DNA of 64,000 nt, taken from positions 1 through 64,000 of the forward strand of contig CAIUPH010000092.1 of NCBI GenBank assembly GCA_903901015.1. Reading direction: 5' to 3'. Source of the stretch: Candidatus Bathyarchaeota archaeon (lineage in GTDB: Archaea > Thermoproteota > Bathyarchaeia > Bathyarchaeales > Bathycorpusculaceae). Below are positions 1 through 64,000 of this stretch, piece after piece. The notes under the pieces were generated by a model. It had not been told where the DNA came from. It was given only the letters and a program-made list of their open reading frames with translations, and did no database searches. Position 1 is the stretch's first letter, and every line of letters starts with the position of its first letter. The position numbers and the translations under genes are program-made.

Positions 1-73
1 CTCTAAGATAATGTGGGCATCTTGGATTTTGACATACAACATCAACTTTGCTTCTCGGCCTGCCTTTGGGCAT
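1..73 (-). mobile_element. N-terminal fragment of a probable IS1-type transposase, cut by the window edge
   Basis: The minus strand from 73 reads 24 codons from an ATG, beginning MPKGRPRSK and containing a Cys-x4-Cys zinc-ribbon start, then runs off the window. A basic GRPR start followed by a C-x4-CP ribbon resembles the first ORF of archaeal IS1-family transposases. A TATA-like stretch lies at 108-118 on the same strand. The region between this ATG and about 137 begins GGTAATG, similar to IS1-family termini, and it directly abuts the broken end of the HIT gene. Only 24 residues are visible, so the family call is tentative. Confidence 0.45.
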
Positions 74-132
74 GTAATCACCGAGAACATCAAATAGCAC
101 ACAGAATATAAAAGGTATTCTATATTAGGACA

Positions 133-435
133 TTACCGAAAAATCACTTGACCCGCCGCCCACCCGTTATTCTGCACGATACGAATGCCCTCAGCCGCCA
201 TTGCATCCTTGACTCCGTGGGCAACCCGCTTCGCAACCTTGAACAGATAGGCGGCTTCATCCTCCGAAATCTCATAGATATTCTCATAATGTTTTTTTGG
301 AACAACAAGAGTATGTCCCTCGTTGACTGGGCGGTTACTCAAAAAAGCCACAACTTGCTCATCCTCATAGACTACACTTGCGGGCAATTCTTTACGGATT
401 ATCTGGCAGAACACGCATTCAGACATAGCAGTCAT
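133..435 (-). pseudogene. HIT-family nucleotide hydrolase, truncated before the HIT motif
   Basis: The protein starts near MTAMSECVFCQIIRKE (ATG at 435 or 426) and has the normal HIT-family core: CxxC near the N-terminus, the S-N-R-P-V-N-E-G-H-T-L-V-V-P block and a QNNG-WAAGQ stretch. In intact members GQ-V-x-F is followed at once by the catalytic H-x-H-x-H. Here the frame reads GQVIFR and stops, so the histidine triad is missing. The neighbouring sequence looks like an IS end, so insertion is the simplest cause. The remaining protein should not hydrolyse nucleotides. Its start faces away from the methyltransferase gene at 499. Confidence 0.7.
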
Positions 436-498
436 ACCTTTCAGCGGTTTGTTGGTAGGATATAGCTTTAATAGAATTTCGTGTGTCAATAATACTTT

Positions 499-1527
499 AT
501 GGATACTTTAGTCGATGACATAGGCAGTTTTCCGTTGCCACAGGGAATTGGAAGGGAAACCTACAGCAGAGCGTATGAACAGGCAAGAGAAGCAATATTC
601 AAGGGCAAAGACCCCGCAAAAGACGAGTTTACCCAGAAAAACTTCTGCCAAGTAATCGTTGATTCCTTCCGCAAAAAGGTTGCCTCAGGCTTAGACGTAA
701 TAAATTTTCCACAGCACTACAGCGGAATCAAACAGGTCGGCGACGCCATCCACGCAGCTATGGCGAAGGGCTCATTTGTCGTGGACCAAGAGAGAGCGTT
801 TCTCCCAGAAATATACGTCCTAAACCAAGAAGCCAAACATCTCAGTGAAGAATTCGAAAAAAAAATCCAGCTGCGTGTCTCAATTTTTGGTCCAATCGAG
901 CAGTACTTAGCTGAAGTCGGAGCTACGGCTTACCCAGATGTACTGGATGGCTTTGCCCAAACCATAAATCGCTTCGCAAAAAACTCCATCTTAAATAACA
1001 AGTATATCGAAACCAAAGCGGTATCCATCGATGAACCCAGCCTCGGCCACAGCAGCTTCAATGGTACGCCAGAGTTGATCCGTGAAACCCTCGAAAAAGC
1101 CTACGATTTCCAAGGACCAACCAAACAGATTCACCTGCATTTCTCGTCAGGCATCCGAGATTTGCTGAGTTTGAAAGGTCTTGACGTGTTGTCGTTTGAG
1201 TATGCTGCTTCCCCAAAAAACATTGAATCCGTTTCCAAAAGCATGCTTGAAGAAGCCGACAAACAGATTCGCGTTGGCATAGCACGAACAGACATCGACG
1301 CGATTTGGGCTGAACTCTATGAGAAAGGCATCACTAAACCAACATCGGAGCAGGTAGTTGAGCCAGTAGAAATGATAAAGAAACGGTGCGAATTTGCCAA
1401 AGGAAAGTACGGCGAACGAATGACGTTTACGGGTCCTGACTGCGGACTCGGCGGATGGCCCAATCAGGAAACAGCCGCGTTATTGCTGGAGCGTACGGTG
1501 AAAGCGGTAAAATCAATTAAATTCTAA
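499..1527 (+). CDS. MetE-like cobalamin-independent methionine synthase family protein
   Basis: This 342-residue protein is a single MetE C-terminal-type barrel, the size of archaeal core MetE enzymes that use a methylated corrinoid protein or another methyl donor instead of methyl-folate. It opens with the family's D-D-I-G-S-F-P-L-P motif. Zinc-site positions can be followed: H212, E234 (in LSFEYA) and C315 (in GPDCGLGG). The usual HxC pair is HxH here (H212-L-H214), so one of the two thiolate ligands is replaced by histidine. ATG 499 is the only plausible start. It is divergent from the HIT gene and convergent with the slipin gene. Substrate and donor cannot be read from sequence. Confidence 0.75.
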   Translation: MDTLVDDIGSFPLPQGIGRETYSRAYEQAREAIFKGKDPAKDEFTQKNFCQVIVDSFRKKVASGLDVINFPQHYSGIKQVGDAIHAAMAKGSFVVDQERAFLPEIYVLNQEAKHLSEEFEKKIQLRVSIFGPIEQYLAEVGATAYPDVLDGFAQTINRFAKNSILNNKYIETKAVSIDEPSLGHSSFNGTPELIRETLEKAYDFQGPTKQIHLHFSSGIRDLLSLKGLDVLSFEYAASPKNIESVSKSMLEEADKQIRVGIARTDIDAIWAELYEKGITKPTSEQVVEPVEMIKKRCEFAKGKYGERMTFTGPDCGLGGWPNQETAALLLERTVKAVKSIKF

Positions 1528-1565
1528 TTTTTTTGAAACAAAAAAGTAAAGAAGAAAAAATCTTC

Positions 1566-2438
1566 TTATTCAGATGTGTCTTCGGATGGTGCAGTCGGTT
1601 GGGGTTCTTGCTTTGGCGTTGGTTTCTTCTTTGCAGCGAGAGCTTGTTGTGCATTGGTCAGGTCTTTGAAGCCGTAGGTTCCAATTGGAGGCCACCCAGC
1701 TTCAGGCATGGATGCAGGTATTAACATGATTGTGTTTGTTTGCGATTGCTGACCCAACTCATAGAGTATGTTCATCCACCTAAGCCGTAGACCGTCCGGG
1801 CTTGCTTCATACATTTTTGCTGCTTCAATCATCTTTGCTGATGCTTCGAACTCGGCGGTGGCTAAGGTTACTCTTGCGATGCGTTCCCGTTCTGCCTGTG
1901 CTTGGCGACTCATAGCATCTTGCAGGTTGGCGGGGATGATGACGTCTCGTACTTCGACTGAGGTAACTTTGATGCCCCATGACTCAGTTTTTTCGTCGAT
2001 AATTTCTCTTAGGCGTGCTCCGACTTTTTCGCGTTCCGCAAGCAGTTCATTGAGGCTGACTTTGCCAATGACTTCTCGCAGAGTCGTTTGGGATGCTAAT
2101 TGGGTTGCTTGGTAGTAGTTTTCAACGGCTAACACTGCTTTCTCTAAATCCACGGGTTTCATGTACAAAACGGAGTCCACGTTTACGGGTACGTTGTCTT
2201 TGGTCAGTGTGGATTCTGTGCGGAATTGTATGGTATCGAGTCTTGTGGATATTTTCAAGGGCGCTCGATCAATTAACGGAACCAAATAGACTACGCCGGG
2301 TCCCTTTAATCCCATGTAGCGTCCGAGCCTTAAAACTGGCATGCGCTCCCATTCCTTCAGGACGCGGATGCCGCTTAACAGGAAAAATGCTACAACAATA
2401 ACTATAAAACCTATGATTGGAGCTAGAACTTCAGACAA
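1566..2438 (-). CDS. SPFH/stomatin-like (slipin) membrane protein
   Basis: The 290-residue protein has one N-terminal membrane helix (about residues 5-24) followed by an SPFH/band-7 domain (about 25-190) with the typical EWERMPVLRLGR and T-R-L-D-T-I blocks. An Ala/Glu-rich helical stretch (AQAERERIARVTLATAEFEAS) normally drives oligomerisation. The tail after about 250 is Pro/Lys/Glu-rich and probably disordered. Slipins form ring-like scaffolds in the membrane and are usually paired with an NfeD protein. An NfeD gene lies directly upstream on the same strand (2479-2874, 40-bp gap), so the two probably form one operon. The gene converges on the MetE-like gene. Confidence 0.85.
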   Translation of the reverse strand: MSEVLAPIIGFIVIVVAFFLLSGIRVLKEWERMPVLRLGRYMGLKGPGVVYLVPLIDRAPLKISTRLDTIQFRTESTLTKDNVPVNVDSVLYMKPVDLEKAVLAVENYYQATQLASQTTLREVIGKVSLNELLAEREKVGARLREIIDEKTESWGIKVTSVEVRDVIIPANLQDAMSRQAQAERERIARVTLATAEFEASAKMIEAAKMYEASPDGLRLRWMNILYELGQQSQTNTIMLIPASMPEAGWPPIGTYGFKDLTNAQQALAAKKKPTPKQEPQPTAPSEDTSE

Positions 2439-2478
2439 TTTTCATTCCTTCAATTAGTGCTATTCTATGCTTGGAGAA

Positions 2479-2874
2479 TTAAGCTTTTTGCTCGGTTGGT
2501 ACTACCACAAGAAACATGCCTTCCATACCCACGACGTCTATGGTTTGACCCATGTTTATTTCGCCTTCTTTGGTTGTGGCTTGCCAGAATTCGCCTAGGA
2601 CGCGGACTTCACCGTTGGGTTTGAGGTCTGTTGTTGCTGTGCCTTTGGCGCCGACTAATGCTTCTTTGCCTGTTTTTACCCGTTTAAACTGTGCTTTTAC
2701 GCCCACATAGAAGATTGCTGCTACGATTAAAGCGACGATTATGAGGGTTAATGCAAGGGTTACTTCAACTTGGACTGCTAGCCCGTAGTAGGTTGTTCCT
2801 GAGATTGCAGCGTAGAACAGAAACGCGGCTATTGTTACTAAGATGCCTATGACGAAAGCTAATCCAGCGTGCAT
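2479..2874 (-). CDS. NfeD-family membrane protein, short form
   Basis: This 131-residue protein has two membrane helices (about 5-25 and 37-57) and a C-terminal OB-fold-type beta domain (about 65-131) with G-x-x-G-x-A and G-E-V-R-V-L-G-E-F-W patterns typical of NfeD. It is the short form without the N-terminal ClpP-like protease domain. Short NfeD proteins are encoded next to slipins and are thought to stabilise or organise the slipin ring. Here it is the first gene of a two-gene minus-strand operon with the slipin at 1566-2438. Confidence 0.85.
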   Translation of the reverse strand: MHAGLAFVIGILVTIAAFLFYAAISGTTYYGLAVQVEVTLALTLIIVALIVAAIFYVGVKAQFKRVKTGKEALVGAKGTATTDLKPNGEVRVLGEFWQATTKEGEINMGQTIDVVGMEGMFLVVVPTEQKA

Positions 2875-2988
2875 ACAAATCCCTTAAGTAGTGATAGGCT
2901 GAATGGGCTTATAAGGTATTTTAGAAAATATGCTGATAGAGGAATCTTGAAAAATTTAATATAAACTTAACTATACTGCGTATTGTGA

Positions 2989-3132
2989 ATAAAAGCGGTT
3001 GAAGTTGTCGTTAGGATTACTAAAAACGGTCGGATAGCCATACCCAAAAAACTTAGGGAAAAATATGGCATCAAAGATAAGGTATTGATGGTTGAAGAAG
3101 ATGAAAAAGGAATACTAATGAAAACTCCTTAG
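2989..3132 (+). pseudogene. AbrB/SpoVT-type swapped-hairpin antitoxin-like ORF without a usual start
   Basis: This frame encodes about 47 residues with the AbrB/SpoVT pattern: V-V-V-R-I-T-K-N-G-R-I-A-I-P-K-K-L-R followed by EKYGIK-D-K-V and a short hydrophobic strand, ending at TAG 3130-3132. It is open only from an in-frame TGA at 2986-2988, and no ATG, GTG or TTG precedes the domain. A GTG at 2985 is one frame off. Either an indel near 2995 separated start and domain, or a rare start is used. No toxin gene follows. A TATA-like AT-rich block lies at about 2951-2970. Confidence 0.45.
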
Positions 3133-3245
3133 TTTAATATTATAACTACAAGTTTTTTCTTCTGTAACTAAAAAAAATTTAATTAACAAAAGTTCATCTG
3201 GAACAAAACTAAAAAAGAACAATAAAAAAAGAAATATTATTTTGT

Positions 3246-3383
3246 TTAGTTCCAGTGTTCGTCTACGAATAGTCGCAGTGATGGGTCTTCGCGTGGCACG
3301 ACGCTGAGTTGGGGCATGGGGGATGGTCGTCTGCGCAGTGGCGGCGCGGGCATTGGAGATGGAGGCTCAATCTCAAGGGGCAT
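3246..3383 (-). CDS. Small Pro-rich protein behind the HtrA gene
   Basis: A 45-codon ORF starts at ATG 3383, only 8 bp after the stop of the protease gene. The N-terminal half is Pro- and Arg-rich (MPLEIEPPSPMPAPPLRRRP) and the C-terminal half contains REDPSLRLFVDEHWN. No family is recognised. Its position and spacing suggest it is read from the same transcript as the protease. A short Pro-rich peptide with a distinct hydrophobic or acidic C-terminus could be a PDZ or adaptor ligand, but that is speculation. It could also be a chance ORF. Confidence 0.4.
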   Translation of the reverse strand: MPLEIEPPSPMPAPPLRRRPSPMPQLSVVPREDPSLRLFVDEHWN

Positions 3384-3391
3384 TTTAGTTA

Positions 3392-4339
3392 TCAGTCTTC
3401 TTCGCCTCCTTGAACGACTGGGACGATGGCTGTTTCGATTAGGCTCTCTTTTCGGATGATGGTCAATGTGACTTCTTTGTCGATGACGTCTTCAGCGAGC
3501 AGTCTTGGGAGGTTGTAGAATTCGGTGACGGGTTTGTCGTTGAACTTGACGAGTACGTCGCCCATGGCTAAGCCAGCTTTACGCGCGGGTGAACCTGCTT
3601 CGACGCTAAAGATCATGACGCCTGTTTCCTGCTCTAAGCCTGCTGCCTCAGCGATTTCCTCTGGGATGGCGACGGTGTTGGCGATGATGCCGAGGTAGCC
3701 TTTCTGAGCGACTTTTCCAGTCATTAGGCGGTCGGTGATGGCTTTGACTTTGTTTATGGGTATGGCGATGCCTCTTTGCCAGACGTAGGCGGCGTTTATG
3801 CCGATTAATCTGCCTTCCACGTCGATGAGTGGTCCGCCGCTGAAGCCAGGGTTTAGCTGTGCGTCGGTTGCGATGATGTTTTCCATTGCTGTTCCTCGCC
3901 AGCCGCGGATGGTGCCATTTATGCTGGTTACCATGCCGGAGGTGGCGGTTGATTGGTTGCGGTTGAAGGGGTTAGCCAGAGCCAAAACGTATTGTCCAAC
4001 GTTTAGTTTCTCTGAATTGCCCATCTCTATGGGCGTGAATTCGCCTTTCTCTGCTTTGACCAATGCTACGTCGTTGTATGGGTCGGTGCCCACGATTTTT
4101 GCAGTGACGGTTTTTTCGCCCACGCCGATTTTAACTGCGCTGCATCCTGAGAGCACATGGTTGCAGGTAACTATGTAGCCGTCTTTGGTGAGGACGACGC
4201 CTGTGCCGTGTGACATCTGCGCTTTTACGCTGACGACCGACTCCGAGGTCTTCCGAATTAAGCTGCTCGTTGCTTCCGAGAGCGCCTTCAATACTTCCAC
4301 TGAACTGATAGTTTGAGTCATATTTTTTTCACTGGCCAT
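3392..4339 (-). CDS. HtrA/DegP-like serine protease with one PDZ domain, cytoplasmic
   Basis: The 315-residue protein has a trypsin-like protease domain (about 35-205) and one PDZ domain (about 215-305). The catalytic triad is visible: H61 in TCNHVLSG, D90 in DPYNDVALVK and S167 in NPGFSGGPLI. The usual GNSGGP is GFSGGP here. There is no signal peptide or membrane helix before the protease domain, so unlike bacterial DegP it should act inside the cell in protein quality control. M7 is an alternative start. Transcription runs into the small Pro-rich ORF at 3246-3383. Confidence 0.9.
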   Translation of the reverse strand: MASEKNMTQTISSVEVLKALSEATSSLIRKTSESVVSVKAQMSHGTGVVLTKDGYIVTCNHVLSGCSAVKIGVGEKTVTAKIVGTDPYNDVALVKAEKGEFTPIEMGNSEKLNVGQYVLALANPFNRNQSTATSGMVTSINGTIRGWRGTAMENIIATDAQLNPGFSGGPLIDVEGRLIGINAAYVWQRGIAIPINKVKAITDRLMTGKVAQKGYLGIIANTVAIPEEIAEAAGLEQETGVMIFSVEAGSPARKAGLAMGDVLVKFNDKPVTEFYNLPRLLAEDVIDKEVTLTIIRKESLIETAIVPVVQGGEED

Positions 4340-5040
4340 CTAATACCCAAAAAGGTATATGTTGACTAAGGAACCCGCAAACCCAGTCACAAAACGATGC
4401 CGAGTAGCCGAGTTCTATTTTTTTATTAGTGGATGGTGGCAGAGGCCCTTTATTCATAATCTTCCAGTGGGCTTGGCTGCACGTTGTATTTTGGGTTCTG
4501 CGTCGAGGGCAGGTTGCTGGTTGGTTGAGGCGACTTCTACAAGCCCATCGGCACAGCGGCAAACTTCTTTTGGCTCTTTATGTGGGCAAATCGATTTTAA
4601 GGGTGCCACAAGACCGCTTGCGGGTTGGGTTGCTTTTTGGGTTTAGGCTGTTTCTCTGTTGCTGTTTGGTTGTGAGATAACCGATTTTTTTCACATGCGG
4701 TGCATGGAGCTATGTTGAGTTTGGCTTCTTGTGGTTGTGAATGCATATTGAATAATAGACCTTAGTCGTAATTGGCTACGCTGGAGAAAATCGCAAAATT
4801 TCTACCCATTACCTAATCAACAGTTACGCTTTTCACAAGATACCCGCCACTAAACTACGAAAAAATCATAGTTTTTCTAGCACAATTAATTATGACTAAA
4901 GTCTAATCATAAAATGCAACAATCTCGCTCTCTATAACTCTAATGAATAAACTGAATAGCGTTATCGCACATTTGACCCCTAAATCCCTTTTTCCGTCTT
5001 CGTAGAAAAAATGGACTTTGACAATTGAAGAAAAGTTAAT
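4340..5040. other. Roughly 700-bp stretch without a convincing gene
   Basis: The left half (4340-4680) is GC-richer and has several overlapping short frames on both strands, none with a family signature. One minus-strand frame (a GTG near 4607 to a stop near 4463) encodes about 48 residues with a CPHK...CRC cysteine pattern and could be a zinc-ribbon remnant. The right half (4683-5040) is very AT-rich and looks like promoter or spacer DNA ahead of the lipocalin gene. No tRNA, inverted repeat or IS end was seen. Confidence 0.5.
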
Positions 5041-5538
5041 GTGCACGACAGCTTGCATGATATTGATGTGGATATTTTGACTAATACTATGCTTGAAGTA
5101 GTCTCCAAAGTAGAGCTTGAAAAATATTTAGGCAAATGGTACGAGATTGCACATCTTCCCGCTAAATTCCAAGAAGGCTGCAACGAAACAACAGCAACAT
5201 ACACACTACTGGCTAATGGCGCCATTTCTGTGCTAAATGAATGCACAAAAAACGGCAAAGTGAAGCTGGCAAGAGGCAAAGCAAAATTGGTTGACAAAAT
5301 CACAAATGCAAAGCTCAAAGTGACGTTTTTCTGGCCGTTTTATGGTGACTATTGGATTATTAAACTGGGCGATAACTATGAGTATTCAGTTGTAGGCACA
5401 CCAAACCGCCGGTATCTTTGGATATTGAGCAGAACCTCCAAAATGGATGGCGAACTATTTTCGCAATTAATAGAATTTGTAAAGGCAAAAGGTTTCGATG
5501 TCGTAAGCCTCATTAAGACCAGTCAGAGTGGCATTTGA
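5041..5538 (+). CDS. Lipocalin (Blc/apolipoprotein D type)
   Basis: The frame encodes up to 165 residues from GTG 5041. The likely start is ATG 5089 (MLEVVSKVELEKYLGKWYEIA). The lipocalin signature G-x-W is present as YLGKWYEIA, followed by the second block N-E-T-T-A-T-Y, the central FFWPFYGDYWIIKLGDNYEYSVVG strand pair and the C-terminal L-W-I-L-S-R helix entry. The family binds lipids or other small hydrophobic molecules in a beta-barrel cup. Bacterial Blc is an outer-membrane lipoprotein, but this copy has no signal peptide or lipobox and is predicted cytosolic. Lipocalins are rare in archaea, so transfer from bacteria is likely. Confidence 0.85.
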   Translation: MHDSLHDIDVDILTNTMLEVVSKVELEKYLGKWYEIAHLPAKFQEGCNETTATYTLLANGAISVLNECTKNGKVKLARGKAKLVDKITNAKLKVTFFWPFYGDYWIIKLGDNYEYSVVGTPNRRYLWILSRTSKMDGELFSQLIEFVKAKGFDVVSLIKTSQSGI

Positions 5539-6069
5539 TCAAAAAATCCCTTTTCCATATCTTAAGGAATCAGGACTTTTCCTTTTTTTAGTTCTAATGA
5601 AGTAAAAATTCAAAAAGGCAATAATTATAATCAATATTATTCCAACGGCTATTGTTAAACCCGCAAAAATCGAGGGTTTTAATCCCATGATAGGCGAAAT
5701 TACGGAGTATTCATAATGAACAAAATTTGTGTTTTCGATGTCGCTATAAAGAACGTTAAAAGTGTAACCACCATCGACATTGGCAACGAACACGAAATCC
5801 CCCTTATGAGCGTGGGTTACAGAGTCCACTACTGTAACTCCATTGGGGCCATATACTTGAAAACCTGTCGTTCCATCGCCTCCAGTAAAATTGAATGAAC
5901 CAGTCACCGTTTGTCCAGCTTTTAGGCTAATATATAAAAAACTCATTTGACCGTTGCCCAGAGTCTTTTGATTTGTTATAGGCGCACTGTATAAAGTTAA
6001 GATTGAAGCGGAGGCAATTGTAGCCGTCAACAAAACAATGATAATTTCCAGAGCTATCAGTTTTCTCAT
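5539..6069 (-). CDS. emp24/GOLD-like membrane-anchored extracytoplasmic protein
   Basis: The 176-residue protein has an N-terminal signal sequence (about 1-22), a beta-rich extracytoplasmic domain (about 40-130), a strong membrane helix (about 135-160) and a short basic cytosolic tail (RTKKRKS). The order small beta domain, single helix, short basic tail matches eukaryotic emp24/gp25L/p24 cargo receptors. The patterns L-K-A-G-Q-T-V-T-G-S-F and G-D-F-V-F-V-A-N-V-D-G-G-Y-T-F resemble the GOLD fold. Function in archaea is unknown. It faces the lipocalin gene tail to tail. Confidence 0.6.
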   Translation of the reverse strand: MRKLIALEIIIVLLTATIASASILTLYSAPITNQKTLGNGQMSFLYISLKAGQTVTGSFNFTGGDGTTGFQVYGPNGVTVVDSVTHAHKGDFVFVANVDGGYTFNVLYSDIENTNFVHYEYSVISPIMGLKPSIFAGLTIAVGIILIIIIAFLNFYFIRTKKRKSPDSLRYGKGIF

Positions 6070-6212
6070 GTATTAAATCTATAATTATTTTGCTGTATCA
6101 GCTATTAAATTTTGGTAATCATTTGCATAACATGCGTAGTTATTGTATTCTCTAAAAGTTTAGAACTATCCTGTAACAGTAGAAATCAAGGATAAACATC
6201 CTTTAAAAATTA

Positions 6213-7004
6213 CTAAGCGCCAAGGCACATTTCAAGCAATCCTTCAAAGTTTTGTCTATTTGTATTTTTCTTAAAATTTTTCAGAGCGCCAATTAACTCT
6301 GACTTTGGCTTTTGACCAAACACTTCGCCCAGAATTTTTGCTGCCCTGCTGTTTCCCATAAAGAGAAACTGGCAAACCGAAGTAACGTTGATAACTTTGC
6401 GCACTATGCTGGCGGTTTCAAAGTCAACAATGAACGCGTGGTTGTCTTTATCCACGAGTAGGTGTTTTGTTGCTTTGCTGATTTCGCCGTGGTCTAGGCC
6501 TGATTTGTCTAGCCGCCAGCACTGCTCCATTATGTCAACCAAAACCTTTCGGATAAGCTCTTTTTCCCTGTGGGTTTCGAGCCAAGTTTCAATCAAGTCG
6601 CCGTCGATGAGCTGGGACAGCATGAAATTGGTGCTTTCAGCTATGAATTTGGGTCCGACGCCGAGTGCGTTGGCTTTCTGGAGCATTTCGGCTTCATGCT
6701 TGAAGTCGGTTCGGTCGGCGTCTATTCGGCGCATCTTCAAAGCCACCCTTTGCCCCTTCAAATGCGCTATTACCACGACACCCACGTAGCCTTTGCCTAA
6801 AACAGGAATGTTAGATGCATGGGCTTTTCCCGCGAATTCGAGTACTTTAACTCCGTGCAGCCGCAGTTCCTCTATTCGGTTCCGTATTTCTGCAGGGTTT
6901 GCTCTTGGGTAACACAATATTGACGCGTAAGGTTCCTCGCCGAGGTTTTCCAAGGACACGGTTTTCGGTGGCTGCACTGCAAATCCTCTGAATGCTATTG
7001 ACAT
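6213..7004 (-). CDS. Atypical protein-kinase-fold protein with altered catalytic loop
   Basis: The 263-residue protein has the landmarks of a small kinase fold in order: glycine loop LGKGYVGV (69-76), the ALK lysine at K90, an alpha-C glutamate in KHEAEM (about E104), a catalytic-loop equivalent HGEIS (172-176), and D-F-E at 194-196. It is closest in style to RIO/Bud32-like archaeal kinases. The usual HxD aspartate is glutamate (E174) and the loop asparagine is absent (ISKAT), so it may be a weak kinase or a pseudokinase. The metal-binding D194 is kept. No neighbour hints at a substrate. Confidence 0.6.
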   Translation of the reverse strand: MSIAFRGFAVQPPKTVSLENLGEEPYASILCYPRANPAEIRNRIEELRLHGVKVLEFAGKAHASNIPVLGKGYVGVVVIAHLKGQRVALKMRRIDADRTDFKHEAEMLQKANALGVGPKFIAESTNFMLSQLIDGDLIETWLETHREKELIRKVLVDIMEQCWRLDKSGLDHGEISKATKHLLVDKDNHAFIVDFETASIVRKVINVTSVCQFLFMGNSRAAKILGEVFGQKPKSELIGALKNFKKNTNRQNFEGLLEMCLGA

Positions 7005-7088
7005 TGGGGTTATTTAATTAAAGTTTAAGTGCAGTTTTCATAAAGTATCGGTTAGCGTTGGCTTTAAGAGGCGGGAGGGAGGGCGAAA

Positions 7089-8681
7089 TTGAGGTTACCT
7101 GATTGGATGCGGATTCGGTTTGGCAAATGGCAAGTTGCCCTCATAGTCTTCGCTTTAACCTATGTATTCCTCGTTACATTGAACTTGAGCCGCATTCCGC
7201 TGCAGTGGGATGAACTAAACCACTTCAACGGCGCCATCCTCCTACTCAGAGGCCAAATCTGGCAGTACGCCGCCGTAAACTCGTTCTATCCGCCCCTGTA
7301 CAATCTGGTCACCGTCGGCTACTTTGCAATTGCGGGCGCCAGCGTGCTGACGGGGCGGCTTGTGACGGTGACGTTTTCGCTGCTTTCCGTATTCGTTGTC
7401 TATAAGATTGCAAGGGAGATGTACGGCGAAAAAACTGCTTTGGTCTCAGCTGTGCTGTTTGCGGTGATGCCGGGAATCGTTTGGATATCCAGCATGGCTA
7501 TGATTGAAAGTATGCTGCTTTTCTTTTTCTGTTTATCCATGCTGTTCTTCTTTAGGTGGCTGAAAAACAGCAGGGAACGCGACTTAATCCTGAGCATTGC
7601 CGCGCTGATAATTGGTGTTGCGGTTAAATACCAGATTCTCGTGGTTGCCCCCATAATCATGATTGTGGGCGCGCTGGTTTTGGGCAGAGGCGGGTTATTG
7701 AAAGTGCAAGCCGAGAAATTCGTTCATTCTAAAAGGTTGTGGATAGGTATTCTGCTGGCGGCTGTGGGGGCGTTTCTGCTCTATGCACTCTACGCTTCAG
7801 GGCTCCTCACCGTGTGGATTTACGCTTTGCAGGTGGGCAACATGGGTCAAACAGTGTACAACAGTCGTTTCCCTGCCCCGATATTTTACTTTATTGAGAT
7901 GGTGTGGCCATACTTTGACCAGCATCCAATTTCGCTTTTGCTCTACGTGGTCGGATTGGCGGGTTTAGTGTTCTTTGCGGTTAGGCGAAAACCAGAGGAC
8001 AAGTTTCTGCTGGTATGGTTCATAGTTATCTACGCGGTTTTCACGTTGATTTCAAACAAGCAGTGGCGCTACGTTACACCCCTGTTTCCTGTGCTGGCGA
8101 TTTCCGCTACCGCGCTGGTGGCGTCGGCGTTGGGTAGGGCACAGAAAATTTGGCGGTCCACAAAAACCGGTCTCACAACGAAACGCGTTGCCAAATTTGC
8201 TGCAGTGCTCCTGATAGTTTCTGTTGCTGGGGGTGTCTTCTTGAGTTCGATGGATGCTTACAGCTGGGTTGGGCAGGGTCAACCGCAAATTCCCATCCAG
8301 CAGGCGGCGGAGTACGCATCGTCAACGGTGCAACAAAACAAATCGGTCTTGGTTTTGTGCCCATATAACCTTTTCAACAGGGACATGGTTTGGTTTTACT
8401 TAAACGCCAAAGGTCCAAGCCAGACGCTTGTTTATCAGTATCCGCTGTTGGCTGTGGATGCTTACACGCCTGACTTTACCGTAAACGACATAGTTCATTT
8501 CTGCGTGGTGAACGGCACAGGATTAGTTATGCTCTATGAATACGGTGCATCCATGAAGTACTTCAACAGCAGCTTAACCGGGCCCGCCGTCTATGGAATG
8601 CTCAACGAGACGGGGCGGTTCACTCTGCAAAACACTTTCGGTGAGGCTCCCAACCGAATCTTTGTGATGTCGTTCAAATAA
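7089..8681 (+). CDS. Glycosyltransferase family 39-like membrane protein
   Basis: The 530-residue polytopic protein has about 10-12 membrane helices and an extracytoplasmic C-terminal region of roughly 130 residues. The first loop holds the acidic W-D-E motif (W40-D41-E42) that in GT39/ArnT/PMT enzymes binds the metal and the lipid-linked sugar, followed by a Y-P-P-L-Y-N block. These enzymes move a sugar from a polyprenyl phosphate carrier to an acceptor outside the membrane. Acceptor and sugar cannot be told. UppP at 22169 could serve the same lipid carrier pool. It is transcribed alone. Confidence 0.8.
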   Translation: MRLPDWMRIRFGKWQVALIVFALTYVFLVTLNLSRIPLQWDELNHFNGAILLLRGQIWQYAAVNSFYPPLYNLVTVGYFAIAGASVLTGRLVTVTFSLLSVFVVYKIAREMYGEKTALVSAVLFAVMPGIVWISSMAMIESMLLFFFCLSMLFFFRWLKNSRERDLILSIAALIIGVAVKYQILVVAPIIMIVGALVLGRGGLLKVQAEKFVHSKRLWIGILLAAVGAFLLYALYASGLLTVWIYALQVGNMGQTVYNSRFPAPIFYFIEMVWPYFDQHPISLLLYVVGLAGLVFFAVRRKPEDKFLLVWFIVIYAVFTLISNKQWRYVTPLFPVLAISATALVASALGRAQKIWRSTKTGLTTKRVAKFAAVLLIVSVAGGVFLSSMDAYSWVGQGQPQIPIQQAAEYASSTVQQNKSVLVLCPYNLFNRDMVWFYLNAKGPSQTLVYQYPLLAVDAYTPDFTVNDIVHFCVVNGTGLVMLYEYGASMKYFNSSLTGPAVYGMLNETGRFTLQNTFGEAPNRIFVMSFK

Positions 8682-8764
8682 TTTAAAATGGGTATCGCCC
8701 GATGTTAGTTATTCTTATTAATTCAATAGGAGCATCTATGTCAACAATCGTTAAGGGTTAAAAG

Positions 8765-10888
8765 ATGCCTCGGTTCAAACAAATCGCTCAAATTCAAGAG
8801 TTAATGAGCAGAAAAGAGCTCATCCGAAACATAGGCATCATTGCGCACATAGACCACGGCAAAACCACCCTGGCAGATTCGCTGCTGGCTGGGGCAGGTT
8901 TGCTGTCCACGAAGATGGCTGGCATGGCAAGGGTGCTTGATTACCTCGAGGAGGAGCAGAAACGAAAAATCACCATAAAAACCGCCAACATCAGCCTCCT
9001 CTACAAAGCCGCGGGCACCCCGTACATCGTGAACCTCGTTGATACGCCGGGACATGTGGATTTCACGGGCAAAGTCACAAGAGCCCTCCGCGTAATCGAC
9101 GGCGCCGTAGTCGTGGTTGACGCCGTGGAAGAAATCATGGCTCAAACCGAAATCGTCACCAAACAAGCCCTTGACGAACGCGTTCGCCCAGTTCTATTCA
9201 TCAACAAAGTCGACAAACTAATAGTCGAGCTCAAACTAAATGAAGAGCAAATCCAGAAGAAACTCGACCAAATCATTAGCCGATTCAACGACCTCATCGA
9301 AACCTACGCAGAGCCAGAATTCAAGAGCCGATGGAAAATCAGCGGTTCACTGGGCAACGTGGCTTTCGGCTCAGCCCTGCATGGATGGGGCTTCACGATG
9401 AACATGGCAAAGCAGAAGGGCACAAAGTTTTCGGACATAGCAAAAGCCTATGCTGATGGGACGGAGATGAAGCTGAAGGAATCTTTGCCCGTTTACGAAG
9501 CAGTTTTTGAAATGGCTATCAACGTTATTCCTAACCCTCGTGAAGCGCAGGCTTACCGCATCGAAAAGATCTGGGACGGACAAATCACCTCCAAACTTGG
9601 CAATGCGCTGGTTCAATGCAGCGATGATGCACCAGCCATTGTGTTTGTAACCAACGTGCATTCTGACCCAAACGGCGATTCCGTTGCCACTGGGCGAGTG
9701 TTCTCTGGCAGGCTCAAGAAAGGAGATATGTTGCATCTTGTGGATTCCCTGTCTGAAACCGAGGTTAAAGAAGTCTCCATTGACATGGGTTCGCTTCGGG
9801 AAGAAGTCAGCGAAGTTTCAGCTGGCAGTTTAGCGTCTTTTACGTTGACGGGACGGGTTAAGGCTGGAGAAACCCTCGTTGACTTGGCACACAAAGATGG
9901 TATGTTGCCCTTCGAAGGCATATGCTACGTTTCAGAACCCGTCGTCACTTTGGCGGTGGAACCCAAAAAAACCCAAGACATACCCTTGCTGCTCGATGCG
10001 CTCGAGAAACTCGCACGTGAAGACCCCAACCTCAAGGTGTCCGCGGATAAGCAGACTGGCGAGTACCTGTTAAGTGGCATGGGTGAGTTGCACCTTGAAA
10101 TAGCCATCCATGAACTGAAAAACACGTTTGGCATCGATGTGACGGTGTCTTCGCCAAGAGTGGTCTACATGGAGAGTGTAGCGAAAAAGGGGGTGGTTGC
10201 ACTGGCTAAGAGCCCCGATAAGCTGAGCAGTTTTTGGGTGCAGGTTATGCCTGAAAACGAGGAAGCCAACACATCTGCCGATGAGGATTCGGGCAGTGTT
10301 CTATCGGTTGATGAGCATCGGAACGTGCTTTTGGATTGCAGCGCAAAAACGGAGCAGGTTTCAGAATCGGATTTGGAAGCCATAATCGCTGGGTTCGAGT
10401 ACGCTTGCAAGGCAGGTCCCCTCTGCGGCGAACCCGTGCGGCACCTGAAAGTTAACTTGGTTGATTTTCAGTTGAGCCAAAGCGGCGAGGGCGGCTCAGA
10501 AGTCATGCGCGGCACAAGCAAAGCTGCCTTCGGCAGCTTCCTATCAGCTGACCCCATCCTGCTGGAACCCGTTTACAGAATAATCATCTCAGTCGCCACC
10601 GAACTCGCAGGCGAAGCCTCAAGAATCCTCAGCACCAGACACGGCAAAGTCACGTTGTTCGAGCAGAAAGGACTCCTAACAGTAATCACCGGCTTTATTC
10701 CCGTCTCTGAAACCTTCGGGTTCTCCAAAGAACTGCGTACAACCACCTCGGGAAGGGCGTTTTGGCAGATGTTTTTTGACCACTGGGAAAAAATGTCCCA
10801 GAAGCAGGCTTTGGAGGTTATAGTCGGTTTGCGCAAACAGAAAGGTTTAGTGCCCGAGGTGCCCAAGCCAGAAAAATTTATGGAGTAG
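8765..10888 (+). CDS. fusA: Elongation factor 2 family GTPase lacking the diphthamide loop (EF-2 or EF-2 paralogue)
   Basis: The 707-residue protein has the complete EF-2 domain set. G motifs are G1 AHIDHGKT (27-34), G3 DTPGH (93-97) and G4 NKVD (147-150). The C-terminus has the family's ETFGFSKELR and FDHWEKM blocks. Two features differ from ordinary archaeal EF-2. Switch I reads RKITI (67-71) instead of RGITI. The domain IV tip, normally DAIHRG with the diphthamide histidine, is LSQSGEGGSEVMRG (570-583): about two residues shorter and with no histidine. It may be the paralogous aEF-2p type or the sole EF-2 of a lineage without diphthamide. ATG 8765 follows a purine-rich leader. ogg follows after 3 bp. 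Confidence 0.85.
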   Translation: MPRFKQIAQIQELMSRKELIRNIGIIAHIDHGKTTLADSLLAGAGLLSTKMAGMARVLDYLEEEQKRKITIKTANISLLYKAAGTPYIVNLVDTPGHVDFTGKVTRALRVIDGAVVVVDAVEEIMAQTEIVTKQALDERVRPVLFINKVDKLIVELKLNEEQIQKKLDQIISRFNDLIETYAEPEFKSRWKISGSLGNVAFGSALHGWGFTMNMAKQKGTKFSDIAKAYADGTEMKLKESLPVYEAVFEMAINVIPNPREAQAYRIEKIWDGQITSKLGNALVQCSDDAPAIVFVTNVHSDPNGDSVATGRVFSGRLKKGDMLHLVDSLSETEVKEVSIDMGSLREEVSEVSAGSLASFTLTGRVKAGETLVDLAHKDGMLPFEGICYVSEPVVTLAVEPKKTQDIPLLLDALEKLAREDPNLKVSADKQTGEYLLSGMGELHLEIAIHELKNTFGIDVTVSSPRVVYMESVAKKGVVALAKSPDKLSSFWVQVMPENEEANTSADEDSGSVLSVDEHRNVLLDCSAKTEQVSESDLEAIIAGFEYACKAGPLCGEPVRHLKVNLVDFQLSQSGEGGSEVMRGTSKAAFGSFLSADPILLEPVYRIIISVATELAGEASRILSTRHGKVTLFEQKGLLTVITGFIPVSETFGFSKELRTTTSGRAFWQMFFDHWEKMSQKQALEVIVGLRKQKGLVPEVPKPEKFME

Positions 10889-10891
10889 TGT

Positions 10892-11755
10892 GTGATGCGA
10901 CTTAATGTTGCGTTTGACTTGGATTTTTCGCTCTGCTGCGGGCAGGTGTTTAGGTGGCGCAAGGTTGGTGGATGGTGGTATGGTGTTATGGGCGAAAGCG
11001 TGGTTAAGGTTCGCCAGTGCGGCTGCGAGCTTGAGTTTGAGAACGTCAGCGAAGAATTTGTGCAGGGTTATTTTGGGTTAAACGATGACTTAGCCAAAAT
11101 CAGCCAGTGCATAGGCAAAGATGATTACGTTCGGAAAGCTCTTGGTCGGTTTGAGGGGCTGCGAATTGTTCGGCAAGTGCCATGGGAATGCCTAATCAGC
11201 TTTATCTGCGCCACTTACAAGAACATCGCAGCCATCGAGCTGATGCTCAGAAAGCTCTCGCTGAAGTTTGGGGAAAAAAAGGTTTTTGACGGTTTAGAAT
11301 TCTATACTTTTCCCTCTGTTGAGGTGCTCGCTGATGCAAGCGAGAAGGCTTTGATGGAGTGCGGTTTGGGTTACAGGGCAAAGTACGTGCAGAAAACCGC
11401 TAAGAAAATCCTTAACGAAAAAATTAGCCTCGACCATTTCAGGAACATGCCTTATCTGGAGGCTCGCAAACGGCTTTTGGAGTTTTCAGGGGTCGGCTTG
11501 AAAGTGGCTGATTGCGTGCTGCTCTTTTCGTTCGAGAAAACCGAGGCTTTCCCTGTGGACGTCTGGGTTAAACGCGTCATCCTAAACCACTACGCCAACT
11601 ATCTGCCTGAACCCTTCGTGAAAAAACTCCAGAGCCATGCCTCCTTAACCAACGCTGAATACTTGAAAATAAGCGATTTCGCCCGAACCTACTTCGGCAC
11701 ATACGCAGGCTACGCCCAAGAATACCTCTACCACTATGAGCGAACGCAACGTTAA
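10892..11755 (+). CDS. ogg: 8-oxoguanine DNA glycosylase/AP lyase, OGG1 type
   Basis: This protein (GTG 10892 or ATG 10895) is a bifunctional base-excision repair enzyme of the HhH-GPD superfamily. The N-terminal part has the OGG1-style C-G-Q-V-F-R-W block. The helix-hairpin-helix FSGVGLKVADCVLLF carries the Schiff-base lysine K204, and the activating aspartate is D223 in FPVDVWVKR. Their 19-residue spacing equals that in human OGG1 (K249/D268). It lies 3 bp after the EF-2-like gene and is likely co-transcribed. Its 3' end overlaps only a weak upstream extension of the next ORF. Confidence 0.85.
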   Translation: MMRLNVAFDLDFSLCCGQVFRWRKVGGWWYGVMGESVVKVRQCGCELEFENVSEEFVQGYFGLNDDLAKISQCIGKDDYVRKALGRFEGLRIVRQVPWECLISFICATYKNIAAIELMLRKLSLKFGEKKVFDGLEFYTFPSVEVLADASEKALMECGLGYRAKYVQKTAKKILNEKISLDHFRNMPYLEARKRLLEFSGVGLKVADCVLLFSFEKTEAFPVDVWVKRVILNHYANYLPEPFVKKLQSHASLTNAEYLKISDFARTYFGTYAGYAQEYLYHYERTQR

Positions 11756-11792
11756 AATGGCGTCGCTTAGCATTTGCCTACTGGTGCAGTGT

Positions 11793-12047
11793 ATGAGTGA
11801 GGGCAAAATTGTAGAATTAATCAAGCACAAAAGAGCTTTCCTAAGACAAACCACGAAAGATTACTCCGTGGGCGGAAACGACATGCTCGACGACGTTGAC
11901 GTATTGTTGCAGGAGGCTAAAGCGGAAATCACCCATAACTTGGAACTTGCCAACTGCCTACGCAAAGACGAGGGCGAAGCGGCATGGCAGAAAGACTGCC
12001 TCTCCATGTTCAACGCATGGTACGAAAAATGGTTTGGAACACCCTAA
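11793..12047 (+). CDS. Hypothetical protein, 84 residues
   Basis: The preferred start is ATG 11793 (MSEGKIVELIKHKRAFL) behind a purine-rich stretch. An extended start at 11736 would overlap ogg. The protein is charged and predicted helical, with no membrane segment or cysteine cluster. The last part (WQKDCLSMFNAWYEKWFG) is rich in aromatic residues. No family is recognised. It may be the last gene of the EF-2-like/ogg unit. Confidence 0.5.
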   Translation: MSEGKIVELIKHKRAFLRQTTKDYSVGGNDMLDDVDVLLQEAKAEITHNLELANCLRKDEGEAAWQKDCLSMFNAWYEKWFGTP

Positions 12048-12143
12048 TCCTTTTTATATTTTCAGTTATCGATTAGTTACTTGTTGATAATCGGAAAATG
12101 TTTAAATCTGTACTGGAACAGCAATATTAGAGAATGACACTGT

Positions 12144-12218
12144 GGGCCCGTAGCTCAGTCCGGCTAGAGCGCCAGACTCATAATCTGTTGACCGGGTGTT
12201 CAAATCGCCCCGGGCCCA
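12144..12218 (+). tRNA. tRNA with CAT anticodon (elongator Met, or Ile2)
   Basis: The acceptor pairs GGGCCCG with CGGGCCC. The anticodon loop is CTCATAA, the T arm is GGGTG-TTCAAAT-CGCCC and the discriminator base is A. CCA is encoded at 12219-12221. The anticodon stem lacks the GGG/CCC pairs of initiators, so this is elongator tRNA-Met or a tRNA-Ile whose wobble C is modified; the two cannot be separated safely here. A TATA box (TTTAAAT, 12101-12107) lies about 40 bp upstream. Confidence 0.92.
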
Positions 12219-12311
12219 CCATCCATTTCTAAACCGGCGACGATTTTTGATGCAAGAAGTTAAATATCCAATTTCATGTTCCCTAATCAGCTAAACTTCC
12301 AGGAAAATCCG

Positions 12312-13241
12312 ATGACCCGAATGATTGACGCTGAAAACCTCACCAAAAAATTCGGTGGCCTCACCGCAGTAGACAACCTGACCCTGCACGTGGACGACGG
12401 CGAAGTCTTCGGTTTCCTCGGACCCAACGGCGCAGGCAAAACCACCACCGTACGCATGCTGTGCTGCTTGATATCTAAGACCAGCGGCACCGCAAAGGTT
12501 GCAGGCTACGACGTTGGAAACGAGGCAGACGCCATCAAAATACGCGGACTCATCGGTTTTGTCCCAGACAACGTGGGCTTGTATGAGGATTTAACTGCGT
12601 ATGAGAATCTGGATTACTATGGAAAACTATACAAGGTTTCGGAACCTCAACGAAAAGAAAACATCCAGCGTTTCCTAACCCTGCTGGGGTTGTGGGAAAA
12701 AAGAGATGTTGCAGCGGGAACATTTTCCAAGGGCATGAAGCAGAAGCTTGCGATTGCACGCGCCCTCATTCACGACCCGGAAATTCTATTCATGGATGAA
12801 CCCACAGCGAACCTTGACCCCGAATCCGCCAAAACCGTCCGCGAATTCATTCTTGAGCTAAAGCACCAGAAGAAAACCATATTTTTAAACACCCACAACC
12901 TCGACGAAGCACAGCGGATCTGTAGCAGAATCGCCATATTAAACACTAAACTGATGGCTATTGGTACCCCCGAAGAACTCGAGCACTTGACGGGTGCAAG
13001 AAGAACCGTTATTCAGCTGGAGCAGGTAACCGCTGCGGTTTTAAATGCTTTGGAGAAACTTTCGCTCGGAAAAATAGTTCAAGATGGCAGCAAATTAACC
13101 GTTGAAACCGCGAACCCAATCAAGGAAAACCCTGGAATAGTTCAGGCGGTTGTTGAAGCCGGAGGCAGAGTTCAGTCGGTTTCAGTTTCGAGTTCAAGCC
13201 TTGAAGATGCATACTTGAAACTTGTGAGGGAACAAAAATGA
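12312..13241 (+). CDS. ABC-2 type exporter, ATP-binding subunit
   Basis: This is a classic DrrA-like ABC ATPase: Walker A GPNGAGKT, the signature FSKGMKQKLAIARAL in place of LSGGQ, Walker B ILFMDEPTANLD, and a C-terminal extension (about 80 residues after the H-loop) typical of ABC-2 exporters. The frame is open from ATG 12276, but a TATA box at 12261-12267 would place the transcript start near 12290, so ATG 12312 (MTRMIDAENLTKKFGG) is the better start. Its stop overlaps the start of the permease gene by 4 bp (ATGA). Substrate unknown. Confidence 0.9.
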   Translation: MTRMIDAENLTKKFGGLTAVDNLTLHVDDGEVFGFLGPNGAGKTTTVRMLCCLISKTSGTAKVAGYDVGNEADAIKIRGLIGFVPDNVGLYEDLTAYENLDYYGKLYKVSEPQRKENIQRFLTLLGLWEKRDVAAGTFSKGMKQKLAIARALIHDPEILFMDEPTANLDPESAKTVREFILELKHQKKTIFLNTHNLDEAQRICSRIAILNTKLMAIGTPEELEHLTGARRTVIQLEQVTAAVLNALEKLSLGKIVQDGSKLTVETANPIKENPGIVQAVVEAGGRVQSVSVSSSSLEDAYLKLVREQK

Positions 13242-13972
13242 ACCTGGGAACCGCATGGATTATTGCTTCGAAGGACCTAAAATCGGTCAGGCGTAAGAAA
13301 AGCATATTCATAGGGGTCATTCTTTTTCCGCTGCTTCTGGCGTTTCTTTTCCCCGCGGTTATCGCGCTGGAATCAAGGAATGGGGGCATTCCAGCTTCGT
13401 TTCTTCCCGAGCTTTTGAATGCGTTTTCGTTTTTCTTCGTTATTGCAGTTTCTACTCTTCCCACCGCGATTGCCTCATACAGTATTGTGGGCGAAAAAGT
13501 CGAGAAGAGTCTGGAACCGCTTTTGGCGACTCCTACTACTGACAGGGAGATTCTGTTGGGAAAAAGCATCGCGGCGTTCCTGCCTCCCATCTTGGCAACC
13601 TATGCCAGCGCTGTAATCTACATGGTTCTCATCGATTACTTGACTTATCCCACGCTGGGCTACCTTAACTACCCCAATGTAAGCATCGGCATAATCCTCT
13701 TGCTCGTTATTCCCCTCACCGAAATATTAAGCATAGAAGCAAGCGTGATTTTTTCGTCGCGGGTCAACGATGTTCGGGCTGCAAACCAGCTCGGAGGCTT
13801 AATGTTCATACCCTTCATGATAATTTACCTCGCCAGCGAGTTAGGAGTCATAACACTCAACAACGATAACCTCCTGATAATTGCCGGTGCCCTGCTGCTG
13901 GCTGATGCGGCGCTATTCTATTTTAGCTCTGCCACTTTCCGCCGGGAAGAGATACTGACAAAGTGGACGTAA
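13238..13972 (+). CDS. ABC-2 type exporter, permease subunit
   Basis: The 244-residue membrane protein has about six helices, starting with the cytosolic R-R-K-K-S entry and first helix at about 24-43. It contains the ABC-2 permease feature IVGEKVEKSLEPLLATPTTD, the amphipathic coupling region before helix 2. It overlaps the ATPase gene by 4 bp and forms with it a complete exporter. Confidence 0.88.
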   Translation: MNLGTAWIIASKDLKSVRRKKSIFIGVILFPLLLAFLFPAVIALESRNGGIPASFLPELLNAFSFFFVIAVSTLPTAIASYSIVGEKVEKSLEPLLATPTTDREILLGKSIAAFLPPILATYASAVIYMVLIDYLTYPTLGYLNYPNVSIGIILLLVIPLTEILSIEASVIFSSRVNDVRAANQLGGLMFIPFMIIYLASELGVITLNNDNLLIIAGALLLADAALFYFSSATFRREEILTKWT

Positions 13973-14013
13973 AGGCAGGCTTTTAGGAATTAACAAAAAG
14001 GTAGCTCGGCATA

Positions 14014-14564
14014 TTATTTTACTATTTCTTGGATTATTTCGTTGACTGCCATAACTTTTGCGTTGTATACATACTCTAAATATTTCAGTCCTTGTTCGTG
14101 GTCTTCAACAGTGAATGCTTCGACGCCGTCTTTGGCGATTACGATGTGGTAGCCTCGGAAAAATGCGTCTGCTAACGTGTGGCGTATGCACATGTTGGTG
14201 TGTAAGCCGCCGAGAACCACGGTTTTTACGCCTTCACCTTTGTACAAGCTGCGCAGAAGCGGGTCGAGACCTGTCTCGTAAAAGCCGCTGTAAGTCCGTT
14301 TTTCAACGATGTAGTCTTTGCCTTCTTCGGGCTTGAGCTCAGCAATAACCTCTGCGCCCTGTGTGCCTTTTATGGCGTGGCTACCCCATTTCCGAAAACC
14401 CTCACATCCTGGGGATAATGGGCATCGATGCTGTAGATGACGGGAACACCGTTTTTGCGGGCCACCACAAAGCGTTGCAGCGACTCAACTATGTCGATGA
14501 CACGTTTTATTTTTAGGGAACCCGTGAAGAAATCGTTCTGCACATCCACGAGTATAATGGCGGA
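14014..14564 (-). pseudogene. Isochorismatase-family cysteine hydrolase, frameshifted
   Basis: Two minus-strand frames together make one isochorismatase/nicotinamidase-like protein. The 5' part reads A-I-I-L-V-D-V-Q-N-D-F (catalytic Asp) and Y-S-I-D-A-H-Y-P (metal-site DxH), then breaks at 14387-14394, where one base appears to be missing in a GGAAATGGGG run. The 3' part continues W-G-S-H-A-I-K-G-T-Q-G and contains GGLHTNMCIRH with the nucleophilic cysteine. The 5' frame also lacks a usual start: an in-frame TAA at 14565-14567 sits directly before the first beta strand. Either two mutations or an assembly error plus a non-standard start explains this. Confidence 0.8.
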
Positions 14565-14620
14565 TTAATCAAAAAAACACTCTCACTAGAAAAGAGTTGG
14601 GAGAACTAATTTAGTTTATC

Positions 14621-15727
14621 CTACGGCATGCATGGCCCAATCGTTAGGTTCTCCGCGCCGTTCTTGGTTACGAGGAGTGTGTCTTCGATTCGAACGCCGC
14701 CGAAACCCGGCACGTAGATTCCCGGTTCATTTGTTACCACGTTGCCCGTTGCCAAAACGTCTTTGCTGTCGGGGCTCAGGATGGGTGCTTCATGAACCTC
14801 TAAACCGACGCCGTGGCCAAGGTTGTGGACAAAGAACTCGCCAAACCCAGCCTGCTCAATCACGCGTCTCGCGGCTTCGTCAACATCGTATGCGGAAACT
14901 TTGGGTTTTATTTTTTCGAAGGCTTTCTGGTGCGCCAACTTTACGGCGTCGTAGATTCTTGCCTGTTTTTCGGTGGCTTTGCTGGCAATGAAAGTTCGCG
15001 TGCAGTCGGAGCGGTAGAACTTGTAGGTTGCGCCCAAATCAACCACGACGAAGTCGCCGTCGCAGATGGTTCGCTCAAGGTTGCTGCCGTGTGGAAACGC
15101 GGAGGTTGGACCCGACGCCACGATGGTGTCAAACGCCACGCCATCTGAGCCTGCTTTGCGCATGGCGTATTCGATTTCCGCCGCTGCATCCTTCTCTTTT
15201 AAGCCGACGCCGATGATTTCCTTAGCTGTCTGCATTCCGATGCCCGCGATTCTGCAGGCTTCCTGTATAAACTTGATTTCCCCGTAATCTTTGACGCTGC
15301 GTAGCTCCCGAACCAGACCGTTGATTGGCTCAAGCTTTTCCTCGCCACCCATAGCTTTTGCGAGGGCACGCCAGCTCTCGATAGGCAATGAGTCGACGCC
15401 GAGTTTTCCGGGGGCTTGCAAAGCGATTTTCTCCATGAGGTTCTCGCCGCGTTTCAGGAGTTCGACGTTTACGCCTTTGGCTTCTGCTTTTGCCTGTTCG
15501 TAGTTGACGGTGGATACGTAGAGGGTGCTGTCGCCTTGTTCGGGGATGTAGAGTGCGGTTGCAGCGGCGAAGTTGGTGAAGTAGGTTAGGTTGGTTTGGT
15601 TGAAGATTACAAAGTTTGTTGGTTTGCCCTGTTTGGCGGCTGCTTGTTTTAGTGCGGTGGTTCGGTTCAAGGACTTTGCCTCTCTGTAGGGGAGTGGTTT
15701 GATTGTTTTAAGTTTTTGCTTCTGCAA
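14621..15727 (-). CDS. pepQ: M24-family Xaa-Pro peptidase (aminopeptidase P/prolidase type)
   Basis: The 368-residue protein has a creatinase-like N-terminal domain (about 1-145) and a pita-bread metallopeptidase domain. All five metal ligands are visible: D in VVDLGA, D in RSDCTRTF, H in HNLGHGVGLEVHE, E in TNEPGIY and E in RIEDTLLV. The enzyme releases amino acids next to proline in the cytosol during peptide turnover. It is transcribed toward the broken cysteine hydrolase and is divergent from the first AOR operon. Confidence 0.88.
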   Translation of the reverse strand: MQKQKLKTIKPLPYREAKSLNRTTALKQAAAKQGKPTNFVIFNQTNLTYFTNFAAATALYIPEQGDSTLYVSTVNYEQAKAEAKGVNVELLKRGENLMEKIALQAPGKLGVDSLPIESWRALAKAMGGEEKLEPINGLVRELRSVKDYGEIKFIQEACRIAGIGMQTAKEIIGVGLKEKDAAAEIEYAMRKAGSDGVAFDTIVASGPTSAFPHGSNLERTICDGDFVVVDLGATYKFYRSDCTRTFIASKATEKQARIYDAVKLAHQKAFEKIKPKVSAYDVDEAARRVIEQAGFGEFFVHNLGHGVGLEVHEAPILSPDSKDVLATGNVVTNEPGIYVPGFGGVRIEDTLLVTKNGAENLTIGPCMP

Positions 15728-15827
15728 CTGCGAGAAAGTGCCTGTTTTGTTGTTTCCGAAGAGCTTTTTATTGCGTTATGCATCGAAAAACAAGTCGCCA
15801 TAGGCCGTGTTTTTTTAAATGAACCAG

Positions 15828-15843
15828 CCATTAACTTAATATA
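15828..15843 (+). promoter_or_regulatory. AOR promoter block, copy 1
   Basis: CCATTAACTTAATATA lies 46 bp before the ATG of the first AOR gene and includes a TATA-like TTAATATA. The identical 16 bp occur at 19644-19659 with nearly the same spacing to the second AOR start, which marks it as a conserved promoter or operator. Confidence 0.65.
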
Positions 15844-15888
15844 GTTTTTACTTGCCTTCTAATCTTACCAAGATTGAGGGTAAAAAGC

Positions 15889-17811
15889 ATGTTTTCATAC
15901 GCAGGAAAAATCTTACATGTTAACCTCACAACAGGGGAAACAAGAACCGAGCTGCTAAGCGAAACGATGGCTAAACAATACATCGGCGGCATAGGCTTAG
16001 GCATACGCTTACTCATGGACAACTCCAAACCAGGCACCGACCCCTTCCACCCAGACAACCCAATCATCTATTGTACGGGTCCACTCAGCGGCACCATGGG
16101 ACCAACAGCCGGCAACGGATACGCTGTGGTTTCCAAGTCACCCGCCACTGGAGGAGTCGGCGAAGCAAAAGCACATGGCTTTTTTGGTCCTGACCTAAAA
16201 CGCGCAGGATACGACGCCGTAGTAATCACTGGCAAAGCGCCAAAACTGTCTTACTTGTGGATTGACGACGACAAAGTCGAAATCCGAAACGGAGAATACC
16301 TAAAGAACGCCACCGTCGGCGATACCGATAACAAAATCCGGGATGAACTCGGAGACTTCTATATTCGCGTATCCGCCATCGGCGAAGCAGGCGAAAAACT
16401 CTGCAGATTCGCAGCCATCATAAACGATGAGTTCCGCGCAATCGGACGCACAGGCATGGGCGCCGTCATGGGCAGCAAAAACCTCAAAGCCGTAGCAGTC
16501 CGCGGAACAAAAGACGTTAACGTCGCCAACATGCCCGGCTTCAAAGAATACATCAAAATGATCCATGAACGCATGAAGGGACCCGCAACCAAGAAATACA
16601 AGACTTTGGGTACCCCCGAAAACGTCCTAGTCCTCAACTCGCTCTCAGCCTTAGCCACGAGGAACTGGACGAACGCAACTTTTGAGGGCGCAAACAAAGT
16701 CAGCGGCGAATACTTAAACGAGCATTATGTTAAGAAAATCGTGGGTTGCGCAACATGCGGTATGCGTTGCGACCACATATGCGTTGTTCCAGAGGGACCT
16801 TACAAAGGTTCAACTTCAAGATTAGAATTCGAATGTTTATGGAGTCTGGGACCGCTCTGCGGTGTTGACCGACTTGACGCAGTCATCGAAGCCATGCGCA
16901 TCACAAACGAATACGGCATGGACGGCATCTCAATCGGCGTCGTCGTCGCATTCGCCATGGACCTCTACGAGCACGGCATAATAACCAAGGAACAAACCGA
17001 CGGAATTGACCTCAAATTCGGAAACGCAGAAGCCTTAATCGCGATAATCCACAAAATTGGCAAACGCGAAGGCTGGCTTGGTAACATCCTTGCGGAAGGC
17101 GTCGCTAAAGCAGCAGAACTCATCGGCGGAGACGCATACAAGTACGCTTGCCACATCAAAGGCCTGGAACTTCCAGGCTACGACCTAAGAACCCTAAAGA
17201 CCGCAGCACTCGGATTCTCAGTTTCGTTCCGAGGCGCATGCCACCTAAGAAACGGCGCTTACTCACCCGACGTTAAGGGCAAAGTGAACCGCTTCAAAAT
17301 CGAGAAAGGCCGCGGCAAAATGATTACCGACGAGAGCCACATGTACAACATCATCGACTCGCTCATAGTGTGCAAGTTCAGCAGAGGCACATACTACGAT
17401 GGCTGGAAAGACCTAACCAACTACTACACACTCGCCACAGGCATCCCTATCACCGTGGAAGAAATGACGGCGGACGGCGACAGAATCGAAAACCTCGCAC
17501 GCCTCTTCAACATCCGCGAAGGCAAAGGCACACGCAAATTCGACGACGTCCCATACAAGATAAAGAATTTCCCAGTGCCAGATGAAGGACCAGCGAAAGG
17601 CGTCTGTGTTAGCGACGAAGAAATGGCAATTGGCTTAGACGATTACTATGCTTCACGCGGCTGGACCGCCGATGGTATCCCGACGGTTGAACGCCTGAAA
17701 CTTTTGGGTTTAGGCGACTTAGCCTACATTGCCGAAGACGCCATGAAAACTGCCCAAGCAAATAAAGACGCCAAAGCATCCGCGCCCGTAGCAACTGTAG
17801 GAGGAAATTAA
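15889..17811 (+). CDS. Aldehyde ferredoxin oxidoreductase family protein 1 (tungsten-pterin enzyme)
   Basis: From ATG 15889, behind GAGGG, the protein has about 640 residues. It begins M-F-S-Y-A-G-K-I-L-H-V-N-L-T-T-G-E-T, the start of nearly all AOR-family enzymes. Family blocks include GRTGMGAVMGSKNLKAVAVRG and LGPLCGVDRLDAV. The [4Fe-4S] ligands are CATCGMRC (CxxCxxxC) plus a distal cysteine in SLIVCKF. The family oxidises aldehydes, or in BamB-type enzymes reduces aromatic thioesters, at a bis-pterin tungsten site. The polyferredoxin gene starts at the very next base, so the pair should form a two-subunit complex as in AorAB or BamBC. The substrate cannot be predicted. Confidence 0.9.
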   Translation: MFSYAGKILHVNLTTGETRTELLSETMAKQYIGGIGLGIRLLMDNSKPGTDPFHPDNPIIYCTGPLSGTMGPTAGNGYAVVSKSPATGGVGEAKAHGFFGPDLKRAGYDAVVITGKAPKLSYLWIDDDKVEIRNGEYLKNATVGDTDNKIRDELGDFYIRVSAIGEAGEKLCRFAAIINDEFRAIGRTGMGAVMGSKNLKAVAVRGTKDVNVANMPGFKEYIKMIHERMKGPATKKYKTLGTPENVLVLNSLSALATRNWTNATFEGANKVSGEYLNEHYVKKIVGCATCGMRCDHICVVPEGPYKGSTSRLEFECLWSLGPLCGVDRLDAVIEAMRITNEYGMDGISIGVVVAFAMDLYEHGIITKEQTDGIDLKFGNAEALIAIIHKIGKREGWLGNILAEGVAKAAELIGGDAYKYACHIKGLELPGYDLRTLKTAALGFSVSFRGACHLRNGAYSPDVKGKVNRFKIEKGRGKMITDESHMYNIIDSLIVCKFSRGTYYDGWKDLTNYYTLATGIPITVEEMTADGDRIENLARLFNIREGKGTRKFDDVPYKIKNFPVPDEGPAKGVCVSDEEMAIGLDDYYASRGWTADGIPTVERLKLLGLGDLAYIAEDAMKTAQANKDAKASAPVATVGGN

Positions 17812-18321
17812 ATGGTTCGACCTCAAGACCGAAAATTCGTGACAGCAGACCCCGACAAATGCATCGGCTGCGTAGTTTGCGAATACGCCTGCAGCATGGT
17901 TAACGAAAACACCTTCAACCCCAACAAATCCCGCATACGCGCCATGCGCATCGGCCCGCTTGTGAACCTTGCAGTTACTTGCAGGAAATGTGAAGACCCC
18001 GCATGTGTCGCAGCTTGCCCCAGAGACGCCCTCAAACAGGAATGTGACAGCGGAATTATACGCGTGGACGAAAACGTCTGCAACGGCTGTGGCTGGTGCA
18101 TTAGCGCATGCCAATTCGGAGCAATGAACCTGCATCCGGACAAGAAAATAGCGTTCACTTGCAACAGCTGCACAGACAACGAAACTAAAGAACCCCAATG
18201 CGTCAAATGGTGCCCTGAAGAAGCCCTGTCATTTGTCAGCGCAGAAACCTTATCGCAGAAGTACCGTCAGAAAGCTGTTAAGAACCTGTTCCAAACAGCA
18301 GAAGCCACCAAACCCCAATAA
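17812..18321 (+). CDS. Polyferredoxin subunit paired with AOR 1
   Basis: The 169-residue protein has about 16 cysteines in four [4Fe-4S] groups: CIGCVVCEYAC, CRKCEDPACVAACP, CNGCGWCISAC and CNSC...CVKWCP. This is the electron-transfer subunit type seen with AOR/BamB-like catalytic subunits. ATG 17812 follows the AOR stop with no gap, with GGAGG inside the end of the AOR gene as its ribosome binding site. It probably carries electrons between the tungsten subunit and soluble ferredoxin or another partner. Confidence 0.9.
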   Translation: MVRPQDRKFVTADPDKCIGCVVCEYACSMVNENTFNPNKSRIRAMRIGPLVNLAVTCRKCEDPACVAACPRDALKQECDSGIIRVDENVCNGCGWCISACQFGAMNLHPDKKIAFTCNSCTDNETKEPQCVKWCPEEALSFVSAETLSQKYRQKAVKNLFQTAEATKPQ

Positions 18322-18330
18322 ACTCAGATT

Positions 18331-18362
18331 AAAGTTTTTTTGTATCTTCATTTTATTTTTTT
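18331..18362 (+). terminator. T-rich terminator after AOR operon 1
   Basis: Two T-runs (TTTTTTT and TTTATTTTTTTT) follow the ferredoxin stop with no stable hairpin, the usual archaeal T-tract termination signal. Confidence 0.45.
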
Positions 18363-18390
18363 TGTTCTCAAGACTGGTTACTCTACGATT

Positions 18391-19114
18391 TTATTTTTTT
18401 TTAGGTTTAGCGTAAAATACTGTTGCCGCACATATTGCGCAGATTGTAACCACAGTTATCAGTAATGGTGCAGTATAGGTTCCGTTGAGCCGATCCGCTG
18501 GGGTGTTGGCGGATTTTGGGTGGGGGTTGGCGAGTTAGTTTGGTTAATTGGCGTTGGGGTTGGCGTAACGGAGGGGGTTGGGCTGGGACTTGGAGTTGGT
18601 GGCGGTCGCGGCATGGTGTGCAGGGTAACAGGCTGCAATGTTACTGTGTTTATGTCGGCGATTCTTGTCGTTGAAGTGATGTTGTTCCAGTCGCTTGTGA
18701 ATTGGCCATTGTAGACGGTGTTTGATGTAAAGTCTTGGCTGACGTTTTGGGAGCCGAAGATGAAGGTTAAATTGCCTTTCATTACGGAGATTCTAATGTT
18801 GTGGTTTTGGTAGTTGAATTGCCACTCTGAAATGGGAAAGCATGTGCGGTCATCTTGGCATCGTTCTTCACTCGCGTTAATAGCCAGTACCCAGTGTCGG
18901 GAACTATCCCGTCGAGAAACAACGTCATGGCACCTACCAAAGATGCATCGTCACTGTAAGTACCCTGAACGTCATCGACAGTATCAAACTGCCTAAATCG
19001 GCTGTTACTGTATAATGGGCTGTTTATCAGTCCTTGCCAAGCCGAACTATTGCCACTGTTTAGAATACCTCTAAAATTACTTTGGTTTCCCTGATCAAAA
19101 TATGGATAAAACAT
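18391..19114 (-). pseudogene. Decayed surface protein with PT-rich stalk and C-terminal membrane anchor
   Basis: Three minus-strand frames must be joined. From ATG 19114 the first frame encodes a beta-type ectodomain (LVGAMTLFLDGIVPDTGYWLL) and stops at 18782. A second frame, open from upstream of that stop, continues E-W-Q-F-N-Y-Q-N-H-N-I through a Pro/Thr/Ser stalk with PTPTP repeats. A third supplies N-G-T-Y-T-A-P-L-L-I-T-V-V and a membrane helix ending KPKKK at 18391. At least two frameshifts are needed, and no signal peptide is found upstream of 19114. It looks like a dead gene for an anchored exoprotein lying between the two AOR operons. Confidence 0.65.
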
Positions 19115-19189
19115 TTGTGAAAGTTCGCTGGTTCATATAGGACGAAGGGTTTCCTGAGAGCAAGGGCACACTTTGTTGGCGCAAAGAAT

Positions 19190-19465
19190 TTAGCCGCCGG
19201 TCACAAGCGACATCAAAATGACGGTATTGCGGTCTTTTAGAGGCGTGTTTATGCCTTGAAGCTGATCCATGTGGGTGCCGTTGACCATAGTGACGAACGT
19301 GGTTTTCATTTCTTTCTTGACTGGGTCATAGACTTCCTTTGTGAATTGTGTGCCGTAGTCTTGTGCGATTTTGTCGAGCAGTACCGACAGTACTGTGCCG
19401 TTTGGCAGGTCGAATTCGTCTTGGCTTGTGTTTGTGTAGGATTTTACTAAGCCGATGTAATGCAC
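19190..19465 (-). CDS. MoaD/ThiS-like ubiquitin-fold sulfur carrier
   Basis: The 91-residue protein starts at GTG 19465 (MHYIGLVKSYTN) and ends in the diagnostic Gly-Gly (SLVTGG). MoaD proteins carry a C-terminal thiocarboxylate that supplies sulfur for the dithiolene of molybdopterin/tungstopterin. It lies between two tungsten-pterin oxidoreductase operons, divergent from the second, so it probably serves cofactor assembly for them. A relative used in other sulfur transfer or protein conjugation is possible. GGAGG lies about 20 nt upstream, rather far from the GTG. Confidence 0.85.
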   Translation of the reverse strand: MHYIGLVKSYTNTSQDEFDLPNGTVLSVLLDKIAQDYGTQFTKEVYDPVKKEMKTTFVTMVNGTHMDQLQGINTPLKDRNTVILMSLVTGG

Positions 19466-19643
19466 TTTTATCTGCGTTTTCTCTGCCTCCTGTCTTGGGT
19501 ATCTGATTGTTGTTGGGTTCTGATATCTCTTTTCTATGTTTACAGATATTTTGCGTGCGGAAAACCTCGCATGGCGTTATGCGCAATTATACATGACGGC
19601 GCCTCATCCTTCATAGTGAGCCGTGAAAATCCAAACTAACAAC

Positions 19644-19659
19644 CCATTAACTTAATATA
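19644..19659 (+). promoter_or_regulatory. AOR promoter block, copy 2
   Basis: Identical to the 16-bp block at 15828-15843 (CCATTAACTTAATATA), here 47 bp before the second AOR start. Sequence around the two copies is otherwise different. Confidence 0.65.
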
Positions 19660-19705
19660 TTCTTCAACCCCACTAAATATTCTAAAACTCTTGGGAGGAA
19701 CAAGG

Positions 19706-21562
19706 TTGCTAGGATACGCAGGAACAATCTTATATGTTGATTTAACCACAGGCAAAACTCGCACAGAAAAACTAAGCGATGATGTCGCCAAAAAATACGT
19801 CGGCGGCATCGGCCTTGGCATGAAACTCTACTTATCCAACTCAAAAGCAGGCGTGGACCCATTGAGCGCAGAAAACCCGCTCGTCCTTGCAGTCGGACCC
19901 GTCTCTGGAACCATGTTTCCGACAGGCGGAAACGGACACGCATTCATATCTAAATCACCCGAAACAAACGGTGTCGGAGAAGCCGTAAGCCACGGCACCT
20001 TCGGAGCCGAACTAAAACGTGCAGGCTACGACGCAGTAATCTTCACGGGCAAAGCAGAAAAGCCAGTTTACCTCTGGTTGGACGACGACGCAGCCCAGAT
20101 ACTTGATGCATCTCAGATTTGGGGTAAATCCTCAGGCGAAACCGAAGACGCCATCAAAAACGAAATCGGCGACTACTACGTTCGCGTAGCATCCATCGGT
20201 TTAGCAGGCGAAAAACTATCCAAAATCTCAAGCATATTCAACGAGAAAACCCGTGCAGCAGGTAGAACAGGCCTTGGCGCAGTCATGGGAAGCAAAAACC
20301 TCAAAGCCATCGCTGTCAGAGGAACCCGTGACATAGCGGTTGCGAAACCCGACGAATTCATAACCATGGTTAAAGAATTCCATGAACGCATGAAAGGTCC
20401 AGCCGCACAGAAATACCGCACGCTGGGAACATCCGAAAACATAATGGTTCAAAACCAGCTTTCCTGTTTACCAACCCGCAACTTCAACAACGCCCACTTT
20501 GACAACGCCCAAAAAGTCAGCGCCGAAGCACTAAACGAGCGTTACATCACAAAAATCATCGCTTGCAACTCATGCGCCATGCGCTGCGAACATGAAGCAG
20601 TTATCAGAGAAGGAACCTACAAGGGCACCCAAGCACGCATGGAATTCGACAGCGTTTGGGCGCTTGGACCCAACTGTGGCGTAGACAAACTAGACGCAAT
20701 AATCAAAGCGGCTGAATTGTGCAACTACTATGGTCTTGACGCGACAAGTGCGGGCGTAACCGTTAGCTTCGTCATGGACTGCCACGAAAAAGGCATATTA
20801 ACCCATGAAGACCTCGGCGGATTAGACGCCCACTTCGGAAACGCAGACGCACTCGTTCAACTCATCGAGAAAATCGGCAAACGCGAAGGAATCGGCGACA
20901 TGCTCGCTGACGGCGTGAAAATTGCATCAGAAAAAATCGGCAAAAACTCAAGCCAACTTGCCCAGCAAATTAAAGGCTTAGAAGTTACAGGCTACGATTT
21001 ACGCTGCCTCAAAACCGCGGCTTTAGCATCAGCAGTTTCGTTCCGCGGAGCAGACCAAAACCGCAGCGGCGCCTACACCATCGATTTGAAAGGCAAAGTT
21101 GACCGTTTGAAAGCTGAAAAAGGCAGAGGCAAACTCGTTAAAGACGCCGAAGACACATATTCACTCATCGACTCCCTTATCATCTGCAAGAACGCCAAAG
21201 GCACCCTCTACAATGAACTCTCTGACATGGCAAAACTCTACCGTTTAGTCACAGGCTACGAGATGACTTCTGAAGAACTCACAGTTGCAGGCGAACGCAT
21301 AAACAACCTTGCCAAACTCATCAACGTCAGAGAAGGCAAAAGCCGCATAGACGACACTCTTCCATGGAAAGTTCTCAATCAACCCATCACAGACGACGGA
21401 CCAGCAAAAGGCGCAGTTGTAACCCAAGAAGAACTCGACCTGTTGCTTGACGACTACTATCAAGCCCGAGGATGGAACGTCGAAGGCATACCGACCAAAG
21501 CTAAACTCAAAGAACTCGGCTTAGAAGAGTTTTCAAGCATAATCGAAGGAAAAGAGGCATAA
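19706..21562 (+). CDS. Aldehyde ferredoxin oxidoreductase family protein 2 (tungsten-pterin enzyme)
   Basis: The protein is a close paralogue of the AOR at 15889. The start is TTG 19706 (MLGYAGTILYVDLTTGKT), chosen because GGGAGGA at 19693-19699 sits at ribosome-binding distance and the sequence then aligns with AOR 1. The Fe-S motif is CNSCAMRC with the distal Cys in SLIICKN. Shared blocks are GRTGLGAVMGSKNLKAIAVRG and LGPNCGVDKLDAI. The C-terminal region after about 600 is shorter than in AOR 1. A matching polyferredoxin gene follows after 3 bp. The two enzymes probably differ in substrate. Confidence 0.9.
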   Translation: MLGYAGTILYVDLTTGKTRTEKLSDDVAKKYVGGIGLGMKLYLSNSKAGVDPLSAENPLVLAVGPVSGTMFPTGGNGHAFISKSPETNGVGEAVSHGTFGAELKRAGYDAVIFTGKAEKPVYLWLDDDAAQILDASQIWGKSSGETEDAIKNEIGDYYVRVASIGLAGEKLSKISSIFNEKTRAAGRTGLGAVMGSKNLKAIAVRGTRDIAVAKPDEFITMVKEFHERMKGPAAQKYRTLGTSENIMVQNQLSCLPTRNFNNAHFDNAQKVSAEALNERYITKIIACNSCAMRCEHEAVIREGTYKGTQARMEFDSVWALGPNCGVDKLDAIIKAAELCNYYGLDATSAGVTVSFVMDCHEKGILTHEDLGGLDAHFGNADALVQLIEKIGKREGIGDMLADGVKIASEKIGKNSSQLAQQIKGLEVTGYDLRCLKTAALASAVSFRGADQNRSGAYTIDLKGKVDRLKAEKGRGKLVKDAEDTYSLIDSLIICKNAKGTLYNELSDMAKLYRLVTGYEMTSEELTVAGERINNLAKLINVREGKSRIDDTLPWKVLNQPITDDGPAKGAVVTQEELDLLLDDYYQARGWNVEGIPTKAKLKELGLEEFSSIIEGKEA

Positions 21563-21565
21563 TAC

Positions 21566-22066
21566 ATGGTAAAGGTGCACGAGAGAAAATTCGTTTCCGC
21601 TGACCCAGAAAAATGCGTCGGCTGCCAAATATGCGAGTACACTTGCTCATTCACCAAAGAGAAAGCCTTCAACCCGCTTAAATCACGCATACGAGTCGTC
21701 AGAGTTAACCAGTTAGCCAACATGGCTGTCACCTGCAGACTCTGCGAAGCCCCCGCTTGCGTAGCCGCGTGCCCAAGAGACGCACTTACACAATCCGAAG
21801 ACACGGGCAACATCGTTCTCGACAAGGACAAATGCAACGGCTGCGGCTGGTGCATCGAAGCCTGCGACTACGGCGCCATTATGCTGCATCCAGAAACCAA
21901 AGTAGTTTACGTATGCGACATGTGCAAAGACAAAGCCGACGGACCCCAATGCGTTAAATGGTGCCCTGAAGAAGCCATAACCGTTGTTACAAGCGATGTT
22001 TTGGCGCAGAAAGCAAGAATCGGCGCAATCAAGAAACTCTTCCAAGAACCCGAAGAGAAAAAGTAA
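21566..22066 (+). CDS. Polyferredoxin subunit paired with AOR 2
   Basis: The 166-residue protein is a paralogue of the ferredoxin at 17812, with the same four cysteine groups (CVGCQICEYTC, CRLCEAPACVAACP, CNGCGWCIEAC, CDMC...CVKWCP). It starts 3 bp after the AOR stop. The parallel order AOR-ferredoxin in both operons shows that the pair was duplicated as a unit. Confidence 0.9.
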   Translation: MVKVHERKFVSADPEKCVGCQICEYTCSFTKEKAFNPLKSRIRVVRVNQLANMAVTCRLCEAPACVAACPRDALTQSEDTGNIVLDKDKCNGCGWCIEACDYGAIMLHPETKVVYVCDMCKDKADGPQCVKWCPEEAITVVTSDVLAQKARIGAIKKLFQEPEEKK

Positions 22067-22087
22067 ACCGGGTATTCTTTAGCCCAC

Positions 22088-22101
22088 TTTATTATTTTTT
22101 T
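22088..22101 (+). terminator. T-rich terminator after AOR operon 2
   Basis: TTTATTATTTTTTT follows the ferredoxin stop by about 20 bp. This is an archaeal-style T tract without a clear stem. Confidence 0.4.
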
Positions 22102-22168
22102 AGGCTGCATTTCTGCAAAAGCTATTAGTGAGAACACGTTAAACTTTAGAAAATAAAGGTGCCCAGCG

Positions 22169-22969
22169 TTGCTTGACCAACTCATAATAACCATAATTCT
22201 CGGTTTAATCCAGGGCTTCGCAGAGTGGTTGCCCATCTCCAGCACGGCACACCTGAAAATCGCGGAGCACTTCTTGGGTTTCCAAGCCACCCCACTCTTC
22301 AACGTTTTTTTGCACATCGGTACGATTGGAGTGGTAATTTTCTATTTTAGGCATGACATCAAAGTTGTCCTATCCGCTCTGGCGCACCGGGATTTTCATT
22401 CAGAATACGGCAGATTCATCCCGCTAATCATCCTTGCAACAATTCCCACAGGCATAATCGGGGTACTATACGACCTGTACCTGGGCGACACCTACCAAAC
22501 CTTCCTGATAATGGGTATCACCTTCATAATCGGCGCAACACTGCTGTTCGCATCTAAGTTCGGAAAAGAAAACCAAACCCAAATCAGCTACCGCGAAGCA
22601 CTCGTTATGGGCGCGGCGCAGGGAGCAGCGAGTTTTCCAGGGTTGTCCAGGAGCGGTTCAACAATATCCAGTGGGCTTTTGCAGGGTGTTAAGCGGGAGA
22701 TGGTTTTCAAATTCTCGTTTTTGCTCTCAATTCCAGCTATCATCGGCGACTTAGCCGTTGAAGCGTATCATCAACGCGGCACCTTTTCTCAGGGCGTCGG
22801 AGTCAGTTCAGTGGATCTTTTAGTCGGTTTAGTGTGTGCGGTTGTGGCGGGTTACATTGCGATTGTGCTCGTGAAAAAACTGGTTTTGACCAAACGATTC
22901 CACTACTTCGCAATCTACACGTTTGCCCTTGGGGTCATCCTGATAGTTTTGGCGCTCTTAGGCGTCTGA
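22169..22969 (+). CDS. uppP: Undecaprenyl-diphosphatase UppP/BacA family
   Basis: The 266-residue membrane protein begins at TTG 22169 and has about eight helices. Both UppP signature motifs are present: the E-W-L-P-I-S-S-T-A-H block near residue 19 and the P-G-L-S-R-S-G-S-T block in the middle. The enzyme dephosphorylates a C55-type polyprenyl diphosphate. In archaea it should recycle the dolichol-type carrier used for glycan export, which would fit the GT39 enzyme at 7089. It converges with pepF. Confidence 0.9.
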   Translation: MLDQLIITIILGLIQGFAEWLPISSTAHLKIAEHFLGFQATPLFNVFLHIGTIGVVIFYFRHDIKVVLSALAHRDFHSEYGRFIPLIILATIPTGIIGVLYDLYLGDTYQTFLIMGITFIIGATLLFASKFGKENQTQISYREALVMGAAQGAASFPGLSRSGSTISSGLLQGVKREMVFKFSFLLSIPAIIGDLAVEAYHQRGTFSQGVGVSSVDLLVGLVCAVVAGYIAIVLVKKLVLTKRFHYFAIYTFALGVILIVLALLGV

Positions 22970-22999
22970 GAGATTCTCCAGATTTTTTGGCTCGCGGGC

Positions 23000-24784
23000 T
23001 TAGATGACTTTTTCTAAGTCCCCGATGAAGCGTTCAAACACTTTCAATCCGCCCTTCCAGAAGTTGGGGTCTGCAACGTTTAAGCCGACGACATCGCCGA
23101 TTTGCTTGGGCGATAAACTTCCCCCCGCCGACAGCGCCTTCTCCAGTTTGGGCACGAACGCTTTGCCTTCTTCCAAGTACCGTTCGTAGAGGGAATAGAC
23201 GAACATTTGGGCGTAGACGTAGGGGAAGTTGTAGAAACGGTAGTTTGCCATGAAGTAGTGGGGTTTCATGGTCCATTCGGCTTCCATTTCGGGGAACCAT
23301 GTGACTGCGTCGCCGAAGATTCGGTCCCGCGCATGGGTCCAGTGGCTGCAGATTGTCTTGTAATCCAAAAATTCGCCTTTTTCAATGGAGGAATATAGCG
23401 CCTGTTCAAACCATACCCGCGCCGTAACCTGGAACGCCGTCATTCCAGCCTCATCCAAAACCAAGCATAACAACGCCTTTTTTTCTGCTTCAGATTTGGC
23501 TCCATCCAACAGTTGATCCGTAAGCAACAGTTCTCCAAAGATGGATGCGGTTTCTGCCACCGTGGAGGGTATGTTTATGTTCAGCAGCGTTTGGTTTCTC
23601 GAAGCGTACCAATCGTGAGTGGCGTGACCGAGTTCATGAGCCAACGTGTAAACGTCGCTAAGTGTGCCGTTGAAACTCTGCAAAATGTAAGCTGACTTGC
23701 CATTGTAATATCCCGCGCAGAATGCCCCGTTGCGTTTGCCAAACCTTGGGGTGGCGTCGATGCGGTGTTTCTGGAACATTTCTTTGACTGTGGATGCGTA
23801 CTGTGGGCTGAAGCGGTTGTAGGATCGGGTAACTAAGTCCTCTGCGTTTTGGAAAGTGAATTTGAGTTCTGATGATTCGGGAAGCGGCGCAATTATGTCG
23901 TGGTTTCCCAGCACGGGCAGGTCCATGAGTTTGGCTTTGAGTTTAAGGTACCGTCGATACGCCGCCGAGCCTTCCTCGACAGTTTTGAGCAGGACATCGA
24001 TGATTTCTTTTTGGGTATCGTTAGAAATCAAACTGGATTCCATGGGTGAAATATATTTTCTGCGCTTCGATGTCGTTACCCAGTCGTTGCAGATGCTTCG
24101 CAGCGCCGCAGAGAATATTTCGCCGTCTTTGCCCAGCAAACCGTAGATTGTGCGGTTGGTGGATTCCCGTGTGGCGCGGTCGCGGTGGGATAGCAAGCCG
24201 TTTGCTTCTCCGTAGCTGAGGGTTTTTTTCTCGCCGAGAACCGTGACGTCGAAGAGGCGGGTGTTTAGCCATTTGCTTTGCAGTTCCTCCCATGCGTTGA
24301 CGCCGAACTGGTCTTTCTCGATGATGATTTGCTCTTCCACTTCGCTGAGTTGGTGTTCAACGCGGAGCTGTACTCGTTCGAGAACATGCTTGTATTGGGA
24401 GAGGACTTTTTCCTGGATTATTTGGGGCCTATTCTTGATCAGTGCGCCCAGTTCCAGCGAGTAAAATGCCAGTTGCTTGCCGATGTTTGCGGAGAGCTTG
24501 TCCACCCTGTCGTTTAACGCCTGCGTTTGGGGCTGAGTCATGTCTGCTGCAAATGAGAGGCTTGAGTACAGGGCTATGTCACTGAATTTTGTTTCAAACG
24601 CCTCAACGTCGCGCAGGCACTCAAGCAAGCCGTCAGCGGATAGCGACGTTATTTTGCCTCGGTACTTCTTCTCGAACGCATCAGCCGCACTCACTGCTTG
24701 CGTGATGGCTTCTTGGATTTTGGGGTCGGTTGCGCTGGAGAAAAGCGTGGTTAAATCCCATCTGACTTGCTGGTTAATGGTCAA
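23000..24784 (-). CDS. pepF: Oligoendopeptidase F-type M3 metallopeptidase
   Basis: The 594-residue protein is a complete M3B peptidase: a helical N-terminal domain, the zinc motif TLAHELGHATHD (HExxH near residue 384) and the downstream glutamate ligand in TVAETASIFGE. These enzymes degrade peptides of roughly 6-17 residues in the cytosol. The start is ATG 24784 (MTINQQVRWDLTTLF). The conserved R-W-D-L-T start of the family supports it. It stands alone between convergent uppP and a small coiled-coil gene. Confidence 0.92.
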   Translation of the reverse strand: MTINQQVRWDLTTLFSSATDPKIQEAITQAVSAADAFEKKYRGKITSLSADGLLECLRDVEAFETKFSDIALYSSLSFAADMTQPQTQALNDRVDKLSANIGKQLAFYSLELGALIKNRPQIIQEKVLSQYKHVLERVQLRVEHQLSEVEEQIIIEKDQFGVNAWEELQSKWLNTRLFDVTVLGEKKTLSYGEANGLLSHRDRATRESTNRTIYGLLGKDGEIFSAALRSICNDWVTTSKRRKYISPMESSLISNDTQKEIIDVLLKTVEEGSAAYRRYLKLKAKLMDLPVLGNHDIIAPLPESSELKFTFQNAEDLVTRSYNRFSPQYASTVKEMFQKHRIDATPRFGKRNGAFCAGYYNGKSAYILQSFNGTLSDVYTLAHELGHATHDWYASRNQTLLNINIPSTVAETASIFGELLLTDQLLDGAKSEAEKKALLCLVLDEAGMTAFQVTARVWFEQALYSSIEKGEFLDYKTICSHWTHARDRIFGDAVTWFPEMEAEWTMKPHYFMANYRFYNFPYVYAQMFVYSLYERYLEEGKAFVPKLEKALSAGGSLSPKQIGDVVGLNVADPNFWKGGLKVFERFIGDLEKVI

Positions 24785-24838
24785 ATTGAATGCCTCTTAT
24801 AGGCTATTGTCGGCTGGGTTATTTTGGATTTTGTTTCT

Positions 24839-25096
24839 TTAGCGGAGTTCTCTTTCAGCTGCGTCTAACTGGTTCTCCATTTTTTCCCTGCATTTTGCAA
24901 CCTGACTTTCTTTAAGGTCGATTTGGTCTGTGCCGAAAATCTTCATCAGGTCCTTGTCGCTGGCGTTTACCATTTTTTCAGCAAGTTCCATGACGAGTTT
25001 GCGCAGCTCTTTGAGCTCCAAAGCTATAGCCTTGAGACTTTGCCTGTCTTCGTCCGTGAAAACCGCTTTACCCAACCAAGTCACCGAGTTAAACAT
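24839..25096 (-). CDS. Hypothetical 85-residue helical protein
   Basis: The sequence is charged and almost entirely helical, with heptad-like leucines (L-K-A-I-A-L-E-L-K-E-L-R-K-L-V-M-E-L). No cysteines, signal or membrane segment. No family is recognised. It lies 55 bp upstream of pepF on the same strand and might share its transcript. Confidence 0.5.
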   Translation of the reverse strand: MFNSVTWLGKAVFTDEDRQSLKAIALELKELRKLVMELAEKMVNASDKDLMKIFGTDQIDLKESQVAKCREKMENQLDAAERELR

Positions 25097-25194
25097 GTAA
25101 TTTACAGGCGTTGGATGTATTAAAATTTCGCTAAAAACTTGAGGTTTTGTAGTGTTGAGATGAATATTCTAAACGTAAAATTCTTAGGTATCTG

Positions 25195-25206
25195 TAACTA
25201 TAGTTA
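25195..25206 (+). promoter_or_regulatory. Candidate operator of VapBC 1
   Basis: TAACTATAGTTA is a perfect 12-bp palindrome ending 15 bp before the TTG start of the antitoxin, where a VapBC complex could repress its own promoter. Confidence 0.4.
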
Positions 25207-25221
25207 TAGTGAGGACTTTGT

Positions 25222-25422
25222 TTGCCCACAACCGTTCAAGTAGACGAAAAAACCCTCCAAATGCTAAACAAAATCAAAAAAGAAATGAAAGCCACAAGCC
25301 ACAACCAAGTGATAAAGAACCTCATCTGCGAAAGAAAAAAAATTCCCAACTCCATGTTCGGTTCAAACCGCAAACTAAAATCTTTCACACAAGAAGACAA
25401 GGCAGAATCCCATGAGTTGTAA
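25222..25422 (+). CDS. VapB-like antitoxin 1
   Basis: The 66-residue protein starts at TTG 25222 (MPTTVQVDEKTLQML). The N-terminal half V-Q-V-D-E-K-T-L-Q-M-L-N-K-I-K-K-E-M fits a ribbon-helix-helix DNA-binding fold. The C-terminal half is basic and probably disordered until it binds the toxin. It overlaps the PIN-toxin gene by 11 bp, the normal antitoxin-first arrangement. Confidence 0.75.
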   Translation: MPTTVQVDEKTLQMLNKIKKEMKATSHNQVIKNLICERKKIPNSMFGSNRKLKSFTQEDKAESHEL

Positions 25423-25819
25423 GTACGTCATTGATTCTTACGCTTGGATAGAGTATTTTAACGCTTCAGAATACGGAGAAGTTGCAAAAGAGTACATAGA
25501 GAGCGGTAACTGTGTAACTCCAACAATTGTTGTTTCTGAAGTGAGCAGAAAACTGCAAAAAAGCATAGAACTAGGCGATGAAACAGTTGAGGGCAGATTG
25601 AAGCGTTTGGAGTTCATTAATGCAACCAGCCAAGTTGTGGGGTTAGATTTTGAGCTTGCAGTAACTGCGGGCAAAACTGATTTAGAAATGAAAAAGACTG
25701 CGAAGGGCTGGGGGTTAGCAGACTCAATAGTTCTTTGCACCGCAAGAAGCATGAACGGCAAAGTTGTAACAGGCGACGAGCACTTCCGGGATTTGGAAGA
25801 AGTCATTTACATAAAGTAA
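25412..25819 (+). CDS. VapC toxin 1, PIN-domain ribonuclease
   Basis: The 135-residue PIN protein has the acidic active-site positions in order: D in YVIDSYAWIEYF, E in VVSEVSRK, D in GLADSIVLCTA and D in VVTGDEHF. VapC toxins cut tRNA or rRNA when the antitoxin is lost. It is the second gene of the VapBC pair starting at 25222 and ends just before the tRNA-Leu gene on the other strand. Confidence 0.85.
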   Translation: MSCKYVIDSYAWIEYFNASEYGEVAKEYIESGNCVTPTIVVSEVSRKLQKSIELGDETVEGRLKRLEFINATSQVVGLDFELAVTAGKTDLEMKKTAKGWGLADSIVLCTARSMNGKVVTGDEHFRDLEEVIYIK

Positions 25820-25825
25820 GATTGG

Positions 25826-25945
25826 TGCTGAGGGCAGGATTTGAACCTGCGAACCCCTGAGGGAAAGGATATCCCATTTGGGCGCTCAAATCAAAGCGTC
25901 GAGATCTTGAGTCCTTCACCTTTGACCTGGCTTGGTTACCTCAGC
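25826..25945 (-). tRNA. tRNA-Leu (CAA) with a 35-nt intron
   Basis: The acceptor pairs GCTGAGG with CCTCAGC; the discriminator is A, and CCA is encoded at 25823-25825. The anticodon loop starts CTCAAG, and the 5' stem AAGGA pairs with TCCTT only if 25871-25905 is removed. That leaves an 85-nt class II tRNA with a long variable arm. The intron sits directly after position 37, the canonical archaeal site, and contains TTGAG that can pair with the CTCAA of the anticodon loop, as in a bulge-helix-bulge splice substrate. Confidence 0.93.
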
Positions 25946-26019
25946 ACTCTGTAGGGATAGAAAACTGTCTGGCTCCGTCTTATTAATCGTTTCCCGTCTA
26001 CCGCAAAAGTAAAACACCA

Positions 26020-26925
26020 ATGCAGCGATACTTAGTGGCGATGCAGACCCAGCATAGAGTTATCCTTGGCAGCAGCCAGAAAATGAGCGAGCTTGGCGAC
26101 GGATGTGTCCAGTTGATGGTGACTTCGCCGCCTTATCCCATGATAGCGATGTGGGACGAACTGTTCTGCAAGGCTGACCCCAAAATCGCGGAATTATTCA
26201 GGGAATTGAATTCGGACGGCGGCGAGGAAACGGTGCGGCAAATCTACACTGCTATGCACGAGTATTTGGCTAAGGTTTGGCAGGAAACCTACCGCGTCCT
26301 TTGTGACGGCGGAATCGCATGCATAAACATCGGCGACGCAACCCGAACAATAAACGGCAAATTCCAACTCTACCCCAACCACTCCCGAATCACCGAGGTC
26401 TGCGAAAAAATTGGTTTCACCACCCTGCCCTATATTCTATGGAAAAAACCCACCAACAAACCATCCTACAAGGGCAAAGGCGCTTTTTTGGGTTCGGGGT
26501 TTCTTCCGCCAAACGCTTATGTTACGATGGACTGCGAGTTTATTCTACTTTTCAGGAAGGGGAAGCTGCGCAAGTTTCCGCCCAAAGACGCCTTGCGTTA
26601 CGAGAGCGCTTTCACGAAGGTGCAGCGGGATAAGTGGTTTAGCCAAATTTGGGCGTTTAAAGGCACAAGACAGACGAATAGCGAACTTGAACGCAGAACC
26701 GCCGCGTACCCCGACGAAATCGCAGAACGCCTAATCCGAATGTTCAGTGTCAAAGGCGAACTGGTACTGGACCCATTCCTTGGTTCGGGAACAACTACTA
26801 AAATCGCCATGCAGAACGAACGTTGCAGCGTTGGATACGAAACAGACCCAAACCTTTTTCCAGTAATAACTAAGAAAATAGGCAAAACCCGGTTAGGAAT
26901 TAATCTGGAAATAATCAAACGGTGA
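26020..26925 (+). CDS. Orphan DNA methyltransferase, TSPPY type (probably N4-cytosine)
   Basis: The 301-residue protein has the catalytic motif TSPPY (35-39) near the N-terminus and the S-adenosylmethionine motif LDPFLGSGTTT near the C-terminus. This order (IV before I) is the beta class. TSPPY is commonest among N4-cytosine enzymes, although N6-adenine is possible. The central part holds the target-recognition region. No restriction endonuclease, specificity subunit or Vsr gene is adjacent. It could be a housekeeping epigenetic mark or a remnant of a restriction system. Confidence 0.85.
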   Translation: MQRYLVAMQTQHRVILGSSQKMSELGDGCVQLMVTSPPYPMIAMWDELFCKADPKIAELFRELNSDGGEETVRQIYTAMHEYLAKVWQETYRVLCDGGIACINIGDATRTINGKFQLYPNHSRITEVCEKIGFTTLPYILWKKPTNKPSYKGKGAFLGSGFLPPNAYVTMDCEFILLFRKGKLRKFPPKDALRYESAFTKVQRDKWFSQIWAFKGTRQTNSELERRTAAYPDEIAERLIRMFSVKGELVLDPFLGSGTTTKIAMQNERCSVGYETDPNLFPVITKKIGKTRLGINLEIIKR

Positions 26926-26961
26926 AAAAACCGTCATATTTGGATCCTAATATCCAACCAT

Positions 26962-26986
26962 TGCAGAACCTATAGAGGGGTAGGTC
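26962..26986 (+). repeat. Intergenic repeat, copy 1
   Basis: TGCAGAACC, 3 bp, then AGAGGGGTAGGTC. A near-identical block occurs at 52446-52471 in another intergenic space. It lies in the 220-bp gap between the methyltransferase and Yip1-like genes. Function unknown. Confidence 0.5.
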
Positions 26987-27169
26987 AAAATAGATGTGAC
27001 CAGATACCCTGCTGGCTTTTCTGATTGTTTTAGGGCTCTGAATAAGCGGGGTAGACAACAGTGCATTTTAAATTTGCAAATTAAGAAGCTTATCGACATC
27101 TTGGCTGGAGACTTGAACAATCCTTAATAAACGCCGCGTAACTTCATTTTGCGAAGGGAGCGAACAGAA

Positions 27170-28465
27170 TTGATTATTGACGACATACTAAAGGTCATCT
27201 ATGCGCCGCAGAAGGTTTTCAAAAACATAGTTGCAAACCCAAAATACCTTGGCGCAATCATTGTTATACTTCTATTCATCGGTGTCCAAGTAGGCTACGA
27301 GTATTCACAGTTCTCCAAAACCTACACGGAATCGACTAATCCGTCAATCGATCAACTATCCACCTTTAACAACGCAACCTCCTGGCGAAGCAGTCCAAAC
27401 GTTACGTTGACAAACAACTTTAACGATTTCTTCAATTACACCGTTTACGTGGCGGGTTTCGGGCTTCCGACAAGCGACTCCAAAGCTTACTATTTACTCT
27501 TTGGCAACAACAGCCTGCAACTGCAAGCCACTAACACAAATAGCATCGTGGCAGCGCTATCCAACTTGACTTTAACTGATCAACCAAGCGTCGACTGCAG
27601 TCAATCGGGCTTCCAAAACCTGTCAATGACCATAAAACTCGTTGACTCCCAATCAGTACCTCAAACCGCAACCTTAACCCTCTATTCACTAAATGACTCA
27701 AACTCCTACCAGTACGACTTAACCCCTTCATTGTCCAATACGTCGACAGTGGGTCAATGGAGTAACCTAACAATTACACTCGGACCCAACGCAACAGGCT
27801 GGACACCCAGCGGCAGCCCAATATGGAGCAACATAACATCCCTAACACTGGGCTTCACCTACCCAACCAACTCAAACATCAACATCGAAGTTGGTGGCTT
27901 GTTCTTCAAAGGCGAATACCTCTCGCCAGTTCAATACAACAGCACAGGCATATTGCTGCAGTTCCTACAGTTATTCTCGTTGCAGTTCATCTTCGCCTGG
28001 TTCATCATGACAGGAATAATCTTTCTGATTTGCAAAGGACTCAAAAGCTCAGTAGGCTGGAAACCACTCTTCATAGGAATAGCCATGGCAATGATCGTTA
28101 TGGTTATCCGCGGATTAGTAAACATCGGCGCAACCTTCACCATGCCCACAATTTACTACCCCTTCGACCTCTCGCTGGGAGTACGCTTTGACCCATACGC
28201 AGCACTGTACTTCCCTCCAGAAGCGTTAAGCACACTGCCAGCAGCATCACAAGCAATCTTCCACAACATCGATTCCTCAACCTTAATCTTCAGAACGGTA
28301 GTTTCAGGAATGTTCGCAGTATCCTACGTGTGGCTGGGTGTCTTAGGCTCATTTGTAATTGGAGCACTCAAACCCGAGTTCTCAACCGTTAAACGCATCG
28401 CCATATCTGCAATCAGCTTAGCAATAGTGGTTCTGCTCCTAATCTTCCTGGTAGGGTCAGTTTAA
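27170..28465 (+). CDS. Yip1-like membrane protein with a large extracytoplasmic insertion
   Basis: TTG 27170 is preferred over TTG 27149 because AAGGGAG sits about 10 nt before it. The protein starts with I-I-D-D-I-L-K-V-I-Y-A-P-Q-K-V-F-K, the amphipathic entry typical of archaeal YIP1-domain proteins, then one membrane helix. A beta-rich, Asn/Ser/Thr-rich segment of about 220 residues with many N-glycosylation sequons follows, and at least four C-terminal membrane helices come after it. The insertion resembles carbohydrate-binding-like domains in its even beta pattern, but no family could be fixed. The gene is single and its role is unknown. Confidence 0.6.
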   Translation: MIIDDILKVIYAPQKVFKNIVANPKYLGAIIVILLFIGVQVGYEYSQFSKTYTESTNPSIDQLSTFNNATSWRSSPNVTLTNNFNDFFNYTVYVAGFGLPTSDSKAYYLLFGNNSLQLQATNTNSIVAALSNLTLTDQPSVDCSQSGFQNLSMTIKLVDSQSVPQTATLTLYSLNDSNSYQYDLTPSLSNTSTVGQWSNLTITLGPNATGWTPSGSPIWSNITSLTLGFTYPTNSNINIEVGGLFFKGEYLSPVQYNSTGILLQFLQLFSLQFIFAWFIMTGIIFLICKGLKSSVGWKPLFIGIAMAMIVMVIRGLVNIGATFTMPTIYYPFDLSLGVRFDPYAALYFPPEALSTLPAASQAIFHNIDSSTLIFRTVVSGMFAVSYVWLGVLGSFVIGALKPEFSTVKRIAISAISLAIVVLLLIFLVGSV

Positions 28466-28593
28466 GCAGCGCCAAAAGGCGTTTGCTCAACCTTTCTTCC
28501 ATTTTCTTTTTTAGTTAGCAAGATTTATATGATTGCAACTCACCTTTCCAAGTGAAAACTAACTGTCAGGGAACAGTTTAGAAGGTAATTTGC

Positions 28594-28887
28594 ATGGTTG
28601 CGATTAAAGATTTACAAGATGGCATGAAGCGGGTTAGCGTTGAAGCCAAAGTCGTTGACAAAGGCGACCCACGCGAAGTTAAATCACGTTTTAAAGACGA
28701 AACCTACCGAATAGTCGACGCTGTAGTAGCCGACGAAACAGGAAGCGTTAAACTCACGCTCTGGAACGAACAGATTGACCAAATCAACGTGGGCGACAAC
28801 ATAAAAATCGAGAACGGCTACGTGACGAGTTTCAAGAGTGAAATCCAGCTTAACGTTGGCAAATTCGGAAAATTAACCGTCGAATAA
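28594..28887 (+). CDS. Single OB-fold nucleic-acid-binding protein (RPA/SOSS-B-like)
   Basis: The 97-residue protein is one OB fold: V-S-V-E-A-K-V-V-D-K-G-D-P-R-E-V, then A-V-V-A-D-E-T-G-S-V-K-L-T-L-W, the G-D-N-I-K-I-E-N-G-Y-V block, and a closing L-N-V-G-K-F-G strand. This is the layout of RPA1-related single-OB proteins and SOSS-B1, which bind single-stranded DNA. ATG 28594 follows a TATA box (ATTTATAT, 28523-28530). T-runs end the gene. Confidence 0.82.
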   Translation: MVAIKDLQDGMKRVSVEAKVVDKGDPREVKSRFKDETYRIVDAVVADETGSVKLTLWNEQIDQINVGDNIKIENGYVTSFKSEIQLNVGKFGKLTVE

Positions 28888-28900
28888 CCGTTTAGCACCA

Positions 28901-28918
28901 GTTTTCTTTTTCCTTTTT
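28901..28918 (+). terminator. T-rich terminator after the OB-fold gene
   Basis: GTTTTCTTTTTCCTTTTT lies 14 bp after the stop, with no stem. Confidence 0.4.
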
Positions 28919-28955
28919 GAATTCGAAATTGTTTTATCTGTGACTCGTTTAAAAT

Positions 28956-29597
28956 ATGGTTATGATTTTAAAGAGAACGCTCGCTTTCTTTTTCGTCGTC
29001 ATCTTTTTTGCGTTAGCCATCTCGCTTCTCGCCCTCAACATGGACGACAGCGACCCCATGGTTTTAGCCATCCGCCTGCTTGCATTAAACGGCTACGTCG
29101 CGTTAAGCATCGCCGCCATCATGACGCCTTTTCTCAAGGAAGTTACGCTTTTTTTCAAAAAATTCTTCATCAAAATCCACCATTACTTTGCCGCCGCAGG
29201 ATTGCTCCTGATAACGTTGCATCCTATTTCCGTTTTAGCTCAATCTTTAACCCCGAGTATCCTTTTGCCCAGCTTCGCTTCAATCTACAGTTTCTTCTCC
29301 TACGGCGGCAGCATAGCTTTAATCGCCATCTACATAGCGTTTGGCGCCGTGCTTTTACGGAGAAAAGCAGTGGCTTACTGGCGCTACTTCCACGCGCTAA
29401 TGTATGTGGCGCTATTCTTCGGGGTTGTCCACGCTAATTTGTGGGGTGCGGATTTGCAGAATCCTCTGCTCATGGTCGTTTACGATGGGTTGTTTGCTGC
29501 TGCACTGGCGGCGTTTGTTCTAAAGCGCCTGCAGTTCTATCGCATCAAAGCGCGCAAGAAAAAACTGGTTACCACGCCCAAACATACCTCGCCCTGA
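28956..29597 (+). CDS. Ferric reductase-like heme membrane protein
   Basis: The 213-residue protein has about six membrane helices. Two helices carry the histidine pairs of the ferric-reductase transmembrane (YedZ/MsrQ/FRE) family, spaced 13 apart: H in KIHHYFAAAGLLLITLH and H in YFHALMYVALFFGVVH. These would hold two hemes across the membrane. There is no FAD/NAD domain in the protein or nearby, so it resembles the membrane half of a two-part electron carrier. ATG 28956 has a TATA-like GTTTTATC about 27 bp upstream. Confidence 0.75.
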   Translation: MVMILKRTLAFFFVVIFFALAISLLALNMDDSDPMVLAIRLLALNGYVALSIAAIMTPFLKEVTLFFKKFFIKIHHYFAAAGLLLITLHPISVLAQSLTPSILLPSFASIYSFFSYGGSIALIAIYIAFGAVLLRRKAVAYWRYFHALMYVALFFGVVHANLWGADLQNPLLMVVYDGLFAAALAAFVLKRLQFYRIKARKKKLVTTPKHTSP

Positions 29598-29690
29598 AAC
29601 CCAGAGAAACGCCTGAATAAACATGGTTTTTATAAAAAACTTAATTAATTTAAACTAACGGTCATTTCCTAACGTTTGTGGGGAAGCAAA

Positions 29691-31649
29691 ATGCAGTTTG
29701 AACTTGTCGCGCCATTCAAAACCTCGCCGGGGCAGCAAGCCGCGGTTGAGCAGCTAGTGAAAAACTTCCCTATAAAACCCAAACAAACCCTTCTAGGAAT
29801 CACTGGCAGCGGAAAAACCTTCGTCATGGCAAACGTCATCAACAGGCTCCAAAAACCCGCCCTCATCATAGCCCACAACAAGACGTTGGCGGCGCAGCTT
29901 TACGCAGAGTTAAAAGAGCTTTTTCCCCACAACCGCGTGGAGTACTTCATCAGTTTCTACGATTACTACCAGCCTGAATCCTACTTGCCCGCGCAGGACA
30001 TGTATATCGAAAAGGATTCCTCCGTCAACGAGCAGATTGAAAAGATGCGCATGCACGCGGTCTCCAGCATTGTGAGCCGCAACGACACCATCATCGTTGC
30101 CAGCATAAGCTGCATCTACAGCTTGGGCAACCCCGACGACTTCCGAACGATGGCGGCGGAGCTTGCGGTTGGGAAGCAGATGTCGCGTCAGCAGCTTATC
30201 CTGCAGCTTGTGGACATGCAGTATGAACGCAACGACATGGTTCTTGAACCGGGAAGGTTTCGCGTGCGAGGCGACACAGTGGATGTTGTGCCCTCCTACG
30301 AGAACGAAATTCTGCGGGTTGAACTCGAAGCAAACACGGTTAAGAAAATTAAAGAAGTCAACCTGCTCAACGGCGACGTAAAAACCACGCTTGACAAATT
30401 CACGCTCTACCCAGCCCGCCAGTACGTGGTGCCTGAAGAGAAGCATGCACTCGCGCTTGAGCACATCAAACAGGAACTGGAAGCCTCACTGCCTAATCTG
30501 CCTCCGCTTGAAGCCCACAGACTCAAGCAACGCACAAACTATGATTTGGAAATGATTAAGGAAGTGGGTTTCTGTGCGGGAATGGAGAACTACAGCCGCC
30601 ACTTCGACGGACGCAAACCCGGCGAGCCACCCTTCACGTTGATGGATTACTTCCCCAAGGATTACCTGTTGATAATCGATGAGAGCCACCAAACCATTCC
30701 CCAATCAAGAGCCATGTACAACGGCGACTACGCCAGAAAAAAGAACCTCGTAGACTTCGGCTTCCGCCTACCCAGCGCCTTGGATAACCGCCCTCTCAAG
30801 TTTGAAGAGTTCGAGAAGAAAATGGGCAAAGTCCTCTTCGTTTCCGCCACCCCAGCCGAATACGAACTTGAAAAGAGCAGTCCATCAGTCGAGTTAATCA
30901 CCCGCCCCACTGGGCTTTTGGATCCTGAGGTGGAAATGCGCCCGATTGAGGGGCAGATGCAGGATTTGATGGTGGAAGCCAAAAAAACCATCGCGCGAGG
31001 CGACCGCGTCCTGGTTACAACCCTCACAAAGCGTATGGCTGAAGACTTAGCCGACTACCTATCTAAGGAAGGCTTCCGCGTCAGGTACATGCATTCGGAA
31101 ATCGAAAGCTTAGACCGCATAGAACTGATTCGGCAACTGCGAAACCGCGACTTTGACATCCTCGTCGGAATCAACCTGCTGCGGGAAGGCTTAGACATTC
31201 CTGAGGTTTCAACAATCTTCATCTTGGACGCTGACAAAGAAGGCTTCCTGCGTGACGAACGCAGCTTAATCCAAATTATCGGGCGCGCATCAAGAAACGT
31301 CAACGGAAAAGTTATCCTCTACGCCGACGTCCAGACGCAATCGATTAAACGCGCCATGGAAACCACATGGTACAGACGCAACTTCCAGAAACGCTTCAAC
31401 CAGGAACACGGCATCACCCCCACAACCATCGTTAAAAGCGTCTCGCAGAAAGAAGGCATAATCCGAGGCACCAAACACCTGCCGAAATCAGACATACAGC
31501 GCCAAATCATCGAGTTAGACGCGAAAATGAGGGAAGCCGCGGAAAGACTCGATTTTGAGTTGGCTATTCAGCTTAGGGATGCGATTGCGGAGTTGAATGG
31601 GGCGTTGGCGAAGAAGATGGAAAATGATGCGGTACAGCCAGAAAATTAA
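29691..31649 (+). CDS. uvrB: Excinuclease ABC subunit B
   Basis: From ATG 29691 (MQFELVAPFKTSPGQQ) the protein has 652 residues. It has the helicase motif GITGSGKT, the beta-hairpin region Y-Y-Q-P-E-S-Y that clamps DNA, DES-H motif II (IDESHQT), the GINLLREGLD and Q-I-I-G-R-A-S-R-N motifs, and a C-terminal UVR domain (MREAAERLDFELAIQLRD) for contact with UvrC. It is the first gene of a uvrB-uvrA-uvrC cluster. UvrABC is bacterial in origin, and its presence in archaea reflects transfer. TATA-like TTTTTATAAA lies at about 29630. Confidence 0.97.
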   Translation: MQFELVAPFKTSPGQQAAVEQLVKNFPIKPKQTLLGITGSGKTFVMANVINRLQKPALIIAHNKTLAAQLYAELKELFPHNRVEYFISFYDYYQPESYLPAQDMYIEKDSSVNEQIEKMRMHAVSSIVSRNDTIIVASISCIYSLGNPDDFRTMAAELAVGKQMSRQQLILQLVDMQYERNDMVLEPGRFRVRGDTVDVVPSYENEILRVELEANTVKKIKEVNLLNGDVKTTLDKFTLYPARQYVVPEEKHALALEHIKQELEASLPNLPPLEAHRLKQRTNYDLEMIKEVGFCAGMENYSRHFDGRKPGEPPFTLMDYFPKDYLLIIDESHQTIPQSRAMYNGDYARKKNLVDFGFRLPSALDNRPLKFEEFEKKMGKVLFVSATPAEYELEKSSPSVELITRPTGLLDPEVEMRPIEGQMQDLMVEAKKTIARGDRVLVTTLTKRMAEDLADYLSKEGFRVRYMHSEIESLDRIELIRQLRNRDFDILVGINLLREGLDIPEVSTIFILDADKEGFLRDERSLIQIIGRASRNVNGKVILYADVQTQSIKRAMETTWYRRNFQKRFNQEHGITPTTIVKSVSQKEGIIRGTKHLPKSDIQRQIIELDAKMREAAERLDFELAIQLRDAIAELNGALAKKMENDAVQPEN

Positions 31650-31731
31650 AGATTTAACGCAAAAAGGTTCTAATCCTCCCCTTAAACTGGTTAATATTTA
31701 GGTTAACAGCAGAAGAGAATTGGTTTAAGTT

Positions 31732-34632
31732 ATGAGAGATAACATTTCCGTTAAAGGTGCACGGGAACACAACCTGAAAAACATCGATTTAGAGTTGCCC
31801 CGAAACAAATTCATAGTTATAACTGGGCTTTCAGGCTCAGGCAAATCCACTTTGGCTTTTGACACGATTTACGCTGAAGGGCAAAGACGGTATGTTGAGA
31901 GCCTGAGCGCGTATGCGCGTCAGTTTCTGGGGCTCATGGATAAACCCGATGTAGATTCCATTGAAGGGCTCTCGCCTGCAATCTCAATTGAACAGAAGAG
32001 CACAAGCAAAAACCCCCGCTCAACCGTCGGCACAGTTACAGAAATCTACGATTACCTAAGGCTACTTTTCGCTCGCATTGGCGTTCATCACTGCCCCAAA
32101 TGCGGCAGCAGCATCCACCCGCAGAGCGCAGAAAACATCACCAGCCTTGTAATGGCTGAAAAAGATAAAACCCTCACCTTCCTCGCGCCAGTGATACGCG
32201 GCATAAAAGGCACCCATGAACAGGTTTTTGAAGACCTCAAAAAACAGGGCTACACCAAAATCCGAGCTGACCAAAAAATCTACGACTCCGACCACATCAA
32301 AGAAGAACTCAAACTGGTCCGCTACGAGAAACATTGGATTGAAGCAGTCATCGATACCGTGCCAATCGCGGATGAGGAGCGGTCGCGAATTTCTGAAGCT
32401 GTGGAACAGGCGCTTTTAGTCGGCAAAGGAACCATGATAATAATCGACGCCAAAAAAGCTGAGGGCGAAAAGAAAAAGGAGTTGGAACGCTTCGCCGATG
32501 AAACTATGTACAGCACGTTTGGCGCGTGCCCAAACCACCCTGAAATCGTGTTTGAAAGCCTCGAGCCCCGCATGTTCAGTTTTAACTCTCCGTTTGGCGC
32601 TTGCCCAACCTGCCACGGCTTAGGAGAAATCACCGAAGTCACCCCTGACAAAGTCATTCCTGACCCAAACCTCTCCATCATGGACGGGGGACTGGCGGTT
32701 TACAAGGGCACCCTGGAACTCAGCTGGCGCGCGCAGCAACTGGCGATGGTGGGCAAAAAACACGGGTTCGACGTGTTCACGCCGCTAAAAGACTTCACTG
32801 AGAAGCAACTTCAAGTTCTCCTCTACGGTGACAAAGAGCCAATCGATGGGAACTGGTCCAACGGTGCCAGCATGTGGATGCGCGACGGCTGGGAAGGCAT
32901 CATTCCCCAAACCATGCGGCTGTATCGGCAGACCGAGAGTGATTGGCGCAAAGAAGAAATCGAAAAATACATGACTTCCCGACCCTGTGCAACCTGCAAG
33001 GGCAAAAAACTTCAGCCAGTCGTTTTAGCCGTGCAAATCCTCGACAAAAGCATAATCGACGTAACTGACTTATCCATAGAGGAATCTGTGGATTTCTTCC
33101 GTGACTTGCCGCCTAAACTAAACGAAAAGGAACTTTCGATTGCTAAGCAGGTGCTTAAAGAAGTCAATGAGCGGCTGGGTTTCCTTAAGAACGTCGGTTT
33201 AGGGTATCTTTCGCTGTCTCGTGCCGCCAAAACCTTGTCGGGCGGAGAAGCGCAGCGGATTCGTTTGGCGACGCAGATTGGCAGCAACCTCATGGGGGTT
33301 CTCTATATTTTGGATGAACCCAGTATCGGTTTGCATCAGCGGGACAACGCTAAACTCATCAGTACCTTGCAGCGTCTGCGGGATTTAGGCAACACCTTAA
33401 TCGTTGTTGAACATGACGAGGAAACGATGCGGCACGCCGACTACATCGTTGATATGGGACCCGGCGCAGGCATCCATGGCGGGCACATAGTTGCAGAGGG
33501 TACCCCGCAGGAAGTCATGAATAACCCGCGGAGCCTCACGGGCAAGTATCTTTCGGGCGAACTCAAAATCGAAGTGCCAACAACGCGGCGTCAACCCGTC
33601 AGCTACATCACCGTTAAGGGCGCACAGGAAAACAACCTCAAAAACCTTACCCTGCAGCTGCCGCTTGGCGTGTTATGCGGTGTTACAGGGGTTTCGGGTT
33701 CAGGCAAAAGCACCCTGATGAACCTCACAGTTATTCCTGCGCTGAGGAGGATATTTGGCGAGCAGGTTGATAAAGTTGGGAAACACGAAAAACTCGAGGT
33801 TCCCGGGGTTGTGCGCAACGTAATCGTTATAGACCAAGACCCCATCGGAAGAACCCCCCGAAGCAACCCCGCCACATACACTAAACTCTTCGATGAGATA
33901 CGCCGCATATTCGCATCCACTAAAGAAGCCAAAGCACGCGGCTACAAAGAAGGACGCTTCAGCTTCAACGTCAAAGGCGGCAGATGCGAAACCTGTCAAG
34001 GCGACGGCGTACTGCGAATAGAAATGAACTTTTTGCCCGATGTCTACGTTCAATGCAGCGAATGCAAAGGGAAACGCTACAACAAAGAAACCCTGTCTGT
34101 TGTCTACAAGGGCAAGAACATCGCGGAAGTGCTGGATATGACTGTTGAGGAAGCGGCAAAGTTCTTCGAGAATACCCCGAGGGTTTCACGCAAACTTGAA
34201 ACGTTGTTGGACGTCGGATTGGGATACATCAAGCTGGGGCAAAGCTCAACTACGCTGTCAGGCGGCGAGAGCCAACGCATCAAAATCACCCGTGAACTCA
34301 GCAAACACAAAATGGGCCACGTCGTCTACATGCTTGACGAACCCACCACTGGGCTGCACTTCGACGATACTAAACGGCTCATAAAAGTCCTCAACCGACT
34401 CGTGGACAACGGCAACACCGTCTACATCATAGAACACAACCTTGACGTCATCAAAAGCTGCGACTACCTCATCGACCTTGGACCTGAAGGCGGCGCAGCA
34501 GGCGGAGAAATCTTGGCACAGGGCACCCCCGAAGAAGTCTCAACGAACCGCGGTTCGTACACGGGCATGTTCTTGGATAAAATACTTAACCACAGAGCAG
34601 AAACTGTTTTGGCAGTGAAGCAGCCTGCATGA
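31732..34632 (+). CDS. uvrA: Excinuclease ABC subunit A
   Basis: The 966-residue protein has two ABC ATPase halves (Walker A GLSGSGKS and GVSGSGKS; signatures [12 protein letters not shown] and [10 protein letters not shown]) and the UvrA zinc modules (CPKCGSS, CPNH...CPTC and CETCQGDG...CSEC). It finds helix-distorting damage and loads UvrB. It starts 82 bp after uvrB and overlaps uvrC by 4 bp (ATGA). Length and all motifs are normal. Confidence 0.97.
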
Positions 34633-36239
34633 TTCAAATCTCCTCTCCCTCAGACTTCAAAAGCAGCGACATCCCAACTGACCCTGGCGTCTACCTATAC
34701 AAAGACGAAGCAGGCGAAATCCTCTACGTCGGCAAAGCTAAATCGCTGCGTTCACGCGTCAAAAGCTATTTTTCCGGAGGCGACCACCCCGCCAAAACGC
34801 GGCAGCTGGTTTTGCGGATTCGCCAAATCGACTGGGTTATCGTCAACAGCGAAATCGAAGCGCTGCTTCTGGAGAACAAACTCATCAAGCAGCACACACC
34901 CAGATACAACGTTAACTTAAAAGACGCAAAAACCTACGCTTACATCTCCCTCACACGCGAAAACTACCCCAGAATACTTACCAGCCGCAAAGTTGCGCGC
35001 AAACTCGAATCTTTCGGTCCCTACACGGATGGGTTTACAAGGCAGGACCTTCAGCGGTTAGTTGTGAAAGTGTTTAAGCTGCGCACCTGCAAAACCATGC
35101 CCAAACGCGCCTGCCTAAACTACCACATCCACCTCTGCACCGCACCCTGCATCGGCAATGTCACCCAGGAAAAGTACGGTGAACAGGTTCGTCAAGCGCG
35201 GTCCTTCCTCAACGGCAACTACCAGCAGACAATCGAGCAGTTAAAAGCCCAGATGGAAACCAGCTCGCAAGCAATGCAGTATGAAACTGCTTTGGAACTG
35301 CGCAACCAAATCCTATCCATCAGACTTGTGACCGAACACCAAATCGTGGACAAAGAGCGGCGTTTTGACCAGGATGTGCTGGTTTTTCGTCAGGTGGGCG
35401 AGAAGATGCTGGCAGTTCAGATGGGCATGCGCCGAGGTGTTTTGCTGGGCAAGAAAGAATTCAATGTGGATTTGCAGCCGCTGATTGAACAGGAATTCTT
35501 GAAGGCATTCTACACCAACAACAGGATACCCCGCGAAATCCTGCTCAACAAGCCCTGTTGGGAGGGCGCGGACGAAAAAAAGGCGCTGGAAAAGTTTTTG
35601 TCAGCCAAAAGACTCGCACCCGTTTCGTTAACGATTCCAAGGCGAGCAGATAAGCTCGGGCTGGTGCAGTTGGCCGAGAAAAACCTGGAATCCACCCTAA
35701 CCGTTGACAGCGCACTCGTGGATTTGCAGAACAATCTCAACCTCCCCGTGCTGCCAAATGTAATCGAATGCTTCGACATATCCAACCTGGGCACCGAACA
35801 CGTCGTCTCAGGCATGGTGAGCTTCAAAGATGCGAAGCCCGACAAAAAAAACTACCGCAAATTCAAAATTAAAACTTTCCTTGGGCAAGACGACTTCGCC
35901 GCGGTCAACGAGGTCGTTTTGAGGCGTTATAAGCGGTTGGTGGAAGAGAAAACCCCGCTGCCCGATTTGGTGATGATTGACGGTGGACCCGGACAGGTCA
36001 GCGCCGCAAAACATGCCCTTCAAGCGCTCGGATTGCAGATTCCCCTCATTGGCTTGGCTAAAGAACGCGAAGAAATATACTTGCCAGATGAATCGGCGCC
36101 ACGCATCTTCGACAAGAACAGTAAAATGATGTTGCTCCTCAGAAAAATTCGCGATGCAGCCCATGATTTCTCGCTTGGTTACAATCGTAAGCGAAGGCAG
36201 ATGAAAATACGGGAAGAATTCAAAAACGCAAAAAGTTAA
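34629..36239 (+). CDS. uvrC: Excinuclease ABC subunit C, lacking the C-terminal HhH domain
   Basis: The 536-residue protein has the GIY-YIG nuclease (GVYLYKDEAGEILYVGKAKS, 3' incision), the cysteine cluster region, a UVR domain (METSSQAMQYETALELRNQI) and the RNase H-like 5' nuclease domain (IECFDISNLGTEHVVSGMVSF, MIDGGPGQV). It stops right after FSLGYNRKRR. Usual UvrC continues with a tandem helix-hairpin-helix (I-P-G-I-G) of about 60 residues, absent here. It overlaps uvrA by 4 bp and converges with the next gene with a 4-bp overlap of stop regions. Confidence 0.95.
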   Translation: MIQISSPSDFKSSDIPTDPGVYLYKDEAGEILYVGKAKSLRSRVKSYFSGGDHPAKTRQLVLRIRQIDWVIVNSEIEALLLENKLIKQHTPRYNVNLKDAKTYAYISLTRENYPRILTSRKVARKLESFGPYTDGFTRQDLQRLVVKVFKLRTCKTMPKRACLNYHIHLCTAPCIGNVTQEKYGEQVRQARSFLNGNYQQTIEQLKAQMETSSQAMQYETALELRNQILSIRLVTEHQIVDKERRFDQDVLVFRQVGEKMLAVQMGMRRGVLLGKKEFNVDLQPLIEQEFLKAFYTNNRIPREILLNKPCWEGADEKKALEKFLSAKRLAPVSLTIPRRADKLGLVQLAEKNLESTLTVDSALVDLQNNLNLPVLPNVIECFDISNLGTEHVVSGMVSFKDAKPDKKNYRKFKIKTFLGQDDFAAVNEVVLRRYKRLVEEKTPLPDLVMIDGGPGQVSAAKHALQALGLQIPLIGLAKEREEIYLPDESAPRIFDKNSKMMLLLRKIRDAAHDFSLGYNRKRRQMKIREEFKNAKS

Positions 36240-36646
36240 AGGTAGTTTTTGAGTGTTTCTTCGAGTTGGCTGAAGCTTTTTATTATCATGTCTGAATGGA
36301 AGACTATCCATGGGCTCAGGCAGGGCAGTTCCGATACCACTATGATTTTTTTGTCTTTGCGTTTGGCGTAGAACATTTCCATGCAGGCCCCCGCCGACAG
36401 TATGGGCAGGTAAACCACCATGATGTCGCATCTGTCAGCGTCATCTAAGTCGCGTTGGACAAAATCGAACGTGGGTACCTTATCCCACCAGCACTCCTCG
36501 GCTCCGTTGTAGATGACGCGTTCCCTTTTCCAGGGGTCGATGATTTCAAAGCCCAGTTTGCAGGCGATGTCAGTGACGGTTTTGCGGTAATCCTGCTGTT
36601 TCTCCATCCCGATGATGGGTCCTGAGATGAACACTTTCTTTTTCAT
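36236..36646 (-). CDS. Nucleoside 2-deoxyribosyltransferase-like protein
   Basis: ATG 36646 (MKKKVFISGPIIGMEKQQDYR) is preferred over the longer frame from 36676 because the first beta strand starts there. The pattern K-V-F-I-S-G-P, D-P-W, D-L-x-x-A-D-x-C-D-I-M-V-V-Y-L-P and S-A-G-A-C-M-E-M-F-Y-A fits the nucleoside 2-deoxyribosyltransferase/DUF4406 fold, with the glutamate of CMEM as the likely nucleophile position. Members cut or swap the base of deoxynucleosides. Some only bind nucleotides. It converges on uvrC. Confidence 0.65.
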   Translation of the reverse strand: MKKKVFISGPIIGMEKQQDYRKTVTDIACKLGFEIIDPWKRERVIYNGAEECWWDKVPTFDFVQRDLDDADRCDIMVVYLPILSAGACMEMFYAKRKDKKIIVVSELPCLSPWIVFHSDMIIKSFSQLEETLKNYL

Positions 36647-36905
36647 TATGTTAACCTGTTTAAAATTTATAGGCATTGAACTAATATTCCTTCTCGGTAC
36701 GTGTTGTGTAGGTCAGGTTGCTGTTTTGGTGGCTGTTTCATTTTTTGGTTCATCCCCTTGTTCTCACCTGTATTTGTCCACCTGTGGGAACGCAAAAATC
36801 AGAAAACGAGTCTCAAACACGTTTAGAGCCGCTTTTTTTGATTGCATCCCAATAATACTGTGCAACTTTTATTAGCCCAATGCAGCGTTACTATATCGTT
36901 GAAAA

Positions 36906-37193
36906 ATGTCCAAAGATAACTCGCTCACGAAACCATCAACTAACACTTCCAAAGAAGAAAACCTGCCAACCAAGGAGCAGCTAGAGCTAAGAGAATTCCT
37001 AAAACTACTGAGTGATCTGCAGACAACAGGAAAAATCACGGGGCAGCAGTTCCGGGAAAACCGTGAGTTGTGGCTGCATCAGCAACCCAACGACCGCGAC
37101 GTATTGGTGTGGCAACTTAAGAAACTTTTGAGTTCAGAAACCAAAATAAACCAGCCGCGAAGCCAACCGTTCCAGAAACCACGACGAATGTAA
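36906..37193 (+). CDS. Hypothetical 95-residue protein
   Basis: Starts at ATG 36906. The first 25 residues are Ser/Thr/Lys-rich and likely disordered. The middle (LELREFLKLLSDLQTTGKITGQQFRENRELWLHQQ) is predicted helical and the tail is basic. There is no known family. It has normal codon use for this window. It precedes tRNA-Lys on the other strand. Confidence 0.5.
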   Translation: MSKDNSLTKPSTNTSKEENLPTKEQLELREFLKLLSDLQTTGKITGQQFRENRELWLHQQPNDRDVLVWQLKKLLSSETKINQPRSQPFQKPRRM

Positions 37194-37226
37194 AGAGTGA
37201 AATGCTGATATTTTAGAAATTAATGG

Positions 37227-37301
37227 CGGGTCCGACGGGAATTGAACCCGCGACCCTCGGATTAAGAGTCCGATGCTCTAGCCTGACTGAGCTACGGACC
37301 C
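37227..37301 (-). tRNA. tRNA-Lys (CTT)
   Basis: Acceptor GGGTCCG pairs with CGGACCC, the anticodon loop is CTCTTAA, the discriminator is G, and CCA is encoded at 37224-37226. D and T arms are regular and no intron is present. An upstream TATA-like AATAAATA lies at 37336-37343 on this strand. Confidence 0.95.
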
Positions 37302-37464
37302 GCGCTGTTGACGAAATAGAGAACAAAACGGGGCTATTTATTCCCATTGTCTCTGTTTGTTTGCTCCAGACTTTTGCTTGAAGTGTTTTTCATAGATTCC
37401 GTTGTTGTTTAAAAACCCTTTGTAATGCATTGCCCTTTATCTATTTTCCCAGTCTTCAAACTGC

Positions 37465-37677
37465 TTGTGGCGGCTTGCACAACCAGCCTTCAGTCCAAAC
37501 TCCATCGGGTTAACGCTGGTCGAGTTGGTTCAGGTTGAAGGCAACGTTTTAGTCGTTAGGGGTTTGGATGCTTATGATGGAACTCCCGTGTTGGACTTAA
37601 AGCCCTATGACTTCTGGGATATGGCAAAAACGGCTAAGGTTCCCGATTGGTGGAGAAAACGCAACAGCAAAAGCTAG
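37465..37677 (+). pseudogene. C-terminal remnant of TrmO-like tRNA methyltransferase
   Basis: The 70-residue frame contains S-P-N-S-I-G-L-T-L-V-E-L, V-E-G-N-V-L-V-V-R-G-L-D-A-Y-D-G-T-P-V-L-D-L-K-P-Y, the C-terminal core of TrmO/TsaA (YaeB), which methylates t6A37 in tRNA. Intact proteins are about 130-160 residues and have a preceding P-I-G half and an R-P-N motif. Neither is found upstream in any frame, and the usual R is replaced (F-S-P-N). It lies between tRNA-Lys and a convergent gene. Either the 5' half was lost in a rearrangement at the tRNA, or a short unrelated use remains. Confidence 0.65.
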
Positions 37678-38174
37678 AGTAGATCCCCAACGCCGTACTT
37701 ATCATCCACGGCTTTGAGGAGTGCTTTTCGCAGATCTTCACCTTTCAAACCCTCAGCCTTCAATGCGCCGAAAGCTTCAGTCAACTCTGAATCTTTACAG
37801 ACATCTCTTAGCCAACTCTCAAAGTCGCCCCGGTACAAATGAAACTCAAGCGCGTCAGAACAAACCTCCCTAACCTCCCTGTAAAACTCACCCAACGACA
37901 GCGCCGAAAAACCCAGCGGCTTATCCATGCCAACGTAGAAGTTGAAAGCCATCTCGGGCAAAACAAATGCGTAGGCTTTTAGGGCATTTTTGCCTTTTTC
38001 TGTTAAACCGAATCCGCCGCCGACCTTGCGCAAGAAGCCTTCCACGGCAAGTTCCTGCACTTGAGCTATGGCTTGGTTTGGGGTCAGGTCTACGGCTTGC
38101 GCGAACACGTTGATGTCCATGCGGTTTGTGGCTTCATTCATGGTTTTTAGAATTTTGATATAATCTTCCTTCAA
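37674..38174 (-). CDS. Winged-helix plus DUF5752-like protein
   Basis: The 166-residue protein has an N-terminal winged-helix (about 1-70; D-I-N-V-F-A-Q-A-V-D-L-T-P-N-Q-A-I as the recognition region, G-x-G-x-x-L-T-E-K-G as the wing). The C-terminal region contains S-A-L-S-L-G-E-F-Y-R-E-V and L-E-F-H-L-Y-R-G-D-F-E-S-W-L-R-D-V, typical of DUF5752. The function of DUF5752 is unknown; the fusion suggests a DNA-bound sensor. It is single and divergent from cutA. Confidence 0.7.
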   Translation of the reverse strand: MKEDYIKILKTMNEATNRMDINVFAQAVDLTPNQAIAQVQELAVEGFLRKVGGGFGLTEKGKNALKAYAFVLPEMAFNFYVGMDKPLGFSALSLGEFYREVREVCSDALEFHLYRGDFESWLRDVCKDSELTEAFGALKAEGLKGEDLRKALLKAVDDKYGVGDLL

Positions 38175-38276
38175 GAAATTTCGCCTCTGCTACCCTTAAT
38201 ACTTAGACTTGCGGAAATTTAAACGTGTCAATGCCCACAACGCCAAGTTTTTTATTTCATCAAAACAAAACAATAC

Positions 38277-38612
38277 ATGGCGAAAAATTTGCCTAACACT
38301 GATTTCATTATCGTTCTGGTAACAACGGCTAACAAAGAAGAAGCGAAAAAAATTTCACAAGTACTGCTGAAAGAGAAACTGATCGCATGCGCAAACATCA
38401 TCAACCCAGTCACATCGTTTTTTCATTGGTCGGGTAAAATTGACCGTTGTGAGGAGTGTTTGGTGGTTATGAAGTCGCGGATGGATTTGTTTTCGGAGTT
38501 GGCGCAGCGGGTGAAGGGGCTGCATAGTTATGAGGTTCCTGAGGTTTTGGCGTTTCCAATAGTTGCGGGTTCAGAGGCTTATTTGAATTGGATGAGTGGT
38601 GTACTAAAATAA
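38277..38612 (+). CDS. cutA: CutA1-like divalent ion tolerance protein
   Basis: The 111-residue protein has the ferredoxin-like CutA1 pattern: I-V-L-V-T-T-A-N-K-E-E-A-K-K-I, L-I-A-C-A-N-I, S-F-F-H-W-S-G-K-I and Y-E-V-P-E-V-L-A-F-P-I. CutA1 proteins are stable trimers that bind copper or other divalent metals; their exact role is open. The last codons overlap the putative trp operator region (from 38599). Confidence 0.88.
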   Translation: MAKNLPNTDFIIVLVTTANKEEAKKISQVLLKEKLIACANIINPVTSFFHWSGKIDRCEECLVVMKSRMDLFSELAQRVKGLHSYEVPEVLAFPIVAGSEAYLNWMSGVLK

Positions 38613-38632
38613 TGCGAGTACACTTTTGTACA
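38599..38632 (+). promoter_or_regulatory. TRP-box-like operator array of the trp operon
   Basis: Three GTAC-centred sites, TGTACT (38600-38605), AGTACA (38617-38622) and TGTACA (38627-38632), form two nested inverted repeats: GTGTACT/AGTACAC with an 11-bp spacer, and GTACA/TGTAC with a 4-bp spacer. TGTACA is the TRP-box bound by the archaeal repressor TrpY in Methanothermobacter. The array ends about 8 bp before a TATA-like CTTAAATA (38640-38647), the right place for repression. Confidence 0.6.
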
Positions 38633-38691
38633 AATAAGCCTTAAATAAAGCATTATGGTATATTTCTGAACTATACAGGAGCATGATTACA

Positions 38692-40114
38692 ATGGGGAAT
38701 CGCCTTTGGCAAAACACCAACACAAACAAAACCCACAACCAAACCATTAAATTACGTTAAATTCAACTACACAAACCAACCCATAGAAATATTCTCAAAA
38801 CTCCAAAAAAAATACAAAACCGCCTACCTTTTAGAATCAATCGAAGGACCCCAAAAACTCGCCCAATACTCATTCTTAGGGTTCAACCCAAAAATCACAA
38901 TAACAGCCAAAAACGGCACCGTAACCATAACAAACAATAAAACCCGCCAAACCACCACCCAGCAAACCAGCGACCCCTTCAAAATCATCGCGGAACAACT
39001 GAAGCCTTACGCAAACAACATGGTGGATTTCCGTTTTGTCGGCGGCGCACTTGGCTACATATCCTATGATGCCATAAGGTATATCGAAAAATTGCCCAAT
39101 CACAAACCTGACGAACTCCAGTTTCCCGACGTGGAAATGGGGATTTTTGAGGATGGATTCGTTTTTGACCACACCCTCAATGAGGCTTACTATTATTTTA
39201 GGGGCGAAAACCGCTTTTCAGAAGTAACTAAGCTGCTTGAAGCGCCAGCGACGCGTGAAGAGCCCTTCACATACACTCCACCCACAGTTAACACTTCAAA
39301 AGATGATTTTGAAAACGCCGTCACCAAAGCAAAACAATACGTCACAGCAGGCGACATATTCCAAGTCGTCCTCTCCAAACGCTTCCAATTCCAGTACACG
39401 GGAAGCCTCCTAACATTCTACAAAAGCCTACGCCAAATCAACCCCTCACCCTACATGTTCTATTATAAATCCGATAAACGCCAAATCGTCGGCGCCAGCC
39501 CAGAAATGCTGGTTCGCGTAGACAACCGAAAGGTCATCACTTTCCCAATCGCAGGAACAAAACCCGTCTCAGAGGACCCGGAAGAAAACATCCGCCTATG
39601 CAAGGAACTGCTACTGGACCAAAAAGAACGCGCCGAACACGTTATGCTGGTTGATTTAGCGAGGAACGATTTGGGCAGAATCAGCAAGTATGGAACCGTG
39701 AAAGTTCCCGAGTTTATGCAGGTTCACCAGTTCAGCCATGTCCAACATATTGTTTCCCAAGTTGTGGGCGACTTGAAGGATGGCTTGGAAAGCTTCGATG
39801 CCCTAAAAGCGGTGTTTCCCGCTGGCACAGTTTCAGGTGCACCCAAAGTTCGGGCTATGGAGATAATTGAGGAGCTTGAACCTTCGCGTCGGGGACCTTA
39901 TGCTGGTGCAGTGGGCTATTTCAGCTGCAATGGCAACGCTGACTTCGCCATAACCATACGTACCCTATTTGCTGAGGGTAATCAGGCGTATATTCAAGCG
40001 GGTGCAGGCATCGTTGCCGATTCGGTTCCAGAGAAAGAGTGGTTTGAAACGGATTTCAAAGCCAAAGCGCTCATGAAAGCGCTTGAACATGCTGCAGGAG
40101 GCAAAAAACCATGA
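38692..40114 (+). CDS. trpE: Anthranilate synthase component I, with a one-base frame problem at the start
   Basis: The main frame is open from 38687 to 40114 and carries a normal TrpE with L-L-E-S at the N-terminal tryptophan-binding region, G-A-L-G-Y-I-S-Y-D, S-P-E-M-L-V-R, F-P-I-A-G-T and the C-terminal chorismate site. It has no ATG/GTG/TTG before residue about 111 of the protein (ATG 39020, inside the conserved domain). The ATGs at 38683 and 38692, behind AGGAG, are in the other frame and reach a stop at 38758. Removing one G from the GGGG at 38694-38697 joins ATG to M-G-I-A-F-G-K-T. First gene of the trp operon; trpG overlaps by 4 bp. Confidence 0.9.
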
Positions 40115-40695
40115 AAGTATTGGTTATCGACAACTATGACTCGTTCGTCTATAACCTGGTTCAGTACATCGGCGAGCTTGGCGCGGAAACAGTGGTTTTC
40201 CGAAACGACCAAATCACCCTGCTGGAAGCCGCTAAGATGATGCCTGACCGAATTGTGATTTCTCCGGGTCCAGGCAGCCCCGACGACGAGAAATACTTTG
40301 GCGTCTGCACAAAAATCCTCCAGAACCTCAGCCCAGTCATCCCAACCTTGGGAGTTTGCTTGGGGCACCAGGGAATCATTAACGCCTACGGCGGAAAAGT
40401 CGTGCACGCAAAAAAACTGATGCATGGCAAAACCTGCAGTATAAAACACAACCAAAAAGACCTGTTCGCGGGTGTCCGCAACCCTTTGAACGCGACAAGG
40501 TACCATTCGCTTGCGGGTGAACGTGAATCCATTCCAGCTTGCCTCGAAATCACCGCTGAAGCAGTCGACGACGGCGAAATCATGGGTGTCCGCCACGTTA
40601 AATACCCGATTTATGGTGTGCAGTTTCATCCTGAATCGATTCTATGCGAAGACGGCATGTTAATCATCAAAAACTTCTTGGAGGCAAAACTATGA
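40111..40695 (+). CDS. trpG: Anthranilate synthase component II (glutamine amidotransferase)
   Basis: The 194-residue class I glutamine amidotransferase has the oxyanion motif S-P-G-P-G-S-P, the nucleophile cysteine in GVCLGHQ, and the His-Glu of VQFHPES. It supplies ammonia from glutamine to TrpE. It overlaps trpE (ATGA) and trpD (ATGA), so translation of the operon is coupled. Confidence 0.97.
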   Translation: MKVLVIDNYDSFVYNLVQYIGELGAETVVFRNDQITLLEAAKMMPDRIVISPGPGSPDDEKYFGVCTKILQNLSPVIPTLGVCLGHQGIINAYGGKVVHAKKLMHGKTCSIKHNQKDLFAGVRNPLNATRYHSLAGERESIPACLEITAEAVDDGEIMGVRHVKYPIYGVQFHPESILCEDGMLIIKNFLEAKL

Positions 40696-41750
40696 TTCGG
40701 GAAGGCATCCAAAAACTCATCGACGGCACCGACCTAAGTTTTGATGAGTCGGGCGAGATTATGCGGGAAGTCATGTCGGGCAAAGCCACAAACTCCCAAA
40801 CCGCTGCCTTCTTAACTGCGCTGCGGATGAAGGGGGAATCGGTGGAGGAACTCATAGCGTTTGCTTCGGTGATGAAGAGTAACTGCCACCAAATCCACCC
40901 CCACGTAAACGGGCGACTCGTTGACACGTGCGGTACGGGCGGAGACAAAGTAAAAACTTTCAACGTTAGCACAGCCGCGGCATTCGTCATTGCAGGCGCA
41001 GGGGTCTCAGTGGCTAAACATGGGAACAGGGCAGTTACGAGCAAAAGTGGAAGCGCCGACGTACTCGAAAAACTGGGATTAAACCTTAATTTAGAGCCAA
41101 AAGCCGTTGAAGGCGTCATCGAAAAAGTCGGCGTGGGCTTCATGTTTGCACCAGCTTTTCACCCAGCCATGAAGTATGCGGCAGAGCCAAGGCGCGAGAT
41201 TGGAATCCGAACAGTTTTCAACTTACTTGGACCATTAACTAACCCAGCATACGCCAGCGCCCAGCTTCTTGGAGTATACGACAAAAAACTGGTGGCTCCA
41301 ATGGCGTATGCGCTGCGGCAGTTGGGTTGCGAAGAAGCGATGGTTGTGCATGGTCTTGACGGCTTAGATGAGATTTCAACGGTTGGAAAAACCGTTATCG
41401 CCCATTTAAAGAAAGGCGACGTAACGAAACTGGAGTTTGCCCCGAGCAATTTCGGCGTGAAAACCGCGGAAATAACCGATTTGCAGTCGTCTTCAGTTGA
41501 GGAAAGCGCGGAAACGTTATTTCGAATTCTAAGCGGCAGAATTATTGGCGACGCAAAAGTTGACATTGTACTCGTTAATAGTGCTGCAGGAATCATCGTT
41601 GGCGGAAAAGCAGAAAACTTCAAAGAAGGTATGGAGTTAGCTCGAGAATCAATCGCAAACGGAGCAGCATACAGTAAACTCAAAGAATTGATTAAGGCGT
41701 CAGGTGGAAGCCTGCATAAAATTGAGGAGCTTGAACGAAAATATGAATGA
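40692..41750 (+). CDS. trpD: Anthranilate phosphoribosyltransferase
   Basis: ATG 40692 overlaps the trpG stop by 4 bp and is preferred over the longer frame. The protein has the glycine-rich VDTCGTGGDK, the F-N-V-S-T-A-A-A substrate motif, K-H-G-N-R-A-V-T-S and F-N-L-L-G-P-L-T-N-P. It joins anthranilate to phosphoribosyl pyrophosphate. Length (352) is normal. Confidence 0.97.
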   Translation: MIREGIQKLIDGTDLSFDESGEIMREVMSGKATNSQTAAFLTALRMKGESVEELIAFASVMKSNCHQIHPHVNGRLVDTCGTGGDKVKTFNVSTAAAFVIAGAGVSVAKHGNRAVTSKSGSADVLEKLGLNLNLEPKAVEGVIEKVGVGFMFAPAFHPAMKYAAEPRREIGIRTVFNLLGPLTNPAYASAQLLGVYDKKLVAPMAYALRQLGCEEAMVVHGLDGLDEISTVGKTVIAHLKKGDVTKLEFAPSNFGVKTAEITDLQSSSVEESAETLFRILSGRIIGDAKVDIVLVNSAAGIIVGGKAENFKEGMELARESIANGAAYSKLKELIKASGGSLHKIEELERKYE

Positions 41751-42519
41751 TTTCTTGGATACGCTGGCGATGGACGCCACGAAAACAATCGATAGCGGAT
41801 ACTACCAAACCTCAGTGTCTACAAAACAGCGGAAGATTAGCCTAAAACAAGCGCTTCTAAACTGCAAAGCTAACCCCGTGATTACCGAGATTAAAGCAGC
41901 TTCGCCATCCCTTGGGACCATCCGAACCCAAGTGAACCCAAAAGAAATTGCTCAGGCAATGCAGAAAGGCGGGGCAGTTGGTATTTCAGTGTTGACTGAG
42001 CCTAAACACTTCAATGGTTCCCTGCAAACGCTCGTGGAAACCCGCGAAGCCGTGGGTCTGCCAATTCTGATGAAAGACATAATTATCGTTGCCGACCAAA
42101 TAGATGCTGCCGCACAGGTTGGCGCAGACGCCGTATTGTTGATTCAGGCGCTCTTCGACAGGGGTTGCTGCGAAACAAGCGTAGATAAAATGATTGCTTT
42201 TGCCCATTCACGGGGGCTTGAGGTTCTGCTGGAAACCCACACGGCAGCGGAGTTCCAACGGGCGGTTGAAACCAAAGCGGATTTGGTTGGAATCAACAAC
42301 AGAAACCTCGCAACCCTAAAAATCTACTTGAAAACCACAGAGGAAATTCTTAAAAAGAATAATGCCAACGGCAAAGTGATTGTGAGTGAAAGCGGCATCA
42401 AAACACCCAAAGACCTACAGTTCCTGCGGGGCGTTGGTGCATCTGCTTTCCTCATTGGCTCAAGCATCATGTTAACCGAAAACATCGAAGAAAAAGTCAA
42501 GGAGTTTGTGCAAGCATGA
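41743..42519 (+). CDS. trpC: Indole-3-glycerol phosphate synthase
   Basis: ATG 41743 ([12 protein letters not shown]) overlaps the end of trpD by 8 bp. The TIM-barrel protein has the catalytic lysine in the [10 protein letters not shown] block, L-L-E-T-H-T, G-I-N-N-R-N-L and V-S-E-S-G-I. It is a single-function enzyme; no phosphoribosylanthranilate isomerase (TrpF) domain is fused. trpB overlaps its stop by 4 bp. Confidence 0.96.
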
Positions 42520-43712
42520 AGTTAAGCAACTATCCAATCGACGGAAAATATGGGAAATACGGCGGACGCTTTGTTCCCGAAGTCCTCATGGAAGCCATCG
42601 GTGAGCTCGAACAAGCTTATTATAAAGCCCGAAAAGACCCAGAGTTCCAGCGGCAACTGGATTATTACCTTGCGGAGTTTGTGGGCAGACCAACACCCCT
42701 CTACCTCGCCGAAAACCTCACTCGGAAACTCGGCGGCGCAAAAATCTATCTCAAACGCGAGGACTTAGCCCACGGCGGAGCCCACAAAATCAACAACACC
42801 ATGGGACAGGCTCTTCTTGCCAAGCGGATGGGTAAAACACGGGTAATCGCCGAGACTGGGGCAGGGCAGCATGGCGTAGCAACCGCCATAGCCTGTGCCG
42901 CTTTGGGTTTGAAGGCGGTTGTGTTCATGGGCACCGAAGACTGCGAACGCCAACGACTCAACGTTTTCCGCATGAAACTCCTAAACGCCGAAGTTCACCC
43001 TGTCGAATCTGGCTCAAAAACGCTCAAAGACTCCATCAACGAGGCTTTCCGCGACTGGGTAACCAATCTTGAAACCACCTACTACTTGATTGGGTCCACT
43101 ATGGGTCCGCATCCGTATCCGATGATTGTGCGCGACTTCCAAAGTGTAATCGGCAAAGAAATCAAAGCGCAGTTCAAACAGAAAACAGGCGGCTTGCCCG
43201 ATGCGCTGGTGGCTTGTGTGGGCGGCGGAAGCAACGCCATGGGCACCTTCTACCCGTTTGAAGACGACACCTCCGTGAAGCTATACGGCGTTGAAGCTGC
43301 AGGCGAAGGCATAGAAACGGGTAAACATGCGGCGACTCTTGCGGCTGGCTCCGAAGGCGTGTTCCACGGCATGTACACATACGTTCTCCAAGACAGTAAT
43401 GGGCAAATCCAACCCACGCACAGCGTATCCGCAGGCTTAGATTACCCCGGCGTTGGACCTGAACATTCATTTCTGAAAATCTCCAAACGTGCAGAATACA
43501 CCTTTGCCGCAGACAAAGAAGCGGTAGATGCGTTTTTGACACTGTCGCGGGAAGAAGGGATTTTGCCCGCGTTGGAATCCTCGCATGCCGTTGCGTACGC
43601 CATGAAGTTGGCGCCGAAAATGGAGAAAACCCAGTCCATCGTGGTTACCCTGTCTGGGCGTGGAGACAAGGACGTGCAGACAATCGCAGATTACATTGGG
43701 GCGAAAATATGA
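42516..43712 (+). CDS. trpB: Tryptophan synthase beta chain
   Basis: The 398-residue PLP enzyme is of the TrpB1 type, with the Schiff-base lysine in [11 protein letters not shown], the Y-G-G-R-F-V-P-E start and [10 protein letters not shown] phosphate-binding loop. It partners with TrpA through an indole channel. It overlaps both neighbours by 4 bp. Confidence 0.97.
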
Positions 43713-44515
43713 GCAGCATAACTAAGGTGGTCCAGAAAGCGAAGGCAAAGGGAAACGGGGCGTTAATCGGTTACATTATGGCTGGAGACCCAACCCCAGA
43801 GCTAACGCCAAAGATTGCCGATGCACTTATCAAGGGAGGCGTAGACATCCTTGAGCTGGGGCTGCCGTTCTCCGACCCAATCGCCGACGGACCAACGATC
43901 CAAGCTGCAGGCTTGCGTGCTTTAAACGCTGGAACAACGCCCTTGAAGGTGCTGGAAGTCGCCAAGCAAATCAAACAGCAACATGACGTGCCAATCGTGA
44001 TAATGACTTACTACAATCCTGTGTTCAGACTCGGCGTCGACAAGTTTCTGGGACTAGCTAAAGAACACATGGTTGATGGCTTCATCGTTCCTGACTTGCC
44101 CGTGGAAGAAGCCACCGAATACAAAGCAGCCGCAAAAAAGCATGATTTAGACACCATTTTCCTCGCCGCACCATCCACCACAAACCAACGATTAACCAAA
44201 ATCGTCGATGCCTCCTCAGGCTTCCTCTACCTGGTTTCGCGCTACGGAGTCACAGGCGCCAAAACAACAGTCGAAGACTCAACCGTGCAACTAATCAAAC
44301 GCATTCAGCCGTTCACCGCTGAAAAAATCCCGCTGGCAGTTGGGTTTGGCATTTCAACGCCTAAACATGTCGAACAAATCATCGCCGCAGGAGCAGACGC
44401 AGCCATCGTGGGAAGCGCATTCATCAACATCATACAAAACAACAGCCCAACCATGAATAAAGAACTTCAAGCAACCGCAAAAGCCCTCAAAGCGGCAACA
44501 AAAACCGCAAAATAA
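43709..44515 (+). CDS. trpA: Tryptophan synthase alpha chain
   Basis: The 268-residue TIM barrel has the catalytic glutamate in [15 protein letters not shown] and the loop Y-Y-N-P-V. It splits indole-3-glycerol phosphate and passes indole to TrpB. Last gene of the operon; the promoter of SRP RNA begins about 30 bp later. Confidence 0.97.
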
Positions 44516-44546
44516 ACCTGAAACTGCCCAGCAGACATTGGCAAAG

Positions 44547-44554
44547 TTTTATAG
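44547..44554 (+). promoter_or_regulatory. TATA box of SRP RNA
   Basis: TTTTATAG lies about 25 bp before the predicted 5' end of the RNA, the standard archaeal distance. Confidence 0.6.
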
Positions 44555-44574
44555 TTCGATTAATTCATCTATGT

Positions 44575-44897
44575 GCGGCGGTGGATCTTAGGCGGTGGGT
44601 TAGGGGTCCATTGTACCGTAAATCCCCTATATGACGGGCTAACATCTGCGGATGAGGCGTCAAAGGCCGCTTGAACTTCCATTTCCGAACCTGTGACTAT
44701 CCGTCCTTTGGGGCTGGCGGTCAACGGGTGGCTTCCGTAGGGAAGTTGCTTCGTTGTCTACCAGGCGAACCTGGCTAGGCTCGGGAGAGAGCAACCTAAG
44801 TTTGGACGTTATGCGCTCAAGGGGGTGCGGGTAAGAGAGTAGGGTTTGGAGTGTTCAGGCGGAGTCTGGGCGTCAAACTGCAGTGGTCCACCGCTAC
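44575..44897 (+). ncRNA. Signal recognition particle 7S RNA
   Basis: The ends pair (GCGGTGGA 44578-44585 with TCCACCGC 44887-44894). The 5' Alu-like domain around 44598-44643 has the two loop-forming hairpins (GTTAGGGG ... CCCCTATATGACGGGCTAAC). Helix 8 is canonical at 44777-44793: AGG-CTC-GGGA-GAG-AGCA, i.e. the asymmetric AGG/AGCA SRP54-binding loop capped by a GNRA tetraloop. The length of about 320 nt fits archaeal SRP RNA. A T-run at 44904-44908 ends transcription. Exact ends are estimates. Confidence 0.88.
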
Positions 44898-45302
44898 TTC
44901 AACTTTTTAGGCAGTTTGTTTGGTTGTGCTCTGTAGATAAGGGAGGGGATAGGTGGGTAGTGGAGCGGTGTTTTAGATGTGTTGATTTTTAGAGGGCGAT
45001 ATAAGCTGTGCTAGTGTCCACCTGCATTGTGCTGTTCATTGATTTTTGTGGAAAAAAAGTGGACTATACATGGATTCACAAGGATACCGTGGGCGGTTCA
45101 ACATGGACCCATGCAGTGCATGTGATAGAAAATGATTATCTCACATTGAAACAGATGCAGAGAAATGAGCTGAATCCAAAACAGGGTTTCATTCTCAAAC
45201 GGACGTGTGGTACCCTATAAACTGTTTTAGCCACATAAAGAGAAAAAAACTGGCAGATTAAAAAATATAGAAGTAAGCGGTTTCTCCGCCAATTTTCAGT
45301 TT
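44898..45302. other. 405-bp stretch without a convincing gene
   Basis: It starts with the SRP RNA T-tract. A plus frame from GTG 45008 to 45220 encodes 70 residues with no motif or good ribosome binding site and an ordinary noncoding look. The end (45230-45302) is AT-rich and holds the tail of the MFS gene's transcript. Confidence 0.5.
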
Positions 45303-46769
45303 TTAATCAACCTTTTTTGGCTTATCTTTGAACGTGTAGTTTTTGATTGTCAAGCTCAGCACGATGATGGTCATTGTCAACGCTATCCCTATAGTGAATA
45401 TGACGTTGAACGCTGTAGAGTTCGCCAAGACTGCAACGGGTTGATGGGTCACGGGGTTTAACAGTGTGTCGCTATAGCTGGACATTATGGTTGTTGCCAG
45501 CACTGGCCCGATTGCACCGCCAAGGTTACGCAGCATCGTGTTCATGCCTAATCCGACTGCGGTGCTTTCTCTTGGCACAGAAACCGAAATCATATTAACA
45601 ATGGGGATAATCATTGAGACGACGCCGACGAGTGAAACCGCAACATCCAATGTCAAGTCGAATGTGGTGCCTCTGTTGAATATGAACAGCGATAAACCCA
45701 CGATGCTAATCAATGCGCCCAATATGAGTATGGGTTTTGGCCCGATTTTTGTCACAAGCCTGCCCATGATTGGACCCACGATGAGCATGACAAGCGTTGC
45801 CGGCGCCAAAGTTAAGCCTGTGTGTATAGTGTCTAAGCCCAATCCGTAGGGTGCAGGTTGCTGTGCGTAGTAAACGACTGCGAAGAACAGCAGGAACATG
45901 GCGAGGCTGGAGATTATGCCAACGAGGTTCGCGACTAAGACGTTTCTGATTTCCAAGAGTTTAAGCTGTATTAGCGGGTTGACGCGTTTTTTCTCGAACA
46001 AGAAGAACCCTATGGTTAAGACAAGGCCAGGTATGAGGAAGGCTATGGTTTCAAGTGATAACCATCCGAGGTTTGGCGCTTCTGTGAGGTACAACAGGAT
46101 GAGTATGATGCCTGACATCAGCATGGTTGCACCGGTATAGTCAACTTTGTTTTTTGCGCCGGGTACATCTTTCTTGAGCATTATCGCCGCAATAAAGAAC
46201 AGGATGATGCTGAGTATGAAGGCGCTGTGGAAAGCCCATTGCCAACTGAGGTCTTCAACGATGTATGCGCCCAAAACCAATCCGGCGGCGGCGCCAATAG
46301 CGAAGGTTCCGCTGATTATGCCCTGTGCTGTGGCAACTTTTTCTCTTGGGAAAATGTCGGTTACTATGGCTAAACCCAAGGGAACGATGGCGAAACCGAT
46401 GCCCTGGATGGCTCTTGAAGCAATCAGCAAGTAAATGTTGGTGGCAAAACCCGCTAAACCAACACCTGCAATGTAGAAGAGCAATACGCTGAGGAAGATT
46501 TTCTTTTTGCCGTAGATGTCGCCGAGTTTTCCGAATACTGGGGCAACGGCGGCTCCAACGATTAGGAAAGAAGAGGTTATCCATGACGCGAGAGTTTTTG
46601 ATGCTCCCAGGTCAGCTTGTATGGCTGGTATGCCCGGGATGACCATGGTTTCGACGTAGTTGAGCAGTAGTGAGACTGCGGTTACGGTTAAGAGGACTTT
46701 GAGGGCGTAATTCGAGGAGCCTAAGGTACCCTTTGAGTCCTTGATGTTTGGGGTGCTGTTTGATTTCAT
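45303..46769 (-). CDS. MFS drug exporter, DHA2 (EmrB/QacA) type with 14 helices
   Basis: The 488-residue protein has about 14 membrane helices. Motif A-like G-K-L-G-D-I-Y-G-K-K-K follows helix 2, and helix 5 contains the antiporter motif (A-A-A-G-L-V-L-G-A). DHA2 members expel drugs or other amphipathic compounds with protons. It is divergent from a TetR regulator across 113 bp, the standard arrangement of a regulated exporter. Confidence 0.88.
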   Translation of the reverse strand: MKSNSTPNIKDSKGTLGSSNYALKVLLTVTAVSLLLNYVETMVIPGIPAIQADLGASKTLASWITSSFLIVGAAVAPVFGKLGDIYGKKKIFLSVLLFYIAGVGLAGFATNIYLLIASRAIQGIGFAIVPLGLAIVTDIFPREKVATAQGIISGTFAIGAAAGLVLGAYIVEDLSWQWAFHSAFILSIILFFIAAIMLKKDVPGAKNKVDYTGATMLMSGIILILLYLTEAPNLGWLSLETIAFLIPGLVLTIGFFLFEKKRVNPLIQLKLLEIRNVLVANLVGIISSLAMFLLFFAVVYYAQQPAPYGLGLDTIHTGLTLAPATLVMLIVGPIMGRLVTKIGPKPILILGALISIVGLSLFIFNRGTTFDLTLDVAVSLVGVVSMIIPIVNMISVSVPRESTAVGLGMNTMLRNLGGAIGPVLATTIMSSYSDTLLNPVTHQPVAVLANSTAFNVIFTIGIALTMTIIVLSLTIKNYTFKDKPKKVD

Positions 46770-46882
46770 GGTTATTCGCTTCTTAGTCTAAAATAGCGGC
46801 TAACAGTCGGTTAATATACTTATCGTCGCTAATAGCAACAGTTTTAAAGCAAAACAACCAATATCCTACTCACGGTCAAACA

Positions 46883-47476
46883 ATGCCAAAAGTAATCCCC
46901 GAATACAAAGAAGCAGCAAAAACCAAAATCATCCAAGCCGCAAGAAAAGTCTTTGCCGAAAAAGGCTACCACGACACCACCATGGACGACATCGCCAAAG
47001 AAATAGGCGTAAGCAAAGGCGCCCTCTACTCATACTTCAAAAGCAAAGAAGACCTCCTAAAAGAACTCTCACTGCAAAACCACCAAACCCTCCGAGACAT
47101 AATAAACACGGCCTGCAAAAGCCACGACTTAACCCCTGCACTCGAAGAAGTCTACGTCCAGATGACAGAAAAATACGGGGGCAACATGCACACCAACTTT
47201 GAAATCATCGCGTTAGCCGCTCATGAACCAACAACCAAAAAAATCATCATGGAAGATTTCCAAAGAGACATAGACACGGTCCAATCGTTTCTGGAAGACA
47301 AAATGAAACAGGGCACCATGAGAACCGACGTTAACGCTCGCGCCCTCGCCGAACTGTTCACTTCACTCTACATGGGAACCATGGCGAAACTCATCTTGGG
47401 CTTTAACAGCAAAGAAATCCATGACAACTGGATGGAATCCATGCTGTTGATTTTGGGGAAAAACAAAACAAAATAG
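46883..47476 (+). CDS. TetR-family transcriptional regulator
   Basis: The 197-residue protein has the TetR HTH (T-T-M-D-D-I-A-K-E-I-G-V-S-K-G-A-L-Y-S-Y-F, about 35-55) and a helical C-terminal ligand domain. It is divergent from the MFS exporter and probably represses it and itself. Two 9-bp palindromes, TAGCGGCTA and GCTAATAGC, lie about 35 bp apart in the gap and are possible operator parts. Confidence 0.88.
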   Translation: MPKVIPEYKEAAKTKIIQAARKVFAEKGYHDTTMDDIAKEIGVSKGALYSYFKSKEDLLKELSLQNHQTLRDIINTACKSHDLTPALEEVYVQMTEKYGGNMHTNFEIIALAAHEPTTKKIIMEDFQRDIDTVQSFLEDKMKQGTMRTDVNARALAELFTSLYMGTMAKLILGFNSKEIHDNWMESMLLILGKNKTK

Positions 47477-47545
47477 CTGTTAAATCACTTTAGGAATTGA
47501 TTTATAAAACCTTAAATTCTCAGCTTACCACATGCATACTAACTG

Positions 47546-47917
47546 GTGAAAAAAATGGGTTACTGCTCAAACTGTGGCACAAAAATAGACGATGAAGCCT
47601 ATTTCTGTTTTAAATGTGGAACAAAAACTCAAGCAGGCAAAACTGCAAAAGCAACGTATCCATCTGACGAGTTACGGGATGCTTTCTACCAGGTCGGAAT
47701 GGAACTCGAAAAAGCCTTCACCATAGCGGCAAAAGAAACCCAATCTGCATTTAAGAAAGTCAGCGAAGAAATGCAGCAAAAAAAATCCACCCCATCTAAC
47801 GCTCAAGGACCCGTGGTTTGTTCAAGCTGCGGAGCCAAGAATGTTTCCGGTGCAGTTTTCTGCAACAATTGCGGCACAAAAGTAGCATCTGCTGAAGGGT
47901 CTTCTGGAAAAGAATGA
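47546..47917 (+). CDS. Double zinc-ribbon protein
   Basis: The 123-residue protein has two CxxC-CxxC zinc ribbons, at the N-terminus (YCSNCGTK ... FCFKCGTK) and C-terminus (VCSSCGAK ... FCNNCGTK), joined by a helical linker of about 60 residues. Start is GTG 47546 or ATG 47555. Such proteins are common in archaea and of unknown role. The stop overlaps the flavodoxin start by 4 bp, so the two are co-translated. Confidence 0.8.
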   Translation: MKKMGYCSNCGTKIDDEAYFCFKCGTKTQAGKTAKATYPSDELRDAFYQVGMELEKAFTIAAKETQSAFKKVSEEMQQKKSTPSNAQGPVVCSSCGAKNVSGAVFCNNCGTKVASAEGSSGKE

Positions 47918-48387
47918 GCGCAAGCAAAACGCTTATCGCTTACGTAAGCAAACAGGGAGCCACCGAGGAATCGGCGAGGAAAATATCAGAAACTCTGCGC
48001 TCCAAATTCAGGTTAGAGGTTGATTTAGTTGACCTCAAAGAACAGAAACCGCTTGACTTGGTACAGTACCAGAACATAATTGTCGGCGGCGGCGTTCGAG
48101 GCGGCAGAGTGTACGGCAAAACACTAAAGTTTCTTGAGAACGATTTAAGCGGCAAAAAAGTGGCCTTTTACGTTTCCTCAACATGGGCGGGTACACCGGG
48201 AAGCTACGAAAACGCAAAAAGCAGATTTGTCGAAAAAACCTTAGCCAAATACCCCAAGGTTAACGTCGTAAGTGCAGAAGCCTTCGGCGGACGCATAAGA
48301 TATTTTGGGAAAACCATGGTGGATAACACGGATTTAGCTAAGGTTGAGGTTTGGGCAGAAGAGCTTGGAAAAAAATTCACCCAATAA
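47914..48387 (+). CDS. Flavodoxin-like protein, HemG type
   Basis: The 157-residue protein has the flavodoxin FMN loop at the start (A-Y-V-S-K-Q-G-A-T-E-E-S-A) and the V-G-G-G-V-R-G-G-R-V-Y-G region of the HemG/protoporphyrinogen-oxidase-like branch. It should bind FMN and act in electron transfer. No heme genes are adjacent. It is coupled to the zinc-ribbon gene and is overlapped by the frame of the next small gene. Confidence 0.75.
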   Translation: MSASKTLIAYVSKQGATEESARKISETLRSKFRLEVDLVDLKEQKPLDLVQYQNIIVGGGVRGGRVYGKTLKFLENDLSGKKVAFYVSSTWAGTPGSYENAKSRFVEKTLAKYPKVNVVSAEAFGGRIRYFGKTMVDNTDLAKVEVWAEELGKKFTQ

Positions 48388-48412
48388 ATCAGGCATCAGT
48401 AAGGCGGGTGCT

Positions 48413-48589
48413 TTGCTTTGTCCTGTCTGCTGCGTTGAATACGTTGAAGTCGAGTTCGACATGGAAGTTGAAGGGGTTATACTGCACAATGTAAAAGCCC
48501 TCAAGTGTCCAGACTGCGAAGAAGAATTGTTTACGCCCCAACAACATGAAGCAATCAAGAAAAAAATCGAAGATTCAACGGGGCACTAA
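48413..48589 (+). CDS. YgiT-type zinc-finger protein
   Basis: The frame is open from 48344, but the domain starts with L-L-C-P-V-C, so TTG 48413 just after the flavodoxin stop is likely. It has two CPxC knuckles (CPVC and CPDC) about 30 residues apart with the V-L-K-C-P-x-C-E-E and T-P-Q-Q-H-E-A pattern of MqsA/YgiT N-terminal domains. No HTH follows and no MqsR toxin is adjacent, so it is a stand-alone zinc finger. Confidence 0.65.
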   Translation: MLCPVCCVEYVEVEFDMEVEGVILHNVKALKCPDCEEELFTPQQHEAIKKKIEDSTGH

Positions 48590-48740
48590 CAGTTTTTGGT
48601 TTTAGGCTTGGTTTTGGGAGCCTGTTTTTGTTAAAGCAACGTTTGATTTTGGGTGTTGCCTTTGTTTTTGTTGGTCGATAGGCTTTTATATTTGGCTATT
48701 GTGTCTATGGTTTGCAACAAACGGGATTTGACATCAAAGC

Positions 48741-49049
48741 ATGGTCAGAAAAGCACGAATCAGGCTCACAAGTACAGATTACAGTAAATTAGAAGAGGTA
48801 TGCGGAGAACTGAAAAGCATAGCCTCAAAAACAGGCGTGAAAATGAACGGTCCAGTACCGCTTCCGACAAAACGCCTGCGCGTTCCAGTTCTTAAAGGTC
48901 CATCAGGCGAAGGCACTGCAACATGGGACCGATGGGAAATGCGCATTCACAAACGATTAATCGACATCGACTCTGAAGAACGCGTCATGCGAAGGATCAT
49001 GCGCATACGAGTTCCAGAAGAAGTCCACGTCACAATCGAGCTTATCTAA
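48741..49049 (+). CDS. rpsJ: 30S ribosomal protein S10 (uS10)
   Basis: The 102-residue protein matches archaeal/eukaryotic S10/S20e: [16 protein letters not shown] and the C-terminal V-T-I-E-L-I. A TATA box (CTTTTATATT, 48683-48692) lies upstream. It is monocistronic here; in many archaea it follows the EF-1 alpha gene, which is not in this window. Confidence 0.95.
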
Positions 49050-49182
49050 ACTTTTTCTTTAAATCTTTTAATTTTCAACTCTCTTTAGCTGTTTCTCTGA
49101 AGCTATATTTCCTTAAAACCGTCGATTAAGCATTATGCCGATGCTTCATTAAGCAATCAACCTTACTTTCATAACCACTTTT

Positions 49183-50019
49183 TTAGCTGAAGAGTAGATA
49201 AGTAACTACCGCTAAAGCTGCAGCGGGCACAAATGCAGCTGCCCAAACCTTCTTGTTTACATTGAATATTTTGAGGCCATCCAAAACGCCGATTGGTATT
49301 AAGTTGAAGACGCCCATGAATGCATTGATGTATGCGGCGAAGAGCAGCATCAAAGCCCAATCTAAGGGTATGGGCAGCATGAAAGCTAAACCGAGAAAAA
49401 TGGCTGAAAACGCCATGTTAGTTAGAGGCCCAGCTATGGATATTGTTACGATGTCCTCTTTTTTCTGCAGGGTGCCGCCAATCATCATTGCGCCTGGAGC
49501 AATCATGCGGAAGGGCAAAAATATCGAGGCAAAAGTTAGAAGTGCACCAAATGTTGTTAAGCGAAATTCAGCCCACAAACCTTTCCGTTGAGCAGTGATT
49601 TTATGGGCTATTTCATGAGTTAAAAACGAGAGTATCATAATGACTCCGAAAACAGCCATAATTGCCCAAGTCCACTCGAAACTAAACCCAAAATAGTCAG
49701 GAAGCAACATTGCGAATATTCCGATTGAGAAACCGATGCCGAGTACAAGCGCCGCCGCAACGCCGATGTGCTTGAGTTCTTTGGGGCTTGTGGAAATATG
49801 GTTTTTACGTTTGAATTGTTCTTGACCGAAAACGTAACTGTAGTTGTATGAGCCGTATCCTTGTGTCTGCATGACTTGTTCCTGCCGCTGTGCCCGTGCT
49901 TGGTCGATTTTTGGGCATGCGTGGTTTTCAGGTAGACGGTGTGCGCCGCAGAATTGTCCTCCGCAGTGTGGACAACGGAACGGGAGAAGAGTTTCTTGCT
50001 GGCATGCTTCACATTTCAT
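49183..50019 (-). CDS. AN1 zinc finger fused to an M50 intramembrane metalloprotease
   Basis: Residues 1-40 form an AN1-type finger (C3, C6, C16, C19, C24, H27, H33, C35). After a linker come about six membrane helices of a site-2-protease/M50 peptidase. The zinc motif HEIAH is at 135-139 and the third ligand region N-L-I-P-I-G-V-L-D-G at about 240-249 (usual NxxPxxxxDG). M50 proteases cut transmembrane helices. AN1 fingers bind ubiquitin-like or other proteins, so the finger may bring substrates or regulators to the protease. It is divergent from VapBC 2. Confidence 0.85.
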   Translation of the reverse strand: MKCEACQQETLLPFRCPHCGGQFCGAHRLPENHACPKIDQARAQRQEQVMQTQGYGSYNYSYVFGQEQFKRKNHISTSPKELKHIGVAAALVLGIGFSIGIFAMLLPDYFGFSFEWTWAIMAVFGVIMILSFLTHEIAHKITAQRKGLWAEFRLTTFGALLTFASIFLPFRMIAPGAMMIGGTLQKKEDIVTISIAGPLTNMAFSAIFLGLAFMLPIPLDWALMLLFAAYINAFMGVFNLIPIGVLDGLKIFNVNKKVWAAAFVPAAALAVVTYLLFS

Positions 50020-50136
50020 GTTTGTTTGGCGCCTTTCTCACTAAAATGTCAGGGGTATCTTATATTTTTACGCCAAAATATCCACAAAAATTCCCTTACA
50101 GTTTTATAGGAACGTTCACGGTAATCTTATATCTCT

Positions 50137-50162
50137 GTATACAACATATTTTATTTGTATAC
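50137..50162 (+). promoter_or_regulatory. Candidate operator of VapBC 2
   Basis: Two palindromic GTATAC hexamers (each in TGTATAC) at 50137-50142 and 50157-50162 are exactly 20 bp apart, two helix turns, and the second ends 18 bp before the antitoxin GTG. This suits binding by a dimer of dimers. Confidence 0.4.
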
Positions 50163-50180
50163 CCATATGAGGCAAGAACG

Positions 50181-50402
50181 GTGACGACTGAAGTCTTATC
50201 GATAAGAGTCAAAAAAAACCTCAAACACGAAGCAGAAAAATTAGGCGTTGACATAAAAGCGGAAGTGGAAAACCTCCTCGGACAACTTGTCGCCGAAAAA
50301 AAGGCAAAAGCACAGCAGATAGCCAAAGACCTTCGCGAAGCAATGGACGTAACACCCGAAGAGTGGGCAGTAGATGTCAGAGCGACAAGGGACGAAATGT
50401 AA
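50181..50402 (+). CDS. VapB-like antitoxin 2
   Basis: GTG 50181 (MTTEVLSIRVKKNLKHEAEKLG) is preferred because GAGG precedes it and upstream translation makes no sense. The 73-residue protein has an RHH-like N-terminus followed by a long charged helix. The C-terminal W-A-V-D-V-R-A-T-R-D-E-M is typical of toxin-binding tails. It overlaps the toxin gene by 29 bp. Confidence 0.72.
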   Translation: MTTEVLSIRVKKNLKHEAEKLGVDIKAEVENLLGQLVAEKKAKAQQIAKDLREAMDVTPEEWAVDVRATRDEM

Positions 50403-50790
50403 GTATCTAATCGACGCGTCCGCGCTATATCCAATTCTACTTTCAGGTATCCCCCTTAACGCCGAGGAGTGCGCAATAAGCTCTCTAACAGAATATGAGA
50501 TTGGAAACGTGCTATGGAAAGAGAGTAAACAAGGCAGGATGAAAAACCCACATTTGGCGGCGACAACTTTCTCAAAAGCGATGCAGCCTTTAACAAAACT
50601 TGAATTCGACTTGATAGATAACGTTCTTGCTCTCGCAATAGATAGAAACCTTACTTTCTACGATGCGTCCTACGCGTACATAGCTGAAAAGGAAAACCTC
50701 AGATTAGTCACGCCAGACGCAGATTTGCTAAAAAAGTGCAAGGTCACAATTTCAATAAAAGAAATGCAACAGATCAAAACCGACGTTTAA
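50374..50790 (+). CDS. VapC toxin 2, PIN-domain ribonuclease
   Basis: The 138-residue PIN protein has D in YLIDASALYP, E in LTEYEIGNVLW, D in TFYDASYAYIA and D in LVTPDADLLKK, the four acidic positions. It is co-transcribed with the antitoxin at 50181. The third PIN/antitoxin pair of the window is at 60536. Confidence 0.83.
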   Translation: MSERQGTKCKYLIDASALYPILLSGIPLNAEECAISSLTEYEIGNVLWKESKQGRMKNPHLAATTFSKAMQPLTKLEFDLIDNVLALAIDRNLTFYDASYAYIAEKENLRLVTPDADLLKKCKVTISIKEMQQIKTDV

Positions 50791-50869
50791 TGTTTCACTC
50801 GGCATATTTGAATCTTAATAGAGATTCTAGCTCCAAACCCAAACTGACAAAGCAACTAACAGAGCAAAT

Positions 50870-52306
50870 TCATGCGAATGTTCTATTACTTGTGCTTTTC
50901 TCGCTAAGTGCGGTCTCAGTTAATATTGTATGCTTCATCGCTGGCTTTCGATGCCTTCTATAAAGAAGTAAAGAAATTACCGCAATTACAATCAAGAATG
51001 TAACTGCCAAGACAATAGACGAATTTTCTATTAGCATACTTTCACGGTTGGGTTCAAGTGTCGATGAAGGAATTTGTATAGCATAAACTTGTTCGTTTGA
51101 AGTGCCGTACAAAACACTATTAAAGACAACTGGCGCTCCAAAACTAGAATCAGTTGAATAATTCCAAACGTTCTCACCGTTATTCGCATTTAATGCATAA
51201 ATCCCTGTATCTGACCCTAAATAAACAACGCTATTGACAACTGTAGGTGCAGAAATGCCCTGATAAAGGCTGGACTCAAAAGTCCTGATCCAAATCTTAT
51301 TGCCACTTACAGCATTAAGCGCATAAAGCTTATTCAACCCATTTCTTGCGTACAAGACACCGTTTGATATTGCGAAATACGGTTGCTGGGCGGTGTCCCC
51401 ACCATCGTAGATGGAATAGTTCCAAATCTTAGTACCTTGCGTTGCATCAAGTGCATAAATGTTAGCTTCAGACGTAATTCCGTAAACTATCTTATTAGCA
51501 ACAGCTGGTGCAGGGTGGAAATCTCCAGCAGGGTAACTCCAGATTTTTTGGCCTGTAAACATATTTAGGGCATACATGTTTTCATCGAATGAACCAACGT
51601 ACACCAATCCATTAGTTACGGCAGGAGTAGAGAAGCTCCTGCTATTCACAATATTGGTGAAGTTCCAGATGCTTTGTCCACTGGTCGCATTGAGGGCTAG
51701 TAATGTGCCTTCACTTCCTTCTCCGCTACCAATAAAAAGGATATTTTGAACCACTGTTGGATAGGAAACAAACGTTCCAGCAGAAAAGTTCCAAAGTAAG
51801 TAACCATCCGATGCTCTTAAAGCACAGGTATAGTGCTCTGTTGCAAAATAAACTGTTCCATTGACTACGGCAGGTGGAGTTACAGTATGACATGTATTAT
51901 CTCTGTAATCCCAAATTACCGCTCCATTGGTAGCATTAAGAGCGTAAACATCAATCCAAAATCCCAAATCATATTGCCAATAATCGGCTCTGGAATTTGC
52001 CCCTACATATACAATCCCATCAACCACAGATGGTTCTGTTAGAACCCTTTGTTTACTAGGAATTATCGTTTGAGGCCACTGGGATGGCAAAGATATTGAT
52101 GGAAAAGTAATATTTGTTTTCCAAAGCTGTGTTGGAGTAAGTAGTGAATTAGCTGTGGAATTCTCAGTTCCTATGCCGCTATGAGCTGGGTCTGAACGGA
52201 ACATTGACCAGCCGCCAGAGGATGTAGCTTTGACGGTCGCAGACATCGAAGATGTTAAGAATGCAAAAACAAGAACCAGAGCCAAAAGTTTACTCAAGTT
52301 ACTCAT
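50870..52306 (-). CDS. Surface-anchored PQQ-like beta-propeller protein
   Basis: The 478-residue protein has a signal peptide (about 1-28), a Trp/Gly-rich mature start (SGGWSMFRSDPAHSGIG), and about seven PQQ-type blades with repeated V-V-N-G-x-V-Y and A-L-N-A-x-x-G-x-x-I-W patterns. A C-terminal membrane helix (about 432-452) and an R-R-H-R-K tail follow. It should be displayed outside the cell. PQQ itself is usually not bound by such archaeal proteins; protein or polymer binding is more likely. Many N-glycosylation sequons are present. Confidence 0.82.
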   Translation of the reverse strand: MSNLSKLLALVLVFAFLTSSMSATVKATSSGGWSMFRSDPAHSGIGTENSTANSLLTPTQLWKTNITFPSISLPSQWPQTIIPSKQRVLTEPSVVDGIVYVGANSRADYWQYDLGFWIDVYALNATNGAVIWDYRDNTCHTVTPPAVVNGTVYFATEHYTCALRASDGYLLWNFSAGTFVSYPTVVQNILFIGSGEGSEGTLLALNATSGQSIWNFTNIVNSRSFSTPAVTNGLVYVGSFDENMYALNMFTGQKIWSYPAGDFHPAPAVANKIVYGITSEANIYALDATQGTKIWNYSIYDGGDTAQQPYFAISNGVLYARNGLNKLYALNAVSGNKIWIRTFESSLYQGISAPTVVNSVVYLGSDTGIYALNANNGENVWNYSTDSSFGAPVVFNSVLYGTSNEQVYAIQIPSSTLEPNRESMLIENSSIVLAVTFLIVIAVISLLLYRRHRKPAMKHTILTETALSEKSTSNRTFA

Positions 52307-52617
52307 ACTTACCTCTCAGAAGCGGCTTCAATAAAAGACTTCTCGTACAATTGTCTTGACTGAAATTAGTCAAGGTTTCTTTACTTATTTAAAACGTTGG
52401 CTCTGCTGTTGCTTTACCATTTTTGGTTTGGAAATAGAGATTATCTGCAGAAACCTTAAGAGGGGTAGGTCGTATTGGCAATTTCAGCAATCATTAGCAT
52501 GCTAAACAAAAATCAGCACTTCACTCTAAAAACAAAATCACCCCAAAAATGCATAAACTCTTTAAAACAAGTAAACAACTATCAACAGAACAAAGGGGAA
52601 AATAGGGAGCTTGTCAC
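52307..52617. other. 311-bp stretch between the propeller gene and mre11
   Basis: Mostly AT-rich leader DNA for two divergent genes. It contains the second copy of the intergenic repeat (52446-52471). A-rich DNA and GGGGAAAATAGGGAG precede the TTG of mre11. No ORF, tRNA or terminator hairpin is apparent. Confidence 0.5.
52446..52471 (+). repeat. Intergenic repeat, copy 2
   Basis: TGCAGAAACC, 3 bp, then AGAGGGGTAGGTC. It shares the 13-bp right half exactly, and the left half with one extra A, with 26962-26986. Confidence 0.5.
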
Positions 52618-53823
52618 TTGAAGCCGTTTAGCTTTGTCCACGCTGCAGACCTGCATCTGGGTTATTCGCAGTATGGTTTAGAAGCTAGAAGGCAAGACTT
52701 CGACGACGCATTCAAAGAACTCGTGGATAGAACAATCGAGTTGAAACCTGACTTCATGATTATCGCAGGCGACCTTTTCCATCAAGCAAGACCATCCAAC
52801 CACACGTTGGAGAACACGATCCGCAGCTTCAAACGCCTAAAAGACGCAGGCATCCCAGTCTTAACTGTGGACGGCTCACACGACTCCGCTCCCAACACCA
52901 TCACGAGCACAATCCTCTATCCGCTCGACAGCGCTGGATTAATCATTCACCTGCCAAGACATCAGGGCGCATGCTGGAGTAAACCTGACTGTTGCTACGT
53001 CTACGGCATCCCAACCTACCACAACCGCCATAAAACCCAGGAGGCACTGCCCAAATTCATGGAGGAAAACCAGCCGACACCAAAAACGGGCATCGCCAAC
53101 ATCTTTGTTTTCCACGGCGCATTGGATTTGCCCGCTGTCAAGGGGCCTTTTGAAGCGGAAATCTTGCCTGACGAGTTGCCAGGAGGCTTTTGCTATTACG
53201 CTGCGGGGCATGTGCATCAACGGTACCTTGGCAAGTTTAAAGACGGCATCTTAGCCTACAGTGGCTGCACAGAAACGGTTAGTTACGGTGAAGCAAAGTA
53301 CTCCAAAGGATTCTACCATGTCAAGGTGAACGAGAAAGGAGAAGTTCAGCCAGAACTGATAGAATTGTCTTCGCCGCGCAAATTCGTTATTCTCGATGAG
53401 CAAGATTTTTCTGGCATGCAATCAGCCAAAATCACAGAGTTAGCCGCTCAAATGGTGAAGGATGCCGAGCAAGAGGGCGCGGTGATTATTCCAGTTTTGA
53501 AGGGAACACTGCCAACAGAAGCCAACCGAACAGAAATCGACGTGGCAAGAATCAGGAATGCGGCTCCAAAAGCCCTGCTCGTCCACCCTGTTGTGCTGCT
53601 TAAGGAAACTGCGGTTTCAGACGAAATCGTGCGCTCCATCTTTGAAGGCGGATTCAAAGACCTTAAAACCAAAGCCTTCGAATATTTTGTGCAAATCTTC
53701 TCAGACCGCTATGGCAAAGAAGACGCTGAAAGAATCGCCAAAGACGCACTCAGCCTAATCGAACCCTTAACTCGAAAGCAAGATGAGAAAGTTAAGCAAT
53801 CAATCGAGGAGCTGGTAAAATGA
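52618..53823 (+). CDS. mre11: DNA double-strand break repair nuclease Mre11
   Basis: The 401-residue protein starts at TTG 52618 (MKPFSFVHAADLHLG). Phosphoesterase motifs are D11/H13 (ADLHLG), D52 (AGDLFH), G-S-H-D at 86-89 and G-H-V-H (AAGHVHQR). The third motif is normally G-N-H-D with a metal-binding Asn; here it is Ser. Mre11 trims DNA ends with Rad50, whose gene overlaps by 4 bp. HerA and NurA, often in the same archaeal operon, are not adjacent. Confidence 0.93.
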   Translation: MKPFSFVHAADLHLGYSQYGLEARRQDFDDAFKELVDRTIELKPDFMIIAGDLFHQARPSNHTLENTIRSFKRLKDAGIPVLTVDGSHDSAPNTITSTILYPLDSAGLIIHLPRHQGACWSKPDCCYVYGIPTYHNRHKTQEALPKFMEENQPTPKTGIANIFVFHGALDLPAVKGPFEAEILPDELPGGFCYYAAGHVHQRYLGKFKDGILAYSGCTETVSYGEAKYSKGFYHVKVNEKGEVQPELIELSSPRKFVILDEQDFSGMQSAKITELAAQMVKDAEQEGAVIIPVLKGTLPTEANRTEIDVARIRNAAPKALLVHPVVLLKETAVSDEIVRSIFEGGFKDLKTKAFEYFVQIFSDRYGKEDAERIAKDALSLIEPLTRKQDEKVKQSIEELVK

Positions 53824-55907
53824 AAATAGAAATCGTCCAGCTTGAAAACATCCGTAGCCACACCAAATCCACTGTGCCCTTTACTCATGGGTTCAACTGT
53901 TTAGTTGGCGGCGTGGGCTGCGGTAAATCCAGCGTCATGTACGCGGTTGATTTTGCCCTGTTCGGCGGTTCAGTTGGCAGAAGCTTCGAGTATCTGCTTC
54001 GGGAAGGCGCAGACACAGGAAAAGTCACGATTCAATTTACCCATAACGGCAGAACCTACAAGCTTACAAGAGGATTAAAACGTAAGGGCAAGAGCATCAA
54101 CCAAGACATTGAACAACTCAAACTCTACGAAGATGAAACACTCGTTGCCAGCATGAAAATTGATGCTATCGCCGAACAGCTAAAAGCCATAACGGGCTTG
54201 GACAAGGACCTCTATAGCGAAATCGTCTGGTTTAGGCAAGAACACCTCAAGGAACTGCTGGATGCTAAACCACGCGATAGGCAAACACGCCTAGACGAAT
54301 TGTTCGGATTGTCTGATTATGAGGTGGCTTGGAACAGCATTGCCCAGTACAAACGGGACTACGAGAATGAGCTGTCTTTTTTCCAGAAAGACCCCGATGT
54401 TAACGGCTTAGAAAAACTCAGCAACGAATACAACAGGGCAAGCGAAGAATTCACGCTAATAGAGTTGGATTTGGAGAATTCAGCCCAGAAGCTCGCAGTC
54501 GCAAAAAGAGCGTTGGATGAAGCAAACACGAAACTCAAACAGTTGGAAGAGAAAAAACTCGCCGTGGAAGAACTCAAACGCAAAGAAGCACGGTTAAACG
54601 CCAACATAACCAACATGACAGCAACTGTGGCTTCTCTTAACCAACGTATTGAAGGCAAAAAAAGCATCGTTGATAACCTGCGTCAACGGCAAACCTCGCT
54701 GGATTCTCAGACGAAAGCTTGCCTGGGTAAGCTTGAGCAAGTGGGACTTCCCTCTAATCAGTCCGTGGAGCAGTTGGGTTCCTGTTTAGCGGGTTTTGAC
54801 GATAGAATCAGCAGTTTGAAAGCCGAACAAGAAGCCACTATGCGCAGCATGCAGACTGACCAGAAAAGAGCAGGGTCGCTCGCTGAAGAAAGCAAGTGCC
54901 CGCTGTGTATTCAGCCTTTAACGGGTGAATATAAAACCAGTCTACTTGAAAGGATAAAGCAGGAGAACACTGAACGGGAAAAAACAGTTAACCAACTTCG
55001 AATAGAAGTTGCTAATCTCCAAAAAACCAAGGCAATTGCCTCAGAAGCTTATTCTAATTTACAAACCTGTGTTACCCGCAGCGCCGATTTGAAAGCAAGA
55101 ATAACTGAAGAAGAAATCAACCTCACCAGCTTTTCAAGTGAATCTGAGGAGAAACAGAAGCTGGATGGCGACTTGCGGTTGCAGTTGGAGGAAGTGCAGG
55201 TTGAGATCGGCAAATTTAACCTCTCAGACGTTGAAGCAGCCCGAATGCATCGGGAGCAGACGTTTAAGCAGTATTACGTTGTGGAATCCGATTTACGCAC
55301 TAAGGAGAACCGCAAAAAAGACCTTGGCTACCGTTTAGACGACACTAAAGAACGCATTAACCTTGCACAAGAAAAACTGGCGCGCATGGAAAAAATCCGC
55401 AGAACCGTCGAAGTTCTGGGCGCTATCCGAGATGCTTACCGCAGCATTCAGCCTAAACTTAGAAGCGAGTTTGTTAAGGTTCTGCGCAACTTTGTTCAGC
55501 AAGTCCTCGATGGCTTGGTGGGCGGAGAAACACCAACGTTGAACGTGGTTATAGATGAAACTTATACTCCGTATGTGAAAAGCGATACGGGAGTAGACCG
55601 CGAAGTAGGTAACCTCTCGGGTGGGGAACGGACGCTTTTGGCGTTTGCCTACCGTCTGGGCTTGGGACAGTTGATTATGCAGTCAAGGACGGGTCACGGC
55701 TTGGGTATGCTGATGCTCGATGAACCCACAGAGAACTTGGGAAGCGAAGACGGCAGCATAGAGCGGTTGGCGGAAGCCATCAGCCGATTCAAAGCTATCG
55801 AACAGATCATCGCGGTAACGCATAGCGAGGCGTTCGCGGCAAAAGCTGACCACGTTGTCACTCTTGAAAAAGAGGCGGGCGTAAGTAAAATCTCTATCGA
55901 ACGCTGA
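53820..55907 (+). CDS. rad50: DNA double-strand break repair ATPase Rad50, short coiled coil
   Basis: The 695-residue protein has the N-terminal Walker A (GGVGCGKSS), a coiled coil broken by the zinc hook CPLC (C360/C363), and the C-terminal signature N-L-S-G-G-E-R-T-L-L-A-F-A with Walker B MLMLDEPTENL. Archaeal Rad50 is often 850-900 residues, so the coiled-coil arms are short, about 150-170 residues each. It should form the usual Mre11-Rad50 heterotetramer. Confidence 0.94.
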   Translation: MKIEIVQLENIRSHTKSTVPFTHGFNCLVGGVGCGKSSVMYAVDFALFGGSVGRSFEYLLREGADTGKVTIQFTHNGRTYKLTRGLKRKGKSINQDIEQLKLYEDETLVASMKIDAIAEQLKAITGLDKDLYSEIVWFRQEHLKELLDAKPRDRQTRLDELFGLSDYEVAWNSIAQYKRDYENELSFFQKDPDVNGLEKLSNEYNRASEEFTLIELDLENSAQKLAVAKRALDEANTKLKQLEEKKLAVEELKRKEARLNANITNMTATVASLNQRIEGKKSIVDNLRQRQTSLDSQTKACLGKLEQVGLPSNQSVEQLGSCLAGFDDRISSLKAEQEATMRSMQTDQKRAGSLAEESKCPLCIQPLTGEYKTSLLERIKQENTEREKTVNQLRIEVANLQKTKAIASEAYSNLQTCVTRSADLKARITEEEINLTSFSSESEEKQKLDGDLRLQLEEVQVEIGKFNLSDVEAARMHREQTFKQYYVVESDLRTKENRKKDLGYRLDDTKERINLAQEKLARMEKIRRTVEVLGAIRDAYRSIQPKLRSEFVKVLRNFVQQVLDGLVGGETPTLNVVIDETYTPYVKSDTGVDREVGNLSGGERTLLAFAYRLGLGQLIMQSRTGHGLGMLMLDEPTENLGSEDGSIERLAEAISRFKAIEQIIAVTHSEAFAAKADHVVTLEKEAGVSKISIER

Positions 55908-55983
55908 AAACTCAGGCGCGCATATTAATGTTTGCAATTATTTTAAAACAGGATACACTGTTTTGAAAATAGACAATTCTGCT

Positions 55984-56003
55984 ACAACGACTTCCATCGT
56001 TGT
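55984..56003 (+). other. Hairpin between rad50 and the next gene
   Basis: ACAACGA (55984-55990) and TCGTTGT (55997-56003) form a perfect 7-bp stem with a 6-nt loop. It could be an end-of-transcript structure or operator. No T-run follows. Confidence 0.3.
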
Positions 56004-56125
56004 GTATAGAGAGTCACATCTGAAACAGTAAAATAAACATAATTTGCTATGAGCCATATTAGCGCTTGGAAAAGCTTATAAGAAGTTTATGCCTAAAGAG
56101 AAAGTCAGAAATTCGGTGACTTAAA

Positions 56126-56653
56126 TTGAACAAAAAGACAATGTATATTATCGTTGCGGTTTTAGTCGTCGTCATCATCATTGCCGGCGCAGCAGCATAC
56201 GTACTCAGCACAAACAATGGCGGATCATCAAACAATACATCACCAACACCCACTCCAGCTCCAGCATCAGTTGTTAATGCATCAACTTTACAATTCGTCG
56301 TTAACGAAACTACCAACGGTGCCAATGTTACTTACGATTTCACAGCCAAGAACGTGAACACTACAACACTTGTGCTAAGAGTCGATATACCCGGAGGTTC
56401 AAGCGGCAACTACAGCTATATTCTCGATGTATCTCAACAAAAATCGTGGCTCAGCACTGACAATGGCGTAACATGGACAGCAAGCGTTTACAACACAGAC
56501 TGGGAAACATTCGGTCTAAAATGGTACAACTATTCCAATGCACTGGTCATGTGGAATGGCGTTGATCAAACCTACACTTACGATGCATCGACCCTCATCT
56601 ACTGCATAGCTGTCAATCCAACTCTTCCTGCTTCGGAATTTGCAACAAGTTAA
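56126..56653 (+). CDS. Membrane-anchored extracytoplasmic protein of unknown function
   Basis: The 175-residue protein starts at TTG 56126. It has an uncleaved N-terminal membrane helix (about 7-28), a Ser/Asn/Pro/Thr linker with PTPTPAPA, and a beta-rich outer domain with several N-x-S/T sequons and a Trp-rich middle (SWLSTDNGVTWTAS). No family is recognised. Similar anchors with PT linkers are the common surface-protein form in this window. Confidence 0.6.
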   Translation: MNKKTMYIIVAVLVVVIIIAGAAAYVLSTNNGGSSNNTSPTPTPAPASVVNASTLQFVVNETTNGANVTYDFTAKNVNTTTLVLRVDIPGGSSGNYSYILDVSQQKSWLSTDNGVTWTASVYNTDWETFGLKWYNYSNALVMWNGVDQTYTYDASTLIYCIAVNPTLPASEFATS

Positions 56654-56767
56654 ATAACCGCGAATTGTTGGCTATCCAACCAACCCATTTTCTTTTTTTA
56701 ATTTAACACTAAAGTAAAGTAAAAGAAGACGCTTTGTACCACATCGCAAAAATGCAGGTAGTAAACG

Positions 56768-57601
56768 TTAAGTAATTTGGGCATCTTTGACCTCGTAGAT
56801 TATGCTGCCGCCGGTTTTCATGTTGATCTGGTCGATTTCCTGTATCATGCGGTTAACCATCCTGCCCACGACAAGCACGAAAACGTTTAAGCCACGCGAT
56901 GCAGCGATTGCGGCTGACCTGCCGATTCCGAATTCTATGTCTGCTTTAAGCTCCAGCTTGTTGAGAACTGCCCTTCCAACTGCACCCATCACGCCAACTC
57001 GATCAGGCTTGAATTCATCATAGAACGCTTTGACTTTGGCTATGTCAGCTGCGCGTGAGCCGCCTTTGCGAATGCTGGGAAGTTTAACGATTAAGATTTT
57101 TCCCTGTTTAACCTTGACTTTGCCATGGAGTTCTGTTAACCCTAAGTCTTCTCCTGGTTGTGCATCCACAAGTGCTTTGCCTGTGGCTTCTGTCAATGCA
57201 CTGTCTGGGGGCACAGTGTACATGACGCCTTCTTTCATTATCAAACCAATTTCCTGCCCCGCCTTGATGTGCTGGGTAGCTATGGCTGGCCACGCATGCT
57301 CAATTTTCAGGTTATGCTTCACTTCGGTGACGTAGTTTTCGAGGGCGCGTACATCTTCCCGCAGTTTAGTCACGGCTTTGGGGGTTAAGCGGTAGTCGGC
57401 TCTTTCTGAGCCAGCTTCTAGAAGTCCTTCTTTGGTGAGTTTTTTGAAGTATTTGGAGATGGCTTGGATGGTTATGCCGAGTTTGTCGCTGATGTCTTTT
57501 TGTTTGATGTGGGGTTGGTTGCGCATTATTTCGAGGAGGATTTGGAATTTGGTGAATTCTCCTTTGTCGCGTAGTAGGATGGGTTGGGTTTGTTTGGGCA
57601 A
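56768..57601 (-). CDS. Winged-helix regulator of the COG1497 type
   Basis: The 277-residue protein has an N-terminal winged helix (about 15-80; I-K-Q-K-D-I-S-D-K-L-G-I-T-I-Q-A-I-S-K-Y is the HTH) and a large C-terminal domain containing K-V-K-V-K-Q-G-K-I-L-I-V-K-L-P-S and G-V-M-G-A-V-G-R-A-V-L, as in the archaeal COG1497 predicted regulators. It is divergent from cbiM, and a perfect palindrome lies in the gap, so it probably controls the cobalt importer and itself. The ligand may be a metal or corrinoid; that is inference. Confidence 0.78.
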   Translation of the reverse strand: MPKQTQPILLRDKGEFTKFQILLEIMRNQPHIKQKDISDKLGITIQAISKYFKKLTKEGLLEAGSERADYRLTPKAVTKLREDVRALENYVTEVKHNLKIEHAWPAIATQHIKAGQEIGLIMKEGVMYTVPPDSALTEATGKALVDAQPGEDLGLTELHGKVKVKQGKILIVKLPSIRKGGSRAADIAKVKAFYDEFKPDRVGVMGAVGRAVLNKLELKADIEFGIGRSAAIAASRGLNVFVLVVGRMVNRMIQEIDQINMKTGGSIIYEVKDAQIT

Positions 57602-57619
57602 GAGTTATTCAACCTGACA

Positions 57620-57646
57620 TTAACTTTAGTTAAACGAAAGTTAATA
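57620..57646 (+). promoter_or_regulatory. Palindromic operator between the COG1497 regulator and cbiM
   Basis: ATTAACTTT (57620-57628) and AAAGTTAAT (57638-57646) form a perfect 9-bp inverted repeat with a 9-bp spacer. It lies 18 bp from the regulator start and 42 bp before the cbiM ATG, covering the likely promoters of both. Confidence 0.65.
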
Positions 57647-57688
57647 AGTATTCGGATGGATAAACAGCACTGGAACGGGAAAAAAAAC

Positions 57689-58693
57689 ATGCACATAGCC
57701 GACGGGATCTTAACATGGCAATGGAGCATCGCATGGTACATAGTTGCCCTGTTCTTCGTAGCCATCGGCGCAAGAAAAATAGCTCAAACCCGAAAAGCAA
57801 ACCCAGCATACATGTCCATACTAGCCCTCATGGGTGCAGCCGTCTTCGTAATATCCGTCTGGCACATCCCAGTAGCCTTCGCAGGAACAAGCTCCCACCC
57901 AAACGGCACAGCCTTAGCCGCCATAATCATCGGACCCCTCGCAACCGCAGCCATAACCAGTATAGTGCTCTTCTTCCAAGCATTCCTTGGACACGGCGGC
58001 ATAACATCTCTTGGAGCCAACCTCATCTCTCTTGGAGTCGTCGGCGGCTTCGTAGGAATCAGCATCTACATGCTTCTCAAAAAGTTGGGAGCATCAGTGT
58101 GGCTTGCAGCAGGCGTCGCTGGATTCGTCGGCGACTTATCAACTTACGCATGCACCGCACTGCAGCTTGCCGTTTCACTTAACCCCACCTCAATCGGTCA
58201 GCACTGGGAAATCTACATGCTCGGCTACTTGCCCACTCAGATTCCCTTGGCGATTTTGGAGTTTGCATTCACAGCAGCCGCCGTCCAATACATCCAAGTT
58301 CATCGTCCTGAAATTCTCACATGGTGGAGAGGCATCCCCGCGATTGCTGGTGCACCTACAGTTTCATCAAAACCTTCAGAACCCAAACTCTCAAACCCTA
58401 AACGCCACAGAATTGATAGATTCACCAAATACGTTCTCATAACCATGACTTTAATGGTCGCTATAATGCTCGTCAGCACCTATGTTGGCGTGAACGTTTT
58501 CGGGGGCAAAATGGGCGGCACAGACTCTTCGGTTGCCAGCGGAGGATTCAGTTTCCTCACTCACTATACCATGGTTGACGAGTATGTTGTGTTCACGATT
58601 GGGGGAGCTGCAGGCGGATTGGTTGTAGGTTACCTTCTACCGTCAGTATTTGGGCAACTGTCGAAGCGCAAGGAGGAAAAGCAGACTGTTTGA
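57689..58693 (+). CDS. cbiM: Cobalt ECF transporter, CbiM with fused CbiN-like domain
   Basis: ATG 57689 (MHIADGILTWQW) gives the invariant CbiM/NikM start, whose free N-terminus and His2 bind the metal, so upstream starts are rejected. GGGAAAA precedes it. About residues 1-220 are the CbiM membrane part. A basic linker is followed by a CbiN/PDGLE-like region with two more helices. It is the substrate-binding subunit. Cobalt rather than nickel is inferred from the cobalamin genes at 61-64 kb. cbiQ starts within or right after its end. Confidence 0.88.
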   Translation: MHIADGILTWQWSIAWYIVALFFVAIGARKIAQTRKANPAYMSILALMGAAVFVISVWHIPVAFAGTSSHPNGTALAAIIIGPLATAAITSIVLFFQAFLGHGGITSLGANLISLGVVGGFVGISIYMLLKKLGASVWLAAGVAGFVGDLSTYACTALQLAVSLNPTSIGQHWEIYMLGYLPTQIPLAILEFAFTAAAVQYIQVHRPEILTWWRGIPAIAGAPTVSSKPSEPKLSNPKRHRIDRFTKYVLITMTLMVAIMLVSTYVGVNVFGGKMGGTDSSVASGGFSFLTHYTMVDEYVVFTIGGAAGGLVVGYLLPSVFGQLSKRKEEKQTV

Positions 58694-59609
58694 GTGGCTG
58701 CAGGGCGACCCCGTAAACGGCATTCTCATGACGCTGGCGTTCTTCAGTTTCCTAATAATCGGCAGAAACCTGAAACTGTGGCAGATGAACAAACGTGGGA
58801 AAAGTGCTCAAATGCAGGCAGAAGTTGAAGAAGGCAAATCGTCTCTTGCCGAAGAACCCAAAACTGGTTCTGTGCTGCATCGGTTTGATGCACGAATTAA
58901 ATTTATCTGCGCCATCGTCGCGGTTTTCGGAGCCGTGGCACTAACCCATTCAGAATTTGCAGTTATCCCGATTATCGTTTGCGTGGTTCTGGTCATTTTC
59001 GCTCGGGCATCGTTGAAAAGCTACTTTAAGAGGCTTCTGTACCCGCTCTCCATCGCTTTAGTCGTGGCAGTCGTGCAACTGTTCACGGGCACAACTGTTG
59101 TGGCGACAATCCCGTACTTAGGCTGGCATATCTACTCGCAAGGTATCGCCTTCGCCATCCTCATCTTCGCCAGGGTCTTAGCCGCCGCATCAATCCTCAA
59201 CCTGCTCATAACCATAACGCCCATGGAAACCCTGATGGATTCACTATCGTGGTTCCGCGTACCCTCGGTCATCTTGGACACGATGATGCTGATGTACAGG
59301 TACATCTCAGTGGTTTCTGAGGAAAAAGCCCGAATCTACAAGGCACAGGAATCTCGATGCGGCTACACCAAATCCGTCAGCGTGGTCCGCAAACTCGGCA
59401 ATTACGGCACCGTCGGCGGTATGTTGCTGGTGAAATCGTTTGACCGAGCCTTAAAAGTCGGTGACGCTATGGTTTCCCGCGGCTACACAGGCACAAGCAG
59501 CCTCTTTAGCTACAGCACAAAGAAAATGGCGAAAAAAGACATAGCCATCGGCGTGATTGTGGTTTTAGCGGTGGTTGCGCTGTTGTTGGCGGACCTTGGA
59601 ATAATTTAA
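58650..59609 (+). CDS. cbiQ: Cobalt ECF transporter transmembrane subunit
   Basis: The frame is open from TTG 58650, which would overlap cbiM by 44 bp; AAGGAGG at 58671-58677 suggests a start nearer 58686 (CTG) or ATG 58728. The protein has an extra N-terminal helix and linker, then the CbiQ core with R-F-D-A-R-I-K-F and the C-terminal coupling motif region E-S-R-C-G-Y and S-R-G-Y-T-G that contacts the ATPase. It is the energy-coupling T-component. Confidence 0.85.
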   Translation: MGNCRSARRKSRLFEWLQGDPVNGILMTLAFFSFLIIGRNLKLWQMNKRGKSAQMQAEVEEGKSSLAEEPKTGSVLHRFDARIKFICAIVAVFGAVALTHSEFAVIPIIVCVVLVIFARASLKSYFKRLLYPLSIALVVAVVQLFTGTTVVATIPYLGWHIYSQGIAFAILIFARVLAAASILNLLITITPMETLMDSLSWFRVPSVILDTMMLMYRYISVVSEEKARIYKAQESRCGYTKSVSVVRKLGNYGTVGGMLLVKSFDRALKVGDAMVSRGYTGTSSLFSYSTKKMAKKDIAIGVIVVLAVVALLLADLGII

Positions 59610-59622
59610 AGGAGAAAAAAGG

Positions 59623-60465
59623 ATGAAAGCAATCGAAACAATCAACCTCTCACACACCTACCCAGACGGCACTAAAGCCATCGGAAACATCAACTTCAAC
59701 GTGGAAAAAGGAAAAAACATCGCAATCCTCGGACCCAACGGCGCCGGCAAATCCACCCTGCTACACCACTTCAACGGTTTATTGATGCCGACGAGCGGAA
59801 AAGTCAACGTACTCGGACAAGAAGTAACTAAACAGAACCTTGATGAAATCCGCCAAAAAGTCGGCTTAGTCTTTCAGGATCCCGACGACCAACTCTTCGC
59901 CCGATCCGTCGCCCTCGACATCGCCTTCGGACCAACCAACCTCAAACTTTCCAAAGCGGAGATTGCGCAACGCGTAAACTGGGCGATAGAAGTCACTGAC
60001 CTCAAAGGCTTGGAGAACAAGTCGCCGTCGAACCTCAGCGGGGGACAGAAAAGGCGCGCTTCCATAGCGGGGGTTTTGGCGATGAAACCCGAAATCATAA
60101 TACTTGACGAGCCCATGTCGAACCTTGACCCGAAAACATCCAGCAAAGTCCTGAAACTGCTCATGCAGCTAAACAAAGAGCTGGGCTTAACATTGATTAT
60201 AGCGACGCATGACGTGGATTTAGTGCCATTGTTCGCCGATGAAATCTGCATTCTAAACAAAGGGCAAATCCTGATGCAGGGGCCGCCTCAGGAAATCTTT
60301 AGTCAAGCCGAACTTTTGCGCAGCGTGGACCTTCGCCTGCCCAGAATCACGCACCTGTTTGAAATCCTAAACAAAGAAGACAGCCTTCGAGGCGACAAGC
60401 AGTATCCGCTTACGATTGGGGAAGCCAGAAGAGAAATACTTGAGATGTTGGAGAACAAGAAATAG
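59623..60465 (+). CDS. cbiO: Cobalt ECF transporter ATPase
   Basis: The 280-residue ABC ATPase has Walker A GPNGAGKS, Q-loop F-Q-D-P-D-D-Q, signature LSGGQKRRASIAG and Walker B IIILDEPMSNLDP. It follows cbiQ by 13 bp with AAAGGAG in the gap and completes the CbiMQO importer. Confidence 0.93.
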   Translation: MKAIETINLSHTYPDGTKAIGNINFNVEKGKNIAILGPNGAGKSTLLHHFNGLLMPTSGKVNVLGQEVTKQNLDEIRQKVGLVFQDPDDQLFARSVALDIAFGPTNLKLSKAEIAQRVNWAIEVTDLKGLENKSPSNLSGGQKRRASIAGVLAMKPEIIILDEPMSNLDPKTSSKVLKLLMQLNKELGLTLIIATHDVDLVPLFADEICILNKGQILMQGPPQEIFSQAELLRSVDLRLPRITHLFEILNKEDSLRGDKQYPLTIGEARREILEMLENKK

Positions 60466-60480
60466 TTAGTGTAAACATGC

Positions 60481-60523
60481 TGTTAACTTTTTGTTAACAC
60501 AAAAGTTATATCTATTGTTAACA
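60481..60523 (+). promoter_or_regulatory. Candidate operator array of VapBC 3
   Basis: Three copies of the palindrome GTTAAC, each preceded by T, at 60482-60487, 60493-60498 and 60517-60522 (spacing 11 and 24 bp) lie just before the antitoxin ATG 60536. One turn and about two turns of DNA separate them, so all could be bound on one face. Confidence 0.5.
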
Positions 60524-60535
60524 AATATGTTTATC

Positions 60536-60769
60536 ATGAGCGAAGTAATAGCCATCAGAATTCCAAGAGAACTAAAAAAAGAACTCCAACAGCTCAATCC
60601 AGACTACGCAGAAGACGTAAGGACATATCTTGAACAAATGGTGAAAAAGAAAAAACTAAAGCATGCCCTAGCTGAAGCCACACGCTTTAGAAATGAACTC
60701 TACAAAAAGACAGGCAATACCACCCCTGCAGCAGACATAATAAGGGAAGATCGCGATCATGGCCACTGA
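60536..60769 (+). CDS. VapB-like antitoxin 3
   Basis: ATG 60536 (MSEVIAIRIPRELKKELQQLN) starts the RHH domain; longer starts at 60491 and 60527 run through the operator and are unlikely. The 77-residue protein has a helical C-terminal toxin-binding part (L-A-E-A-T-R-F-R-N-E-L-Y-K-K) and overlaps the toxin gene by 11 bp. Confidence 0.75.
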   Translation: MSEVIAIRIPRELKKELQQLNPDYAEDVRTYLEQMVKKKKLKHALAEATRFRNELYKKTGNTTPAADIIREDRDHGH

Positions 60770-61181
60770 AATCGTGGTGGATTCATCGGTTATCGTGGCT
60801 CTGGTTCTGCCCGAAGAGCATTCTAATTGGGCGCTGGGAAAATTATCAGAACACGAATACTCCCACATTCTAGAGTTTAGCTATTACGAAGTTGCTAATG
60901 CCATCAAATGCAAAACGCCGAACAGACTAAACAACAAAGAAGCTCAAAAATCATTCACGCGGGCTCTGGGCATCATGAATCAGTTTGGGGTTCATAGTTT
61001 CGGCGAAGTGATTGTAGGTGCAATGAATTTGGCATTGGAACATAACATTGCTGTTTATGATGCTGCTTTTCTCTCGCTTGCAGATAAGTCAGATATGAAG
61101 TTACTAACACTCGATATGGAACTCGTTAAGAAACTGGAAAAAACGAAATATTTTGATCTTATTGAATACCCCAAAAAATAG
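60759..61181 (+). CDS. VapC toxin 3, PIN-domain ribonuclease
   Basis: The 140-residue PIN protein has D in IVVDSSVIVALVLPEE, E in FSYYEVANAI, D in AVYDAAFLSLA and D in LLTLDMELVKK. It separates the cobalt importer from the cobalamin biosynthesis genes, which are transcribed toward it. Confidence 0.85.
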   Translation: MATEIVVDSSVIVALVLPEEHSNWALGKLSEHEYSHILEFSYYEVANAIKCKTPNRLNNKEAQKSFTRALGIMNQFGVHSFGEVIVGAMNLALEHNIAVYDAAFLSLADKSDMKLLTLDMELVKKLEKTKYFDLIEYPKK

Positions 61182-61207
61182 TTTTTTAAAAAGAGGAAAT
61201 GCATTTC

Positions 61208-62038
61208 TTAACTTGAAAGGTCATATCCTCGTGCTGTAACCATTTTTCCGTTGACAACTTTTGTTGCAGAGTTGCCCACGACTATGGTGGTGACCATGTC
61301 GATGTCGCAGTTGAGCATATCTTTGAGTGTAGTTACAATCGCGGTTTGACCTTCTCGTCCTGCTTGCCGAACAATTCCAACGGGCGTTTTAGGATTGATG
61401 TACTTGAGCATTATTTCGTAAGCTTTCGCCAATGGTTCGATTCGTCCCTGGCTTTGGGGGTTGTAGAGAACAATTGAGACGTCTGCTGAGGCGGCTGCTT
61501 CGAGTCTTCGCTCAATTTTTTCCCAAGGAGTCAACAGGTCACTGAGGCTGATTACTGCGAAGTCGCTCACTAATGGTGCCCCAAGGATTGCGGATGCGGC
61601 GGTTGCTGCGGTGACGCCTGGAACAATCTCAACGAGCACGGGGTTTTTGTCTTTGGCTGCAACTTCTAAAACTACGCCTGCCATGCCGTAGACGCCTGGG
61701 TCTCCGCTGCTAACCATCACGACGAGTTTGCCTTCTTTGGCTTTGTCTACTGAGGTTTGGGCGCGTTCCACTTCTTTGCCCATGGTGCCAGAAATGACTT
61801 CAGCGCCTTTTTTAACGATTGATTGAATTAATTTGATATAAGTACCATATCCAACGACGACGTCGGCGGCTTCTATTTCACTTCGAGCCTTAGGCGTTAA
61901 ATGTTCAAGGCTGCCTGGGCCGATGCCGACTACACTTATTCGCCCTCGGCTACTGCCACTGTTACCCCGTTGAGCTTGGTTTTTTTGAGTAGTAGTTTTG
62001 AGTTTTTTCCCGCTATCAGTAGTGCTGCTCGTTCGCAT
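61208..62038 (-). CDS. cbiH: Precorrin-3B/cobalt-factor III C17-methyltransferase
   Basis: The core begins I-S-V-V-G-I-G-P-G-S-L-E-H-L-T and has the tetrapyrrole methylase blocks V-V-G-Y-G-T-Y, S-S-G-D-P-G-V-Y-G and P-G-V-T-A-A-T-A-A. It contracts the corrin ring in the anaerobic cobalamin route. The only standard start is ATG 62038, 103 bp inside cbiG, which adds a 33-residue Ser/Thr/Lys/Gln-rich tail before the domain. No ATG, GTG or TTG lies nearer, so a rare start such as ATA is possible. Last gene of the visible cbi operon. Confidence 0.93.
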   Translation of the reverse strand: MRTSSTTDSGKKLKTTTQKNQAQRGNSGSSRGRISVVGIGPGSLEHLTPKARSEIEAADVVVGYGTYIKLIQSIVKKGAEVISGTMGKEVERAQTSVDKAKEGKLVVMVSSGDPGVYGMAGVVLEVAAKDKNPVLVEIVPGVTAATAASAILGAPLVSDFAVISLSDLLTPWEKIERRLEAAASADVSIVLYNPQSQGRIEPLAKAYEIMLKYINPKTPVGIVRQAGREGQTAIVTTLKDMLNCDIDMVTTIVVGNSATKVVNGKMVTARGYDLSS

Positions 62039-63021
62039 ACTCCTCCAACACCGATTTTTTCCTGAACCATCGCTGAGTCAGGGGAAAGATCTGGGTGATT
62101 TAGAGAACGAAGTGCATCGACACTTAAAAACTCAAGCGGCGCACCCAACTTTTCTACAGCGTCCACTAGGGGTTTGGAGTTTCGCTTGATATCTACCGTT
62201 GCAAAGCGATTAACGCTCAATAAGGAAATATGGAGTCGTGCCAAAGAAGCGTCCACCGCTTCAACTATGCTTTCAGTGGTTGAGTCTTTTCTTGCACCCA
62301 ACCCGACAACGATGTACTTAGTTCTTAGTATCGTGAACGGTTTAACGAATTTAGCAATCGACAAGGGCTCATGAGTTATTATTATCCCCGCGTCATAATT
62401 GTTAACGATTTCAAGTGCTTGCACACCGTTCTCGGCTTTTTTAATCTCGAAACAGCCGATTACCTCTGTTGGAACTTTAACATCGCCGACCAGTACAACG
62501 ATCAATCGGTCGCCGTTCACAATGGCAGAGTTCACTGCAACGAGGCTTTCTGGGTTTTGGATGGTTAAATGAAGGTTTTTGGCGATTTCGTCAACGCTCA
62601 TCTTGCCCGTAACGTCTGAGGCTGTGGTGATTACCGGGGTGCCGCCGATGCCTTTTGCGATTGTTCTGGCTAACTCGTTTGCGCCGCCGAAATGCCCAGA
62701 CAAGAGGCTGATGATGAATTTTCCCGTTGCATCAACACCGATTACTGCTGGATCTGTGAGTTTGCTTTCCAGAAGCGGTGCGACTGAACGGATAATTATT
62801 CCTGTTGCCATGACACCTACAAACGCATCGACGCTGCTGTAGGAGTCTTTGATGAAGTCCCCGAATTTTTTGTCCATCACCGTGACGCCGTTTTGACTGT
62901 ATTTTTTTGGCGCATAAACCGTCGAATTTAATCCAGCAGCATCTAAAACGTCTTTAATTTTCAGCGCCGTATCGACGCCCTGTCTTGTAATTGCAACAAC
63001 TGCTATGCCTTTAGCATACAT
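61936..63021 (-). CDS. cbiG: Cobalt-precorrin-5A hydrolase
   Basis: The 361-residue protein has the CbiG N-terminal (I-A-V-V-A-I-T-R-Q-G-V), central (G-V-M-A-T-G-I-I-I-R and S-G-H-F-G-G-A-N-E-L-A) and C-terminal (V-V-G-L-G-A-R-K, A-L-R-S-L-N) regions. It opens the delta-lactone and releases acetaldehyde. ATG 63021 lies 2 bp after the cbiF stop. Its 3' end overlaps cbiH by 103 bp. Confidence 0.94.
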   Translation of the reverse strand: MYAKGIAVVAITRQGVDTALKIKDVLDAAGLNSTVYAPKKYSQNGVTVMDKKFGDFIKDSYSSVDAFVGVMATGIIIRSVAPLLESKLTDPAVIGVDATGKFIISLLSGHFGGANELARTIAKGIGGTPVITTASDVTGKMSVDEIAKNLHLTIQNPESLVAVNSAIVNGDRLIVVLVGDVKVPTEVIGCFEIKKAENGVQALEIVNNYDAGIIITHEPLSIAKFVKPFTILRTKYIVVGLGARKDSTTESIVEAVDASLARLHISLLSVNRFATVDIKRNSKPLVDAVEKLGAPLEFLSVDALRSLNHPDLSPDSAMVQEKIGVGGVCERAALLIAGKNSKLLLKKTKLNGVTVAVAEGE

Positions 63022-63023
63022 TC

Positions 63024-63785
63024 CTATTCGCCTTTGCGGAACCCCGTGGTGAATTTGGGGTCATAGAGCTTAGATAAATCGTACGCTTGCGGGTCGAAGA
63101 CTTTGCCGACGAAAATCAAGGCGGTCTCAGTTATGCCTTCAGCTTTGACTTTGGCAACGATGTCTGCAAGTGTGCCTTTGACGATTTTTTGTTCAGGCCA
63201 CGTTGCCTTGTAAACCACTTGGCAGGGTGTTTCTTTGGGGTAGCCGCCTTTCTGGAGGTCCTCTACGACGCGGGCAATGTGTGGGGTGCCGAGGAAAATA
63301 ACCATCGTTGCTTGGTGAACAGCTAATTTGCGGATGCTTTCGGCTTCCGGCACTGGTGTTCTGCCTTCGGGGCGCGTGATGATGACTGTCTGGGAGATGT
63401 TTGGCAGCGTTAATTCACGGTTCAATGCTGCTGCGCCGCCTAAGAGGCAGCTGACGCCTGGAATACGGAAGTACTCTATGCCTTCTTTATCTAAGAAAGT
63501 CATCACTTCTTGGATAGCACCGTAGAAGCTTGGGTCACCGTCATGGAGACGCACTACAAGTTTATCGGCTTTGACACCTTGAGCCATGATTTTTTGGACT
63601 TCGGGCAGGCTCATTTTGGCGCTGTCATGCAGCTCTACGCCTTTCTTGCAGTATTTCAGGTATTCTGGGTTTAAGAGACTGCCAGCGTAGATGACGCTGT
63701 CGGCTTTTTCAAGCCATTTTTTGCCTTTCAACGTGATGAGTTCGGGGTCGCCTGGACCTGCACCTATGAAAACAACTTTATTCAT
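63024..63785 (-). CDS. cbiF: Cobalt-precorrin-4 C11-methyltransferase
   Basis: ATG 63785 (MNKVVFIGAGPGDPELIT) puts the S-adenosylmethionine loop G-A-G-P-G-D-P-E-L-I-T at the N-terminus as in all CbiF/CobM. Further blocks are V-R-L-H-D-G-D-P-S-F-Y-G-A and P-G-V-S-C-L-L-G-G-A-A-A-L. It overlaps the preceding cbiL by 8 bp. Confidence 0.94.
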   Translation of the reverse strand: MNKVVFIGAGPGDPELITLKGKKWLEKADSVIYAGSLLNPEYLKYCKKGVELHDSAKMSLPEVQKIMAQGVKADKLVVRLHDGDPSFYGAIQEVMTFLDKEGIEYFRIPGVSCLLGGAAALNRELTLPNISQTVIITRPEGRTPVPEAESIRKLAVHQATMVIFLGTPHIARVVEDLQKGGYPKETPCQVVYKATWPEQKIVKGTLADIVAKVKAEGITETALIFVGKVFDPQAYDLSKLYDPKFTTGFRKGE

Positions 63786-64000
63786 GTTTGGCACCATTCC
63801 CGTTTTGTTTCCAGTGAATTGGAACCTGGCTTTTCTTAACAATCGCCACTGAAAAGTAATCTTCTGTTATATCCCAGCTGGGTACATCGCTTAGTTTGCC
63901 CACGAGAACTTTCTCTTCCCACAACGTACATCGCTTGACCAAGGCGATGGTTGAGTTTTGGGTGAAACCCGCCTTCAAAAGGATTGGAAGGAACTCTTTA
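63778..64000 (-). CDS. cbiL: Cobalt-factor II C20-methyltransferase, C-terminal end (partial)
   Basis: The frame enters from the right edge (K-E-F-L-P-I-L-L-K-A-G-F) and ends at TAA 63778-63780. The pattern of a barrel-end strand A-L-V-K-R-C-T-L-W-E-E-K-V and the closing D-Y-F-S-V-A-I-V-K-K is that of CbiL/CobI. Its place just before cbiF agrees. The catalytic part lies outside the window, so another tetrapyrrole methylase such as CbiE is not fully excluded. Confidence 0.7.
   Translation of the reverse strand, partial: KEFLPILLKAGFTQNSTIALVKRCTLWEEKVLVGKLSDVPSWDITEDYFSVAIVKKSQVPIHWKQNGNGAKHE

Follow-up and report, generated by a model that had tools for sequence, protein, structure and literature searches.

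Elements of the IS1 family carry an insA-insB' arrangement, in which a -1 frameshift takes place before the catalytic domain; ISMhu11 is an IS1 subgroup. ISCaa4 of Amoebophilus is assigned to the IS1 family, relatives are named in Methanosarcinaceae, and frameshifting is reported at AAAAAAG (PMC3196728). For the Archaea, established cases of -1 frameshifting are few (PMC8211752). The archaeal genus Bathycorpusculum was described from arthropod guts, with genomes from soil, sediment and digesters as well (PMC10684969).

An IS1-related insertion sequence of Bathycorpusculum has almost certainly been inserted into a gene for a HIT-family protein, splitting the gene between two contigs, C92 and C42, of one genome (G000; 2.05 Mb, 117 contigs, 97% complete). 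The window, i.e., the whole stretch of DNA that was analysed, consists of bases 1-64000 of C92, counted from the contig start, and the comparison set comprised 32 genomes of the genus, this one included. The features of the window are given in Table 1.

Table 1. Features at the left end of the window (TIR, terminal inverted repeat; TSD, target-site duplication)
Feature	Position	Strand	Basis
Left end of IS1-related insertion sequence, 137 bp; remainder past contig end	1..137	-	C14 identity; start of HIT homology
Transposase ORF, first 24 codons, with C-x4-C motif, MPKGRPRSKVDVVCQNPRCPHYLR	2..73	-	Translation
A/T-rich CTTTTATATT, candidate archaeal TATA box for the transposase	105..114	-	Judged by eye
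TIR GGTAATGTCCTAAT	124..137	-	Same first 14 bases at opposite end, C42
TSD GATTTTTC, 8 bp	138..145	-	Second copy at C42:140-147
HIT-family gene, 5' part, truncated	133..435	-	PF01230, E 2.5e-23; TAA stop 135-133, inside element
HIT starts	in-frame ATG at 435 or 426; mechanical ORF from TTG 489	-	
Divergent neighbour gene	499..1527	+	Weak PF01717 (cobalamin-independent methionine synthase), E 0.19, below cut-off

The initial annotation had described a HIT frame that is good to GQVIF and then stops without the triad, and this is what was found: the mechanical ORF (489-133, minus strand) is open for 118 codons and ends in NGWAAGQVIF, followed by R and a stop. It scores 83 bits against PF01230, where the curated cut-off is 21.5, and thus belongs to the family; the match extends over positions 1-86 of the 98 in the profile, which leaves the window without the C-terminus, and no H-x-H-x-H triad is present. 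Within the genus, the homologue closest in DNA sequence (L008:1608-2114) encodes 168 aa, includes FHLHVHVIP, and is adjoined by a homologue of the divergent neighbour gene. Among the best HIT-covering matches from relatives (n = 19; loci L008-L026), homology begins at window base 138 in 13, at base 140 in three, and further inside the gene in the remaining three. The element end proposed for bases 1-140 is genuine, and these matches place its boundary at 137/138.

A search of the genome with the L008 HIT protein matched four places, namely the window (82% identity over residues 1-119), C42:138-281 (48% identity over residues 115-162; E 1.8e-9), C39, where another HIT gene lies, and, weakly, C5; no uninterrupted copy of this HIT gene was found by that search. 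On C42, the C-terminal piece adjoins the other end of this element, and is followed at C42:430-864 by the gene that comes next after HIT in G013 (87% identity to L008). Bases 1-139 of C42 finish with TTAGGACATTACC, and GATTTTTC and then ATTTACACCTACACG follow; the coding strand of the window reads GTCAAGTGATTTTTC up to the boundary and GGTAATGTCC beyond it, from which the repeated 8 bp are seen to be GATTTTTC. Three of the four items that had been listed for checking, i.e., the other end of the element, a target-site duplication and the missing HIT C-terminus, were thus located on C42; the remaining one, a DDE ORF, belongs to the element interior, which the bin does not contain for this copy. 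When the flanks are joined in silico at the duplication, an open HIT frame is restored (containing GQVIFHLHLHVIPMK, with the triad HLHLH) that reads through GQVIFHLHLHVIPMKSDEGFSHGVAYRSAASLREAEELKLDAQKIRNQLIKDT to a stop. The gene had been proposed to be cut exactly before its triad; it is indeed cut at the triad, with the precise position inside the first histidine codon of HLHLH.

The left end in the window and the right end on C42 are identical over their first 14 bases, agree at 20 of the first 23, and then diverge, as expected of the two ends of an element. Inverted terminal repeats and an 8-bp duplication, both criteria for an insertion sequence, were accordingly observed at the HIT site. 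The TIR is the sole window match to GGYARTGTCCTAAT with two or fewer mismatches, and since 0.85 such matches are expected by chance, the terminal motif alone is weak evidence; the proof of the element boundary is the partner contig together with the duplication. The same evidence bears on the idea of an assembly chimera, in which the contig end would be a misjoin and HIT would be intact in the organism. All four element ends do lie at contig ends and share 139-141 bp, just as a de Bruijn assembler behaves at repeats, but a misjoin would not produce a flawless 8-bp repeat where element and flank meet (for a given pair, the chance is 1 in 65,536), would not bring the missing C-terminal part of HIT to the matching junction of a second contig, and would leave the absence of an uninterrupted copy from the genome unaccounted for, making a chimera exceedingly improbable. 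Because the other half was found through the target duplication, the broken HIT gene is real rather than a fault of assembly, and the locus offers a worked case of how part of a gene, found where a contig ends, can be traced to its other half in this way.

A second insertion of the same element was identified between C14:1-144 and C5:54549-54689, with the 7-bp duplication AAATTTC. Copies of the left and right ends are present at C14:1-137 and C5:54549-54687, respectively; the latter, reversed, is 100% identical to C42:1-139, and window bases 1-141 are 100% identical to C14:1-141, the stretch common to C92 and C14 being exactly 141 bases. As no open frame of at least 60 codons runs across the C14/C5 join, this second insertion appears to be intergenic. 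C5 ends 141 bases from its element boundary and C42 begins 139 bases before its own, or 141 with GA; these distances would fit an assembly with k = 141, and the 2 bases by which C42 is offset would be consistent with a third copy in which GA opens the right flank. The element interior is missing from the bin (0 matches in G000 with PF03400 and 0 with alignment A3), which is why this genome counts among the 20 genus genomes without a match to the element's group.

Identical copies at two loci would permit exchange, and recombination between them (an inversion or deletion) might since have separated the flanks, in which case C92 and C42 would no longer be adjacent. The two pairs of flanks, however, each carry a distinct duplication that matches within the pair (GATTTTTC in C92/C42, AAATTTC in C14/C5), and such rearrangement is considered highly improbable, even if the duplications tell the pairing at first insertion and do not alone exclude a later flank swap. 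Under the favoured explanation of a simple insertion, an IS1-related element would have transposed into HIT in the same transcriptional orientation, duplicating 8 bp and cutting the first histidine codon, and the HIT halves would have been left on C92 and C42. With several identical copies present, the short-read assembler stopped at the element ends, and the window begins inside the element because the assembly broke there. Since C92 passes without a break from HIT across the duplication and on into the element, alleles with an empty site were probably rare in the sample, and the insertion may be near fixation in the sampled population.

Both visible ends of the element align with those of a 1,080-bp element, L106:2219-3298. 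On the left, the start of the window's transposase, which had been predicted as a small C-x4-C ORF on the same strand and was recovered as such (73-2, minus strand), resembles the L106 N-terminus LPKGRPKSQLNIVCQNPKCTHYLKE; on the right, C42 codes for FQFYWNFINEFKRSASPARIEGLTDHVWTWHELFHFHLSILN and a stop, compared with FRFYWNFINEFKRNGSPAKLEGLTDHLWTWHEFFYYKLSILN and a stop in L106. Between them, the two ends code for the N-terminal and C-terminal parts of a transposase, as had been required of the upstream ORF, and the full-length relatives are IS1-related. The element and HIT share one transcriptional orientation. The A/T-rich stretch near the left end may serve the transposase gene as an archaeal TATA box, and TTTTATA or a TTTTTATA-like stretch lies equally far from the terminus in L029, L030, L036 and L106.

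Three whole elements with 8-bp duplications were found in the genus: L106 (duplication TAAGGTTT), L139:1344-2415 (1,072 bp, CGAAATTC) and L140:937-2029 (1,093 bp, TAAGATAA), for a size range of 1,072-1,093 bp. The copy in HIT would have a similar interior and a length of about 1.07-1.09 kb, and DDE chemistry is predicted for it. The transposase of L106 is frame-broken between its two ends; L139 has a single uninterrupted frame of 335 aa. The latter yields E 1.5e-22 against NCBIfam IS1 (NF033558), at 80.5 bits relative to a cut-off of 100, and passes the IS1/IS1595 zinc domain model (NF050000; 28.4 bits, cut-off 28), while PF03400 gives 10.3 bits and no more. The interior missing from the bin, the sub-threshold IS1 score, the low PF03400 score and the 7 bp, rather than 8, of the second duplication count against the favoured explanation. 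Of the original designation "IS1-type", the relatedness is supported, and a canonical two-ORF IS1 is not; the element is IS1-related and falls in a group of 1.07-1.09 kb whose score does not reach the curated IS1 cut-off.

Relatives of this group are present in 12 of the 32 genus genomes, the same element occurring in both G027:C9 and WQYG01000009.1 (Candidatus Bathycorpusculum). Elsewhere, 18 loci were matched, in Euryarchaeota SZUA-158, Argoarchaeum, Ethanoperedens, ANME-1 and Methanophagales, with one short match in a Desulfuromonadales contig included; no relative was found in the viral contigs scanned with A3. L030 (1504-2076), with only 573 bp between its ends, was rejected as a full copy; it possesses both terminal repeats and the transposase start, and probably arose within this group by internal deletion. 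Two-ORF IS1 elements also exist in the genus, where PF03400 matches 14 of the 32 genomes. Examples are L067:1459-2309 (duplication AATATTTC), L070:1412-2215 (CAAAAACC) and L081:1462-2315 (GTCTTTT), which measure 804-854 bp; identity of the window's element with these was rejected, as both of its ends match the 1.08-kb group.

The histidine triad is needed by HIT hydrolases, and since the truncated protein lacks it, loss of HIT function is expected, the product ending in GQVIFR being predicted to be inactive. Retention of function by this protein or by the C-terminal piece is very unlikely: the long ORF does remain open, but the stop comes after a single additional codon and the triad is lost, a second, intact HIT gene on C39 (triad HFHIH) could cover the role, and a further species likewise has a shortened version of the gene split here. 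In that species (G019, L013:1380-2002), it is cut after YLFKIAK by unrelated sequence, which on sequence comparison is a second, independent loss of the same gene. Given the intact C39 gene and the L013 truncation, this HIT gene is probably dispensable in the window's organism. The triad is kept at 18 of 21 relatives' loci (L008-L028), the exceptions being L013 and two loci that matched the neighbour gene only and are uninformative on HIT (L027, L028). The disruption is, in sum, clean yet ordinary biology.

A side observation concerns the reading frame of the group's transposase. Among 15 distinct genus copies with xCDE[ILMFV]W (from loci L133-L162), ten (L133-L137, L140, L141, L146, L147 and L153) continue only with a -1 shift located at an A-run or close to it; the run lies no more than ten codons past DE[IL]W and is A8-G in most of these ten. 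A frame-keeping A9 run is seen in two copies, L139 (intact) and L159 (other stops), an A7 run in two (L138, L154) and A10 in one (L145). L122, from another archaeal lineage, has the -1 phase as well, and L127 has no A-run. L137 (from base 430) retains an upstream frame open for 137 codons and a -1 frame of 176 codons, which a long-dead copy would not be expected to keep. Against a programmed shift, many of the copies show decay at other positions, runs of poly-A are prone to mutation, and L139, the sole wholly intact copy, needs none. A programmed -1 frameshift inside the catalytic region is nevertheless plausible, and we tentatively propose, at somewhat less than even chances, an archaeal IS1-related subgroup in which -1 frameshifting or polymerase slippage at A8-G after DE[IL]W turns on the catalytic core itself. 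The group is thereby a possible further candidate for -1 frameshifting in Archaea. A literature search did not find this subgroup or the frameshift site, and no claim is made that they are unpublished.

Compared with known HinT-like HIT hydrolases, the gene is alike in its PF01230 match and in the rejoined frame with GQVIFHLHLHVIP, and unlike them in being interrupted at the triad by the element; the nearest solved chain is 2eo4_A (E 3.9e-27). With the IS1 family, the element shares terminal repeats starting with GG (here GGTAATG and GGCAGTG), an N-terminal zinc-binding domain and duplications of 7-8 bp; it differs, as gauged on L139, in falling below the NCBIfam IS1 cut-off and in being nearly silent to PF03400. 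The insA-insB' arrangement was not found in the relatives, where the frame change comes after DE[IL]W or, in L139, the frame is single. As at the AAAAAAG site reported for ISCaa4, the transposase of most group relatives changes frame at an A-run and so occupies two frames, although the ISCaa4 protein is given as 226 aa, versus the longer 335 aa of L139 (PMC3196728). In IS1, the shift fuses a complete catalytic domain to one that binds DNA, whereas the proposed shift of the group would switch the core on, from a probable site downstream of DE[IL]W and inside the catalytic region, unlike in both ISCaa4 and IS1. The principle of frameshifting is already known from ISCaa4, and it is only the position in the catalytic region that looks unusual.

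Follow-up and report, generated by a model that had tools for sequence, protein, structure and literature searches.

Why should two neighbouring operons, each encoding an aldehyde oxidoreductase (AOR) and a ferredoxin-like small subunit, start from the same 16-bp promoter sequence? The question is raised by a stretch of 64,000 nucleotides (hereafter, the window) from a draft Candidatus Bathyarchaeota genome (G000; 2.05 Mb, 117 contigs, 97% complete), the nearest named relatives of which are Candidatus Bathyarchaeota MAGs from peat and soil and Ca. Bathycorpusculum. As an earlier preliminary description of the locus had stated, the gene order in both operons is AOR and then a four-cluster ferredoxin (FdA and FdB; Table 1), with 16 Cys residues each, arranged as four cluster-binding motifs. 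AOR-A and AOR-B are the only two AFOR_C genes in G000. Translation probably begins at ATG 15889 in AOR-A and at TTG 19706 in AOR-B, both with an SD-like sequence (GGAGG/GAGGG) in front; the upstream TTG codons at 15874 and 19691 were judged unlikely as alternatives. Two abutting short ORFs were also found on the reverse strand at 18459-19114; they have no Pfam match, one contains a Pro/Thr-rich stretch, and together they may represent one broken or frameshifted exported protein.

Table 1. Genes and promoter elements of the two AOR operons (window coordinates)
Feature	Position	Strand	Remark
Distal shared element GCCGTG, AOR-A promoter	15804..15809	+	24 bp upstream of block
16-bp block CCATTAACTTAATATA, composed of CCATTAAC (BRE position) and TATA box TTAATATA, AOR-A promoter	15828..15843	+	
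AOR-A, predicted WorL-type tungsten aldehyde oxidoreductase, 640 aa	15889..17811	+	AFOR_N 244 bits, AFOR_C 383 bits
FdA, WorS-type four-[4Fe-4S] small subunit, 169 aa, 16 ligand Cys	17812..18321	+	
ThiS/MoaD-like gene (WorX-like), divergent from AOR-B, between the two operons	19190..19465	-	Pfam ThiS
Distal shared element GCCGTG, AOR-B promoter	19620..19625	+	24 bp upstream of second block
16-bp block CCATTAACTTAATATA, AOR-B promoter	19644..19659	+	
AOR-B, WorL-type, 618 aa	19706..21562	+	AFOR_C 399 bits
FdB, WorS-type four-[4Fe-4S] small subunit, 166 aa, 16 ligand Cys	21566..22066	+	

The block is exact in both promoters, as first described, and lies with its end 45 and 46 nt from the likely AOR starts, a spacing previously counted as 46-47; this gap leaves room for a short SD-bearing leader. 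The block consists of a TATA box with CCATTAAC at the BRE position. Genome-wide promoter statistics for G000 were based on pattern searches and individual stretches, and the only copies with 0-1 mismatch were these two, one per AOR operon; one unrelated site has 2 mismatches. The surrounding DNA, thought at first to be simply different, is not: GCCGTG repeats at an identical offset upstream of both blocks, and conserved positions flank the block across species. Within the block, two of the 16 positions (7 and 8) vary across species; in most other genera, CCATTAG or CCACTAG precedes AOR-A and CCATTAA precedes AOR-B. The perfect 16/16 match is a trait of some genomes of the window's genus and is partly local.

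The core of the element, CCAYTARNTTWATAT (CCAYTAR-N-TTWATAT), was sought in 32 genomes of the genus and 163 genomes of the order. Matches were assigned by their position relative to AOR hits, and unresolved cases were read individually. At the genus level, 33 of 37 core matches were AOR promoters. At the order level, 84 matches were obtained, 69 of them immediately upstream of an AOR gene, 14 elsewhere and one at a contig end. Because the reversed pattern, used as a control, gave 11 matches in the same 163 genomes, the non-AOR matches are at about chance level. Moreover, 37 of 327 intergenic upstream regions from related loci carried the block, every one before an AOR-sized gene, and none of the approximately 290 remaining regions did. 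The element is practically exclusive to AOR operons and is conserved over many genera of one Bathyarchaeia family, which strongly supports the earlier proposal of selection on a common regulatory site. Since it stands before almost no other genes in related species, the two operons are very probably switched on together. No account of these AOR promoters or of this element was found in the papers on Bathyarchaeia that were consulted.

The same data bear on the simplest reading of the block, namely a strong ordinary TATA/BRE promoter whose two copies are identical by coincidence. As a TATA box, TTAATATA is indeed ordinary for archaea and correctly placed, and AORs of other lineages have similar TATA boxes with other BRE sequences. 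However, the sequence does not recur at many unrelated genes, as a common TATA/BRE sequence would, either in G000 or in the 163 genomes; with two copies in the genome, non-AOR matches at chance level and flanking conservation at fixed positions, this reading is largely refuted and must be considered highly improbable.

A wider regulon was also considered and rejected, as the inspected non-AOR matches look like chance with two exceptions. In two genomes of one genus (L181:19-33 and L182:1162-1176), CCACTAGATTAATAT lies approximately 115 bp before a gene that resembles pyruvate carboxylase/oxaloacetate decarboxylase in its translation and is a possible extra target of the element. In G023 (L133:432-446), the core precedes an ArsR-like gene followed by a ferredoxin-type protein, both recognised by eye from the translation, and the ArsR-like gene is a candidate regulator locus.

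Conservation was assessed in 21 promoters, thinned to those whose proteins were <85% identical. The AOR genes of the compared sister genomes differ by a dS of approximately 0.6-1.2, so neutral sites have largely turned over. The block's own columns were selected by the pattern, and their conservation is partly by construction. Outside the search pattern, T at -15 (2.0 bits), A at -3 (1.7 bits) and T at -16/-14 were conserved, as was TTTTCA at +17 to +22, right after the TATA box; the background over 80 upstream columns averaged 0.2 bits with a maximum of 0.72. Across species, conserved positions reach approximately 16 bp upstream and 7 bp downstream of the block, and at the distal GCCGTG region the orthologous promoters share a conserved C(A/G)T and a fixed T-run. 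The conservation of GCCGTG, the T-run and TTTTCA outside the 16 bp indicates a composite promoter larger than the block. In position and size the block is like the conserved archaeal promoter-proximal operators that overlap BRE/TATA; unlike those, the element is specific to AOR operons and to one Bathyarchaeia family.

CCATTAR lies directly upstream of TATA, at the BRE position, and G000 contains two TFB genes; the motif might then be the BRE of one of two TFB paralogs, defining a TFB-specific set of promoters in place of a dedicated regulator. Such a BRE would be expected at many genes, whereas the element is confined to AORs, and the conserved positions at -15/-16 and +17 to +22 fall outside the usual BRE. 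We regard the TFB explanation as rather unlikely. No conserved regulator gene was seen beside the operons in the related loci inspected.

Next to the question of what reads the element stands that of how two operons came to share it. In a tree with outgroups, AOR-A grouped with AORs from other families in the order (f6 and f7), and AOR-B joined a separate deep lineage, with support of 100/98-100 for the separation. Constraining AOR-A inside the block-bearing B clade cost 90 log-likelihood units (p-AU 1.4e-9), which rules out a simple tandem-duplication origin of the coding regions. AOR-A and AOR-B are deep paralogs and did not arise by recent local duplication, and the term "duplicated" in the preliminary description is misleading in this respect. 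The block is absent upstream of the A-type genes of families f6 and f7 and of the basal family member G094, and in most B relatives that do not belong to the block-bearing clade its place is taken by AGATAC-TTAATATA or another sequence; mapped on the tree, presence of the block requires four changes. The deep paralogy and the block-less A relatives indicate that the element was gained or copied secondarily before both genes and has been maintained by selection. The data are compatible with copying of the promoter and with convergence alike.

It is accordingly difficult to see the shared block as a relic, devoid of regulatory meaning, of a recent tandem duplication of an AOR operon with its promoter. 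The operons do share gene order and neighbourhood, with protein identities of 55% (AOR-A and AOR-B) and 57% (FdA and FdB), but each AOR has its own relatives in other families, the nesting of A in B is rejected, and A relatives outside the family, like G094, lack the block. Copying of the promoter alone could have occurred, yet its retention would still need selection. A meaningless relic is therefore very unlikely.

Several related loci vary on this arrangement. In L029, L030, L047, L051, L062, L066, L077 and L084, the sequence upstream of AOR-B is mostly (C/T)AGATAC(A/C)TTAATATA, at the same place, and may perhaps derive from the same regulatory site by divergence. Some B orthologs that fall outside the block-bearing clade combine AGATAC with an unchanged TATA box, so the exact block sequence is dispensable in some relatives. 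Locus L195 (G007:C2:257000-269500) has three AOR-ferredoxin pairs in tandem, one diverged A-type and two B-type; the B-types carry the block as CCATTAGC, and one of the two has an Asp/Gln active site. In family f7 (L174, L175, L177, L185 and L187), an A-type AOR is followed by two ferredoxin genes, the first of which is 71-74% identical to FdB and not to FdA. FdA appears, from such comparisons, to be the faster-changing small subunit.

By gene composition, both pairs are best read as Class II WORs (WorL-WorS), for which the use of tungsten and ferredoxin is predicted. AFOR_N and AFOR_C scored far above cut-off in both AORs, the cluster Cys residues are present in WorL, and the 16 Cys of WorS provide four [4Fe-4S] sites. 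No further redox subunits are encoded in the operons; the neighbours at this locus are an M24 peptidase, the WorX-like gene, UppP and an M3 peptidase. Most clades of Class II WORs have no characterised member (PMC13328260). With the Class II WORs Pyrococcus furiosus WOR5/ASOR and Caldicellulosiruptor GOR (PMC13328260), the window pairs share the AFOR subunit, the four-cluster small subunit and a nearby ThiS-like WorX. Unlike these, the window proteins are nearer in sequence to AOR sensu stricto, and two deep paralogs lie side by side under one promoter element. Archaeal GAPOR (NF040818) was rejected for both AORs (35.5 and 42 bits against the curated 1300) and was found nowhere else in the genome. 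The AOR model NF007354/PRK09849 was likewise rejected as an assignment (200 and 215 bits against the curated 868).

The nearest solved structures were an electron-bifurcating WOR (9MQX), P. furiosus AOR (PfAOR, 1AOR) and AorB/AorA of Aromatoleum aromaticum (8C0Z). AorAB(C) and the bifurcating WOR were among the best sequence matches for WorL and WorS alike, and no gene for AorC (the FAD subunit) or for a bifurcating subunit was found in the operons or their neighbourhood. PfAOR has the fold and the [4Fe-4S] Cys in common with the window proteins and, unlike them, no WorS. BamBC, the class II benzoyl-CoA reductase, also combines an AFOR fold with a polyferredoxin and lacks the AOR second-shell residues, as AOR-B does in part. 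In overall similarity, the BamB match was much weaker than that to 9MQX (217-230 against approximately 400 bits), and no Bam complex genes were seen near the operons.

The two AORs differ at the active site. The AOR second shell consists of Thr243, Glu313, Tyr427 and His448 in PfAOR numbering (PMC12096430), and the AorB equivalents Glu331 and His464 are proposed proton-relay residues (PMC10413684). AOR-A has all four (Glu315, codon 16831; His452, codon 17242), as do its orthologs in the block-bearing family, diverged A-like copies excepted. Those strongly diverged copies, in Ca. Bathycorpusculum and related genomes (L050:4196-6046, L055:3365-5257, L056:747-2621 and L129-L132), have Arg182 of the cofactor shell and Thr243/Glu313/His448 variously replaced and the cluster Cys present. 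AOR-B keeps the equivalents of Thr243 and Tyr427, whereas Glu313 is replaced by Asp (codon GAC at 20648) and His448 by Gln (codon CAA at 21056). Both window proteins have Gly for Tyr452 of PfAOR and differ from it at some cofactor-shell positions. All four second-shell residues are present in AOR-B orthologs from beyond the genus. Within the genus, Glu313 to Asp occurs in every sampled B copy and His448 to Gln in three genomes on different branches (the window's, G006 (L009) and G007 (L017)); some B copies have Tyr427 to Phe and Thr243 to Ser, and Tyr312 to Phe is unique to the window among the B copies compared. The AOR-B structure model (pLDDT 65, pTM 0.69) confirmed the AOR fold; its confidence is low in the active-site region, so the residue assignments rest on alignment.

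Both genes are under purifying selection, with dN/dS of 0.05-0.07 for AOR-A and 0.10-0.14 for AOR-B; towards the same sister genome, AOR-A is 97% identical (dN/dS 0.049) and AOR-B 87% (0.136). The cluster ligands CX2CX3C and the fourth Cys are intact in both (Cys287/290/294 and 495 in AOR-A, 287/290/294 and 494 in AOR-B). These features point to functional divergence or a changed role of AOR-B and not to pseudogene decay. AOR-B might be losing aldehyde-oxidoreductase catalysis while being kept for another role: the Asp is genus-wide among sampled copies, further second-shell residues are replaced in some, AOR-B evolves faster than AOR-A, and BamB, an enzyme of other chemistry, is also devoid of these residues (PMC12096430). 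Several observations speak against this: purifying selection is strong, no cluster Cys has been lost, and FdB shares 97.5% identity with its ortholog in L138/G023. The change from Glu to Asp is also conservative, and the His is retained in the majority of B copies. We consider such a loss unlikely.

The paired enzymes had earlier been suggested to use paired substrates or to run in opposite directions, one oxidising aldehydes and the other reducing acids or thioesters. The active sites do differ, but opposite directions and acid or thioester reduction found no support. AORs can reduce acids (PMC9295118, PMC12727526), and two paralogs with differing second shells and a WorS each would suit such an arrangement. 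However, sequence sets no direction, the missing His/Glu proton relay does nothing to promote reduction, and with a promoter in common both enzymes should be expressed in the same circumstances, which makes a division by direction very improbable.

Filaments of AorABC form through a helix at the C terminus of the small subunit. FdA and FdB have a conserved C-terminal tail, LxQKxRxxAxxxLF; the structure model of the ferredoxin was of too low confidence (pLDDT 42) to be used. It is conceivable, though doubtful, that the AOR-WorS pairs are made in fixed proportion for a mixed oligomer or filament, in which AOR-A would perform the chemistry and AOR-B would be an electron-storage, structural or differently reacting subunit. 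In that case, the dedicated promoter element would enforce stoichiometry, and AOR-B would be the subunit short of the His/Glu relay.

The neighbourhood offers some hints at physiology. WorX genes accompany WORs (PMC13328260), and relatives of the WorX-like gene occur at 17 related loci. The divergently oriented M24 peptidase gene is a neighbour at 19 related loci, operon B is followed by a peptidase M3 gene, and G000 has three POR-type loci (2-oxoacid:ferredoxin oxidoreductases). The two peptidases and the POR-type loci would fit aldehydes derived from amino-acid fermentation. Lignin-derived aromatic aldehydes, on which other Bathyarchaeia have been enriched (reviewed in PMC12694404), may be an alternative source.

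Overall, we think it probable that the window encodes two Class II WORs of deep separate descent that are co-regulated through an AOR-dedicated element and have divided their function. Two WorL-WorS pairs would have become neighbours and come under the control of a single archaeal promoter dedicated to AORs, in which the TATA box TTAATATA is joined by an unusual conserved CCATTAR at the BRE position, a T-run/CRTG approximately 16-24 bp further up and TTTTCA just behind TATA. A putative trans-acting factor probably reads this element and switches both operons together, the signal possibly being aldehyde supply, redox state or tungsten. AOR-A would oxidise aldehydes in the canonical way and deliver the electrons to ferredoxin via its WorS, and AOR-B, with its modified second shell, would most likely act on a different or bulkier substrate or by altered chemistry.

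Very few Bathyarchaeia have been cultured, and most WOR clades lack a known physiological role. For such an uncultured archaeal group, a regulatory element so clearly devoted to one function is unusual. A promoter element essentially confined to AOR operons across a family offers a handle on what these enzymes respond to. Moreover, deep paralogs that acquired or converged on one promoter, while one of them changes catalytic residues, provide two concrete proteins to compare.
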